DNA of 64,000 nt from Globomyces pollinis-pini (Eukaryota > Chytridiomycota > Chytridiomycetes > Rhizophydiales > Globomycetaceae), in the NCBI GenBank assembly GCA_025399215.1, contig MU621128.1:29353-93352 (forward strand), written 5' to 3'. The notes beneath the pieces are model-generated. The model had not been told where the DNA came from. It searched no databases and saw only the letters and a program-made list of their open reading frames with translations. This document shows, piece by piece, positions 1 through 64,000 of this stretch. The first letter of the stretch is position 1, and each line of letters opens with the position of its first letter. The position numbers and the translations under genes were made by a program.

Positions 1-3000
1 TCCCTGAAGTAACTTACTTTATTCTTAACATTATCAATAGATCGTTTTGAAACAACCCATGATTGAACTTGGTGATTGCTATTTAGACTACTCTTATGTG
101 CGGACAGTGGAATTTGTTAACGACACGGAGCATTGGGCAAAGTTTACCATCGACTATAAAGATATGTCAAGGAACAGTGTTTACTCTTATTCATTTGATG
201 TTTCAACTGGAGTCATTGAACCACACTCTATTTTTTCGATTACTTTAGAGGTAAAGTTGAAGAGACTTGGAACGTTAAACTTCCCAATCTTTGTATCCAT
301 TGATGGTTCAAGTGGATCTCCTCTGATTTTGGATATATCCGCAAATGGAATTGGACCAAACGTCACTTTATCTAGTACAGAATTAAACTGGGGAAAAATG
401 AATGTTTTAACAAACATTTTCCAGACACTCACGTTGAATAATGAATCACCAATACCTGCGAAATTTAACTGCTCTACAATAACCGAATCTCATGTTTTTC
501 AAATTGACAAGCAATATGGAGAAATTCTCCCGGGAAAGACATGCGATATTAATGTAACAGCATATCTGGATGATACTGTTAAGTTTACTGACGTATTGAA
601 AGTTGATATTGGTTCTAGTAAAACTATTGATGTACTACTAGTTGCAAAAGGACAAGGTCCCACAATAGTGTTTGACGAAGGGTTGAAAAGCATTGCTTTC
701 AACGAAGTTTTCAGTAACAGGGAATGCTCCACTCAGTATACAATGTACAATAAAGGAAGACGAACGCAGCATTTGAGCTGGATACATATGTCAACAAAAG
801 ACCCGGAAGTCACTGCCAATCAAATTTTTGAAGTCATTCCAAATCGATTTACACTTAAACCTGGAAGTCATCAAGTGATATTCATTAGAGCTTATTCAAA
901 TACTCCCAGACAAATAACCGATAAATTGATTTGTCAAGTTAACAGCGATAAAGATCCTTCGAGAAAAGTTTTGGTTGAAACCCATCTTACCGTTACATTT
1001 ATTGAACCTTTGATAACAATCGACCCGCCGTTTTTAAAATTTGATTCTAGTCACACAACTGATGATAGTTTCCAAACTCTTGAAAAATATCTAACCATTT
1101 CAAATACCACTAGCCTCGTACTTACTCCTATTTTTAAATGTACTGGACCATTCAAAATTAATCATGCTGGTGTTCCCAAACTTTTGCAACCTGGAGTACC
1201 TGTGCAAATTTCAGTGCTATTCAACCCAGCTCATAATTTAAGCAGGATTTCAACTAAGGAGCAAGGAAAATTGCATATTTGGTATAAAGAACACCCACAA
1301 AAGGACTACGTTGAACTGACTAGTGAAGTTTTCTTTCCCAACTTGAACTTTAGTGTTCAATCACTGCATTTTGGATGTATTCAAAATGACATAGAGCAAA
1401 GAAAAGTCTTTCAGATGACCAACACCAGCATTTTACCTGTCAATTATAACTGGTACTTTATTGATGAAAACAATGGGACTATAACTGAAGAACTGACACA
1501 AGCATTCGATATAATTCCTATTCGAGGAATAATCGAACCCGGTCAAACTGAGAATGTTATTGTATATTTTTATGGGCATCGAGATAAAAAATTCAATGTC
1601 AAAGCTTTATGTGATGTATCTGGAGGTCCAAAATACGAACTTGAAATTCAAGGAGAAGCATCAACAATCACATATGCATTTGACAAAACATCATTGGACT
1701 TTGGAACTCAGTCGTACCAAAATATTATTGATCAGGAAATCACTCTATTTAATAATGGTTTGGTATCTTTCAATTATAATACAATCATTTTCGCTGGATC
1801 GGCATTATCAGAAAAATTGGTGGTGATTCCTTCGTCAGGAATGATTGAAAGTAAAGGAAAACAAAAGCTAATTGTTCGTTTCTGCCACATGGTCCCCGAA
1901 ACAATTGAAGAATGTTTCTATATTCAAGTGGCACACTTTGAACCATCAGAAATTAAGGTGTCTGCTAAATCAACCTTTCCCAGATTACTTTTTGAACTGC
2001 CACGAGAAGAGGAAGAAGCATTCACAAATATTTATCAGGAGTTGTTAAAAAAGAAGCAAAAAACTTCTTCTGTGGATGTAGCATATGAGACGGATAGATT
2101 ATATTTGAAAGATAGAACTAATGCGTTTTTAAGCACGTATAGAGATGAACTAAAACAAAAGGAAACTCCATCTGATCCTTCAAAAGTGAAATATGCTGGT
2201 TCTTATGTTTTGTTTAACAAAGGATTTCTTCCTAAATCTACCAAAGAAAACAAGCAATTATCAATGAGTGAAAGCTCCAGTGTCAATTTAGGTAAATTTA
2301 TTTGTGATTTTGGCACAATTGTTCGCAATTCCAGCACAAAGAAAGTTTTCCAAATTACGAATACTGGATTTCAATCCGTTTCATTCTCCATTCAAAAAAC
2401 ATTGATAAGCGCATTTGGATTCTCTGTTGAACCAGAAAAAGTGAAGTTTTTGCCACCAGGTGAATCAATTGGGGTAACAATTTTATTCAATGCTCGTTCA
2501 GAAGAATCTGCTATCGATATTGATGTGCCGATCTATGTCCAAGGAGGACCAACCTTGTTTCTAAATATCAAAGTTAACATTGCTGTTCCGGAAATAATTG
2601 TATCAAATAATGAACTGGTGGATTTTGGTGAGATTTTGTGTGGATACCGCAAATCCATCATCCTTCAAATCGAAAATGTGACACCAGTTGCTTGCGAATG
2701 GACTTCAAAAACTGGTGAGTTCGATCTTAGTCCAAAAAAATTGAAGAAAATTATCACACCAGAACTTCAGGATTTTGATATCATCCCACCAAATGGAATT
2801 CTACAACCTCTGGAAAAATCAACTATCACATTGAGGTTTTCACCATCCTCAGAAAAGGTGTATAGCACCAAGATTCCAATCAAGATTTTTATGAACAGCA
2901 AGTTCTACGAAATAGAAACAAAAGCTAAAGGAGTAGTCCCTGCTCTCATTTTCGAGCCAAATTGTATTTCTGCGGGACCTATTTTGCCATTCGGGGATGG

Positions 3001-6000
3001 ACTAGACACAAAGATAACCCTCTTTAACCCAACTAATCACACCATTGAATTTGTTTGTACAGATTTTGATCTGCATTACAAAGCAGAGGAAGAATTGCTG
3101 AAGCAAATAGATGGAATAGATAGCGAAGTTTTGTATATTCCACCACGAGATTTTAATACTCCCTTAATTGATCACCTGCAAGAGCACGCAAGGAAAAAAA
3201 CCAAAATAGAAAGAAAGGATATTGAATCTCCACAGCAATCTGAATCAGCTGGAGTAGGCGAATTAGCGAAACCCAATCCTGCGATACCAAATAGTAGTAC
3301 AGGACCTGGTGAAGCTATGATAACACCTGAATCCCCAGTTAGTATATTAATTCACGGTCCACCATTCTCTGGAAGAACATCTCAAGCGAAAAAAATTGCA
3401 AATATTTTTGGTAGAACGTATATTCATCTGGATGAAATTGTTGAAAGCTCATTTCATTCAAATGAACCATTAAACAATGATCAAGAACTAAATTCATTAC
3501 ATGCAGGAATAAAAGAAGAAAGCAAAGTAGCTGAGGAGCCAAAAATGATATCTGAAGAGACAATGATTGAATTGATTAAAGCTCGCCTTGGCAAAGATGA
3601 AAATTCTAAAGGCTTTGTTATTGATGGACTAGAATGTAAATATTTTTTGAATATCACTCCGATCATAAAGACTTTAACCAAACTGTTCTGTGATAAAGGA
3701 AAAAAGTTGATTGTTTATCACATCTTGCTAGATTACTTCAAAATAAGAGAAAGAGAAAGCAACAGACAGAATATTTTGGCTGAAAATGAATTGGCGTTAT
3801 TAAGAGTCAAAGAGTTATCAGAAGATGAATATGACATTCTGCAACAAGCAGAGAAAGATTCCTATGATATTGCAATGCGTAAATACAAGAAGAGAGCAAA
3901 GGAAATTGAAGATAAACGCCATAAAGAAAGGAGACACCAAGAAGAAGAAATTGCAAATAGGATTGGAGATCGAAAAACAGCAGACGAATCTAAAAATAAG
4001 AACAGGCGTAATCTCCATTCTCGACTTCCAACAGTAGAGAAACCAGAAAAAACAACTACAAAATCCGAAAAAACTGCTAAAAAACCTGGATCACCAAAGC
4101 TTGGTCGTAAAAATGAGAAGTCTGACAAACACAACGACAGAGATCGTCATTTTGATAAAGGAGATAAAGATTATGTTGACGATCAATTGACTGAAGATTA
4201 TTTTATCAATGAATCAACATTTAAAAGAGTCGAAATGTATGTATCATCCTTGGAGCCCATGCTGGCTGTTTTGCGTGAAGGCAAAGAGTTAGATAAAGCA
4301 AATGTTACTCCGGCTAAAGTACCTGCTCCAGTCGGACCACCAGAAAAAATAGATAAGAAGTCAAAGCCAGCAAAAGCAACACAAAACGAAGTACTTGTTG
4401 CTCCGATTATAGCTGATGTAGAAACGCATCTACTTGACGACATGGTGGCTGAATTTCACGAGCTCAATGGGAATGCCATGGATGAAGAGAGTTTATTCAA
4501 AGCTATATCGGAATTTATTCCAGTTGTTCAAAAGGACGATAGTTCGAATCTATCAAAGAGTGTTACAGATAGTTATCTTGAGCAAGTCTATAAAGTAACA
4601 CAAGATAGAGAGAAACTGGTTACGCAGAAAATATTTACAATTGTGACATACTCTCCAGTAGAGGTAGATGTTGAAACGGAACTTCCCATGAACTCCATAG
4701 TCCCGCTTCCAACCAAAGGAATAGCAGTAGAGTCTCGAAAGAATAAGACGGTGGTGAAAGCCAATGATGAAAAGGGCTTGCTAGAACATGAAGAAGAAAT
4801 AGAAAAGGAAGTTCCAACTCAATATCGTTGGGTTCTTCAAGGTGGTGAGAGAAAAGACATTATTGTACGTTTTAACCCAACGGATGCTGGTAAAACAGAA
4901 CTGTCTCTCAATTTCGAAACCATTGGGTATAATGCCCAATTTAAACTACCATGTGTGGGAAACTGTCAACATAGTCATATTGTAACCGACTACCGTAAAA
5001 TCTTTCCCCGATGCCGTAAAAACAAGGAAGACAAAACAATTAGCCATGGAGACTTTATCATTAGCACTTCAACATATGAATTCGGTCCTCTTCATCATAA
5101 TAAACCTCGCGAGAAGTACTTGGAAAGGTTCCCCGAAAATAGAGCAAATTTCAACATTACAAACCCTGGATTATCAGAAATCAAAGTTCTATTCTCTTTG
5201 AAAAACGATATCAAATCCGATGTATTCTTTTTTGACCCCCAAGCGATTACGCTTGCTCCAGGTAAATCACAGCAAGTTTCATTGTGGGCATATCCAAGGT
5301 CGCCAACAACTGTAGAGGATTTGTTTATAATCAGCGTAAAGGACAACCCGGAGCCCTTCTCATTCAAAGTCAGTTGCATTGGCGTTAAACCTGAAATTGA
5401 AGTGGATAAGAAAACACTGAACTTTGACAAACTTCTGTTAGGCAGAAGTGAGAAAAGAGAAATCAAATTGAAAAATCCAACCTACATGCCTGTTGCGTGG
5501 AGGTTTGCTGGGATTGACTCTTTAGGTGAAGAATTCACTATTACTCCTTTAGAAGGTCAAGTGGAGAGCTTTCAAGAACTTACTGTCACTGCAGAATTTA
5601 GAGGGATCAAATCTCTATTGATTAAGAAAGTATTGAAGTTAGAAGTAAGTGATGTGGAAAAAATTGGGGGTGTTGTGCAAGAAATTGCTGTTGTTGTAAC
5701 TGCTGAAGCATATGACATTGCAATGGATATACACTTTCCAAAAGGGTTCGAAGGTGGGCTTGACTTTGGTACTTTAAAAGTATCAGACGACGGGAAGCAA
5801 TTGGTAACACTCAAAAACAAAGGAAAATATGAAGGTAAGATAAAGCACTTTAATGAAAATAGTGGGATTTCGATTTATATTTGACTCAAATGTATATCAA
5901 GAGCTGTTAAGTATTACTCCTACTCAAGGTATAATACAACCCTCAGAGAAACCATTTTTTGTACAAGTTATCTTCAAAACATCAAATGAACTGTATCTCA

Positions 6001-9000
6001 AAGAAGCATCAATATTAAAATGTATTGTTTTCGAACCAGCAACTGGAGAAGTAACTGCATCTATTCCTGTCAAGGTTAGTGGACGAGCTGTTTTTTCAAA
6101 GTTTACTGTACTGCCTGTGAGAGATTTAAATTTTGGAGCTTTAGTTCATGGAGCAAAATCTACTAAGCAATTCCTCATTGAAAACACCGGAGAATTCGAT
6201 TTTAGATATTCAATTTTCAAGCTAATGGCTCGTACAGCTGAGCATGGAAAGCATAGGCCATCAGCAAAGCCTGGTAATAACGCCAAGGGAAGACCGGTCT
6301 CCCCTCCTCCAGCCATGCGAATGGTGAATAAGAAAGAAATTGTAAAGCAGACCGACACAATCAACTTTGGTGTGTTCTCTGTGTTCCCGACCAGTGGAGT
6401 CGTACCAGCAGGAACTAAACAATCAATTACAGTCGATTTTCATGCCGACACATCAGGAAGTTTTGAAGAAACTATTGGAATAGATGTCTCTGACAGATCC
6501 CCTACTGAATTCAATGATGCTATGGAGTATCAGCTAATTGGGGAGAGTTGTATACCCGGCATTAATACTACCGACTTCACGTCAATATTTGAAGAGCAGA
6601 GTGTATGCAAACGTCTCGAACTATTTAAAACTCAAACCAGTGTATATGGAGAAGAAGATAGAGTATTTTATTATGGAGCATTTCTAGCAGGTCAGCAAGT
6701 CCAAGTTCATTTTAAAATATCCAACCCATTCAAAGTACCGTGCGATGTTTCCTTCTTCACTAAGCCCAGAGGAAAAACTAAATCAGAGGCCAGTGATTTC
6801 TCATTTGATGTAGAGCCAAAGAAACTTACCATTCCAAGTCATGAACATCGATATGTCGCAGTTTCATTTCATCCAACAACAATTCAAACTTACTCTGGTA
6901 TTTTTGAAGCAATCGTTGAAAACGTAACGGAAGGGAAAAATAAATATTTATCCTTTGAAATAAGGGGAGAAGGTACTCTACCAAGAGTTACTGTTGATAA
7001 ACCTACTTTGAAGTCAAAAAGTGGCATAGCGTTGCTGAAATTCAGAAAACTATTAGTGGGGACATCTCAAACGCTTTCAATTGTTCTGCGAAACGATGGT
7101 ATTATTTCTGCCAATTTCAAACTTGAATGGCTGTCAAAAGACAATGACGATTTTTATTGCTCGTCATTAAACAGTTATCAGAGTTTAAAGCCTCAAGAAT
7201 CAAGGAGTATTGAAGTGAAATGCCAACCATCTTCAATAAGAAAATTAGAAGGTGAGCTCAAGTTGAAAGTCATCGACAATTCATTTGAAGATTCAAGCAT
7301 TCAAGTGATGGGAGAAGGATATATGGATGATTTGACAATCGAGGGATTTGGGGAAGATGTAGAAAATGAGATGGCATTCTTGGACTGCTATATTGGAGAA
7401 TCTAAAAGTATGAATTTCCGTCTGAAAAATCATTCAAACGATTGGTTAAAAGCTGTTTTTATTGAAAATGCCGATTTTGTCTTTTCTCCTTTGCAATGCC
7501 ACATAAAGCCTAAAGGGGGAGAGCGTGAAATAACAGTCAACTTTTGCCCAAAACAACCAGTAGACATCCAGCATATTTCAAACGTAATTAAAGTTTCCAA
7601 ATTGAAGTTCGCACAACCACCCGAATTTGATTGGGATGATAGAATGAAGATTGTGCGATGGGTTAATGTAGAACAACCTGGAATGAAAATACCACTATCT
7701 AAAAAAGTAATAGAGCAACTTCCTGAGCCGGCTTATGATGTTCTATCAAGTAGCTCAGACTATCATATTTTGTTAACAGCGTTTTCAGACTATTCTAGTT
7801 ATGAATGTGATGTGAACAACATTCATTTCAAAAGCACAATGATGTATCAAAACAGAGTATATCGTTTTCCAATCCGAAACATAGGAAAGGTATCCCTTCG
7901 CTTTGCTTTCGAAATTTTCAGTGACGAATCTTTTTCAAACGAAAGTATCGATTGCCCATTCTACATAACACCAACGTCTGGTAAAATAGCGCCAGGTGAG
8001 GTGGTGATGGCGGTTGTTCGCTTTTCACCTACCGATGTGGGTGAATACAAGAATTTCATTCAATGCAAAATATCAAATCTTTCCAAAGATCAAAAACCGT
8101 TGCAAATACAGGTAGATGGATATTCTTTACGACCTTTCTGTCATTTTGAGTTGGAAGACACTGATCCTATGGCAGTTGAAAACAGAACACCAGAGAGGAG
8201 TCTAATGAATGGGGTACCAGTTGTTTTGGAACCAAACACCAAGATTATTGAATTCAAGTCGTGCGGAATCCGTGTTAAAAATATCAAGAAATTCTATATT
8301 GTTAATCCTACTCAAAACAATTATGAGTTTATGTGGAAACTGGAATCTTCAGGAGAATCTAAATCTTGCTTTAAATGTTTGACACCGAAGGGATTGGTCG
8401 CTTCGAACAAAAAATCCGAAATTTCGTTTGAATTTATGTCTGATTCTTTAGATACCAAGGTAATCATAATTCCCTAAAACTTTAGGAATCTCTTTGGAGC
8501 TTTTTACTACCAGAGCATGGAATTAAAATTCCATTTCTATTGATAGGATATGCATTGGAACCCAACGTGTACATGAATGTCGCTGGGGTCAACTTTAAGT
8601 CCGTGTTGGTTGGTAGGCATGTTAAGGAAGTCGTGAAACTGGTAAACGATGAATTGATGCCATTTAACTTCAATTTTAATGAAACTTCGGTGGAAATGGG
8701 CAATGAAGGAGTACCAGTACTCAAATTCCATCCACTTTCGGGAATAGTACCTCCTCAGTCCGAAGTGCCTATAGATATCTCATTCATACCGCCATCTGAA
8801 AAGATGTATAACTTTAACTTGACGTGCAATATTCGCAAAAAACCGACACCAGTTACAATCAATGTTAAAGGGGAAGGTTATGAAATCCATGATTCGTTAC
8901 ACATGGAGCTAGTTGACGGTTCTATGCTTCAATTAGTGTCTGGGGGTACTGCAGAGAATAGTATCGACTTTGGTATCGTTCAAATCAATGAAAAGAGGAT

Positions 9001-11787
9001 CAAAAAAGTTCATATAATTAACTCTGGAAAGTTCAACTTCGATTTTTCGTGGAAAATTTCTAAAAGAGGTCCTGTGACTGTGAACCCGGAAATAGGCACA
9101 GTACTAAAAGGCGAAAGACTTCAATGTGAAATCATATTTATCCCAAGTACGACAATGGTACTGAAAGATTTAAAGCTTCAATGTCAAATATTAAATGGTC
9201 AAACGTTTCCAATATCAGTATTTGGAACTGGTTCAAAACCATTAGTCAAAATCAGTCCAAGTTCAATAGATTTTGGAACGCAATTTATACATAGACATGG
9301 TATGACTCCTGCATCCTTTGCTTTGGAGATAACCAACAACGATGTTACAGAAATGATCTTTGATATTTTGACGTCAGAAGTCCCATGGCTTGAATTAGAT
9401 AGAGGACTTTACACATTAGCTCCTGGCGAATCGAAGACGGTAAATGCGATTTTCTATCCAAAAGACTCAATAATCTACAATGAAACTATAAAGTTTGAAA
9501 TAAATGGACTCTCAATTGTGGAAATACCTGTTTGTGGAGAAGGATCAGAATTTAAAGTTGAAGCAGAAACTTCTTCAGTCAACTTTGGAGCGTTAAGAAT
9601 TGGGAATAACATGATGAGATCTGTTAAAATCGTCAACAAGAGTAAAATTACAACATCCTTCAATATTGGACCAACAAACACAATATCCCATTTGCAAAAC
9701 TTTGGTCTTTCATTCTTGCATTCAAATGAAATTATATTAAGACCGAAAGCATCACTCTCGTTGGATATTAAATTTCATCCACACAAACGTATTCCGGCCT
9801 TTTCAGAAGAAATTGCAATCGAGTTTCACGGAAATTCCAAACCTCTGTTTATGGTAACAGGTGCATGTCAAGGTACAGAAGTTCGATTAGAGAATGATAC
9901 TTTGCCATTTGGGGCAGTTGTCCAAAAAAGTTTTACCATCAGGTAATTTCATAAACTGTTTAATACTCTAGACGACTGCAGATACAGAATACAGGTGATA
10001 TTGGTGCTCGTTTTATTTGGGACGAAAGTAAATTTGCTCCTGATTTCTCCATATCCCCATCAGAGGGATATATATCCCCTGGAATGGAGATTCCGCTTGA
10101 AATTACATTCCACCCTACTGAATTGAACCCAGATATCAGAGCAGAGAATCTACAATGTAAAATTGAAGGAACATCCAGTTTATACTTGACTTTGAGTGGT
10201 ATGTGTATTCCTCAGCCAAATCAGTCAGATGTTATAAAGTTTTCAACTCCAGTTCGAACTCCTGAAGTAAAAAGCATACCAATTTCGAACAAGACCAGTA
10301 ACACATGGCACATACGCCCGATTATAGAGAACTCGTATTGGTCAGGACCAGAACTGTTGGACATAGAATCTGGACAATCTAAATCATATGATCTGACTTT
10401 CAATCCTTTAGAAAGCGTTGGGTCTGGGGAAGGCGGTAGACATGAGGGCTCAATCTTTTTCCCACTTCCGGACGGCACTGGAATACTGTATAGACTAAAT
10501 GGAGCAGCAGATAAAGTCCTACCAATGGGAAACATCAATCGTGAAATGCCATGCAAAACATTATTTACAGAAATACTTCCAATCACAAACTGGCTCAGAA
10601 GAACTCAGCGATTTAAGGTCTTATTTGAATTTGCGAAACCAGAAAGTAGCATTATTGTGAAAGGGCATGAGTTTATTGATGTGTCACCTTCACTTACAAA
10701 AGATTACAAATTTACTTTCTATGCATACAAAGAGGGTGTTTGTAATTTGAAGGTTACATTTAAAAATGAACAAACTCAAGAATACTCTTTCTATAACCTT
10801 ACATACAAAAGTTTGCCTCCCGGTGTAATATCTGTGATTGAAATCACTTCTCCAATCAGACAATTGCAAACTAGGGAAGTCATTATCTCAAACCCACTGA
10901 CAACACCCGCAAGTTTCTCAGGCTCGAGCAATAATGTTGAGGTTACCGTGCCGAACTCATTTACCATACAACCAAAGTAAGCTTGTTGTGAAGTAACTAA
11001 CCAATAGGTCCGAAGCAGCATTTCCAATTGAATTCCTTCCATTGCAACCAAAAGAGTCCACAGCACGTATCATAATGAATTCACCAGATCTTGGGATTTA
11101 TATATACGATGTAAAATTGAATTCCATACCTTCTGGACTGGAAAGAAGTCTGCATTTTAAGGTTGGACTTGGAAGTCAGCAGACTCAAACGTTCCGATTC
11201 ATCAGTTATGCAAAGGCAAAGACGGATTACACATGCAAGATTGAGAGCAGCGAGTTTTCAGTAGAGAAGAGTGTTTCTGCACCAGCAGGTAAGCAGTAAA
11301 TGTAATAACAATATTAGCCAGTTCAGGTGGAGTAGAAGTCAGTGTTGATGTGCTGTACGAGCCATCGCGACTAGGAGATGTAAGAACCCAGCTGTTGGTC
11401 AGTTCTCCGAATGGAGGTGATTATGTCTGTCCATTGTTTGGTCACTGTGTGTCACCCAAACCCCAAGGTCCAATCATTATCAAACCTGGTTCAATATCCA
11501 GCGTGTCATTCAAAAATGTATTTAGTACTAGTGCTACATTCAACTGTGTTGTGGACAACCCTGCATTCGTGATAAAAGCAGCAGAAACAATAGCCCCAAA
11601 GAAGACTATATCTTTAACTATTGGGTATAAACAACCTGGAACCACAGAAAAAGAGAAAGGAGCAGCGAACACCAATGCTGCAGTAGCACAACCAAAGAAC
11701 ACCAACTTATCGAAGACTGGTAAGTTAACGATAACCAATGCAAACACAAACATCGCCTGGATGTATTATTTGAAGTTTTCCTCGTAA
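1..11787 (+). CDS. HYDIN: HYDIN-like axonemal central-pair protein (5' end outside window)
   Basis: Seven exon pieces give about 3,869 residues and the gene continues upstream of the window. Introns are 9-40, 5835-5862, 8460-8485, 9943-9971, 10977-11007 and 11289-11317, all 26-32 nt, and the joined frame is open to the TAA at 11785-11787. The protein is a long series of beta-sandwich (ASH/MSP-like) repeats of about 100 residues, many with the recurring 'DFG' strand start seen in HYDIN. Near window residue 1,100 an adenylate-kinase-like insert appears (IHGPPFSGRTSQA), as in the HYDIN ADK domain, followed by a charged coiled region. HYDIN sits on the C2 central-pair projection and is needed for ciliary beating. 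In the P-loop the usual Lys is Arg (codon 3374-3376), so ATP use is doubtful. Family HYDINs have about 5,000 residues, so roughly a quarter is missing upstream. The stop overlaps an AATAAA hexamer (11786-11791). Confidence 0.93.
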
Positions 11788-11972
11788 TAAATTGACTAAT
11801 TATGCCTTCATTTTTATATTTTAGTGCTGCACTTCGTACTCAATTCAAAAACGTGTCTGTTTATTTTTCGATTCATTAACACGTTTCGAAAGAGTTGTTT
11901 TGTACTTAGTGGTACTAAAAAGGATGGCACAGCAACAATAAATAGATTCATCTTTTTCATCTAGATTCTTCA

Positions 11973-13573
11973 ATGCTTCAATCTTGGATTGTTCTGATGC
12001 CAGTGGTGTTTTCAATCAACCAGACCCCTTTGTTGGCCTTGAATCAGACCAATTTATTTTCCACCAAAAAGACTGGAAATTTTATCCAAATAACAGATCT
12101 TCATATTGATCCGTATCCTTTATTCTTAACTAAATGTTAGTCTGTATGTTGACAATGGTAGCTTTGACTCACAATGTCATAAAGTTGCTCGTCATCCTGG
12201 AGATGGTGGTGGAAAATTTGGAACTCCTGAATCAGGATGTGACTCACCAGTTGCACTCATTGAAGAGACTTTCAAATTCATTAAAAAGGATCTATTTAAA
12301 CATCATTCTGGTTTGGATTTTGTGTTTTGGACCGGAGATAATGCCAGGTAATCTTTGTAATACCTTACATGTTAGGCATGATGGAGATAGTGAAAATCCT
12401 AGAACGCTTCAAGATGTTTATGATGCAAACAAGTTAGCTACCAGTTATATGTTGGACACGTTTACCAACAAACAAGATCAATCATTACCTCTTATTCCAA
12501 TAATTCCATCTTTTGGGAATAATGGTACTATTTTATTTATGCTAATGATAGATGTTCATCCACATAATTGTTTGCGATACGTTAAAGATTACCATCATCC
12601 ACTCATACAATTTTTTGCTGATATCTGGAAACCTTTTATACCCAAATCACAGATGTCTACATTTAAGAGTATTGGATGCTTTAAAGTAGATCTAGAAGTT
12701 GGAAAATTACAAGCAGTATCATTGAATACAATCTACCTCAGCCAGAAAAACAAATTTAGTGCGGATTGTAGTCCAATTGGTATTACGGATCATAACAATG
12801 GAGGTGATGTGGTTCTAGATTGGCTTGAATATGAAGTATTGAAACCTGCTCGTGACGAAGGGTTGTCGGTGTATATAACTGGGCATATACCACCAAATGA
12901 AAGGAATTACTTCAATAATTGTAACAAACGAATGAACGAAATTTCTGTCAAGTACAGGAAACAAATTAAAGGGTAATACTGATTCCAATATCTTATCTGT
13001 AGACAATTTTATGGTCATATGAATGTAGATCATTTTTATTTTCCAGTACATCGACACACAAGTTTAGAAGATGATACGATGCAAATAATGGCACCAAGGT
13101 GGGTTAATTATTACTTCAATGGATTAATGCATCATTATCGCTCTGTCCAGACAATGGAAGATCTTCCAGCACCAGTGTTTGTTAGTCCGAGCGTTGTTCC
13201 AGCCTTCAATCCTGGTTTACGTGTCTACCATTATTCAACCAAGAAACAAACGATAGGGATACTACATGATTATACACAATATTTTGTGGATTTAGTCAAA
13301 TGGAATAATTTACCTCATCCACATAAACATAAAACAAATCCTTTCTTTGAAATTGAATATCAACCAAAATCTGCATATGATATTTACAGTGAACTGTTGA
13401 CAACGACAGTGTGGAAAGATTTGGCAAAACGTTTAGGACATCTCCTTCATCATGATAGAAAACAAAGAAGTGAACGGAAAAGATTGATAAAGTTACGTCA
13501 ATCATTTTTTAGAAATTTAGTCATTGGCATAAAACGATTGATTATGCCAGAACTCTTTGAAATATTCGAATAA
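11973..13573 (+). CDS. PPN1: Ppn1-like endopolyphosphatase (metallophosphatase)
   Basis: Five exons with introns at 12113-12140, 12348-12375, 12525-12551 and 12973-13002 (27-30 nt) give 495 residues. The ATG at 11973 is the first start. It begins a hydrophobic N-terminus resembling a signal anchor, as expected for a vacuolar enzyme. Calcineurin-type motifs become continuous only after splicing: ITDLHIDPLY, then WTGDNARHD, GNNDVHPHN, TGHIPP and GQFYGHMN. This set and spacing are those of yeast Ppn1, which cuts internal bonds of polyphosphate chains in the vacuole. Acid sphingomyelinases share the fold, but the GDNARHD and GNNDVHPHN boxes favour Ppn1. The protein is shorter than yeast Ppn1 (about 670 aa). 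The stop overlaps AATAAA (13572-13577), and the gene converges on the AMP-ligase with 50 bp between stops. Confidence 0.88.
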
Positions 13574-13623
13574 TAAACTGTAATTTACAACAAAGTTCAT
13601 CCATTTCTTTATTGAATGTAAGC

Positions 13624-15417
13624 TTATAGCTTTGCTGCTTGCCTTCGTCGATTGATTCTTACTCTTGGTAGCTCTCGTACAATATGAATCTTTTTTGGCA
13701 TACAAAATGGAATAGATTGTTCAAGCCATTGTCGAAGCTCTGACACCGACACTTTCAATTTCGGCTTGAGTAAAACTGCTACTTCAATATCTTGACCAGA
13801 TAATACACGAGGAACACCATAAAAAATGGCTTCTTCCACGGCCGGATGTTTCAACAATACCTAGTCGGATCAGATTCTATTAATAAGTTACTTGTTGCAG
13901 ATCTACAGCAGAATATATTTTGCCATCATGTTTAAATGGAACAAGTTTCCTACCGACTAACATCAAATATCCTCTCTCATCTTTCCATCCCATGTCCCCT
14001 ATTTTGGTCAATAATTCCAATTTACCTGTTTTAAACCACCGTTTTCCATTTATCATTACAAAACAATGATCATTTGCATCATCATTCCAATATCCTATTA
14101 ATTAGTCCCAACTCCATAGAAAACCTGAAAAAACTGTTGATCCATTGACGCAAACTTCTCCAATGCCTCGTGATATTGGTGCATTATTGTGGTCAAGCAA
14201 ACACACTGAAACGCCTATTGGTTTTCCAACAGAACCGAATTTCCTAGTACCACTAGGAATAATGGAAGCAATTTGATGCGAAGTTTCAACCATTACGTAA
14301 GACACCACAATCGGGACTTGAAAAGCCTACAAAATTCATTATGATTCAATCAAACCTGTTCTAGAGACAAAACTGTATCTCTTTCAGCGTCCAGTCCACA
14401 TGTTTGAATAAATCGCATACTATTTGGTGGTGTTGGTTTACCATTAAGCTTTGACAAAATTAATTTGTGCAATATTGGTGTGGTCGAATACCAAGTAGCC
14501 TATCATTAATTATTGATTTATTCACTTTGAACATTGATATATTCTTCCAAAAATCGTCAAAAGATAATGCTGGTGGCAAAATAACAGAGGCACCTGCATA
14601 AAAACTAGCCAAAAGAACTCCAATTAATCCATAAGAGTCTGTATGTTAGTGATTGTATATATACGATAGAGCGGCATGACTTGGTAAGTGAGATCCGATG
14701 CACCTAATGTGAGGGAGTTGCATATATTGAAAAGAGATTCCAAAATATTGTCATGGGTTAGAGGGACCAATTTAAAATCCCCAGATGTACCAGGAGTTTT
14801 AAGTAATACAGCAATATCAGAATCTTGATACTGATATTGTGCATTCCGATCACCTGAAGCAGTTAAAGGAGTTGATACACCAATGTTGGTGATTGTACAA
14901 ACAGGTTTGACTGTTTTGATCTGATGGCTAGCAATTGGAGATATTGTTCTTATTATTCTTGAAGTTGATTCCCAATGTTGAGGTACCAATTCCACGACAA
15001 CTTTAAAGAGAGGAATTGACAAAGAATTGCAAGCAGCAGCGATGATATGAAAATTCTCAAAAGTATCTGAAGTGATGACGAATCTAGGAGAAACGATTTT
15101 TAGATGATTGATAGTATCATTAAGGTTATTTGTAGTGTTGATAGGATTTACTATAGCACGAACGGCTACTATAGCGAAGAAAGAACAAACGAAATCTATA
15201 GAATTTGGTAGGAATAAAGATACCTAATATTAATTGATAAGAATGATACTAATTCACCAGGGTTTAAATTACAGAAAGGACTAGTTTGTTGTAAGAATTG
15301 AGTAGCATGTCGAATACTTGAATAATGTATCTTATTATTTAAATCTGGTAATATGATAGCAGGAGAGAAAGAATCAGTTAATATTTCAGTTAAATTTCGA
15401 TATAATTTCTTTTGCAT
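13624..15417 (-). CDS. AMP-binding (acyl-CoA synthetase family) protein with C-terminal peroxisomal signal
   Basis: Seven exons on the minus strand; introns 15224-15249, 14639-14664, 14500-14525, 14327-14355, 14095-14124 and 13861-13891 (26-31 nt). The product is 541 residues. ANL-superfamily landmarks are PGELVSLFLPNS, MPLYHSYGLIGVLLASFY, ATWYSTTPILHKL, a SYVMVETSHQ stretch (usually GYGMTEASHQ), ERGYLMLVGRK and LLKHPAVEEA. The closest named type I can suggest is Pcs60/Fat2-like peroxisomal ligase. The last three residues, AKL, fit a type-1 peroxisomal targeting signal. Several catalytic motifs are degraded. The phosphate loop reads TPGTSGDFK where TSGTTGxPK is expected, and the C-terminal LPRxxTGK lysine is replaced (LPRVRINRRR). 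The enzyme may therefore be weak, altered or inactive. Substrate unknown. Confidence 0.8.
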
Positions 15418-15469
15418 TGAAAATAGTTTAAAATTTTTCTGATCTTTGAATCAAAATGACGAAAACTAA

Positions 15470-15568
15470 AAGAATTATTTCTTTTTGTTTCTTGTTTTTT
15501 GTTTCTTGTTTTTATTAAAGAATTATTTCTTTTTGTTTTTTGTATTTCTTTTTGTTTCTTTTTATTAA
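15470..15568. repeat. T-rich imperfect tandem repeat
   Basis: Two imperfect copies of a unit of about 48 bp start with AAAGAATTATTTC and run into T-rich TTTGTTTC tracts. It fills the short gap between the start of the AMP-ligase gene (15417) and the stop of eIF1 (15583), both on the minus strand. On the minus strand it reads as an A-rich tract, so it may serve as promoter sequence for the AMP-ligase. Confidence 0.7.
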
Positions 15569-15582
15569 TAATTTCAATTCGA

Positions 15583-16041
15583 CTAAAAACCGTGAACTTT
15601 AATCTTATCCTTGGTGGCTAAAAATATTTTAAAATTAAATAATTTACCAATCTCTTCAGTAGTTAAAAATGCTACAGTCTTTTGTCTTTGATCTCCTGAC
15701 ATTTGAATAACTTGTCCCATTTCATCATCCTGTACTATATTACCAATACATCCAAATTCCTATATCATAAAATTATTATTAACATTACTTTCTTAAAAGC
15801 TTTTAATAACCTTTTTTGATCAATATCAGATGGTAATCCTTGAACTGTTGTAATGGTTTTACGTCCTTGACGTTGTTGAATTCGAATGTCTGATATTAAT
15901 TAGTTGTCTAAAAACTTTACGAATATTTCCAGTAGATTCTAATTTATCACTCTCTCCAGTATCTGCAAATGGATCATATGTTCCAAGACTATTCAATTAT
16001 TAGTCAAACAATTTTAAATACTTTTGAATGTTTTCAGTCAT
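15583..16041 (-). CDS. SUI1: Translation initiation factor eIF1 (SUI1)
   Basis: Five very small exons, each too short to stand out as an open frame, splice into a complete 111-residue eIF1. Introns are 15989-16021 (33 nt), 15890-15920 (31), 15760-15788 (29) and 15618-15647 (30), all GT-AG. The protein carries YDPFADTGE near the N-terminus, then the hallmark HIRIQQRQGRKTITTVQG (residues 30-47), FGCIGNIVQDDEMGQVIQ and the family's C-terminal end IKVHGF. eIF1 binds the 40S subunit next to the P site and enforces AUG start selection. Length matches the family (108-113 aa). The ATG at 16041 gives the expected short N-terminus. A possible 28-nt 5'-UTR intron lies at 16044-16071. Confidence 0.95.
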
Positions 16042-16310
16042 CACTAAATTGGAAAAAAAAAATTATACTACCTACATAAAGGTAATGCTGAAATATAATG
16101 TTGAATCCAAGCAACATTCAGATTCTATAACACATAATTGAAATGAATATATATTTTATTCAATTGATGCAAGTATGACTGCAATGATACGTTATAGATA
16201 AATACAAAAAAACTATTTATACTAAAGAATATCAAATGATGATTCACTAGCTCCCTGTATTTTTTGTAGCATTTTCTTTTCGCGTTTTCAAATCACGAAG
16301 GTTGTTTGTT

Positions 16311-18269
16311 ATGTCTGAGGTAGAACAACCACCAACTGAAATTATTGCTCCAGAGCAAGATATAATAAATCCACCCACAGAACTCCCAGAAGAACCTATC
16401 TCAGTAGCAGAAGAACCCAAACTGGTTGCTGAATCCAAATCATACAAACCTCCAAACTTTCTAACGGATGAAAATGAATTCTTTCAAGCTAAAGCATATT
16501 TATCAAACAAAATCGGTGTCAAACATCCAATTAGTTTATATGACCATTTAACAAGCGTGATTATGCAAGCTATGGAAAAGAGGTCGCTAAATGTTGTTGG
16601 TAAAAAACACATTCGTCTAACCTATCAGATGGATTCGAACAACTGTCAATGGAAGTCAAGAAACAACACTTTTTAATGGATCCTACTAATCCAACTCAAT
16701 TGAAGGTACAATCTTTACAGATATTCACCAATATTTAGCCAATGAAATCGCGTCATTTAGAATATGAAACCGCTAAACAACGATTATCAAGATATATGGT
16801 ATTAATAATCAAGATTAAATTATAGAAATCCAATCCTGATGATCCAGTAGAAGCAGAGTCTGGAGAAATTCCTGATATGATGGACTTGGCCGCACTTTGG
16901 GAATGGGCTGGAGTAACAATTTCAATATTTAATCAATAGGTTTCGTTCGGAAAGGAAGAAACTTATCTTTTGTTCCTCTCAATCAAAAAGCTTGTGGAAA
17001 CAAAACAATTAAAGTCAAGTAGATTGTGGGGAAAAATTTCAGGTCGGGATCAAAACTATATTGTAGTTGAAGCAGAATTAAAGGAGGGTACAGTTGACGA
17101 AGAAGATTTGATACTTAATGGGCCTGCAACAGAAGAAAAGAAGGAAGGATTGACAGATACTGAAAAACCAGTATTGACAAAAGATAATGAAGCTGATGTT
17201 CCTATTCCAAAAGTAAAGACATTAGCACCATTAAGTAGAGAAATCCGAACTGGTGTGAATAAATACATTTACTATGTATGCAATTATGGTAAATAGTTAT
17301 TTACTCAAGGATTAGTGGGTGGGCCATGGCATCGACTACCAGATGTATTGCCAGAAAGACTCCAAGAAGCTAGAAAAATCAGAAAATTCTTCACTGGTCG
17401 TTTGAACACCAAGGTAAACATGAAAAACTTAAATACAAGATTGTTTCATTCCCTGAATTCAAGGGAACAGAGGCTCATTATCTTCGTTGCCAAATTGCGC
17501 GTATTTCTGCAGCAACTGTTGTGTCTCCAAAGGGCTACTATATGATTGATCCAGAACAGGAGGAATCAGAAGATAATAATGGTTACAATAATTTTCCGCT
17601 GATTGTTTAGGAAGCCCTCCTGTGATCATCAATCCTGAATACGAAGGCTTATCTAATGAACAACTACTATCTGTTGCAAACTGGGTACATCATGTACCAT
17701 ACATTTTACCGCAAGGAAGAGTGTCATGGGAAGCTCCAAAATACTTGAAAGAAGAAGTTGAAGCAGGAAACGAAGATGAAGAGAAAGATGATGATGAAGG
17801 TGAAGAAGACGAAGCCCCACCAGGAGAGGCAGAGACTGGACCTCCTCCACTTGGAATGATTTCAGCAGACGAAGGTAAGATAGATTGTTTAACATTAGAA
17901 CATGGTTCCATTCCATCATGGTCTTCAAGAGTTTGCGCCAATGCTTCTCCATTGAAGTTCTCTCCAATCACTTTACGATCAAATATGTGGCCAGGTGCGT
18001 CAGTATTGGCTTATAATGATAAATTTGCAAACCTATATGTTGGAGATGGATTAAAAGATATTGGAAATCCAGCGCAATACTTTATCCCACCCAAGTTGGG
18101 ACCACTTCAAAAAGAGTATGTTGCACCTGAAGCAACGCCAGATATTCTAGTGGAACAACTTGATCCTACAGTTGAACGAGAGGAAGCTTATGAAGAAGAG
18201 AAAAGAGCAAAGGATGAGGAGGGTAAAGAAGAAGGAGAGGAAGGAGAAGAAGCGGAAGAAGATGAATAG
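16311..18269 (+). CDS. RSPH4A: Radial spoke head protein RSPH4A/RSPH6A
   Basis: Eight exons; introns 16600-16628, 16706-16738, 16799-16825, 16913-16939, 17289-17315, 17414-17439 and 17582-17610 (26-33 nt). The product is 586 residues. The radial-spoke family signature is clear: AKAYLSNKIGVKHPISLYDHL, a MMDLAALWEWAGVSFG stretch, GVNKYIYYVC, GGPWHRLPDVLP, YLRCQIARISAATVVSPKGY and the C-terminal LRSNMWPGA. It is a core subunit of the radial spoke head in motile cilia. The N-terminus is Pro/Glu-rich, a long acidic loop follows residue 440, and the tail is Glu-rich. One further stretch, 17875-17898, looks like a 24-nt intron but is a multiple of three without a stop, so proteins of 586 or 578 residues are both possible. 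The ATG at 16311 is chosen over an upstream in-frame TTG. Confidence 0.95.
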
Positions 18270-18311
18270 TAGTAGTTCGAAAATACTATGCTTTATTTTG
18301 TTAAATGTTCA

Positions 18312-18926
18312 TTATTTTAGTTTTTTTGTTGGTAAAGAGTCTTCTACTGGTAGACTTTCGTCACTATCAATCAATTCAACATTTTGATTCTCTTTTTTTG
18401 TATCTGTCGTCTGATACTTTTTCTTTGCTCTAGCCTTCCTTTGTGCTAAATTCTTCTTTTTCTTTTCGTATTTCTTCTCCAACTTTGATTCTTTACCATT
18501 ATAAAGTTGATCTAACTTCAATTTGAGTAGTTTTCGAGCTTCTTTTCTATTGTTTGCTAATTCTCTAAACCTTTGAGTTTCGACCCGAATACCAGTAGGA
18601 ATGTGTTTTAATTGTACACAATGCCTACATTTGTTGATTTTTTGGCCACCAGGACCAGAACCTTTAACAAATTTCTCTTCTAAATCCTGATCCAATAGTT
18701 CAATTTGTACAAGTTTTTTAGGTTTTGGAATTTCAATATTCAAATCTTTGATGGTGTTTACTTCCATTAATCCATTCTCTTTCTCATCCAACTTATAATT
18801 GTCTTTGCTGTCTATTTTGCTATGCAGGTGTTTTTGAAAGGTAAGAGTAAAACGATTTTGATATAAATTATGGTTTCTGTTGAGTAGTTGACCAACAATT
18901 CTATTTGAAAAAAGCTTTAACAACAT
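18312..18926 (-). CDS. MTRFR: Mitochondrial class-I release-factor-like protein (C12orf65/MTRFR type)
   Basis: Single exon of 204 residues. The catalytic motif of peptidyl-tRNA-hydrolysing release factors, GSGPGGQKINK, has its GGQ at residues 93-95 and is followed by VQLKHIPTGIRVETQRFREL, as in class-I factors. There is no codon-recognition domain. This, the short length and the Lys-rich helical tail (KKYEKKKKNLAQRKARAKKK) fit the MTRFR/C12orf65 and yeast Rso55 group, which rescues stalled mitochondrial ribosomes. The first 35 residues are basic and lack acidic residues, consistent with a mitochondrial presequence. It converges on RSPH4A with 42 bp between stop codons. ICT1/MRPL58 is the main alternative. 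Confidence 0.85.
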   Translation of the reverse strand: MLLKLFSNRIVGQLLNRNHNLYQNRFTLTFQKHLHSKIDSKDNYKLDEKENGLMEVNTIKDLNIEIPKPKKLVQIELLDQDLEEKFVKGSGPGGQKINKCRHCVQLKHIPTGIRVETQRFRELANNRKEARKLLKLKLDQLYNGKESKLEKKYEKKKKNLAQRKARAKKKYQTTDTKKENQNVELIDSDESLPVEDSLPTKKLK

Positions 18927-19139
18927 TGGGATTAGTTTCTAGTTGTTGGAATAATCTGGCAAGTTTTGAATTCGTTAAATGGTAAACAAATCCCTAAATT
19001 TTTGTTTTTTGGTAAGATTTGTACTGTACATTAAATGGGGTTTGATTGCTCTTTGATTTGATATTCCAAATGAAATTAAAGAACCAATATTTGAACAACT
19101 CATGTATGACGTTTCTAAGAAAAGTTTACACTAATAACT

Positions 19140-21448
19140 ATGTCACTGTCAAATTCTAAACGACCAAACATTCTTACTTTTCAAGAGTTTATTGAAAAGA
19201 AGAAAGAGGAGGGACTAAGTACTGCTATTGTACCTACATATACAAAGACTTTTCCAAGAGTCTTTATTCCGAAAAGGATAAAGTTCCTTGATTCTTTAAA
19301 GTTAACAGTTGCTTTGGATAAAAGATTACCTGAAATCTCAAATTCTACACTTCAAATTAAAAAATTAGCTGATGTCTGTCAAACTAAACGAGACAATAGT
19401 AGTGATCTCCTTGATTTCAATAGTATTGATGGAACACGCGTCTCCAAAGATGATACCATCATTAATCAAAAGAGCATTATTGGACAGATATCCAATTCTT
19501 CAGTGGATATGCTCAAAGGTGACATTGTGGATTTTGTAAGTGAGGATAAATCTCAAATGACAATGGAGTCTTCATTTAGACGATCCAGTGTTTTCAATCC
19601 TAATCCCGGGTTAAGGTAATAACATTCATATAACAATACACAGACATATTAATTCAAAAGACATCAATCCTAATTATTCTTCCAAAAGTTTGTCAAAATT
19701 AGTAAAAGTTCCACCAAACGTTTTAACATCCAATGAAAGTATCAATAGTGAAAATATCAAAAATTCTATATCAGATTTACTTGATGATAACACTTATGCA
19801 TCAAGAAGTTCAATAAATTTACCAAGAGAAATTCATCGACATTCAATAGTACAAAATCCAACCATTGCAAAAGTAGATCGACCTCATTTGGAACCTTTTG
19901 TTGAAAATGAAACTAAACCAATGAATCAAGCTACTACAATACAGTATTTTTTAGATTTAGGATGTCAAATTTGGAAAACAAGCAATAATATTAGAGGAGA
20001 TACTCATGCATTTAGTGTAAAACAAAAATGGAAATATGCTATCACGACTATTATTAAACTATTGAATGCATTAAAATACACTAATGGTCCATATCATGGA
20101 TTAGTTGTTGATTACGAAAATGAAGCGGATGCAGCGATTGTGCTAAGGGTGTTTAAGTTTCAGTCAGATATTTGTACAAGTTCAAAGGTTTGTATTTCTT
20201 AATTTCATTCTAGATTGCGCATTTCTTTAACTTACCTGAACCATTAAGTCATTTAGCATTGTCCAAAAGAACTCATATCATCATGAAAAGATTATCTTTC
20301 TTTCAAAAATTTACGTATGAGCAATGTATGAAGATGTGTAACTTTGTAAACTATGAAAAACATAGAAAGGGGACAACTATTATTAAACAAGGGCATAAAG
20401 CAAAATTGGTATATTTAATCCTAAGTGGTCAAGTATCTTATACAAAGGAAGAAAAATTGAAAAGTTCAGTTGGATTTTTAATTGCAAGTGAACCGATTGC
20501 ACCTGAAAAAATTGATAGTACTTTTCAAGAAAATCTAATTCGATCAATGTAATCAAATATCGTCTTATTCAATAGGACGGCTGTTTGTCTGACTGATTGT
20601 GAATTTTTAACCTTTGAACGAAGTAAATTGTAAAGTTTTTGATAGGTAGATAGTTTTTGGAATGTCATTCTAGGAGAAGAGACAAAAGATGAAATGGAGG
20701 AACGATCGAATATACTTAAATCAGTTAATGTATTTAGCATAGCAGATGAAGCAACTTTGGAACAAGCTGCTCCAAGAACACAAATCAAATATTTTGACAA
20801 GTATTCGGAGATTTTGGTAATTTCATTGGTAATTGAATAAATAGACTCAAGGACAACCAAACAAGCGATTGCATTGGATTTTGACTGGAGCAGTACGTTT
20901 AGATAAACAAACATCCTTCGTTGCTAGAATGGGTAAAATGTCTTTAGCTAGACCTGATACCGTTGACCATCACATTAAAGGTTCCGAGAAACGAATATCG
21001 GAAAGACTCAGTCTTGGTGTTTTAGAAAAGGATGGTTGTTTTCCAGAACCAATTCCAGAGACATTACATATTCCAGAACCAGGCAGTGATAAATTGGAAC
21101 TACTTTCCAAAATCAGTGATAATGATGCATTGATTTTGAATCGTTCAACAGTGACTGTTACAGCACTCACAGCTGTAACATGTTTAGTTATGGAACGAAT
21201 CGACTTTGCACGTATAATGACATGGCAAATGTTTAATATTTTATTAAAATCTGGTCAAATTTACTCTATTCCGGTAAAATCATTGAATTAATATCCAGAG
21301 TCGCGATCTTCAAAATCAATGGATCTTGACAAAAAAGTGGGATTTACATAAAAGAAAAGTGTTAAAAGATGCAATGAAATACGTTGATTATCGGAAAGAA
21401 AAGAAAAAAGCAGATCTTCAAAATTGGAGAAATTATGCTGGTGTTTAA
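19140..21448 (+). CDS. Cyclic-nucleotide-binding-domain protein A (CNBD2-like)
   Basis: Seven exons give 707 residues. Introns are 19616-19643, 20188-20213, 20549-20575, 20623-20673, 20817-20844 and 21274-21298. The 51-nt intron at 20623-20673 is a stack of two units. The N-terminal 350 residues are Ser/Asn-rich and not recognised. From about residue 363 a CNB fold begins (MKRLSFFQKFTYEQCMKMC, then GTTIIKQGHKAKLVYLILSGQVSY). A second begins near 480 (ILKSVNVFSIADEATLEQ, then TQGQPNKRLHWILTGAVRL). The classical phosphate-binding cassette (FGE...R.A) is not evident, so ligand binding is uncertain. The basic C-terminal tail is typical of CNBD2-type proteins, some of which are sperm-flagellar. 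A paralogue lies at 31469-33354, and a decayed piece of this gene lies 280 bp downstream. Confidence 0.78.
20623..20673 (+). other. Stacked twin intron (23 + 28 nt) in CNB gene A
   Basis: The 51-nt gap between the exon ending CGA A and the exon starting GA GAA GAG divides exactly into two GT...AG units, 20623-20645 and 20646-20673, abutting as GATAG|GTAGA with no exon between. Removing only one unit leaves an in-frame stop. Removing both gives FERREETKDEMEERSN, a plausible linker between the two CNB folds, and keeps the 707-codon frame open. Confidence 0.75.
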
Positions 21449-22173
21449 TATGTACAATACAACTTTGTTATATAATTGATTTTTAAAATTAAATCAGTAT
21501 CATCTAACTGATTCAATAAATCAAGAATTTGATTGAAACCTCTGCCATTTTATAATTTATTCAGTAATTAAGCATGAGCTTGCAAAATGAGTTTAACAAT
21601 TAAATTACTGCAATATTAGTTGAAATAGTTTGAATTTACTGTGTGCGGTTTGTGTGCATAGCACTGTCGGGTGATTTTAAGCTCCAACGCGCAGTCTTAT
21701 AAATATTTTTCATGACTATCATATTGGAAAGTCCGAGTATTGGTGTTTTAAGAGAAGGATGGATTTTTCAGAACGATATATTACATATTTCGCCCGTAAT
21801 AATCGTTCAACAGGGACTATTACAGCACTCTGAGCAGTGACTTATAGAATTGCCTGAAATAATAGCAATGGATAAAGTATTTCTCTGATATGTTTCTATC
21901 TAGCAATTGCATTGAATCTTTTCATAGTATTTTGAAATTTACTTCTTGCAACTTTGTTTTGATCTTTATGTATTTGGCTATGTAAGTAAAATCCACTTGA
22001 ACCGTGTCAAAGACCAAATGGAGATACTCTCCAAGACCATGGCAATGTTGAGCTGATCTAACCTTGTGTATACCCCACCAAAGTTGATGTTGTTTTCGTT
22101 GTATCATGACAGTATGTGGATATTAATTTGATATCCTATTAAAACACAAAGTTAAACAAGAAAGAATTTATTG
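21449..22173. other. Intergenic region with a gene relic
   Basis: This 725-bp gap lies between the stop of CNB gene A and the stop of the MCP1-like gene. It holds the decayed CNB fragment listed separately. A 61-codon open frame on the minus strand (21922-22107) matches nothing I recognise and has no clear splice partners. Nothing else is seen. Confidence 0.6.
21724..21845 (+). pseudogene. Decayed partial copy of CNB gene A
   Basis: The segment 21724-21798 resembles 20997-21074 of CNB gene A (shared words include TTGGTGTTTTA, AAGGATGG and ACATTACATATT). The segment 21799-21845 resembles 21137-21185 (AATCGTTCAACAG, then TTACAGCACTC). About 60 bp between them are missing. Indels and stops (TGA, TAG) break the frame. 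It looks like the remnant of a local tandem duplication. Confidence 0.75.
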
Positions 22174-22891
22174 CTAAAAAGTAAACAATTGATCATAAAT
22201 GTAATCCATTGGTATATCAATAGATTCATACCAACCACCCAAAGCTACTACAGTTGACATCATCACTAATCCAATTACAATTCCAAACCGAGACCAATTT
22301 CCAGCTTTAATATCCGTAAATGATGAAAATAAATCAAATGTTTTTAATGCTGATACAATTCCATAACATGAATGATAGATACCAGTGGATCCTAATAAAA
22401 AATAATATGGATAGAAAATAATTGGTAAATCAACCAATGTTTTAGTCACCATGGTAAGATCTACAATTGATGCATCAGGTAATTCTATAATTTAAGTAAC
22501 TGGGAATATTACTAAAAAGTGGCAGTAATCTGGTCGCAGTTATATGACCAAACATAGCAATTGAAAGAAAGTATCCACTATATCGATGTAAATGACGTTC
22601 ATATATTTTTCGTTCTAATAATGGTGTTGTAGTGGATGATTTAGATTCAGGTTTTCGAAGACTTAATCTCCAGTAGCCAGTAATTGAATGTATAATTAAT
22701 GACCCTCCGATGGTGGTAAATTCCCACAAGGGACTACGCCAGAATAATTCTCGGTTGATGAACAAGGCTGTATCAGCTGCACGAAATGATATATTTGATA
22801 GTAAATGACCTCCCAAGTGGATCGTTGAAAACATGGCAAATGTTAGCCCAGAGATCGCCTGAATAGTTTTTAGTGTCTTGTCTGTTGGCAT
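22174..22891 (-). CDS. MCP1: MCP1-like mitochondrial membrane protein
   Basis: Two exons with a 28-nt intron at 22485-22512 give 229 residues. The protein has several membrane helices, with conserved-looking histidines: FSTIHLGGHLLSN near the N-terminus, HRYSGYFLSIAMFGHITATR in the middle and GIYHSCYGI near the C-terminus. This arrangement resembles the MCP1 transmembrane domain family, distantly related to succinate dehydrogenase cytochrome b. In yeast Mcp1 is an outer-membrane protein that suppresses loss of ER-mitochondria contacts and binds Vps13. An SDH/fumarate-reductase cytochrome b-like subunit is the alternative. The ATG at 22891 is preferred over an upstream TTG. The protein is shorter than yeast Mcp1 (302 aa). 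Confidence 0.65.
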
Positions 22892-23221
22892 GCAAGTCAA
22901 AGAATTTCAAGTAAAATTCACATTGAGTTAATCACAAAAACTGAAGTTGACTTTGGCCATGTATTCGAGAATTCGTAGTCAATTCAGTTACTGCATGTTG
23001 ACCTATATAGCTCTGATTATATCCTGAACGGTTAATGCGGGTTCATTAAACGATATTAAATGTGCTTCCATCCGCAACTGTTATAATTCCTTAGGTACAT
23101 TAAACTATTCTTACTCAAGCAATATAAATCTAATTCAAATTTACTTTCCAGATTTACTAAAGCATTTAAAATGTAAAAAAAAGTATGGTGAAATAGTTGT
23201 ATATAACAGTGCAATTGTTAT
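22892..23221. other. Intergenic region, nothing recognised
   Basis: A 330-bp AT-rich gap separates the MCP1-like start from the stop of eL27, both minus strand. It must hold the MCP1-like promoter. I see no RNA gene, repeat or further coding segment. Confidence 0.5.
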
Positions 23222-23811
23222 TTAGAATCGGAGCTTTTGGAAGAACCATTTGTTCTTTCCACTGTTAAAACGGTCTTCGAACAACTTCTTGACGGCCTTG
23301 CGGGCAGCAACTCGTTGGGTAGGTTCCTTGAGGGATTCAGCAGTGACAACTTGTTTAACATCCACATCAAGGTTGTAACGAGTAGGCATGATGTGGTTGT
23401 AGTTCACGGCCTTGATGAAAGCCTTGACCTTTGATCGTTTAGCGACCTTCTTTTGTCCCATTCCATTGGTGATTTTTCCTGGGTAACGTTCAATACCGGC
23501 AACGATGGCGTGAGGGTAAGGACGTTCCTTGGTACCTTCATCAAAGTTCTTGACAATGACAGCTTTCTTACCAGCTTGACGACCTTGGAGGAGGAGAACA
23601 ACCTAAAATAATTAGAATTATTCCCAATGAAGAATATGAATGAATTAAATTAGGTAATAATTGGTTTAAGGAAGTAGATAATTGTATTCAATATCCATCC
23701 ATCCATCCAATCCAAGGAACATATTGTAATGAATGCATAAAAGTGATTAAGATAAATTGTATGATGATTGCTGTGAGTACCGACCTTTGAGTTCTTTAAG
23801 AATTTGACCAT
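23222..23811 (-). CDS. RPL27: 60S ribosomal protein eL27
   Basis: Two exons give 135 residues, matching the family (about 136). Exon 1 encodes only MVKFLKNSK (23785-23811). Exon 2 (23222-23602) starts [20 protein letters not shown] and contains [35 protein letters not shown] and the family's C-terminal end [10 protein letters not shown]. eL27 is a peripheral protein of the large subunit. The 182-nt intron (23603-23784) is about six times longer than almost every other intron here. It sits after nine codons, as is common for ribosomal protein genes. It contains a GGATGGATGGATAT tract also found in the uL14 intron. The gene is divergent from uL14. Confidence 0.97.
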
Positions 23812-24199
23812 CTTATAATGTGAAAAAATTTATCTCCACTTTGACAATTTTTGGAAATTTGCATAACCCTAGACACAAAGTGTTAGGGTTAGTTGAATAG
23901 ACTGTTGACGTGAACAGAAAAGATAAAATAAGAGTGTAAAGAGTATTCCTATGTGAAAGAGCTAGTTTATCATAGCAAAAGTTGGTCCTATTACACGTTC
24001 TATTATTAAACTGCTTTAAATTCAAGTAGTTTGAATTGCGATTATCACATTCTGGTACTTGAATTATCACATTAACACATTGATTATTACATTCTGGTAC
24101 TTTGTCACTTTGAAATATCTTTGGTTTCAAAATTGTGACTGTCTTTGTCACAAAACACTTCTGCAAAAAAATGAAAATCTTACTTTTTAAACCGTCAAA
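23812..24199. promoter_or_regulatory. Divergent promoter of eL27 and uL14
   Basis: This 388-bp region lies between the two ATGs. AACCCTA (23865-23871) and TTAGGGTTAG (23883-23892) form an inverted pair 54-81 bp upstream of eL27. Telomere-like boxes of this kind are known in ribosomal protein promoters of plants and of fungi using Tbf1. Two direct repeats of 21 bp with one mismatch, core TTCTGGTACTT, lie at 24040-24060 and 24082-24102, with a partial third (ATTATCACATT) between them. Both elements recur upstream of UTP20. Regulation is inferred. Confidence 0.6.
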
Positions 24200-24793
24200 A
24201 TGTCAGCAAGAGGTAAATTAATTCAATCAGCATCGTCAATCAAAAGACATATCAAATTATTCATACACCCTTATCATTGCAAATGATTAGATGGATGGAT
24301 GGATATATTTTCATATCAACTTTTTCAATTCGAATATCGTACTAACTTTTGCAGGACGATCAGGAGCTACCGGAACTAAATTAAGAATGACCCTTGGTCT
24401 GCCAGTTGCAGCCACCATGAATTGTGCTGACAACTCTGGTGCCAAGAACTTGTACATCATGGCCGTCAAATGTATCAAGGGTAGATTATCTCGTCTCCCT
24501 TCAGGTGGTGTCGGTGATATGGTTCTTGCTACCGTCAAGAAGGGTAAACCAGATTTGAGAAAGAAGGGTAATTATATATAGTTTTTAACCTCTTAGTTCA
24601 CCCTGCTGTCATCATTCGTCAAAGAAAAGCATGGCGTCGTCGTGATGGTGTCTTCCTTTACTTTGAAGACAATGCTGGTGTTATTGTCAACCCAAAGGGT
24701 GAAATGAAAGGATCAGCTATCACCGGACCAGTTGGAAAGGAATGTGCAGATATCTGGCCAAAGATTGCTTCATCTGCCGGTACCGTTGTGTAA
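24200..24793 (+). CDS. RPL23: 60S ribosomal protein uL14 (RPL23)
   Basis: Three exons give exactly the family length of 140 residues. Exon 1 encodes MSARG. Intron 1 is 24213-24354 (142 nt) and intron 2 is 24568-24596 (29 nt). The protein contains [59 protein letters not shown] and [16 protein letters not shown]. uL14 lies at the subunit interface, contributes to bridge B5/B8 and is the docking site of eIF6. The long first intron carries GATGGATGGATGGATAT, parallel to the eL27 intron, while the second has the short size usual here. AATAAA follows the stop by 7 nt. Confidence 0.98.
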
Positions 24794-24936
24794 TTTACAT
24801 AATAAATGTTCCACATTTCATTAATAATATCTCTTTTTTATATATCATTAGAAGGAAATAAGCAAAGGGAGTGATGTGTGATGTAGATAGATATTTCATT
24901 AACGAACAAAAAAAAATTTAACAATTTTAATCAGGA

Positions 24937-26664
24937 ATGAACGTTCCTGAGGAGTTGCTTTCTTGCTACTCACAATTCAAATTTGGAAATATAAAAGCAG
25001 TCGATCGAACATTGTATTTCCCAGAGTCAAAAATTACTGGTTTCGGGGTACCTTTATCATCTACTAATTTAAAGTTTCCTTGGGTAAATGATAACCTTGC
25101 TACTTCAAAATCTGAATCAAATTTGGATCAAAATCATGGAATAATTGTATTCGGTTCTGTTCCTGTCAATGGTTTGATTTTAAATCATCCCTTTACTAAC
25201 CATGCTAAAGAAATTCCAATTGAACACAGATATAATAATACAAATACCCAAACTATCTCTCATGGCTCAGTTAAAAACGATACTCATCTTAAAACTTCAA
25301 ATTATCCGTTGAAACCTACTACAAACGGAATTAGCTCTCAACCAGCTCCAACCCAAAAGCTATGGTCTGCACTACTAAAAACAGATGAAGTTCCTTCTCT
25401 CCCTTCTGAAACTTCATCTACAAAACAGAAACTTCCACAAATTAGTAAACCAACACAGCCAATAGGTAGTCACTATGTCTAACAATTAGAATTGTGGAAA
25501 TCAATCTCACTCAAGAACAAAGGACCTCTTATCATTCCTCGTGGGCTAATTAACAATGGAAATATGTGTTTTATGAATGCCATCCTCCAACCTTTGATTC
25601 ACTGTCCACCATTTTACGTTTTCTTCTTGGAACTTTCCAAACATACCACACATAACTTTACCTCTAAAACTCCTATTCTTGATGCCATGTTTGTCTTATG
25701 TCAGTTAAATATTAGGATTGACTTTACAAAGCAATTTCATCATGGATCTGAACCTGATGCAGAACAAGGTGATTATTTATGACTGATTTTATAGACTCTG
25801 CATTTGAAGCTGAATTTGTTTATGATGCCATTCGGCTGCGAACCAAAATAGATTCCTTAAAGGGTCGACAAGAAGACGCAGAGGAATTTTTGGGATTTTT
25901 GTTGGATGGAATACACGAAGAATTATTGTTAACTGTTGATAAACCACTAGTTGCAATAGAAAAACCAAATGATGATTGGATTGAAGTTGGGAAAAAGAAT
26001 AAAACAGTTACTACACAACGGATTGAGATCCAGCCTTCTCAAATAACTCGATTGTTTGGAGGGCAGCTACGTTCGATTGTCAAAAGTGTCGGGTCCAAAG
26101 AATCGATTACACTCGAACCATTTCAATCTCTTCAGTTAGATATTACTGTATTTTCAACGAATGTTAATATGTAGGACTCTCATGTGCAATCAATAGAAGA
26201 TGCAATTCAGAATATGACAAAATCTGAAGTTTTGGATGATTTTGCAACTCATAATAATTCTACTACAACAAAGCAATCATTCTTTGAAGCAGTACCACCA
26301 ATTTTAATTATTTCCCTCAAGCGTTTTGTGTATGATATCAATATTGGAAAAACCCAAAAACTACACAAACATATTCATTACCCAATAGAGCTAAAGTTTA
26401 ATCCATCGATTATGACACCGTCTCCTATCAACAAACAAGGAGCACAATTCCGACTTTTTGCGGGTAATTCTGTTTCATTTAATTGTAGTTGTGAACCATC
26501 ACGGAAAGTTTGCTCAAGGAGGCCATTATACCTGTGACATATCTCATCAATCTGGCGTTTGGTACAGATTTGATGACTCTAGTGTGACTGTAGTTGAAGA
26601 GGACTTGGTGATTAGCCAGCAAAGTGACCGTCAACCCTATATGCTCTTCTATATTCAACTGTGA
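24937..26664 (+). CDS. USP10: Ubiquitin-specific protease, USP10/Ubp3 type
   Basis: Five exons; introns 25466-25489, 25769-25794, 26148-26174 and 26464-26488 (24-27 nt). The product is 541 residues. The Cys box reads PRGLINNGNMCFMNAILQ (catalytic Cys in NMCF). It is followed by GRQEDAEEFLGFLLDGIHEE, PPILIISLKRFVYD and the His box VVNHHGKFAQGGHYTCDI, then WYRFDDSSV with the third catalytic residue and YMLFYIQ. The order and the PRGLINNGN start are those of the USP10/Ubp3 branch, deubiquitinases of translation, ribosome turnover and p53-type substrates. The first 170 residues are Ser/Asn/Pro-rich and not recognised. In Ubp3/USP10 this part binds Bre5/G3BP. The compact catalytic domain lacks the large insertions of animal USPs. 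Confidence 0.88.
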
Positions 26665-26861
26665 ACAATAAATGTTTTCTTATATTGAACATTAACGAAA
26701 CCCTTGCTTAAGCGTTTGTTGTCTCACATGTGGTGTTGATTGAAACCCTCTTTTTCTGTGGGACTCATTCCCCACTTTTTTAATTTTTCCATTTTTTCGT
26801 GGCAATATTTTTCCATTACAAGAGTATTTAAGACTTCAATGAGACGCGCTTACATTTTAGC

Positions 26862-31001
<4,140 letters not shown>

Positions 31002-31468
31002 ATATCTAAATATATAATACCAATACATCTTCTTGACAAATATCACCATACTAATCAAATGGGTATCGGGATATTCCTTTTCAATATAGTGTAATATTTA
31101 CTCGCACAATGCAGCTGTAGTTTATGTATCATAACTTATGGTCCCATCACAAAATGAATGCACACTGTTATCTGGGATTTCAATTTGAGTTTGATGGGTT
31201 TCTTACTAAATGGCCTTTGGATGTTGATACTCAGCCAGATAACTTAAAAATCGCTTTGTTATTATTATTATCATCACTACTGATTAGTAGGTATGAAGAA
31301 ATTGTTCACTTTCAGGCCAGACCATTGACAACCGATTTCCAATTATAAGGATGTGATAACAGCATCATCATAATGATATCCCCTATTCTTCCGAACTACG
31401 CATAACTTGCTAAGTGAGAACAATGCAATGTATCCTTTGTTGATATCAAAATTTGTTCAATTGTATAG
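31002..31468. other. Intergenic region, nothing recognised
   Basis: This 467-bp gap between the ABC transporter and CNB gene B contains a 74-codon open frame (31124-31348) with a hydrophobic Leu-rich segment. I cannot relate it to a family and find no splice partners, so I do not call it a gene. The rest is AT-rich and should include the CNB gene B promoter. Confidence 0.5.
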
Positions 31469-33354
31469 ATGAAAATGTCGGAGCCAGCAGTAGAATATGC
31501 AGAGAGTCTGATGTTCAAAAGGCCAAAAATCAAATCTGTCCAAAATCATGTTATCAGGTAAAAAATTACAGGATGTAAAACAGCAGTCGCGCGAATCAGC
31601 TGAAGATGAAAGAAGACGAGTAAACTAAAAAGCATACTAAGGATTAGTTTCGATCTCTCACTACTACCGTCTCCCTCAATGTCGAAAGAAATCAATAAAA
31701 AGCTGATTTTGGGAAAGCCAAACTTTACAGTGACTCCAAAACTTCGACAAATTGGTAGCATGATAGAAACCAAAAAGACAGGCATCAAATTTCCATCAAT
31801 TGTACCCCTACAAGGATCGGTTATTGATATTGATACCAAATCAAACACCAATATTAATTTACCATCGATTGGTAAAAACCATCGACAGCTTCTTCGAAAA
31901 GATAAAAACAAGAAGTCAATTATTTTTCAGAAATTTCTAGAGTTGACAGAAACGGAAATGATGAAAGATGGGGCTGAGAGCGTGAACTCAAAACGAAATG
32001 TAATGCTCGTTTACTTAAGCTAGAATTATCTGGAGAAGGTGCTTGATATATTTAAAGACAAAAATACGGGTATGACAAAAAATGGGTTTGAACCAGAAAC
32101 ATGGGAAAGGCTCTCTGGAAAGCTGTTACATGAAAAAAAGAGTTTGAGTAAAAGAAGTTCTACTAATGAAGAACATATTAATGCTAATATGCCAATGCTG
32201 CAGCGACTATCCATTAGGTGAGCTAAACATTATCTGATGTTAGTCTAAATCATCCACATCCCGGAGAATTGCGACAAATATTTCAAGAGCTTGACCAAAA
32301 AGCGAGATCTGTTCGGGAATTAGTATCACAGTCAGAATTCGTTCGATTAATATCTAAAACGCCCCAGTTGTATTCTCGAAGCGAGAAACAACTTTTACAG
32401 ATTGATGACTTTTTAAGAGTACTTCCTGCATTTAAATCATTACCAGATTACACTTTCCCGCAAATTTGTAAAAAGATTTTGTCAGAATCGCTGAAACGTG
32501 GACAGCTTCTTTTCAAACAACATGAACCAGGTGCAAAATGGTACGTGATTCTGACTGGGAGAGTAAAACTTCTCTATGACCCAGATGACAGTAAAACACA
32601 AAATGTTATTGCAGTATTGGGCGAAGGAGAATCTTTTGGAGAATCATCACTGATAAATAACGAACCTAGAACTTGCTACGCTATGGTTGATTCAAAGTCA
32701 TGTGTACTTTTGACATTATCAAAACAAGTGTATCTTGAATATATGTTACCACTTGCAAAACTAGAGACGCATAGTCGTGTTTCTGTTGTCAAGAAATTAC
32801 CATTGTTCAAAGCACTGGAATTTACAAGCTTACGAGAAATATCGAACAAAACGGTAATAAGAAAGTTTGAAGCCAATTCCGTGATAATTCGGGAAGGCGA
32901 TATAAACTATTCTGTATTCTTTGTAAAATCAGGAAAGTGTGCAATATTTAGAAGTTTAGAACTGAAAGAGGGATCGTATGTTCTTGAATTTAACTTTGAT
33001 AGGAAAATAATACAAAAGAACGTATTATTGGGATATCTGGGACCCAACACTTCTTTTAATGAGGAATCAATTTTTTCAAATGGTATATCGAACAGAAGGC
33101 CTGCACCATATAGTGTGATAACTGTATCTGATTCTGAAATTGGCTCGGTGATAGCGAAGAAGGAATGGGCCAACTATGGATTATGCTATGAGCCGTCTAT
33201 ATACGCTGAAATGACACAAAAACAATTATTACACCGTTATCGTATAAGTTGCGAAGTAGACAAATTTAGAAAGTACCAAGAACGGTATGTAACTGCATTG
33301 CTTTCTGAAAGTAAAGAAGTAAAGCACCACAAACAAACTCGTTATCAATTGTAA
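31469..33354 (+). CDS. Cyclic-nucleotide-binding-domain protein B (CNBD2-like)
   Basis: Five exons; introns 31558-31583, 31620-31647, 32000-32023 and 32218-32243 (24-28 nt). The product is 593 residues. The two short 5' exons are added because they join in frame (SVQNHVISSRANQLKMKEDD, then FDLSLLPSPS) to the longer exon beginning near 31648. A CNB fold starts near residue 290: GQLLFKQHEPGAKWYVILTG, then a partly conserved phosphate-binding cassette GESFGESSL...EPRTCYA. A second CNB-like fold follows (VVKKLPLFKALEFTSLREIS, then NYSVFFVKSGKCAIF). The cassette keeps FGE and Arg but is otherwise weakened. It is a paralogue of the gene at 19140-21448, with a similar two-fold layout and basic tail. 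It converges on UTP20 with 52 bp between stops. Confidence 0.78.
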
Positions 33355-33406
33355 TTTATATATATAAGCATCAATAAATTTTTAATAAGAATGTATTTAT
33401 TAAATT

Positions 33407-36400
33407 TTACGTTTTACGCATTTTAGACGATTGATTTGTTTTCACACGCTTTGAAGCGAATTCCGAAGCCTTTCGTTTGCGATTGTTCTGTTTTGTTGCA
33501 TTTTTCTTCAGCCGATGTTGTGCATATGCAACTGGATCTGCTACTGCTTGTATTGATTTCCTTTCCTTTCTTGCACGTCTTTGAGAGACCACATTTTCAT
33601 GTACAATTTGAAATACTTCCACATAAGTTGTAGTACCAGCCTCTTTCTGTAAAAAAGACATTACTTCTGTGGCCAATTGTTTGAGAGATGCTAATTGTCA
33701 ATGCTTATTTAAAAATTACTTATATCTTCCCCTTTTAATGTTTCATCTTTCTCTGTATGATATAAACAAGTGATCATCATTTGTAATGACACCTTTTCGT
33801 ATGACTTTGGAATATGTTTGAATATCGCTGCAAAATATTGGAAGACGTTGGCTCTCTAATGGTTATTAAAAATTATTATATACCAAAGTAATTCCTCTAT
33901 TCTTCTTTGCACTCTCGCTTCTTGAAAGAAAACAAAGTCTTTTCATCAACCATAGCAAGGATTCTCCCTTTTTCACTACAGTCTCCAAAGCATCATCTTC
34001 GTTGAGTTCATCAATGTCAGGCTTGTCTTGGCTCAGGAATGGTATCAAGCATTTAGAGAGGAATACTAGATTCTTGGTAACTTGTTTGGCATGGATAGTT
34101 GTAATATAGTCTGAATCTAATTGATCACAGCATTGTTTTGCTAAACTTCTAATGTCCCCTTCAGTTTTAAGTAAAAAGTAAGATTCTTGAGTGTTTGATT
34201 TTCCGACTGCAGAAGCAACAAGTTTTCTTGTTGAAGGGTCAATAAAAGAAAATATTGAACCAATTAGTTGCGAGGCTAACAATCTAATCCATTGGTGAGG
34301 ATGCAATAATTGCTGTGTTACTACACTCCACAAGTCCGGTGAATTGGTTGTAATTGATGGAAAAGCACGTAACATTTTGGTAACACTCTTTAAACTCATA
34401 TATCCCAATTCCCAGTACTCTAGCTCCTCATCTATATTTGTGTTATCATTTTGCAAATTCTTCCATTCATTCAGAGTAATTGTGAGTGATCCAGTTAAGC
34501 TAAGTTTCCAATCATCGATCCATTTTTTTGTTCGATCTCCAAATGCGTCGATCACCAACCCAACTAATTGGCACGCAACTTGCTTTAGCTCTTTTTGCTC
34601 CTGGTCAAACCATTTCTTCAAAAGAAGGAGAGGTTTGTCCATTTTTCCTACGTCAAGTCTTTTACAAATAGAGATAATCAATAGCCCAGCTATTTCTTTA
34701 CACTTTGAAGATTCATCATTTGCAAGCACCATTACTACAGACAGGAATATCATATCACTATTGGATTGAAACACCTCTTCACTAAATTTAGCGACACCCA
34801 AGTTGAATAATTCTAGTACAGATATTCTACCACTTTCAAATTCATATTCTAAATTGGAAACCAAATATGCAATCAGCTTTCGTAATCGAAGATGTCCATG
34901 AGGATAATCCACAAGAAATTGAATAAACGCTTGCCGACAAAGTTCTCGTACTTGGCTACTCTGACTGGTGACCAAAACTCTAGCAATTCGATCCATAAGG
35001 TCATATATCTCTGAAACAACCATTTTCTTACCCAAGATTGCTCGAATCAATGAAAATGTAGTAGTCTGCTTCTCAGGCTCTTCTACATCGGGTCCTAATA
35101 ATGCAAGAATCGCAACCAGTTTCCTTTCTGGTACTTCGACATGTTTGCAATCTCGAAGAATAACCGTTAATAATTTAAATACATTTTGAACCAATTCTGT
35201 ATCAGTTGAACTCGATTTGGAAACAATTTGAAATAGTCTCTTCACAACCACAGGTAACGTATTGTTTAGAGCTGGTAATTTGGCCTTGATGATATTGGTA
35301 AATATTCTGATTGAGAGAATATTAATTGACGCATGTTTTGAATACATTGATTTACCAATGAAATCAACTAAAGGATCCAGCATTTGTAAGTGTTCCACAT
35401 TGTTTAACTGAATTTTGTCTCGCTTTAAACTGGTTAGTAAAAGCGACAGACCAAACTCCACAAACATATGTACATTCATTTCATAGTACTTTAGCACAAA
35501 GTTAGCATCACTCCGTTTCAGTTGAACTCGAATATGCTTTTCAGTCTCTGATATGGATGGGTTCACATTTTTGGCGTCATGTTGAGTTAAAGGTAAACTT
35601 TCGGATAACAGCTGTTGTATGAATACCATAAAATCCACCATTTTGATAGACGGATTAGCATTTAATCCAACAGCAGTGCGGTTAAATACTTCTTCGATCT
35701 GTCGAATGACTTTGATTTGATTGGTTTCTAACATCAATTCCTTAAGAGGAAGTAATAATTCATTTAGTTTGTGGAATCCCATTATTTTGCACAAGCATTC
35801 GATAGTTTCGAAACTCTTCGTTGTTTTAATTTCTCTCATTTTTCCTTTCAGTTCTTGTACTTCACGTTCCTTTCCAGTTTCTCCAAATATATCTTGAATC
35901 GAAATTGCTACTATTTGACCGACACAATTATCGACTGACTCTGGAGGGAAAATTCCAACATTTTCAGATATAATTGCATGAACAGTATACCCAAGGACGT
36001 GCAACTGGTATCCTCTCTTTAAAGCTGTGGTTAAACCTTTGACAATATATCCAAGATACTTTGGTCCTAACATAGATGATATTTTCACTAACGTAGATCG
36101 AGAACTATCACGAGATGATTGTAAATGAGAAGATAAAATATTGCACAAAGTTGAAACTAGTTTCGGGAGATGAGCATGTAAGGAGTCTCTTGGTAACAGC
36201 TGCAGAAGACGTGTAAGGGCAATAGCTAGCGGTGTCCTAATTGGAACAGATTCATCGTTTTTAACAGAAATGAGCCGCTGGATACTAGGAATTAATTTTT
36301 CAGTCACAGCAAGGTGGATTTTGTCCGCTTCAGTTTGATTAAAACTATCAATATCCATCTCATCTTGTTCCTTTTCATTGTCTTCAAATGTTTCCTCGTC

Positions 36401-39400
36401 TATATCTTCCGTATCATTGTTTGTCTCTTCATCATTGTCAGCATCCGGAGTAGGTTCGATAACAGCCAAGTCAATTTCAGCTTCTTTTGCTTCTGATACC
36501 ACAGCTGGGTTCAGCGTCAAAACGAAATGGAAACGATCCAAGATATGAATGATTAACCGAATCAAAACTTTTTCTAGTTCTGGTCTAAATGAGAAACTAT
36601 TCATAAATCGTTTGATACAACTATAATATTGCCCCCATTTCAAGACACCACAACATGATCCAATTGTAGAAATTGCTTCATTGATAATATTGTGATCATT
36701 GACTTTGTTTGATTCAAATATAAAATGGGCCAAGATAGAAATAAAAACGTTCGAGACGTTAGTTGGTTGCAGCTTGCCTTCATCACAGACCTTTGACAGT
36801 AATCGTAAAGCTTTCACTCGGCGATGCACTTGCAAATGTGTAATATTACTGAAAAAATTGGTTTCATCATCGTTCTCCATCCCACGCAAGTGAACCATAT
36901 CTTCAAATTCTGGCATAGTTCCATGCAACTCGACAAGTTTTCCAAGAAGTAAAACGTATTCGTGTCGTATTACTGACTCTGATATTTTGCATCCTTTCTT
37001 GATTTGAGGAAACACTTGATGAACAATAATAGAGCGATATTCTTCTGATAGCGACTCTTGAATCTCTACTTGCGCTCGCTCAATAAAGCGAACAATACCG
37101 AAACTTGCTGATGTTCGAATTGAAAACTCTTCTGGATCCCTAACGAAATGGAAAAAGTTATAAAGTATAGGCTTCCATTCGGGTATACTAAATGATAGAT
37201 ATGCTGTCTGATTCATTTCTGAATAAGCGGTAAAACGAGTATTGAAATCGGGTTCATCAATTCGTTTAGTAGAATATGCATTTAGATCGCTTAGGAACTG
37301 ACAGACTTTCTCTAATTCAGGTGCCTTGGCTGTCAATGAGCGGAAACAAGCAAGTAATTCCAATCTGGCGTCCCGAGATACCAATAGGTCAAACAGTTGT
37401 GACAGGATAGGATAGTATACCGTTTCAGATGGATGAATTGTTTGAATAGAAGGTATCAATGGAATGAAATTTCGCAAAATTCTAAGGATTTCAGTTTTTG
37501 TAGTTTCAGGGACAGCTTTGACTGATGATTTCAAGAATGGAACAAGAATATTGATGAGTTTTTCAGCAACTGTGCTGGAAGTTACAGAAGACGAAGCTTG
37601 TGAAAGGATTCTTATAACACGAGTTGGTATGCTTTCTCCAATTAATCGAATATTTTTTCCCTTTGCTACTGATTCAAAAGACTTTTCCAGCAATGATTCA
37701 CATTGTTCAAGTAGCAATGGAACATAGTTATTAAACATTGAAGATAAATCTGAAACTCCAGCATCATCAACAGCAGTGATTTGATGATATTGAATATTTT
37801 CGATGATGGACAAAACAAAGGTTACCACAGTTTCATGTACTTTTTTAGCAGATAGTAACCTTAAAATTCCACTAACAAGGTCTGGATTGTATTCAAACAA
37901 GTATCTGACATAACGACGATCTTTTGACCAAGAGGATAGTAACTCTAGGAACGCTGAAGCCGCTTGAGTATTCTCGGTTTCCAAATTTTGAACTCTTGCA
38001 TTAATAAATGACTTGAAATGTTGAGAAATATATGGCGTAAAGTTAAAGTCCACATCGATGGAATATAGAAGGGTGAATCGCTTCATTGTTAAAGTCCTGA
38101 TTAGTCTAGCTTGTGTTACAATGTAATCTTCCGCCTTGGTTTCTGATTCAATTACTCTTTCAGCACCATGTATCATGTAGAGAAAAGTTTCCATCAGCTT
38201 TGGTAAGAAAGGTGATACTAAAGTCCGTAACTGATTGATGAAATCTTCCACAACAGATAAGAAACCAATTTGCTTTTTAATTGGACATAAGGAGTACAAA
38301 TCAACCTCTTCAACCAAAGAAAATTCATTTTCATTTGGTAAAATTTCATTTTTTAACGCAAAGAGCGATTTAAAAGGATCCAACATCAAATCAATAATCA
38401 TAGATCTTTCTTCGTCTGTCAGAGTCGCTAAAAATCCAAAAATGGCAACTCTTCTAGCTTTTACTCCAGACTTTGCCGAATTCCTTCCACGGCGACTGAT
38501 CAATTTACCATAAAGAATTCTACACAATGAGTTGATAAACGGCTTTTGGTCTTCTTCATTTAACGTGGTTCTAATTCGATCCATATCAATCGTGGCAATA
38601 CTATCCCTTAATCGATCATCATCAGCCAAGCCTTGTAAAATTTCTGAATATTTTGTGATTCCAGTTTCTTGCCAAGTCAAAATACATTCTAAAGCGGCTT
38701 GCTGGAATTTGGCATCTCCGTGTGTTAATAAATGATTAAATGTGGCATAGAGTAAGTTGGACTTATAAAGTTTCCTTGGTTTCCTGATTTTCGAAAAGGT
38801 AGATAAATATGCAAGTATTTTAACTCGACTATGCTTTGTATTTGCCAAAGTCACATCCTCATCATTGTCTAATGCAGCCTCCAGAGTGATATTGGTCAAG
38901 TCTATGGTACTATTCATCTGAGTTTGGAATTCATTATCAAATAGAGCTAAGAATAGAGGCACAATCGCACTAGAATGATCATGAATTATTTGAGGCATTT
39001 GAGCAAGGGATTTGATCATCAATACGTAACAATTATTGATATCTAGTGTCATAGGTTCTGCTGCAACTGCCGGAAGTAATATCTTCAAGTTTGTTTTTGT
39101 GATATCAGTAAACAAATCAACAGTGCCATTCCAGTTCTTTGACAAATCATTAAGATATGTACATTCAAATGACACATTAATAAGTCTATGATTCTTTTGT
39201 CTTTTCGGCTCTTCAGCAGTCTCATCATCAAACAAATTGATAGAAGAAGTTTGCTGAATGTTTGATTGAGTTAAAGTCCGTAACACTTCTTCAAAAATAA
39301 TCCAAAAGGACGAGTTGTACTTGGTAGAGCACGCCACCAATGACTTGGTCACTTCAGGCCATAAAGGAGCGAAGTTGACCCCTAACAAGGCCAGGAAATA

Positions 39401-42019
39401 TCGAGTGGGGACAGTTTCATACAAGCTTGGCAGAGTTTTTGATGAAACTAACGCATCAATTCGACGAAGGCAGATAGACTTTTCCCTCTCTGCTGCAAAA
39501 CTGTTTGGCAGTCTTTCTAAATCGAGGCAGTGGTTGAATAACTAGAATAAGTGACTTTGGTGCAATACCTTGCATGGGCCAGTTAGAGTTGAATCTTCAT
39601 GTGATACTAAATCTAGTTGCTTGAATAAACACAAAACGCTAAACGTGTGTAATCTAATGGATGAAGAATAAGATCCAATATTAGACTTTAAAACCGCAAA
39701 AATATCGACTAAGTTCTTTGAAGACAAATAATTTTCCCCTTCACGACAACATTTAATAGCTGTAAGATAGTCTGTCAAACCAGTCAGAAATCCAACATTT
39801 GCGAAACACACTGGTAGCAAATCATCAATTACCACTGACCAAACAGATGTCATGGAATCCTGTTGTTTCATTTTTATTGCTAGTGAAGACAATTCACCAA
39901 GCAATTTTCCCACCAAGCCTTTTATAAGATCATGCCGGTTCCCTTCAATGTATTTGGTTAAATAAAATTGACCAACTTGAGGATCAGAAAATAGTGCAGA
40001 TAAATTAGACATCAAACTAACAATGGTGGCGAAGTAGATATCAAATGAAAAATCAAAATAAGACAATGCAGAAACAGCCGCGTTTAACATCCCAAGCTGT
40101 TGTTCTTCGACATCATAATTGTCACCAGTCCATTCCATTTTTGAAATATAATTGATAATCTTCATTGGGATTCCATTTCCTTTAGCACTTCGAATTAAAG
40201 AATTAGAGGACTTCAATGAATGTGAGAGTGTGAGTAATTGCATCGGAAAGTTGTCATCACGAAACATTTCTGCAAAAAATACAATAAAACGTTCTGGATC
40301 TAAATCCCAATTGCGTTCGGCATAACTAATAATCAGTGTTTGAAAATTCTGTTACGTTAATAAATCAGGCAATGTTAATCGACCAAAGTGTTCAAAAGAC
40401 TTTTTTCGTAGCATATCATAAAACATCAAAGTCACTGCCACATTCTATTTATAAGTTTTTAAATCAATTACTTCGTTCTTTAACATTATGTCCAAAAGAT
40501 TTCGAGCTTTGAGTAAATGGTCCAAAGTAGATGATAGGGCATACGAACTTAAAACCTTGGCACAACTAATCTGCAAATCTTTTTGGTGGGAACCAAAAGC
40601 AACTATAAATATGGACTCTAACTTTAAAGTCAAAAGGGAGTGATCTACTGTCAATGGAACTGGCATTTACCTCCAATACGATTCCCACTACGAACGCCAG
40701 TCCAAACATCGAATAATTGAACGAGATAAGTTAGATTTTTAATCAAATGGGTGGAATCTTGACGAGAATTGATATCGCCAATTAACGTGTCAGAAAACCC
40801 ATATAAAGCGTTCCACAGTTCACTCATAGTTTCTTTTTGACCATAGTTTCCAATAAGTACAAAAAGCTTATTCAACATAATTGGAATGTTTGCTAAACTG
40901 GTAAATATAATATTATTACTGTTTTGGGGATGTGCTAATGGTTAGTAAAATAATCAATGTACCTTCCAAGATATCAAATGATACCGCCAAAATGTTCAAA
41001 ATTATCGATCCCGACCTGGAGTAGAATTGATTGTTCACTTGCTACAAAATAAATAGGTAATCAATACCTTTATGCTTTCAAAAAAGAGAAGTGCGATTCC
41101 TTCCAGGTAGAATTCATTTGATACTTCCACCATTGTATTAATTAAGTGTGAATAGATTTTGGTTTGAGAGACAGGGTCTCGGACTTTTCGAAGTAAGAAC
41201 CCAAATGATTCTGATGCAAAAACACGCACATAAAGTTTTTCGTGCTCCAATAATGGAATCAGTAAACTAAAAATTAATATCAATTTATAATTACTCGAAA
41301 GTATTATTTAAATCTTTCAAAAGTTCCTTGGACAAGTATTTGAATAAATAAGAGAAATTCTGGAAAATTGTCTGTAACATTAGTGACCAAAAACGCATAC
41401 TTCTAGAATTTCTGGTGGTGTTTTTGAAGAAACCAGAGATGCCATTTTGGTTGCTGTTTTTTGAAAGAGGGGATAAAACTCCTCTTGTAAATCCTTCACA
41501 AGTGCAGTGATTAAACTAGAGTCAATGGAGATAACTTCCTACTGCAAAATTGGACTTGTACAATTAGGAATATCCATATGGTCAATTGCACATTGTACAA
41601 TTTTATCTTTGTGATACAAGATTTCCACTAATGAGCGTGTATGTGCTCGAATTTCCGTTTGAAAATCTCTATATTCTGCCGTGCAATTTAATTCGGCCCA
41701 TTTTTCAAGAGCATCCATAAAAAATGAGTCAGTCTAAGTGAGTCAAAACAAAATTGTATATTACTGATTCACTTTCTGAAATCTTGTGAATCACATTGAC
41801 GTTTATATGCTGTATTCTGTCATTAAAAGATTGGAACTAAAGTCAACGAAAATGGTTCAATACCTATTAAAATCTGATTAAAGTAATCACACAAACCTAG
41901 AATAAAATACAGATTAATGATATACCTAAGAGAATCAATTAATTTATGTAGGGATGATATACCTTGAATGTGTTTGAACCACCTTTTCGGTTCAATTGTT
42001 TAACATTCTCTCTATCCAT
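33407..42019 (-). CDS. UTP20: UTP20, small-subunit processome HEAT-repeat protein
   Basis: Fourteen exons give 2,716 residues (human 2,785, yeast 2,493). Introns from 5' to 3' are 41837-41962 (stacked, 126 nt), 41734-41764, 41516-41542, 41372-41400, 41267-41294, 41042-41067, 40935-40962, 40645-40670, 40445-40471, 40326-40355, 39542-39568, 33856-33883 and 33691-33719. The N-terminus NTFKFQSFNDRIQHINVNV, then LEKWAELN, LVEILYHKDKIVQ and ALVKDLQEEFYPLF, tracks human UTP20 closely. So do LLAHKKL-type LLEHEKLYVRVFASES and the basic C-terminus (AVADPVAYAQHRLKKNATKQ). The middle is alpha-helical HEAT-type with one acidic loop. UTP20 is a scaffold for early 18S rRNA processing in the nucleolus. The 40645-40670 intron has a CAGTAG double acceptor, giving one residue more or fewer. 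Confidence 0.93.
41837..41962 (-). other. Quadruple stacked intron (37 + 29 + 33 + 27 nt) in UTP20
   Basis: On the minus strand the 126 nt between exon 1 (ends TTC AAG) and exon 2 (starts TTC CAA TCT) consist of four consecutive GT...AG units: 41926-41962, 41897-41925, 41864-41896 and 41837-41863. All three junctions read AG|GT with no base between. Each unit alone has the size of an ordinary intron in this window. Removing all four joins the protein exactly at the position expected from other UTP20s (NTFK|FQSFNDRI). Confidence 0.8.
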
Positions 42020-42133
42020 TCTCAAGTTAAAAAAACAAAAAAAAATAAAAAGTTTTCAAAATTCCAAATTCATTGCAATTCTGAGTTTTAAACCATGAAA
42101 AGGAATTCCTCTTATTGAATGAGCTGTACAGTC

Positions 42134-42161
42134 CTGGTACTTGAACGCGATGCATAGGGTT
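42134..42161 (-). promoter_or_regulatory. Shared motifs upstream of UTP20
   Basis: CTGGTACTTGAA (42134-42145) and TAGGGTT (42155-42161), both as read on the plus strand, lie 115-142 bp upstream of the UTP20 start. The same 12-mer (24052-24063) and the same 7-mer (23884-23890) occur in the eL27/uL14 divergent promoter. A common ribosome-biogenesis element is inferred. Confidence 0.4.
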
Positions 42162-42288
42162 TATTAACATTTGGTTGCTCTACATGTTTGCTCACACCAA
42201 GACTCAAAACGTTTTCCTAAGTAAAAATAATGGTTGCTTATGGAAAGAAACATCAAACTGAATAAAATATATGAATAAAAATGTCTAT

Positions 42289-44094
42289 TTATTGATTATA
42301 GTATCCTGGAGATCGCTGACCACCAGAATATTTTCCATTTGCAGAGTTATTGCCATTACCAGAGTAGTTAGCATTGTTGGAATATCCACCATTACCACCA
42401 GAGTAACTGTTATTAGAATAACTGTTATTGTTGGAATAACTGGCACCATTTGAATGGCTGTTGCTAGCGTAATTATTACTGTTAGAGTAACTACCCCCAG
42501 TAGAGTATCCACTGTTACCACCATATCCAGGACTTCCACCACCGGAATATTTGCCACCACTACCCCCCGAATAACCGGCAGCACTGGAATAAGCTGTGCG
42601 ATTGGAGTTGGTCAAGATTTCGGAAGGCATTGGGGTAGTTTCCTTGAATAACGTACCTTCTTTGTCATTGTAAATGGAACGGGTATGTGCAGACTGAGTC
42701 TTGGAACGACTGTCTGAAAGTTGTGACCGGATTTTCAACACTACCCGAACATGTTCAATGAATAGACAGTTGATAATTGAATGGATGGTAAAGCATAGAT
42801 CGATTGGACCGTTGATAGCAAGATAATTTCTATCGTTGAGCAAAGACTCGGTATAAGCTTGAGTTCCAGCCATAGCGAAGTAAGCGATAGAATTCAAGAT
42901 TTGAGTGAAAACAAGAATGGAAAATTTCTTATCCGCACGATGCAATTCCCTGAATGCTTCCATGGCAGAATTGTAGTTTGAATCAGCTTGAATGATAGCC
43001 AAAGTTACATAAAAAGATGGGGCAGTATTGTACACAAACATACAAAGGATCCAAAATGGTGCTAGTAGTTGCCATTTTTGGATTGTCCCACCAGCACCTT
43101 GTTGCAGACGAAAGTAATCAAAATACTTTCCACCACATAGTACAACATGGGCAATACAAACTGCACCAAAAAGGACGTATTTATGTGATTTCTTATTCAC
43201 TCGGAGGAAAGTGGATAAAAAATTAGTAGTGTTTAAAACAGTAGTAAGGGTAGCAACACTGAACAGGACATTCTTGATCTCTGAGTAAATTTCAAAAGAA
43301 TTGGTATCTGGAAATATCATGTTGTAGTAGACCGCATCAGAACCAATCCAAATTAGCCAGATTACTTGTGACATCAGCAGCCAAAACATATAATTTGTTT
43401 TTCTATTGAAGTATTTGTAAGCCAAGTAGACAATAGTAGCTAAAGCTCCCAAAATGGCAAACAAGAAGCATATATTTTCGGCCACTTCCATGGTGACGGA
43501 GTAATTTGGAACTAAGACAGAGGAAGGAGTGAAAGCAGTCCATGAATAAGATATTGAACCACCTTGAACAGTTACAAATTGACCAGATACACTTCCAATA
43601 ACTGGTAAGGCTTGAGTTGAACTGCTTGATGTAAGCTTTAGTTCTGAAGGAGTCCCCACACAATTACTCTGAGGAAAAACTTGTAATTGACCAGTGGACA
43701 AACATCTAATATTGGAATCGTAACAAGCACCATCAGCTTTATAATATGCTTGTTTTAAACCATACAGGGATGTAGCATTATTTGGAGCTAAATAACAGTA
43801 ACTCACACCATTCGCTGTTGTTGGGGCATGAATTGGTTGAGTTGGGGTGACAGTGTCTTTGATAAAATGATGAGACATACTTTGGTAGACAGAATCTGAA
43901 ATATTCAGTGACGAGTAGCAACAACCAGTAGGTTTCTGTTTTGGGTTATTTCCACAAGTTGGTAATTTGTATTCACTGGTAACAAACGTGTAAGCATTTG
44001 TAGCATTGCTTTCTGAGAACACATACATGGCAGAAGGAGCGTCACCGCAGTTTCCTGCCATCCAAGTGGATTGGAACAATAATTGAGCAGCCAT
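42289..44094 (-). CDS. 7-TM protein with Cys-rich N-terminal domain, paralogue A, low-complexity tail
   Basis: Single exon, 601 residues; family not recognised. Residues 1-205 form a domain with eight cysteines (GNCGDAP, PTCGNNP, GCCYSSLN, SYCYL, ACYDSNIRC, SNCVG). It also has several N-glycosylation sequons and ends SWTAFTPSSVLVPNYSV. Seven hydrophobic segments follow, starting near NICFLFAILGALATIVYL and ending near FTIHSIINCLFIEHVRVV, so the layout is GPCR-like. No signal peptide precedes the ectodomain. The last 100 residues are a Gly/Ser/Tyr/Asn repeat tail (YSGG, YSNN) absent from the other three paralogues. It is the most downstream member of a four-gene array on this strand. The stop lies inside AATAAA (42288-42293). 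A sensory receptor is plausible but unproven. Confidence 0.85.
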   Translation of the reverse strand: MAAQLLFQSTWMAGNCGDAPSAMYVFSESNATNAYTFVTSEYKLPTCGNNPKQKPTGCCYSSLNISDSVYQSMSHHFIKDTVTPTQPIHAPTTANGVSYCYLAPNNATSLYGLKQAYYKADGACYDSNIRCLSTGQLQVFPQSNCVGTPSELKLTSSSSTQALPVIGSVSGQFVTVQGGSISYSWTAFTPSSVLVPNYSVTMEVAENICFLFAILGALATIVYLAYKYFNRKTNYMFWLLMSQVIWLIWIGSDAVYYNMIFPDTNSFEIYSEIKNVLFSVATLTTVLNTTNFLSTFLRVNKKSHKYVLFGAVCIAHVVLCGGKYFDYFRLQQGAGGTIQKWQLLAPFWILCMFVYNTAPSFYVTLAIIQADSNYNSAMEAFRELHRADKKFSILVFTQILNSIAYFAMAGTQAYTESLLNDRNYLAINGPIDLCFTIHSIINCLFIEHVRVVLKIRSQLSDSRSKTQSAHTRSIYNDKEGTLFKETTPMPSEILTNSNRTAYSSAAGYSGGSGGKYSGGGSPGYGGNSGYSTGGSYSNSNNYASNSHSNGASYSNNNSYSNNSYSGGNGGYSNNANYSGNGNNSANGKYSGGQRSPGYYNQ

Positions 44095-44730
44095 GAACTG
44101 ATTCTGGGCGATAAGTTGCTTTTAAACCAGTGCCTCGATCCTTTTGATTGTGGCTCACTGTTTGATCATTGCAGGGTGGACCCTGAGAAAAAGATTAATC
44201 GAAGGAAGTACAAAATCCAACGGGTCCTTAATACTCAAAAATCCAAAAGCGAAATAATGGACCCGATTCGTATAACTTTGACATGAAAAATCTGATTCTA
44301 AAAATCAAATGCATGTTCTCCAATTGGCAGGTGCGGGAATTTAAAAACTGCACGAGGATACTTTGGCTCATCAACTAAAAAAAGTCAGGCTCAACCAATG
44401 TGTTTCCCTCGATTTAATTTTCTCTTTTTGTACATTCGAGGTTACACAGCCGTTCATCTACCTAAATTTTTGGATTAAACCCGTATTCGGCCCTTGGAAT
44501 ATTTGTCTATTTGCCAAGAGATCCTTATTTTGTGTGTTTTAGTTCTTGTGGATTTAAATGATGTTCTTTGTTGGGCGCGACAATCAAATGCGCCGATAAG
44601 GAACATGCCCTAATTACACAATCTTTTACTAATTCCATCACTTATGGTCTGAAATTATAATTTATACTTTGATATATTTTAATAAATAATGTTGAAATGG
44701 GTTTGCCCACTATGTACTGGATAATGGAGA
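44095..44730. other. Intergenic region upstream of paralogue A
   Basis: This 636-bp gap between paralogues B and A has no recognisable gene. It includes a perfect inverted repeat CGGGTCC (44221-44227) and GGACCCG (44259-44265), and nearby GGGTGGACCC (44174-44183), all 80-171 bp upstream of the paralogue A start. Confidence 0.5.
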
Positions 44731-46242
44731 TTACCAAGTCTTTTCAGGGCTTCGATAAACATCCATAGGCTTATCCGAGATTTCTTTTGTCATCACAGAC
44801 TGCGGTATATCGAAAAATACTTGGGTTTCGGTTGTGTTGAATATGGAACGATTTGTTTGGAGTTTATCAGAGATTTCCGACCGTACTTTCAACACAGTTC
44901 TGACGTTTTCAATAAATAAACAATTAACGATCGAATGAATCACAAACGAAAGGTCAATTGGTGCGTTGATTGCCAAAAAACTTCTATCATCACCCAAATA
45001 CTCTGTAAAGTTTTGAAAGATCGCCAAAGTAAAGTATCCAACTGAATTCAAAAACTGTGTCAGTACAAGTATGGAAAACACCTTGTGCTGTCGATGTAAG
45101 TCAATCAATAAATTGATGGATGAGTATTCTTTAATGCCAACCTTCATGATCGAAATTGTTACGTAAAATGCTGGTAGAGTGTTGTAAATAAACATTACCA
45201 ATACCCAAAAAGGTGATAGATATTGCCATTTCTGCACAAAACTTCCAACTCCATTTTGTAATCTATAAAAATCCAAATATTTTCCTCCGCATAACAGTAT
45301 ATGACAGCAAAAGACCAAAACGTACAATAAAATTTTGTATCGTCCATTTTTGACACGAAGGAAAGCCAATAGAAATGTAGTTGTGTTTAGAATGGTGGTT
45401 AAAGTTGCCAATCCAAATAAAGTATTCTTCATCTGTGAAATGTACTTGAGTGTTGATGTTGATGAAAACAGAACATTGTAGTATATAAAATCAACTAAAA
45501 TGTAGATGGCCCATAGCAATTGTGACATCAACAGCCAAAACATGTATTCGGTTTTTCTAGTGATGAATTTGTATGACAGGTACACGATTATAAGAATCGA
45601 ACCGAGACCTGCCAAAATAAAGCAACTATTTTCAATTTTCTCCAGAAACACGGATTGATCAGGAACAAGTAAAGATGATGGTGTATAAGCTACCCAATCG
45701 AATGTTTGTTGAGCTCCATTGATTGTTACCATATGAACCGAGATATTCCCCAACAATGGCAATTGATGTTGTATTTTTGATAATCCCAATTCTATCTCCA
45801 CAGGTTCTCCATTGCATCCTGCCTTGGGGAATACTTGTAACTGACCAGTCAAAAGACATTTTATTCGAGACTCATGACATCGCCCGTCTGATTTATAATA
45901 CGCTTCAGAGTATCCCCAACTATTGTTCGATATAGATGACGTCACATGGCAATATCCAATTCTGTTTGCGTTTAATGGTGCAATAGTCAGTTGGTTTGGA
46001 TCCAAACTAGCATCAATCTCCTGATGTGTTGTGCTCTGGTAAACAGAATCCGTGTTGTTTAATGAAGAATAGCAACAACCAGACAATTTTGGTTTGGGGT
46101 TGTTTCCACAAGTCGGTAGTTTGTATTCCTTGGTTACAAAGCTGAACATGGGAGAGGGGCTAGATTGATTAAACACGTACATGGTTGTTGGTGCTCCAGC
46201 ACAATTCCCCACGGCCCACGACGATTGAAATATCATATCCAA
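44731..46242 (-). CDS. 7-TM protein with Cys-rich N-terminal domain, paralogue B
   Basis: Single exon, 503 residues, collinear with paralogue A up to the last membrane segment. The N-terminus IFQSSWAVGNCAGAPTTMYVF and the eight-Cys pattern are kept (PTCGNNPKP, GCCYSSLN, GYCHV, RCHESRIKC, AGCNGEP), as is the junction DWVAYTPSSLLVPDQSV. Seven hydrophobic segments follow, from SCFILAGLGSILIIVYLSYK to FVIHSIVNCLFIENVRTV. The cytoplasmic tail is short (about 45 residues). Either Met1 or Met3 could be the start. It lies 168 bp from paralogue C on the same strand. The function is unknown; the layout suggests a cell-surface receptor or sensor. Confidence 0.85.
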   Translation of the reverse strand: MDMIFQSSWAVGNCAGAPTTMYVFNQSSPSPMFSFVTKEYKLPTCGNNPKPKLSGCCYSSLNNTDSVYQSTTHQEIDASLDPNQLTIAPLNANRIGYCHVTSSISNNSWGYSEAYYKSDGRCHESRIKCLLTGQLQVFPKAGCNGEPVEIELGLSKIQHQLPLLGNISVHMVTINGAQQTFDWVAYTPSSLLVPDQSVFLEKIENSCFILAGLGSILIIVYLSYKFITRKTEYMFWLLMSQLLWAIYILVDFIYYNVLFSSTSTLKYISQMKNTLFGLATLTTILNTTTFLLAFLRVKNGRYKILLYVLVFCCHILLCGGKYLDFYRLQNGVGSFVQKWQYLSPFWVLVMFIYNTLPAFYVTISIMKVGIKEYSSINLLIDLHRQHKVFSILVLTQFLNSVGYFTLAIFQNFTEYLGDDRSFLAINAPIDLSFVIHSIVNCLFIENVRTVLKVRSEISDKLQTNRSIFNTTETQVFFDIPQSVMTKEISDKPMDVYRSPEKTW

Positions 46243-46409
46243 ATTCTATTATTCCAAGTTTCTTTAGCCATTATCTGGGTATTTATCATTGGGGTTTGTT
46301 TCATTGGTGGGCTCTTAGTTTCACTCATTCAGTTACCAAATTCGTTCGTAAGTAAAAACCTCAAGTTTCAGGGTGGAATAATTTACGTGTATTGTATGAA
46401 GATTTATTT

Positions 46410-47915
46410 CTAGTTGTTAGGGTAGGGTCTAGGGGAATTTTGATTGGGTGAATAAGACATCTTATATGGTCCTGATGTGGTTCGCGCAGGTTCCATGACT
46501 TGCAAGTCAACTTCACTTCCATCCATAGAGTTTTCTAATTCATTCTGTAACGTTGATATTTTAGTACGTAATCCCATAATAACACGGACATGTTCAATAA
46601 ACAAGCAATTCAAAATAGAATGGAATACAAAGCATAACGTTATTGGGCCATTGATAGCTAGCCATTGACGATCATTTCCAAAGAATTCAGTAAGATTTTG
46701 AACAATTGACATTGCAAAGTAACAGATTGTAATAAGCAGTTGTACAATCATCATAAACAAGAATTTCTTGTCAACCTTGAATAAATCAGATAAGACATGA
46801 AAAACAGTGGGATGCTTTGAGTCAATACGAAGAATTGAAATGGAGATATAAAAAGAAGGCAAGATATTGTACCCAAAAAGCAATACGATCCAAATGATAG
46901 CCAAATCTTGCCATTGTTTGAGAAAACTATCCGATGATTGTTGCAATCGGAAATAATCAAAGTATTTACCACCACACAAGATAATATGAACAATAAGTAC
47001 CAACAAATACCAAAGGAATTGCAAACTTTTGCGCTTGACAATATGGAAGGCTAGCAGAAATGTGGTCGAGTTGACAACAGTGGCTAAAGTTGCTAGTCCA
47101 AATAGTGAATTCTTAATTTGAGAAAACCAGAGCATAGATTGGTATGTGGGAAAGATGACGTTATAATAATACGTGTGTGTAAAAATCCATAAAAACCACA
47201 TAATTTGGGATACAAAGAGCCAATACAGGTATGATGTACGTTTTTGATAATACTTGAGGAAGAGATAGACGATAGTAACGATGGCACCAATGTTTGCCAA
47301 CCCAAAAGAGAGATTCTCGATGACTTCCAAACTAACAGAGTAGTCTGGAATCAAGAGTGTTGATGGAGTGTAAGCTGTCCACGTAAACACCTCCTTGCCT
47401 TCTTGAAACACGAAAGTACGATACGACACGGGTCCAATTTTGGGAATCACTTTCGACTCTAATTGGTTTGACAATGGAAGGGTGGTAGGATTCCCTTGAC
47501 ATTTATCTTCTGGGAAAATCTGTAGTTGGTTTGAATACGAGCATTTATATTGTCCATCGTAACAAGCAGTACCAGGTCTATAAAATGATTCTTGCACAGT
47601 TGAATTGCTAGTAATGAGATGACAATACGTGACTCCATTAGCGGTTTTGGGGGCCAAAGTCAATTTGGAAGTTGAAGATTCCAAATTTATAGCTTGATGA
47701 GATATACTTTGATATATCGATTGGGATATATTCAATGAAGAGTAACAACAACCCGAGAACTTTTGTTTAGGGTTATTCCCACATGTTGAATAAGCGTATT
47801 CTTCAACCACAAACTGGTAGGCTTTCGTGGGGTTGTTTTCATTAAAGATATACATTGCTGATGGTTCATTTTTACAATTTCCGGTTAACCACACCGATTG
47901 GAAATACGAAGCCAT
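46410..47915 (-). CDS. 7-TM protein with Cys-rich N-terminal domain, paralogue C
   Basis: Single exon, 501 residues. It begins YFQSVWLTGNCKNEPSAMYIF and keeps the eight cysteines (STCGNNPKQ, GCCYSSLN, TYCHL, ACYDGQYKC, DKCQGNP) and the WTAYTPSTLLIPDYSV junction. Seven hydrophobic segments run from FGLANIGAIVTIVYLFLKYY to FVFHSILNCLFIEHVRVI. Conserved features across the array include ILCGGKYFDYFRLQ between segments 4 and 5 and LAINGPI before segment 7. The tail of about 50 residues is Ser/Pro/Asn-rich. AATAAA lies 4 nt after the stop. The family is not recognised. Confidence 0.85.
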   Translation of the reverse strand: MASYFQSVWLTGNCKNEPSAMYIFNENNPTKAYQFVVEEYAYSTCGNNPKQKFSGCCYSSLNISQSIYQSISHQAINLESSTSKLTLAPKTANGVTYCHLITSNSTVQESFYRPGTACYDGQYKCSYSNQLQIFPEDKCQGNPTTLPLSNQLESKVIPKIGPVSYRTFVFQEGKEVFTWTAYTPSTLLIPDYSVSLEVIENLSFGLANIGAIVTIVYLFLKYYQKRTSYLYWLFVSQIMWFLWIFTHTYYYNVIFPTYQSMLWFSQIKNSLFGLATLATVVNSTTFLLAFHIVKRKSLQFLWYLLVLIVHIILCGGKYFDYFRLQQSSDSFLKQWQDLAIIWIVLLFGYNILPSFYISISILRIDSKHPTVFHVLSDLFKVDKKFLFMMIVQLLITICYFAMSIVQNLTEFFGNDRQWLAINGPITLCFVFHSILNCLFIEHVRVIMGLRTKISTLQNELENSMDGSEVDLQVMEPARTTSGPYKMSYSPNQNSPRPYPNN

Positions 47916-48306
47916 TTTTAAAGTATCAGTTCAAGCAACAACTCTTATACAATTTATTCAACATCAACAGCATGGACGCTAGCCACAGTCACGTAAAGTA
48001 ACACCAATTTTAGGGCTAACTGATAATGGAATCACGCTGTCAAAGAAATGAAGTCAATCAAGTGTTGAACATGATATAATTTTCTCAAGAGATTGAGTTG
48101 GTTTGTCAGAGCGTAGTTTAAGATACATTGTGAGGTTCTAAATCCTTTTGGTCAATTTCCCAATACGGTTTTTTTTTCTTCATGTGAGATTTATGGGACC
48201 TCAGTATGGCGGTCAATTATATGCTTTTAGTTTTTGTATGAAGGGGAACTAGGTGATGTTAACAACACTTTTTACAACTGAAAATATTGAAATACATGAA
48301 GTCACC
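47916..48306. other. Intergenic region, nothing recognised
   Basis: This 391-bp gap lies upstream of paralogue C (minus strand) and upstream of the small plus-strand gene at 48307. It contains a poly-T tract (48170-48178). It probably holds both promoters; no gene or repeat is seen. Confidence 0.45.
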
Positions 48307-48582
48307 ATGCTTCATCATAACCGCAATGAAATCATGTACAATGGGTGGGCTGGTGTGAATGGTGGTGGCAATAATGAGCATCCACCAGGAATCCTCGGTG
48401 ATTATCCGTCCTTGAAGGATGGATTTTAATAAAGCTGTTTAGTCTAATGGTTGGTTTTGGCGGTTTCCATCAATCACAGCGGATTGTGTAACAGCCTTAT
48501 CATTCATCTACATCGGGAGTCGTATTGCAGCAAGGCGTGATTCTTTTGAAGAAAAGTATGGAGAACGATTGGAAGAGAAATA
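48307..48582 (+). CDS. Possible small single-span membrane protein, splice unresolved
   Basis: Two adjoining open segments look like parts of one short protein. The first (48307-48428) begins MLHHNRNEIMYNGWAGVNG and contains EHPPGILGDYPSLKDG, ending at a TAA. The second, in another frame, is open from about 48441 to the TAA at 48580-48582: NGWFWRFPSITADCVTALSF, then IYIGSRIAARRDSFEEKYGE. One membrane span followed by a charged tail resembles small respiratory-complex subunits, but I cannot name it. No GT donor joins the two in frame. A 25-nt excision after TTG AAG ending GTTTAG would join them (PSLK|SNGWFW) but would start with GA. It is either a non-canonical intron or a damaged gene. Confidence 0.4.
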
Positions 48583-48641
48583 ATGATAAATGAGTTTCTA
48601 TGATTATTGATTTATTGAAAAGTAAAAGTAAAGAATATACA

Positions 48642-50117
48642 TTAAATGTTGTTGGTTTTGACCAATTTATCACCATCCTTGAACACAGACCCATTAGTAT
48701 CGTTATATATGGATTTGGATTGAGTATTGTATGACTTGCTATCAGACAATTGTGACCGAATTTTGAGTACAATACGAACATGTTCAATGAAAAGACAATT
48801 AACAGCAGAGTGGATCACAAAACATAGATCGATAGGGCCATTGATGGCGAGGTAATTACGATCGTTACGAAGATATTCAGTGTAAGTTTGAGTGGCAGCC
48901 ATTACAAAGTAAGTAATAGAATTGATGAATTGGATTAATACCAAGATAGAAAACTTCTTATCTACACGTTGAAGTTCAAGTAATGCGTTCCAAGAACTAC
49001 TATAATCCTTATCAGCCTTCAAAATAGCAGTGGTAACAAAGAAAGAAGGCGAAGTATTGTAGACAAACATGAGAATGATCCAAAACAATGAAAGGAAATT
49101 CCATCTTTGAAAGATATTACCAACGCCCATCGTCAGACGATAATAATCAAAGTATTTCCCTCCAGTCAACAGCAAATGGATCACCACCACCATCACAAAC
49201 AACAAGTATTTGTAAGTCTTTGAGCGGATACGTAGAAAAGTTGAAATAAAATTTGAGGTATTGAGAACAGTTGCCAATGTAGCCAAATTCAACATCATAT
49301 TCTTCACCTGAGAATAATATTGAAACGCTTGATCACTAGAGAACAACATGTTGTAATAAACAGCGTCCATGAATACCCACAATGCCCAGATAATCTGTGA
49401 TACTAACAACCAAAGCATATAGTCTGTTTTGCGCACAGAGTATTTGTAACTGAGGTAGACGATGATACCGATTGAGCCAAGACAACCCAGGAAGAAACTA
49501 GCGTTTTCAATATATTCTAATGTCACGGAGTAGTTTGGAATAAGGATGGCTGAAGGAGTGAATGCAGTCCAATCATATTTTTGTGCACCATTACTTATGG
49601 TGGTGTATTTGGCATTCACTGTTCCAAAGGAAGATGATCTTATTTGGTTGCTGGTTGAATTTAATTTGAATTCTTGTGGAGCACCGGTGCATTTATCTTC
49701 AGGATAGAATTGTAGGAATCCGTTGGATGTGCATTTGATTTTGGAATCGTAACAGATGCCATCATTCAAGTAGAAAGCTTCCTTCAACCCCAAGAGTGAG
49801 TCAGATCCATTGGCGGTTAGGTGGCAGTAGTTGAATCCATTGGATGAGAGAGGAGCGTTGGTTAATGGGGAGCTGGTATCCTTGATGAATTGATGGGCAA
49901 TCGATTGGTAAATGGATGCTTCAGTGTCCAAGGAAGAGTAACAACAAGCTGTTGGCTTTTCTTTAGGATTGTTGCCGCAAGTAGGGAGAGTGTATTCCTT
50001 GGTGACGAAAGTATAAGCTTTTGTTGTGTTTGTTTCTGTGAAGATATACATAGCATTTGGAGCACCAGCACAGTTTGTCAAAGACCAAGTAGACTGAAAT
50101 AGTGTATTTAAGCTCAT
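48642..50117 (-). CDS. 7-TM protein with Cys-rich N-terminal domain, paralogue D
   Basis: Single exon, 491 residues from the ATG at 50117. The open frame runs on upstream to 50315, but the first residues FQSTWSLTNCAGAPNAMYIF align with the starts of the other three paralogues, so the shorter start is chosen. It has the same eight cysteines (PTCGNNPKE, ACCYSSLD, NYCHL, ICYDSKIKC, DKCTGAP), the WTAFTPSAILIPNYSV junction and seven hydrophobic segments from ASFFLGCLGSIGIIVYLSYK to FVIHSAVNCLFIEHVRIV. The short tail lacks the Gly-rich repeat of paralogue A but keeps its RSQLSDS...SIYND...G..FK pattern, so A and D appear closest. A TATA-like GTATTTATAC lies about 35 bp upstream. Confidence 0.85.
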   Translation of the reverse strand: MSLNTLFQSTWSLTNCAGAPNAMYIFTETNTTKAYTFVTKEYTLPTCGNNPKEKPTACCYSSLDTEASIYQSIAHQFIKDTSSPLTNAPLSSNGFNYCHLTANGSDSLLGLKEAFYLNDGICYDSKIKCTSNGFLQFYPEDKCTGAPQEFKLNSTSNQIRSSSFGTVNAKYTTISNGAQKYDWTAFTPSAILIPNYSVTLEYIENASFFLGCLGSIGIIVYLSYKYSVRKTDYMLWLLVSQIIWALWVFMDAVYYNMLFSSDQAFQYYSQVKNMMLNLATLATVLNTSNFISTFLRIRSKTYKYLLFVMVVVIHLLLTGGKYFDYYRLTMGVGNIFQRWNFLSLFWIILMFVYNTSPSFFVTTAILKADKDYSSSWNALLELQRVDKKFSILVLIQFINSITYFVMAATQTYTEYLRNDRNYLAINGPIDLCFVIHSAVNCLFIEHVRIVLKIRSQLSDSKSYNTQSKSIYNDTNGSVFKDGDKLVKTNNI

Positions 50118-51629
50118 GTCTGTGTTTATTTTGGTCCGTTTGTGATTTGTTGAAGTATAAATACAGCCATATGGGACCCATCTGATTGTGTGACGGTGGC
50201 AATTGGAGGCTTCATTCCTCACGATTAGCGCCATTTGGGGATCGTTTCTTCCATAATTCTGTGATTGGGTTACCCATGGCGCTTCGGGGCAATCCGGTCC
50301 GTGTCTAAAGAACACAGTGAAAGAGATAGATAGGAGTGATTGTCATCTGAACAAGGCTTGTAGATTGATCATTAATATCTCAATTTGATGTCGTTTTATG
50401 GCTTGCCAATAATGACGAAACATGTTCTTGGCGTGAAATGACAAATCGGAAAAGCAAGCAAATGTACAGCTACTAGGATGTCATATGGTGGGTTATTGAA
50501 TAGAGCAGATTCTTTTAATAGGAAAACAATTTGATTAATTTCAATGAATGCATTTACATATTCAATTAATTTTTTAAACAAAAGAGTGAATCTATTTTGT
50601 CCAACCCAATTAAATGTGGATAAACGTGTTGCCTTTGGACATTCCCAATAGATTGGAGTTCAATAATGACATATAACATGGAGCAGATTGATATTCTATT
50701 CGTGATTCAAGGTTTTAAACTCATTCTTAAAAGTACTTCATATATTTCGGACCATAATCCAGCCGCAATCATCAGTTCTCACACAGTGGCTCAAGGTGAT
50801 TAGATTCGAGTGGAGTCATACATATGGGAATTACCTATATCACTTTTAATTGAATGTTTAGATTTAGATCAACAAGTTGCATAGGTGATTGTACACAGCC
50901 TAAGGCTTCAAAGCAATCACAACAATCAGATCCATTCCGCACATAGTACAAGTAAGCCTCAAATGACTACATAATTATCACTTTATCGTGATAGAAAAGG
51001 TAATTGAGCTTTTGTAACATAATTAATTCATTTGTTGTTGAGTTTTGAAAATGAATCATAATTTGAATCAGTGATGAATTGGGTTCCTAATTGATGTAAG
51101 ATACAATAGAAAGTAATATTCTATATGCTTTATAATTCTTTAGTGAGTTTCAATGTATTCGAATTTAACGAATCTGCCACTTCATTGATGTTGGTCAAAA
51201 CCAGCAGTGTCCTGGTTTCCATTACATGATAGCCAATAGCAAATTTATGTGAAGGGAAATTACTAATGATTGTTGATTAATGGGGTGTTTGGGAGGCAAT
51301 GTTGTATTAAAGGGTTTCATTCAACAAGTTCAGTTAAGGATAAAGGATGGGAACGAACAAGAGAGTGGTAGATAACAGTAATGAATGCGGACAAGCTAGG
51401 TTATGGTACATAATTTACTAGGAACTAGAGAAGTAAAGAAATTGAAATTTGATTCTGGTTCCCGTTTCTAATAAACTGACCACTAGTACTTGCATTGCTA
51501 ACAGACTACCAGACTGGATCAAAGTGAGATTCGGATAGAATCAACTAAAATCAGGGCAAAGTACATTCGATTGATTTGTGTTCAGGGAGGTGTTTTATTG
51601 TTCGTGGCTGCTTCTGTTCTTTCCCTCCA
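50118..51629. other. Intergenic region, nothing recognised
   Basis: This 1.5-kb AT-rich gap lies between divergent genes (paralogue D on minus, the PhoD-like gene on plus). It contains GGGACCC (50173-50179) and two GGTCCG words near paralogue D, similar to those upstream of paralogue A. I see no coding segment with splice partners, no tRNA and no mobile element. Confidence 0.5.
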
Positions 51630-53499
51630 ATGTCATTCTTCAAGGATTTACAGTCCAAAGTAACAACCGGGTTTGAATCCTTAGTGGATTCTTTCGGAAA
51701 ACTTAACCCAAATCAGTCCCCAAGACATGAAAATTCTTTTGGTCCATACATCAAATTCATTAATGCTGATACTGTATCCCATAAGAATTACTACTCTATC
51801 TTGGTAATCACTCATGATACTCAAGCTCCTGACTTGGACTTGTCTAATGCTAGTCATGTCGGTCAACCAGTCTTGTTGGATACCTATCATCACTTCCGCT
51901 TCTGGCGATTCCAAATCTCTACTGACTCAAACAACGCCAAGTCTACCTTCACCTACTCTGTGCTTGGTCAATCCCACACCGTTCATGTCCCTGCAAGAAA
52001 CGATCCTTATAAACTCGCTTTCTTCTCTTGTAATGGCTTTTCATCAGATGTCACTCCTGAAGTTGAAAAGGAATTGAACGGTATCACCCCAATGTGGACT
52101 GATATCATGCGTGAGCATGAGAAAGAACCGTTCCATGGAATGATTGGTGGTGGTGATCAATTGTACTGCGATCATGTTTTGGAATGTCCTGCTTTAGCTC
52201 CTTGGTTTCAAATCAAAGACAAGAAAGAACGTATGGCTGCCGACTGGACTGATGAAATGCAATCTCAAGTCACAGAATTCTATTTCCATGAATATTCTAC
52301 TCACTTTGCCAAAAAACATTTTTCTACTGCCTTAGCCACCATGCCATTTAACTTTTCTTGGGATGACCATGATTTATTGTAACTTTATTTTGTTTTTAAT
52401 TAGTAGTGATGGATACGGATCTTATCCCGAATACCTTTTGGAATCCACTATTTTCAGAGGTTTATATGCATCTGCCAAACGTTTCTATCTCTTATTCCAG
52501 CACCATACTAGCCCTGTAGAAGCCAAAAAGAAAGGCGTTGATAAATATTATGGAGAGAAAACCGAGTCTACTATCAAACAATACGGTAAATGCTACCCAA
52601 TTCATTTTTTTAGGTCCGCACATGGCTGTTGTTATGATGGACGTCCGTTCCCAGCGTACTTTGCATCAATGCCTCCCTCCGAATGATTGGAACGTGTTGT
52701 TTACACAACTCAATTCGTTGCCTGCTACCACCAAGCATCTGATTGTTGCTGCTACCTTACCTTTTGCTTACCCACGTTTACCTTTTGATAACACTCTCTC
52801 GGGTGCTGCTAAGCTGACTAGAGGTGTTGCCAAGTCATTGGCCAAGATTGGGTTAGATGTTCATGCTGATAAATTCCAGAAATCAGGTATCTCATATTTG
52901 TTAATTTATCTGTATAGGATTGTATACAAATCTAGTGAATACATTTGGTGAGCCAGAATTATTAGATGATTTGAACGACGAATGGACATCGCATCATCAC
53001 ATCGAAGAACGAGATAGTGCCCTAAAACGATTCCAACAGTTATCCAAAGAAAAGAATATTCGAGTAACGTTCTTGTCAGGAGGTACTAAACTTCAACTAT
53101 TAATTTTCAGACGTACATGTTGCTGGTGCCGGTCGATTCATATCCAACGCAGAATTAAAACTTTACCCAGAACAAGATCATCGTTTAATGTACCAAGTTA
53201 TTTCTTCTGGTACTGGAAACATTCCACCCCCAGCTGCAGTTGTCAAAGGGCTCCATCATTTCGCTGAAGACATCAAAACCGATGCCAACACAGTTGAGCA
53301 AATGATTGATGTCTTCCCCACCGATCTTGCGGGCAATCAGACTGAACTCACTCATCTCATGGATGCGCGTAACTGGTGTTGTATCACATCACCGGATAAG
53401 AAAATTCTGGTGTTTGATATCAAGTGTGAAGTCACTCGTGGGGATATTGCTGGTGTCACTAAAACGTACCCAGTTTTGGTTCCTAAATTAGCATTATAA
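51630..53499 (+). CDS. PhoD-like metallophosphatase
   Basis: Five exons; introns 52379-52406, 52586-52613, 52887-52917 and 53083-53110 (28-31 nt). The product is 584 residues. PhoD-family metal motifs are MIGGGDQLYCD, FSWDDHDLFDGYGSYPE (made continuous by using the second AG of TAGTAG at 52401-52406), GPHMAVVMMDVRSQRT and LSGDVHVAGAGRF. Bacterial PhoD is an Fe/Ca-dependent phosphodiesterase. Eukaryotic relatives in fungi are cytoplasmic or membrane-linked proteins of unknown substrate. There is no signal peptide, so a cytosolic location is likely. The ATG at 51630 (MSFFKDLQSKV) is preferred over an upstream in-frame Met in a Cys-rich stretch unlike the family. Confidence 0.85.
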
Positions 53500-53656
53500 A
53501 CAACATCTCTGTTTTTCATTTACGATGTGGTGTTTTTCGTTTTGAGTATCCGATGATTGATTATTGAGCTCAGAACTAATCACTACTTGTTGATTGTTAT
53601 AATGGACAAATAAGAAATGTAATGAAAAAGGCAATATAAAACAAAAAAACTCTATG

Positions 53657-55159
53657 TTATGAATGATAAAGAGTTCTAATACAATCTATCTCTAAACCGC
53701 AAAACGGACAAACAGAATCCCCAATACAAACACCATCCCCATCACCATCAGGTTTGCCAATTCCACACCATCTCGCACAATCTACTGCAGCAATCATATG
53801 TCCACACGGTACAATCACCGAATCCGGCACGTGTTCCAAAATATCCTGGTTCGTATCCAATAATAATGGTTGATAGTCACCCTTGGTTCTGCAAATCGGA
53901 CATGTGGTAAAATTTTGAATGGGAGAGTGATACGAAAACGTATGTCTGGCGGTTAATTATGTAGTAAGTTACCCGCATCCTGTAAAGAACCAAGGCCGAT
54001 TTTCATTTATACAAGCTTGCTTCTTCACCCTACGAGACACTGGTTTTTTGGGAAATACGAATTGTTGCCACCATGTGGTTCTACAATGACATGGTATAGT
54101 GGTGATATCGTCGCATGGGATTTCGTCGAGTGTGATTGGACAGATAATGTCTTTCATCATGTTTTTGATTTCAATGGTCATTAATGATTCTCGGGTTTCA
54201 ATGGGGATTGATAGCGGTAAATCTTGTTTGATGAGCTCATTCATATTGTCGTCAATGACTCGTGCTGTATCGCCTCGATTCAAATTAGTTTCGAATATTT
54301 CAACTGTATCGTTGCCGTCATGAGAATCGCTTGGTTGATCAATTGGTTCATTGTTAGTGAATGGGGATATGCAAGTGCGATTGGATTTCCAAAGATACAT
54401 GTGCCCATTGGAATAAATCAAGGTGCCATCAACTAGAGTATTGGAAAAAGTACGGACGAGTGGACCTGGTCTAGTGAACTCTTTCTGTACAGTATCATCA
54501 AAAATATGTCCCAATCCAAGCATACTCAATTGAACCCATGCTTTACCAGGTAGTAATACTAATACTGGAGATTTTGAGAAACTATCCACACATCCTTCAG
54601 TAGTCACCCATTTCTTTACCTTATCCACACATTTTAGTTTTGTTTTCGATAAAGTACCAGCAAAGATTTGAACCTGTAGACTATCACGATCACATATCAA
54701 TCTAAAATTCAACTTGTCTGGATGATTTTTGAATTGAATTAAATCATGACCTGTTGATGGACTGGTATTCCAATAGTATGACCCTTGAATAGGTTCTAGT
54801 TTCGATTTGATTTCTTGTGGTTTGATCGATTGGATTTGAATCGAATTCTTTTGTGCTCGATTTACTTTCTTTATAGTTTGGAATAGTTTTTGACAAGTCA
54901 TTTTAAAAGTGGATTTCAACTTTAACACAGATTTGGGCATGAATATTGGAGGTTCGACAGGTATCAAGCCATTTGGGGTCGTACGTTTTGGTATATAAAT
55001 AACATGTTCTTGATGATGTTTTTGACATTTTGGAGAACCTATTTTAATCAATCTACCATAAACATCATCTTGATTAGATTCGCTCTTGAAAGGATTCTTG
55101 GTCATCTTTGTGTTAAAGTTTAACATGGATAATTTCACTTCAGTCTTGGAATCATCCAT
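53657..55159 (-). CDS. Pellino-like RING E3 ubiquitin ligase
   Basis: Two exons with a 27-nt intron at 53946-53972 give 491 residues. The C-terminal third shows the Pellino pattern of paired Cys and His motifs: IICPITLDEIPC, PCHCRTTWW, NRPWFFTGCGHTFSYHS, TTCPICRTKGDYQPLLL, VPCGHM, DCARWC and SVCPFCGLEI. The N-terminal part (FRLICDRDSLQVQIFAGTLS, then GPLVRTFSNTLVDGTLIYSN) matches the expected place of the cryptic FHA domain that binds phosphothreonine. Animal Pellinos (about 420 aa) ubiquitinate IRAK kinases in Toll signalling. There is no reason to expect that pathway here, so the substrate is unknown. The basic, Lys-rich first 110 residues are extra. Assignment rests on the order and spacing of Cys/His motifs. 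Confidence 0.75.
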
Positions 55160-56347
55160 TCTTGGTCTTTAAAAAAGTTAAGTTTATATTGTTTATATGG
55201 GAAAGAGTTTAAAAATTGGCAGCATGATAAACTGATCAAATGATTTGAAAAACGCGTAAACAAACAAAGTTGATCAAGATTTGGTGTGTTGATTAATATT
55301 GATCCTATTTAAAATCTTAGCTTATTAGTAGATCTAATGTGATAGCAATTATTGTGAGTATTATGCTCAGTGGTATCTTAGACTGTTTTGATTTTATGCT
55401 AAGAGATAAGTAAAAGAAATTGCTATCATAAGTTTATTGAAGAGGTTGGTTGAATTAATTAACATGATTCTGACGTTAAAGTAACCTTCAACAGATTCAT
55501 AATCAACATACCATTTGGAGTTTACACACGTTACATACTTTATTCAATGTAGAATTAGCAAAGAGTGGAAAATCAACTCAAACTGAACATAATACGAGGA
55601 TAATGTTTCGCTGGTACGATGTTCATTAACACATAAACTTGAATCTACTCGCTTCTGTTTTACTCACTTGTTGAATCACAATGTGAGTTTGTTCCCGTTT
55701 AATGTTGTGGGACTATTACTCATGCAATCGGAACTATCCCTTCGAATGTAAACCAAGCTTTTCTCAACAAATATTGACTTAATTATGTAATATGTATTAC
55801 ACATAGTTTCCTTATACAAGGAAGCATTATGCCTTTTGATACTTACCAAAGCTGTGGTGGGGGCTCAAAACGTATCGGCTCAAGTTACGTCGGATATGAA
55901 AGGTCAGTAGTTATTTCTCGACGTTCTCTACCTCGTTACAGTATCGCCCAACATTACACGAGTGATGACTGCTCTTTTCATTGTTGTATTAAAATAAACA
56001 CAGATCCAACTTGTCATTCCTTCGCCCATAAAGTTGTACTTTCTTCTTGAAGGAAACCCAAAGTAATATTGCGCTGATTATATGAAGCTAAATAATCTAG
56101 ACGTTGAGATTTGATTTTCTCAAGATTCGAGACAAAAGAATTTGTGTTTACCAAAGTATATATTTCACACATCATGTAATGAATACTCTCAATAACACTG
56201 TAGTCTTTCATGTTCGGCGAAGTCACGATTATCAGGCTTCAACCGCAATGAACCTGTGTCTGGGGTGATGCTGTGTTTCCCTAAAACGGGAGATGTTTCG
56301 CCTTAGCGTCTGAGTATAAAAGCCTTTGCCAAAAACAATTGAAGTAA
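55160..56347. other. Intergenic region, nothing recognised
   Basis: This 1.19-kb AT-rich gap between divergent genes contains open frames of 73 codons (55829-56050, plus) and 70 codons (56014-56226, minus) that overlap each other and resemble nothing known to me. A TATA box at its right end is listed separately. Confidence 0.5.
56315..56322 (+). promoter_or_regulatory. TATA box (TATAAAAG)
   Basis: A consensus TATAAAAG lies 26-33 bp before the ATG at 56348. If transcription starts about 25-30 bp downstream, the mRNA leader would be only a few nucleotides. Confidence 0.55.
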
Positions 56348-58351
56348 ATGAAAACTCCAATTCTATTCTATATCCATTTATTTATAGTCGGATTTACATG
56401 TCTGTCTACCGAAGAATGGAATACTCAGTTGAAAAATTTCCCAACGAATTATACTAGCCAATTGGCGACACAACTTATTGAATCAGATGCATATGGTGCT
56501 GCTTTCTTCAAACTGGACGATCAGTCAAAACTATCTGTAACAAAGTTCTATAATGGAAGTTGCTTTGACTTGAATGGAAAAGTAAAATCAACTCCAAATG
56601 ATAACAGTCTTTGGCGATGGGCCAGTGTTACTAAAATGTTCACGTCTGCTTCTATTTTTCAGCTTGTAGAACAAGGTAAAGTGAATTTGGGAGAACAGGT
56701 TACAAAATATCTGCCTTGGTTATCTGATAAATTGAAAAACAGAAACCTCACTGTTGATGATTTATTGCATCATTTGATTGGGACAGAAGACAGTTTGTAT
56801 CTACCTCTCATGCCGTTCCCTGCTCAAGATGTCTCCATGAAAGATACGATCCAAAAGTTTTGGACAGCCTTCAACGCACCATCAGGATTAGACGGAGGAC
56901 CAACCTATTCTAATCTTGGTATAGATATTCTAGCAGCTATTGTTGAAGAAGTGGGTGGTCAAAAGTTTTCTGACTATCTTAAATCAAACATTTATGACCC
57001 ACTTGGAACGAAATCTCTTGGCTTCACCCATCAAATTGATAAATCCGGCAAGATGGATGATATATGTTATAGTTCCAAAGCGTCTAAAGATGAACCATAC
57101 GATGTACCAAGTTTTGGTAGTGCTGCAATGATTTCAAATATGGATGACATGGCAACTTTTTTTGCCGCATTACTTCGAAATGGAGACAAGATTTTCAAAA
57201 AAAATGAAACTTCAGAATTATTCCGAAAAGCTCCTTCATACGCATATCAATTTGGAAGTGATGGATACCGAAATGGATGGGAATTTCAAGTCTACCGAGG
57301 AGTGGATGTTTGGACTAAAGGGGGTGATTTACCCGGCTTTCAATCTATTGCATTTATTATCCCACAATTTAATGAAGGAGGTGTGTTCTCTGGTACTCGA
57401 TCACCAGGAGTGCGTGATATTGCTTTTGAAACCTATATGAATTTAACTCATCCAGAACTTTTACCTACAGGGATGGGTAGGCCATTACCTTCGACCAAAG
57501 ATACAGTCGCAGCAGCAGGTAAAATGGCAGGTAACTATTATGACAATCGAAATCGTCAAAGCAGCGCAGCTTATGTCATGTCGTTGCTAGCTCCAAGTTA
57601 CGGTATATCACCTGGGATTGATTCTTCCATTACATTGTCCGTTGCTGGTAATGGTATTACGGCTTATCCTGTTATTGTAAACGGATCTTTACCCACCAAT
57701 ATGATTCAATATCAGTTCAACTTACAAAATAGCACAAAAACACTAACAGCAGTATTTGACAAGCCGTACAGTGATAGCGATTCTAAAGTGAAGCATTTGG
57801 TTATGATGGGTCAACAGACTCTTATTCGTCAACCACTTTTGTCAAGCTTGCCGATGGTATTATTGTTGCTCTTTGCCGAATTTCTATCGTACCTTCTTGC
57901 AATCCTACTTGGAATATTTTCAATCTATTATTTCATGTTCCGCAACCCAAAACGTCAAACACAATTAGATCAAATGGTAAATGGTGCATCCAACAATATG
58001 CAAAAACCAAAACAGTCAAAGATCCATACACAAATGTTTCTCAATTTTGGTCAGATCGGAGTTGCTTCAATAGCTTCTGCAATGTTATTGGTCTTTGTTT
58101 TGCTCATAATCAACTTCTCCCCTTTCAAAACCAGAACTTATATCTTGTTCATTGTAGTGTTGAACTATCTATATCTGTTTAGTGCGATTGCATTGCTGGC
58201 CTTTACTTTCTACCATATGAATTATAAACGACACGTTCTGGATAACATAAGGTGTTATCAAGGTAGTCTCTTGATTGTATTTTTCTCTCTTTTCATTTTG
58301 GGATTGATCGAAACTTGGCATTTGAATTGGTTTACTTTTAACATATGGTAA
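56348..58351 (+). CDS. Serine beta-lactamase-fold hydrolase with C-terminal membrane domain
   Basis: Single exon, 667 residues. A signal peptide (KTPILFYIHLFIVGFTCLS) precedes a class-C-type beta-lactamase/esterase domain. The nucleophile motif is SVTK (Ser93-Lys96). The second motif is YSN (187-189, in GPTYSNLGID). The third is a K-G-G triad in WTKGGDLPGF. The context LWRWASVTKMFTSASIFQLV is typical of the PbpE/LACTB-like family, which hydrolyses amides or esters in various substrates. From about residue 495 there are four or more hydrophobic segments (VLLLLFAEFLSYLLAILLGI to IVFFSLFILGLIETW), so the catalytic domain should face the lumen or outside. Bacterial homologues often share this C-terminal membrane extension. 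Intronless in an intron-rich region, so acquisition by transfer is possible. Confidence 0.86.
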   Translation: MKTPILFYIHLFIVGFTCLSTEEWNTQLKNFPTNYTSQLATQLIESDAYGAAFFKLDDQSKLSVTKFYNGSCFDLNGKVKSTPNDNSLWRWASVTKMFTSASIFQLVEQGKVNLGEQVTKYLPWLSDKLKNRNLTVDDLLHHLIGTEDSLYLPLMPFPAQDVSMKDTIQKFWTAFNAPSGLDGGPTYSNLGIDILAAIVEEVGGQKFSDYLKSNIYDPLGTKSLGFTHQIDKSGKMDDICYSSKASKDEPYDVPSFGSAAMISNMDDMATFFAALLRNGDKIFKKNETSELFRKAPSYAYQFGSDGYRNGWEFQVYRGVDVWTKGGDLPGFQSIAFIIPQFNEGGVFSGTRSPGVRDIAFETYMNLTHPELLPTGMGRPLPSTKDTVAAAGKMAGNYYDNRNRQSSAAYVMSLLAPSYGISPGIDSSITLSVAGNGITAYPVIVNGSLPTNMIQYQFNLQNSTKTLTAVFDKPYSDSDSKVKHLVMMGQQTLIRQPLLSSLPMVLLLLFAEFLSYLLAILLGIFSIYYFMFRNPKRQTQLDQMVNGASNNMQKPKQSKIHTQMFLNFGQIGVASIASAMLLVFVLLIINFSPFKTRTYILFIVVLNYLYLFSAIALLAFTFYHMNYKRHVLDNIRCYQGSLLIVFFSLFILGLIETWHLNWFTFNIW

Positions 58352-58876
58352 TCATATATCTGATATGGAAACACTTCTAATAAAGATATACCATTTAAAA
58401 TATATGTGTTGTTCATTATATCCTTTTATCTAATCTATATCTCAAACTAATGTGATCTAAAGCTTATTCTAATGTACTTCAGTATTTAGATTATAACATT
58501 TTGCAAGTGTTTTTCTCATTTTGTTTTCAATATATGCCTGGTTATTACGGTATTTTAATGAAATTATTATACCACCTTTAAAACGTGTCTTGAAAATTTG
58601 ACAATCATTCAAATCATTCTCAATTTTTAATATTTTTCAAGTATATTAAGGAATAGTCGGATTTTTATTTGCATTAGATTCCAGTAAGTTGGATGATTTT
58701 AGTAAACTATCTTTTTCAATAGATCAGTATTGTCTTAAGAACGGTTTTTTCATATTAAAAGTGATATCAAAGAAAAGAAAATCCCTTCAAGACTGGTTTA
58801 GCTCAGAAAATGGTGGCAAGTTAAGATTTTGACACCTATTAATTTCAAATAAGGTTCCTGGACGAAATTTTTCGTA
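58352..58876. other. Intergenic region, nothing recognised
   Basis: This 525-bp strongly AT-rich gap contains the AATAAA signal of the preceding gene (58379-58384). No coding segment or repeat is seen before the tRNA gene. Confidence 0.5.
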
Positions 58877-58958
58877 GGACGGATGGCCGAGTGGTCCAAG
58901 GCGTCAGCTTCAGGTGCTGATCTCGCAAGAGGCGTGGGTTCGAACCCCACTTCGTTCA
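58877..58958 (+). tRNA. tRNA-Leu (anticodon CAG)
   Basis: An 82-nt cloverleaf: acceptor GGACGGA pairs with TTCGTTC (two G-T pairs), the D arm includes GCCGAGTGGTCCAAGGC, and the anticodon loop is TTCAGGT within TCAGC/GCTGA. The variable arm is long (TCTCGCAAGAGG), typical of Leu, and the T arm is GTGGGTTCGAACCCCAC. The discriminator base is A. There is no intron. TTTT follows 2 nt after the end as a likely Pol III stop. The CAG anticodon with Leu structure indicates CTG is read as leucine here. Confidence 0.95.
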
Positions 58959-59132
58959 CTTTTGCAAGTCACTTAGTTTTTTAAACCTTTTTAAATTAAT
59001 AATCTTTTACTTTAGTGGTCCAATCCCATTTTAAAAAACTGTTCAGTTTGTTTTAATGAGGATAATATCCATTCAAATGGGAGGGTCAATATTTTTTTGA
59101 GTTTCAGTTTTTTTACTGAACAGGAAATTCGA

Positions 59133-62100
59133 ATGAATCCAAATAATAATCAACAGCTTCCTTCGAAAAGTGCTTACTTTAGTAAACACCCTCCCGTACA
59201 AGATCCAATCATTATCGTAGGATCGTCCCCAAATAGACCCTCAAATCATCCGACATCTAGACACCCAAGTACTGTCCTACCAAATAACTCCAATCTAAAT
59301 GAATTTGAAAAAAATCAATCTATGGCCGATCTAGCAGCTCAACAGCTACATTTACAGCAGCAGCAGTTGCTCTTGCAATCGCAACAATTACAGCAGAATC
59401 AGTCATTGAATCTTAACTTGAATAACCCAATGTTGCAAAATCAAATGGCAGGTTCCAATGTATCACAGATGGCAATACAACAACAATTGTTGCTACAGCA
59501 AGCACAATTAATGAATGCAAACCCAATGATGAATATGGGAAACCTTGGAGTGAACAATATGGGTATGAATGGTATAGGAATGAATAATCTTGCGATGAAC
59601 AATATGGGTATCAATAATGGTGGATTCAACGTTTCACAACATCAGCAGTTACTGTTATTGCAACAGCAACAACAATTACAACAACAACTGCAACTTCAAC
59701 GGATGCAACAGCTTCAGCAAAATCAATATCAAATGATGCCTAATTATAATAATATTCAAATGGCTAATCCTACAAATCAATATGAAATGGATGCCCAAGC
59801 CAAGAGAAGAAAATTGGTCCGTAAAGCTGATATCCCTGTTGTGTCCAACACAAATAACAATATGTTTAGTATACCTGTGGCTCAAAGCACATACCAGAGT
59901 ACACCACCAGCAACAGATTACTATGGACGATACTCCTCCTATAATGAAGATACTTCAACTCAAATTGATGTGGTCATTATGCTTAATTCAAGCACCGGGT
60001 CCGATCTAATTGAAATTTTGGGACTCAATGAGGACCAGGTGGCCATTGTGAAGACTTTAAGACCTATTCAATCTTACAATGGTTGGATTTCAGGTAATAC
60101 TTTAATACTAATTCTCAGCCCCTGATATGAAGCCATTAGTGCGTCTTATTGAGAAATATGTTGTTATGATGGACGATTTTGGAACGGTCGATTCCGTAGT
60201 GTCCCAATGCAATAATGTGTCTTTAAATATCAAAAAGACTATGTATCAATGGGGACAAATACGAGCAGCCGAAAAAGCCAAGGCAGAAGCGTTGATCAAA
60301 GCAGAAAATGGAGATACGGAAGCGTTAGAAAAAGGTTTTAAAGAGTTTGATTTTGGTTAATATTTTTAAATAGCTAACAAAGATATGGAGAATTTACCAA
60401 AGCCGAAATTTGAGTGTTTGACTGTTCAACCAGACATTATTAACAATAAATTTACCCTGAAGCAATATCAATTGACTGGAATCAGTTGGATGCTGATGCT
60501 TCACGATCAAAAGTTAGGTGGAATTCTTGCTGATGAGGTGTGACTTTTCATAGACTAACATTTAGATGGGTTTGGGTAAAACAGCACAAGTATTTCATTA
60601 TTGGAAAATTTTATGACGTTTAGGTATTAAAATTAGTTTTTGATTGTAGGTTGTCAGTTTTCTAGGACTTTTGAGTTTACAGAAAAAGATTGGACCACAT
60701 TTGGTAGTGGTACCTTCATCGACGTTAGATAATTGGATGAGAGAGATCAATCAATGGTGTCCAACGCTTCATTCTATTGCTTACACAGGATCACAACCAG
60801 ATCGTAGAGATATTCAGTCGGAGATTGAAGAAGCGCATTATAACATTATTGTGACTACGTAATATTCATTTCAATTTTATTCGATAGGTATAATATTGCC
60901 ACCGGACATGCTGATGACCGTCGATTTTTAAGAGGACTAAAATGTCAAACTCTAATATTGGATGAAGGGCGTAATAATGATCTTTATTGACTCTATTAGA
61001 TATGATAAAGAATGGTGAATCTCAAAGAGCAAAACATTTGAAAAACTTTAAAATTCCATTTCGATTATTGATCACCGGTACACCATTACAGAACAATTTG
61101 ATGGAACTGGTTTCATTATTAACATTCATTATGCCTGATTTGTTTGAAGCTTGTCGTGAAAATTTTAATGCAATTTTTGATTTGGGAACTACAAAGCCCA
61201 GTGTCAAAGATTTGGATAACAATGTATCTGTACTACGTATCCAAAGAGCAACCAAGATCATGACACCCTTCGTGTTACGTCGTAGAAAAGATGAAGTAAT
61301 TTATAATTTCTTATTCAATTACAGGTGTTGGGTGATTTACCTGCTAAAACGCAAGTGATTGAATATTGTAAGCAAAGTCCAGAGCAGAAAAAATTATATC
61401 ATGTATATCAATAATCATGTAACGGTTAGGAAATTATGATGAGCTCTAAGAAAGCCTTCTTGGATAAGAATGATGGAGGTGCATTAGATATCTGGAAGCA
61501 ACCTGATCAGCGTAAAAAGGAGAATGAAAGTCAATCAAAATTGTCTAATGTATTGATGCAATTGCGAAAAGTGACCAATCATCAGTTGTTGGTTCGAAAC
61601 ATATACAACGATGAGAAATTAGCACAGATGAGCAAAGATATAGTCAATGTAATTTATCTATTTTGATGTGGTAGGAATTGGATTATGTGGATAGTAATCC
61701 GGAATATGTTCTCGAAGATATGTCTTTTATGAGTGATTTTGCCTTACATAAGCTGTGTCGAAACTATGAGGTACAGATCCAGATTCAATTAAATATTAGA
61801 GAATGAAAGAGTATGTATTGGAAGAAAAGGATTGGATGAATGGCGGGAAAGTTGAAGCTTTGAAACGGTTATTGCCAGAGATGAAAAAGAATGGTGACCG
61901 TGTGTTGATATTTAGTCAGTTTGTAATTATGTTGGGTAAATGGTTTCAGGACTATTAATATTATAGATATACTGGAAGTCATAATGGCTACATTAAATAT
62001 GAAATTTTTACGGTTAGATGGATCCACACCTAGTGCTGAGCGACAAGGATTGATTGACGAATATAATCAAAACGATGATATCACTGTTTTCCTATTATCT

Positions 62101-62496
62101 ACCAAAGCCTGTGGATTAGGAATCAATCTCACATCTGCCAATGTAGTTATATTGTATGACATTGATTTCAATCCTCATAATGATGCCCAAGTAACTTCAA
62201 TCATAAATTAATTATTTTAGGCGGAAGATCGGGCTCATCGAGTAGGTCAAACCAGACCAGTCAAAGTATACAAACTTATCACTGAAGGAACAGTTGAACA
62301 ACGTAATCATTCAAAATTTTAATATCTAGATATGTTGACTTGTGCAAATTATAAATTATTGTTGGATAAGAAAGTTCAAAACCGTGAAAAGGATACAGAA
62401 ACCTCTTCTTCAAGTTCCAAGAAGGATGATGAAATTGTGGAAGATTCAAGATTATTGCAAATGTTACATAAGGATATGTTGTTGGAACAAGATTAA
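59133..62496 (+). CDS. SMARCAD1: SMARCAD1/Fun30-type SNF2 chromatin remodeller
   Basis: Fourteen exons give 988 residues. Introns: 60094-60118, 60356-60382, 60538-60565, 60590-60649 (stacked), 60859-60887, 60971-60999, 61296-61324, 61403-61429, 61649-61674, 61771-61799, 61936-61966, 62191-62220 and 62303-62329. The first 230 residues are rich in Gln, Asn and Met. ATPase motifs: [19 protein letters not shown] (I), [20 protein letters not shown] (Ia), LILDEGHMIKN (II), [19 protein letters not shown] (III), [16 protein letters not shown] (IV), [20 protein letters not shown] (V) and [18 protein letters not shown] (VI). DEGH in motif II and the Ia context are characteristic of SMARCAD1/Fun30, which slides and edits nucleosomes in heterochromatin and DNA-end resection. 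A CUE domain may lie near residue 290 ([14 protein letters not shown]). The ATG at 59133 is used. Confidence 0.93.
60590..60649 (+). other. Stacked twin intron (34 + 26 nt) in the SMARCAD1-like gene
   Basis: Between GCA CAA and GTT GTC, inside helicase motif I ([15 protein letters not shown]), lie two abutting GT...AG units, 60590-60623 and 60624-60649, joined TTTAG|GTATT. The flanking protein is conserved in SNF2 enzymes, so no residue can be encoded in between and both units must leave. Confidence 0.85.
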
Positions 62497-62796
62497 TACT
62501 TGAAATATATCTACATTACTTTATTTTTGTTCTTAGGAAATTTAATATTTCTTTATGAAACTGAATTTGAGATCACACGTCCCAATAATTCAATCAGCAA
62601 TAAACCTATTCTGCATTGCATTGTTACTTGTACATTCATTGAGTCATAATGTCAAAAAACACGATGCAAATGTGGTGTGGTTTCACCAACTGAACGTGGA
62701 TCATGTGAAAGGAAAGTTCAAAATGATTCAAACTGATTCAAACTTTTCAATCCGGATATAAATGCAAATCAAATAAGGATCAAATTTATAAAACCA
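62497..62796. other. Intergenic region upstream of PEP synthase
   Basis: This 300-bp gap holds a 68-codon open frame (62555-62761) beginning with a hydrophobic Leu-rich stretch. I cannot assign it, and it may be chance. TATAAA words at 62756-62761 and about 62788 are candidate promoter elements for the next gene. Confidence 0.45.
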
Positions 62797-64000
62797 ATGG
62801 TCGTTACAGAAGCAAATCCAATTGTACAAACAGGAATAACCAAACAATCCAAGGCAACTCAAGATCAACCACTCGTGGTTTGGTTTGAAAATTGTGATAT
62901 ATCTCATGTACCAATGGTTGGAGGAAAGAATGCTTCACTTGGGGAAATGATTCAATCGTTAACCAAATTTGGGGTGAACATCCCTGGTGGGTTTGCAACA
63001 ACTGCTCATGCCTTTCGAACGTTTATGAAAGATACTGGTTTAAATGATATTATTCGTGATATCTTAAAAGGATTGAATCATTCGGATGTTACTCAACTTC
63101 GCAAAGTTGGACAAGATTGTCGTAATGCCATTCTTTCCAAAGATTTCCCTAAACAATTAAAAGATGATATCACTACTTCTTATTTGGAGATGTGTAAACG
63201 TTATTCCGATAAACAAGGGAATGATTATACTTTAATTGATGTTGCTTGTCGTTCATCAGCCACTGCCGAAGACCTTCCAAATGCATCTTTTGCAGGACAA
63301 CAAGAAACATTTCTTAACGTGAGATCAGTAGAAGGTGTTTTGGAAGCCTGTAAGAAATGTTATGCATCCCTATTCACCGACCGTGCCATTTCATATCGTG
63401 TCAATATGGGATTCGATCATAATCAAGTTGCTCTGTCTGTTGGAGTTCAATATATGGTTCGAAGTGATTTAGCATCATCTGGTGTGATGTTCTCAATTGA
63501 TACTGAAAGTGGTTTCAAAGACACTGTGTTGATTAATGGTTCCTATGGATTGGGTGAAAATGTAGTACAAGGTAAATGCAACAGTCACGATTAACGTTTT
63601 TTAGGACATGTAAATCCAGATGAGTTTTTGATTTTCAAACCCACATTACGTGATGGATTCAAAAAACCAATCTTGGAAAAGAAACTCGGATCAAAAGAAA
63701 TTAGAATGGTTTATGATATGGGTGGTTCCAAAACAGTCAAGAATATCCCAGTTCCTCAACACGAACGAATCAAATTTTCAATTACTGATGATCAAATTAT
63801 TCAATTGGCCAAATGGGCTATCATTATCGAAGATCACTATTCAAAGAAACATGATCGATTTTGCCCAATGGACATGGAGGTAATGGTTCTTTATCATCTT
63901 ATTCTTTAGTGGGCCGTTGATGGTCAAACAAATGAATTATTCATTGTACAGGCAAGACCAGAGACTATCATTTCACAGAAAACAACCACACAGATGAATA
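62797..64000 (+). CDS. ppsA: Phosphoenolpyruvate synthase (pyruvate, water dikinase), 5' part
   Basis: Three exons are visible, with introns 63572-63604 (33 nt) and 63880-63909 (30 nt); the gene runs off the window. About 380 residues of the nucleotide-binding half are present. They include VPMVGGKNASLGEMIQSL, VNIPGGFATTAHAF, VACRSSATAEDLPNASFAGQ, ETFLNVRSVEGVLEAC, SLFTDRAISYRVNMGFDH, VALSVGVQYMVRSDLASSGV and, after splicing, MEWAVDGQTNELFIVQARPET. These words are those of PpsA, which makes PEP from pyruvate with ATP giving AMP and phosphate. They differ from pyruvate phosphate dikinase. The phosphohistidine and PEP domains should lie beyond 64000. No targeting peptide is evident. Fully domesticated introns show it is not bacterial contamination. 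Confidence 0.92.

Follow-up and report, generated by a model that had tools for sequence, protein, structure and literature searches.

A 126-nt intervening sequence in the UTP20 gene of the chytrid fungus Globomyces pollinis-pini probably consists of four complete ultra-short introns lying head to tail, one of many such arrays in the genome, which would be spliced recursively at AG|GT junctions through zero-length exons and would have grown by duplication followed by divergence. At the level of protein, whole arrays are removed; their architecture exceeds what chance provides, and their internal units are intron-like. A preliminary description of the window, the 64,000-nt stretch of DNA analysed here (contig C39, positions 29353-93352), had proposed that four introns are stacked in UTP20 with no exon between them. 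This holds. Arrays built in the same way, some as deep as ten units, occur throughout the genome and make the structural reading stronger than it was put at first.

Results

The UTP20 locus

The four-unit stack is one of 13 intron sites in the predicted UTP20 gene, the others being 12 single introns of 26-31 nt. Each unit is listed with its branch-point-like word, the distance of the A of that word from the unit end, and the percentile of its summed donor and acceptor scores among 540 predicted single introns.

33407..42019, minus strand, predicted UTP20 gene, Pfam UTP20_N and UTP20
41963..42019, minus strand, exon 1, 19 codons ending in ..SNTFK; MDRENVKQLNRKGGSNTFK
41926..41962, minus strand, stack unit 1, 37 nt, GTATAT..TTAG; TTGAT, 9 nt; 81st percentile
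41897..41925, minus strand, stack unit 2, 29 nt, GTATAT..CTAG; TTAAT, 17 nt; 95th percentile
41864..41896, minus strand, stack unit 3, 33 nt, GTTTGT..ATAG; TTAAT, 14 nt; 25th percentile
41837..41863, minus strand, stack unit 4, 27 nt, GTATTG..TTAG; TTGAC, 6 nt; 39th percentile
41765..41836, minus strand, exon 2, starting with FQSFNDRI; FQSFNDRIQHINVNVIHKISESES

The sequence is exactly as the preliminary description had it, with minus-strand units of 37, 29, 33 and 27 nt that each run from GT to AG and meet at three AG|GT junctions. The units had also been called normal in size for the window, and they are: the 88 single introns predicted there have a median length of 28 nt and a range of 24-39 nt; the 37-nt unit is long but within range, at the 99.6th percentile of length among the 540 single introns. 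Units 1 and 2 have their first nine bases in common. The first 11 bases of unit 2 (41897-41925), GTATATCATTA, are shared with unit 2 (C1:42556-42589) of another four-unit stack, at C1:42529-42652.

Tilings of this kind are rare in random sequence. Units of 21-40 nt meeting at AG|GT covered the 126 nt in 7 of 200,000 mononucleotide shuffles and in 4 of 40,000 Markov sequences. The four-intron parse was recovered without prior knowledge of the units by a gene finder that permits zero-length exons.

Removal of all 126 nt, which had been argued from the conservation of UTP20 proteins, is borne out by relatives. In Globomyces sp. JEL0801, the annotated UTP20, which is 100% identical across the part used as query and 98% identical in the longest block of the alignment, joins ..SNTFK directly to FQSFNDRI.. 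(FK|FQ); nine of the model's 13 intron sites, the stack included, are joined identically in that protein, a tenth is identical but for one substitution, and three differ. Alignment of the spliced product with human UTP20 (7mq8) is gap-free at the stack junction, with only five exon 1 residues aligned.

Beside UTP20, at 42289-46242 on the minus strand, lie two adjoining, similar open reading frames of 601 and 503 aa, neither of which is matched by Pfam. By eye they look like frizzled-like seven-helix receptors.

Single introns and the gene finder

The gene finder was trained on 264 kb (C1:1-100000, C2:1-100000 and the window), and genome-wide counts refer to the assembly of 18.5 Mb in 459 contigs. 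The 540 single introns predicted in the 264 kb have a mean length of 28.3 nt (sd 2.7, range 21-39), a donor of the form GTA(A/T) and an acceptor that is mostly TAG. Words of the form (C/T)T(A/G)A(C/T), which resemble branch points, are enriched, occurring in 62% of these introns versus 25% after shuffling; for CTAAC and TTAAC, the usual distance from the A to the end of the intron is 6-9 nt. GT..AG ends and lengths of 20-40 nt complete the features of ultra-short U2-type introns. In a survey of fungi, the introns of Cryptococcus neoformans, which average 63 bp, are described as relatively short (PMC8476143).

The finder learned a preference for short introns, and the gene models of the arrays are predictions built or tuned on these 264 kb. 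It also predicted 22 introns longer than 40 nt, which are inseparable from gene-model errors. A scarcity of stopless introns with lengths divisible by three was considered as evidence for surveillance and dropped, because introns of this kind would be read as exon by the finder.

Abundance and spacing of stacks

Stacks account for 11 of the 573 intron sites predicted in the 264 kb (seven of two units, one of three, two of four and one of five), and among these 11 no position bias towards gene starts is clear. A looser run of the gene finder gave 25 intervening sequences of 41-200 nt, nine with AGGT, eight of which tile fully, and 16 without it; this run misses the UTP20 stack, and its 65-nt stack at 7857-7921 on the plus strand is absent from the final set. 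Two further sites in the window are as follows.

60590..60649, plus strand, second stack, in a SMARCAD1/Fun30-like helicase gene, two units (34 and 26 nt), gap-free against SMARCAD1 (9jao)
15196..15257, minus strand, possible third stack, before an AMP-binding domain, two units (34 and 28 nt), its junction as predicted by the gene model

The gene model at 13624-16041 on the minus strand joins a SUI1 (eIF1-like) domain to the AMP-binding domain and probably represents two neighbouring genes fused by the finder.

Across the whole genome, pairs of TAGGTA are concentrated at the spacing of single introns: 383 lie 23-38 nt apart, versus 43 at 6-21 nt and 43 at 66-81 nt, and a further 114 fall at 44-59 nt, a range that includes two-unit steps. 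The palindrome TAGCTA, a control of the same composition, gave 26 strand matches, equal to 13 places, at 23-38 nt. The backward control ATGGAT, a common coding word, is similar in size but has no peak at intron spacing (294, 366, 264 and 269 pairs at 23-38, 6-21, 66-81 and 44-59 nt). Among 100 TAGGTA pairs listed, which form 71 clusters, 64 are spaced by 25-30 nt (chi-square against a flat distribution, p = 6e-6), and a looser three-site pattern found 239 matches versus 114 for its backward control. Tandem AGGT at regular unit spacing, the feature of an AGGT array, is thus present. A very rough extrapolation from background-subtracted and cluster-scaled counts suggests that the genome contains some 200 arrays of at least three units and a larger number of two-unit arrays.

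That the AG|GT tetramers arose by chance in AT-rich introns is a reading to which we give almost no credence. It has to face a nine-fold excess genome-wide that is specific to one spacing, as well as a tiling of the 126 nt expected about once in 10,000 sequences or less; for arrays of at least three units, chance is rejected in bulk by the shuffles and spacing controls. Two-unit stacks are weak singly, 2-4.5% of random introns of 50-60 nt being tileable, and taken alone could be partly a product of chance.

Individual arrays and their proteins

Cutting out the first 30 of 239 two-junction matches yielded 20 distinct places. At 19 of them the gene model contains a stack, which has at least three pieces in 16 cases. 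The exception is L022, which has no stack parse; L026, L034 and L051 have two units, and L033 holds one piece of 68 nt. The gene models at L026, L051 and L041 are weak by score (11, 19 and 22). Larger arrays include the following.

C12:42085-42369 (L044), deepest array, in a PHYHD1-like gene, ten units, 285 nt; two abutting Viterbi chains merged by hand, whose halves count twice in the 20 array records
C7, eight-unit array, 228 nt
C10, six-unit array in MCM8, extended from five to six units by eye
C4, five-unit array
C1:20692-20829, minus strand, five-unit stack in a CLK/LAMMER kinase gene, at the catalytic-loop codons
C15, gamma-tubulin gene with stacks of four, two and three units

The CLK/LAMMER kinase family regulates splicing. 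At C68:15928-16041, several near-identical 27-nt units lie head to tail and have the look of a young array.

Nine stack junctions were compared with solved relatives, all of them orthologues by name apart from a designed propeller, the best match of the WD40 protein. Eight are gap-free: UTP20 (four units, FK|FQ), gamma-tubulin (four and three units, YQ|AD and IQ|GE), PHYHD1 (ten units, FK|QP), NOT3 (two units, L|V), WD40 (four units, CIQ|IW), CLK (five units, LHDL|GLIHTDLK) and SMARCAD1 (two units, GKTAQ|VV). The best matches of UTP20 and NOT3 align only five residues before the junction. The ninth, MCM8 with six units, has a one-residue gap three residues upstream of the junction.

Deposited gene models, which are annotation as distinct from RNA evidence, also bear on the arrays. 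The G. pollinis-pini protein P0183 matches our model exactly, exon by exon, which makes this species the most likely source of the window, and skips the eight-unit array exactly; the JEL0801 model P0184 omits a larger region around that array. In P0063, another deposited protein of G. pollinis-pini, units 4 and 8 of the ten-unit PHYHD1 array are translated into an insert of 19 residues, as would be expected if internal units were optional cassette exons giving variable protein inserts in the manner of the human UBC AGGT array, and every internal unit does have AG before it and GT after it. The insert is, however, absent from the two relatives fetched, P0065 and P0069, and from human PHYHD1, and is probably a misannotation. 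Retention of a single unit without a stop or frame shift would be possible for 7 of 107 units, versus 10.1 expected from shuffles, multiples of three are not in excess among internal unit lengths (34 of 97), and UTP20 units 3 and 4, the two with lengths divisible by three, contain in-frame stops. Cassette exons are therefore a very improbable account of the arrays.

Signals and relationships of internal units

The 97 distinct internal units with TAG|GTA on both sides (98 strings) have a mean length of 29.6 nt (sd 3.2), and 56% carry a branch-point motif at a suitable distance, versus 25% (sd 4) in shuffles, 28% in reversed bodies and 62% in single introns. The small sets from gene models scatter: the motif occurs in 51% of the 35 internal units of the pattern-derived arrays and in 7 of 8 internal units of local stacks, and among last units 47% carry it in the pattern-derived arrays and 36% in the 11 local stacks, with shuffles at 23-26%, and the latter value is no clear rise above its shuffles (26 +- 14%). 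At 19 internal junctions the splice scores average 5.29 for donors and 4.61 for acceptors, versus 4.37 and 4.09 for single introns, the donor scores being raised by the AG that itself precedes the GT. An AG before and a GT after the whole site accompany 2 of the 11 local stacks and 6 of the 20 array records (two of these being the halves of one array), versus 2.2% of single introns, and these flanks may in part be further unrecognised units.

The preliminary description had offered tandem duplication or insertion as the origin of the stack. Duplication fits a minority of arrays: 10 of 98 adjacent unit pairs are at least 70% identical, versus 1.2% of random pairs, and two neighbours in the ten-unit array are identical. 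At UTP20 itself, adjacent units agree at only 46-62% of positions, little different from the average of 52% between arrays, and for adjacent units as a whole mean identity is 0.565 versus 0.521 in random pairs. Judged by such comparisons, a minority of adjacent units are recent tandem duplicates and most are old or independent. When the UTP20 region and the ten-unit array were each searched against the genome at the DNA level, the sole match was the query itself; as these searches skip simple repeats and very common words, the absence of copies falls short of proof.

The same data bear on a mobile introner-like element that would insert at AGGT sites, among them those at the ends of introns already present. 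Repeated insertion would leave neighbouring units mostly unrelated, as they are. It should also have left many dispersed similar copies, and neither of the two arrays searched has them, although copies of one unit or of very common words could escape such a search. We regard the introner reading as scarcely credible, although units may have been inserted long ago.

Recent copying fails to explain the signals of the units, because neighbours are mostly no more alike than random pairs and the arrays match only themselves. Since splice signals persist although most neighbours are unrelated, we infer that the signals of internal units are under selection, that is, that the units splice themselves. 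The retention of splice sites, length and branch-point motifs by internal units likewise lends indirect support to the stepwise removal first suggested for UTP20.

Possible one-step removal and the gamma-tubulin intervening sequence

An array might instead be removed in one step, from its first GT to its last AG, with the internal AG|GT junctions as unused relics of duplication or insertion. The first donor and last acceptor of the UTP20 array score well (65th percentile), and P0183 skips the eight-unit array as a single 228-nt stretch, albeit in a gene model. The gamma-tubulin gene, moreover, requires the removal of an untileable 545-nt GT..AG intervening sequence between NQL and VST (C15:10852-11396, L047/L048), so that the fungus is apparently able to excise long introns, and arrays too could leave in one step. 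Only one gamma-tubulin match in the genome is close, and it contains this sequence; the others are 39-59% identical. The sequence starts with GTAAGC, and its last 27 nt are unit-like, GTAAGC..AAG; its ends look as they might if they were the remnant of an insertion into a small intron. Because this stretch must also be removed, length alone does not force stacking, and a hard ceiling on intron length as the cause of stacks is weakened by it and by the 22 predicted introns longer than 40 nt.

Even so, we consider removal in one step unlikely. Internal junctions score no lower than the sites of single introns, internal units retain intron length and branch-point motifs though most of their bodies are unrelated, and the internal sites should be used by a spliceosome that handles hundreds of introns alike in size and signals.

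Discussion

A model for stacked introns

We favour a model in which each unit of an array is spliced as an intron in its own right. Removal of any unit would either move the next GT to the end of the exon or restore an AG|GT junction, and because each junction is AG|GT, the units could leave in any order and always yield the same mRNA. This would amount to recursive splicing with true zero-length exons, and since pieces of about 29 nt hardly leave space for exon definition, recognition should depend on intron definition. Arrays of two to ten units would arise at AGGT sites, at least in part by tandem duplication of an intron between flanking AGGT repeats; slippage or unequal exchange between the AGGT of the donor and that formed by the acceptor and the downstream exon is a plausible route of growth. 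After duplication, the units would diverge, with splice sites, unit length and branch point held by selection. Unit-by-unit splicing, selection and independence of order are thus what the model adds to the observed architecture.

On balance, we are inclined to regard the tandem intron array, or 'intron satellite', as a distinct class, composed of autonomous minimal introns that would each be selected to splice themselves and would be removed in any order through zero-length exons. If this is true, an intervening sequence would grow by whole introns and not by bases.

Recursive splicing has been studied for very long introns aided by a cryptic exon. In this fungus, hundreds of junctions present that task again, in pieces of about 29 nt that are too short to leave much space for an exon. 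Their RNAs are short enough to sequence, and intron definition, the order in which units leave and the shortest distance between successive splicing events could be put to the test in them. With neighbours that range from identical through half-alike to unrelated, the arrays form a natural series for the birth and maintenance of introns. They also carry a warning for annotation, as stacked arrays can be misread; P0063, in which two units are turned into protein, is an example.

Comparison with known systems

The suggestion that such a stack is undescribed agrees with our search of open-licence PubMed Central by title and start of abstract, a scope that takes in few subscription papers or preprints: among the matches listed, none describes arrays of abutting spliceosomal introns. 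A yeast study of recursive splicing is mentioned in PMC5126111. The unit size resembles that of ultra-short ciliate introns, such as those of Paramecium, at about 25 bp (PMC5014332); a search of that text for the terms of stacking found none, and the host here is a fungus.

Several systems share the duplication or the tandem sites. Intron gain by repeat expansion in Cryptococcus (PMC2395259) and by tandem duplication in the potato RdRp gene (PMC4974935) resembles the origin proposed here in that duplication yields identical introns in one gene, but in those cases the introns arise in a repeat or duplicated segment, and the portions compared contain no abutment of intron to intron. In human UBC, an array of dual-specific AGGT splice sites is described, for which growth by expansion of AGGT repeats has been proposed (PMC10809524). 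Tandem AGGT that could serve as either a 5' or a 3' splice site is common to both, but the UBC monomers are coding and kept in variable number, whereas the Globomyces units are non-coding and missing from homologous proteins; in-frame coding repeats are not what the counts of retainable units or the solved relatives show.

Stwintrons are likewise complex introns of fungi with more than one unit. Their internal intron interrupts a splice element of the external one and removal proceeds from the inside out (PMC7138796; see also PMC9024468 and PMC12403724). Consecutive removal is a feature of stwintrons and would be one of the arrays; stwintrons, however, are nested, whereas Globomyces units adjoin at intact AG|GT junctions with donor, branch point and acceptor uninterrupted, so that the distinction drawn in the preliminary description is upheld.

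The closest parallel in operation would be the ratchet points of Drosophila, which lie mostly in long introns and require a cryptic RS-exon of about 50 nt (PMC8605326). Both have a 3' site abutting a 5' site (AG|GT) inside an intervening sequence, in Globomyces as read from the DNA, and stepwise removal that restores the 5' splice site and leaves no exon in the mRNA would be a further likeness. Ratchet points belong to introns of kilobase length; the Globomyces arrays, in contrast, measure 49-285 nt, with pieces mostly of 24-39 nt stacked up to ten deep. At internal junctions other than the last, another GT lies one unit downstream and could act as the donor of an RS-exon, whereas the last internal junction has no downstream GT of this kind unless the exon begins with GT. 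Because both the long introns of recursive splicing and the nesting of stwintrons are absent, the arrays are set apart from both classes, and they would appear to work like recursive splicing, yet within stretches of 49-285 nt and by simple abutment of one intron to the next.
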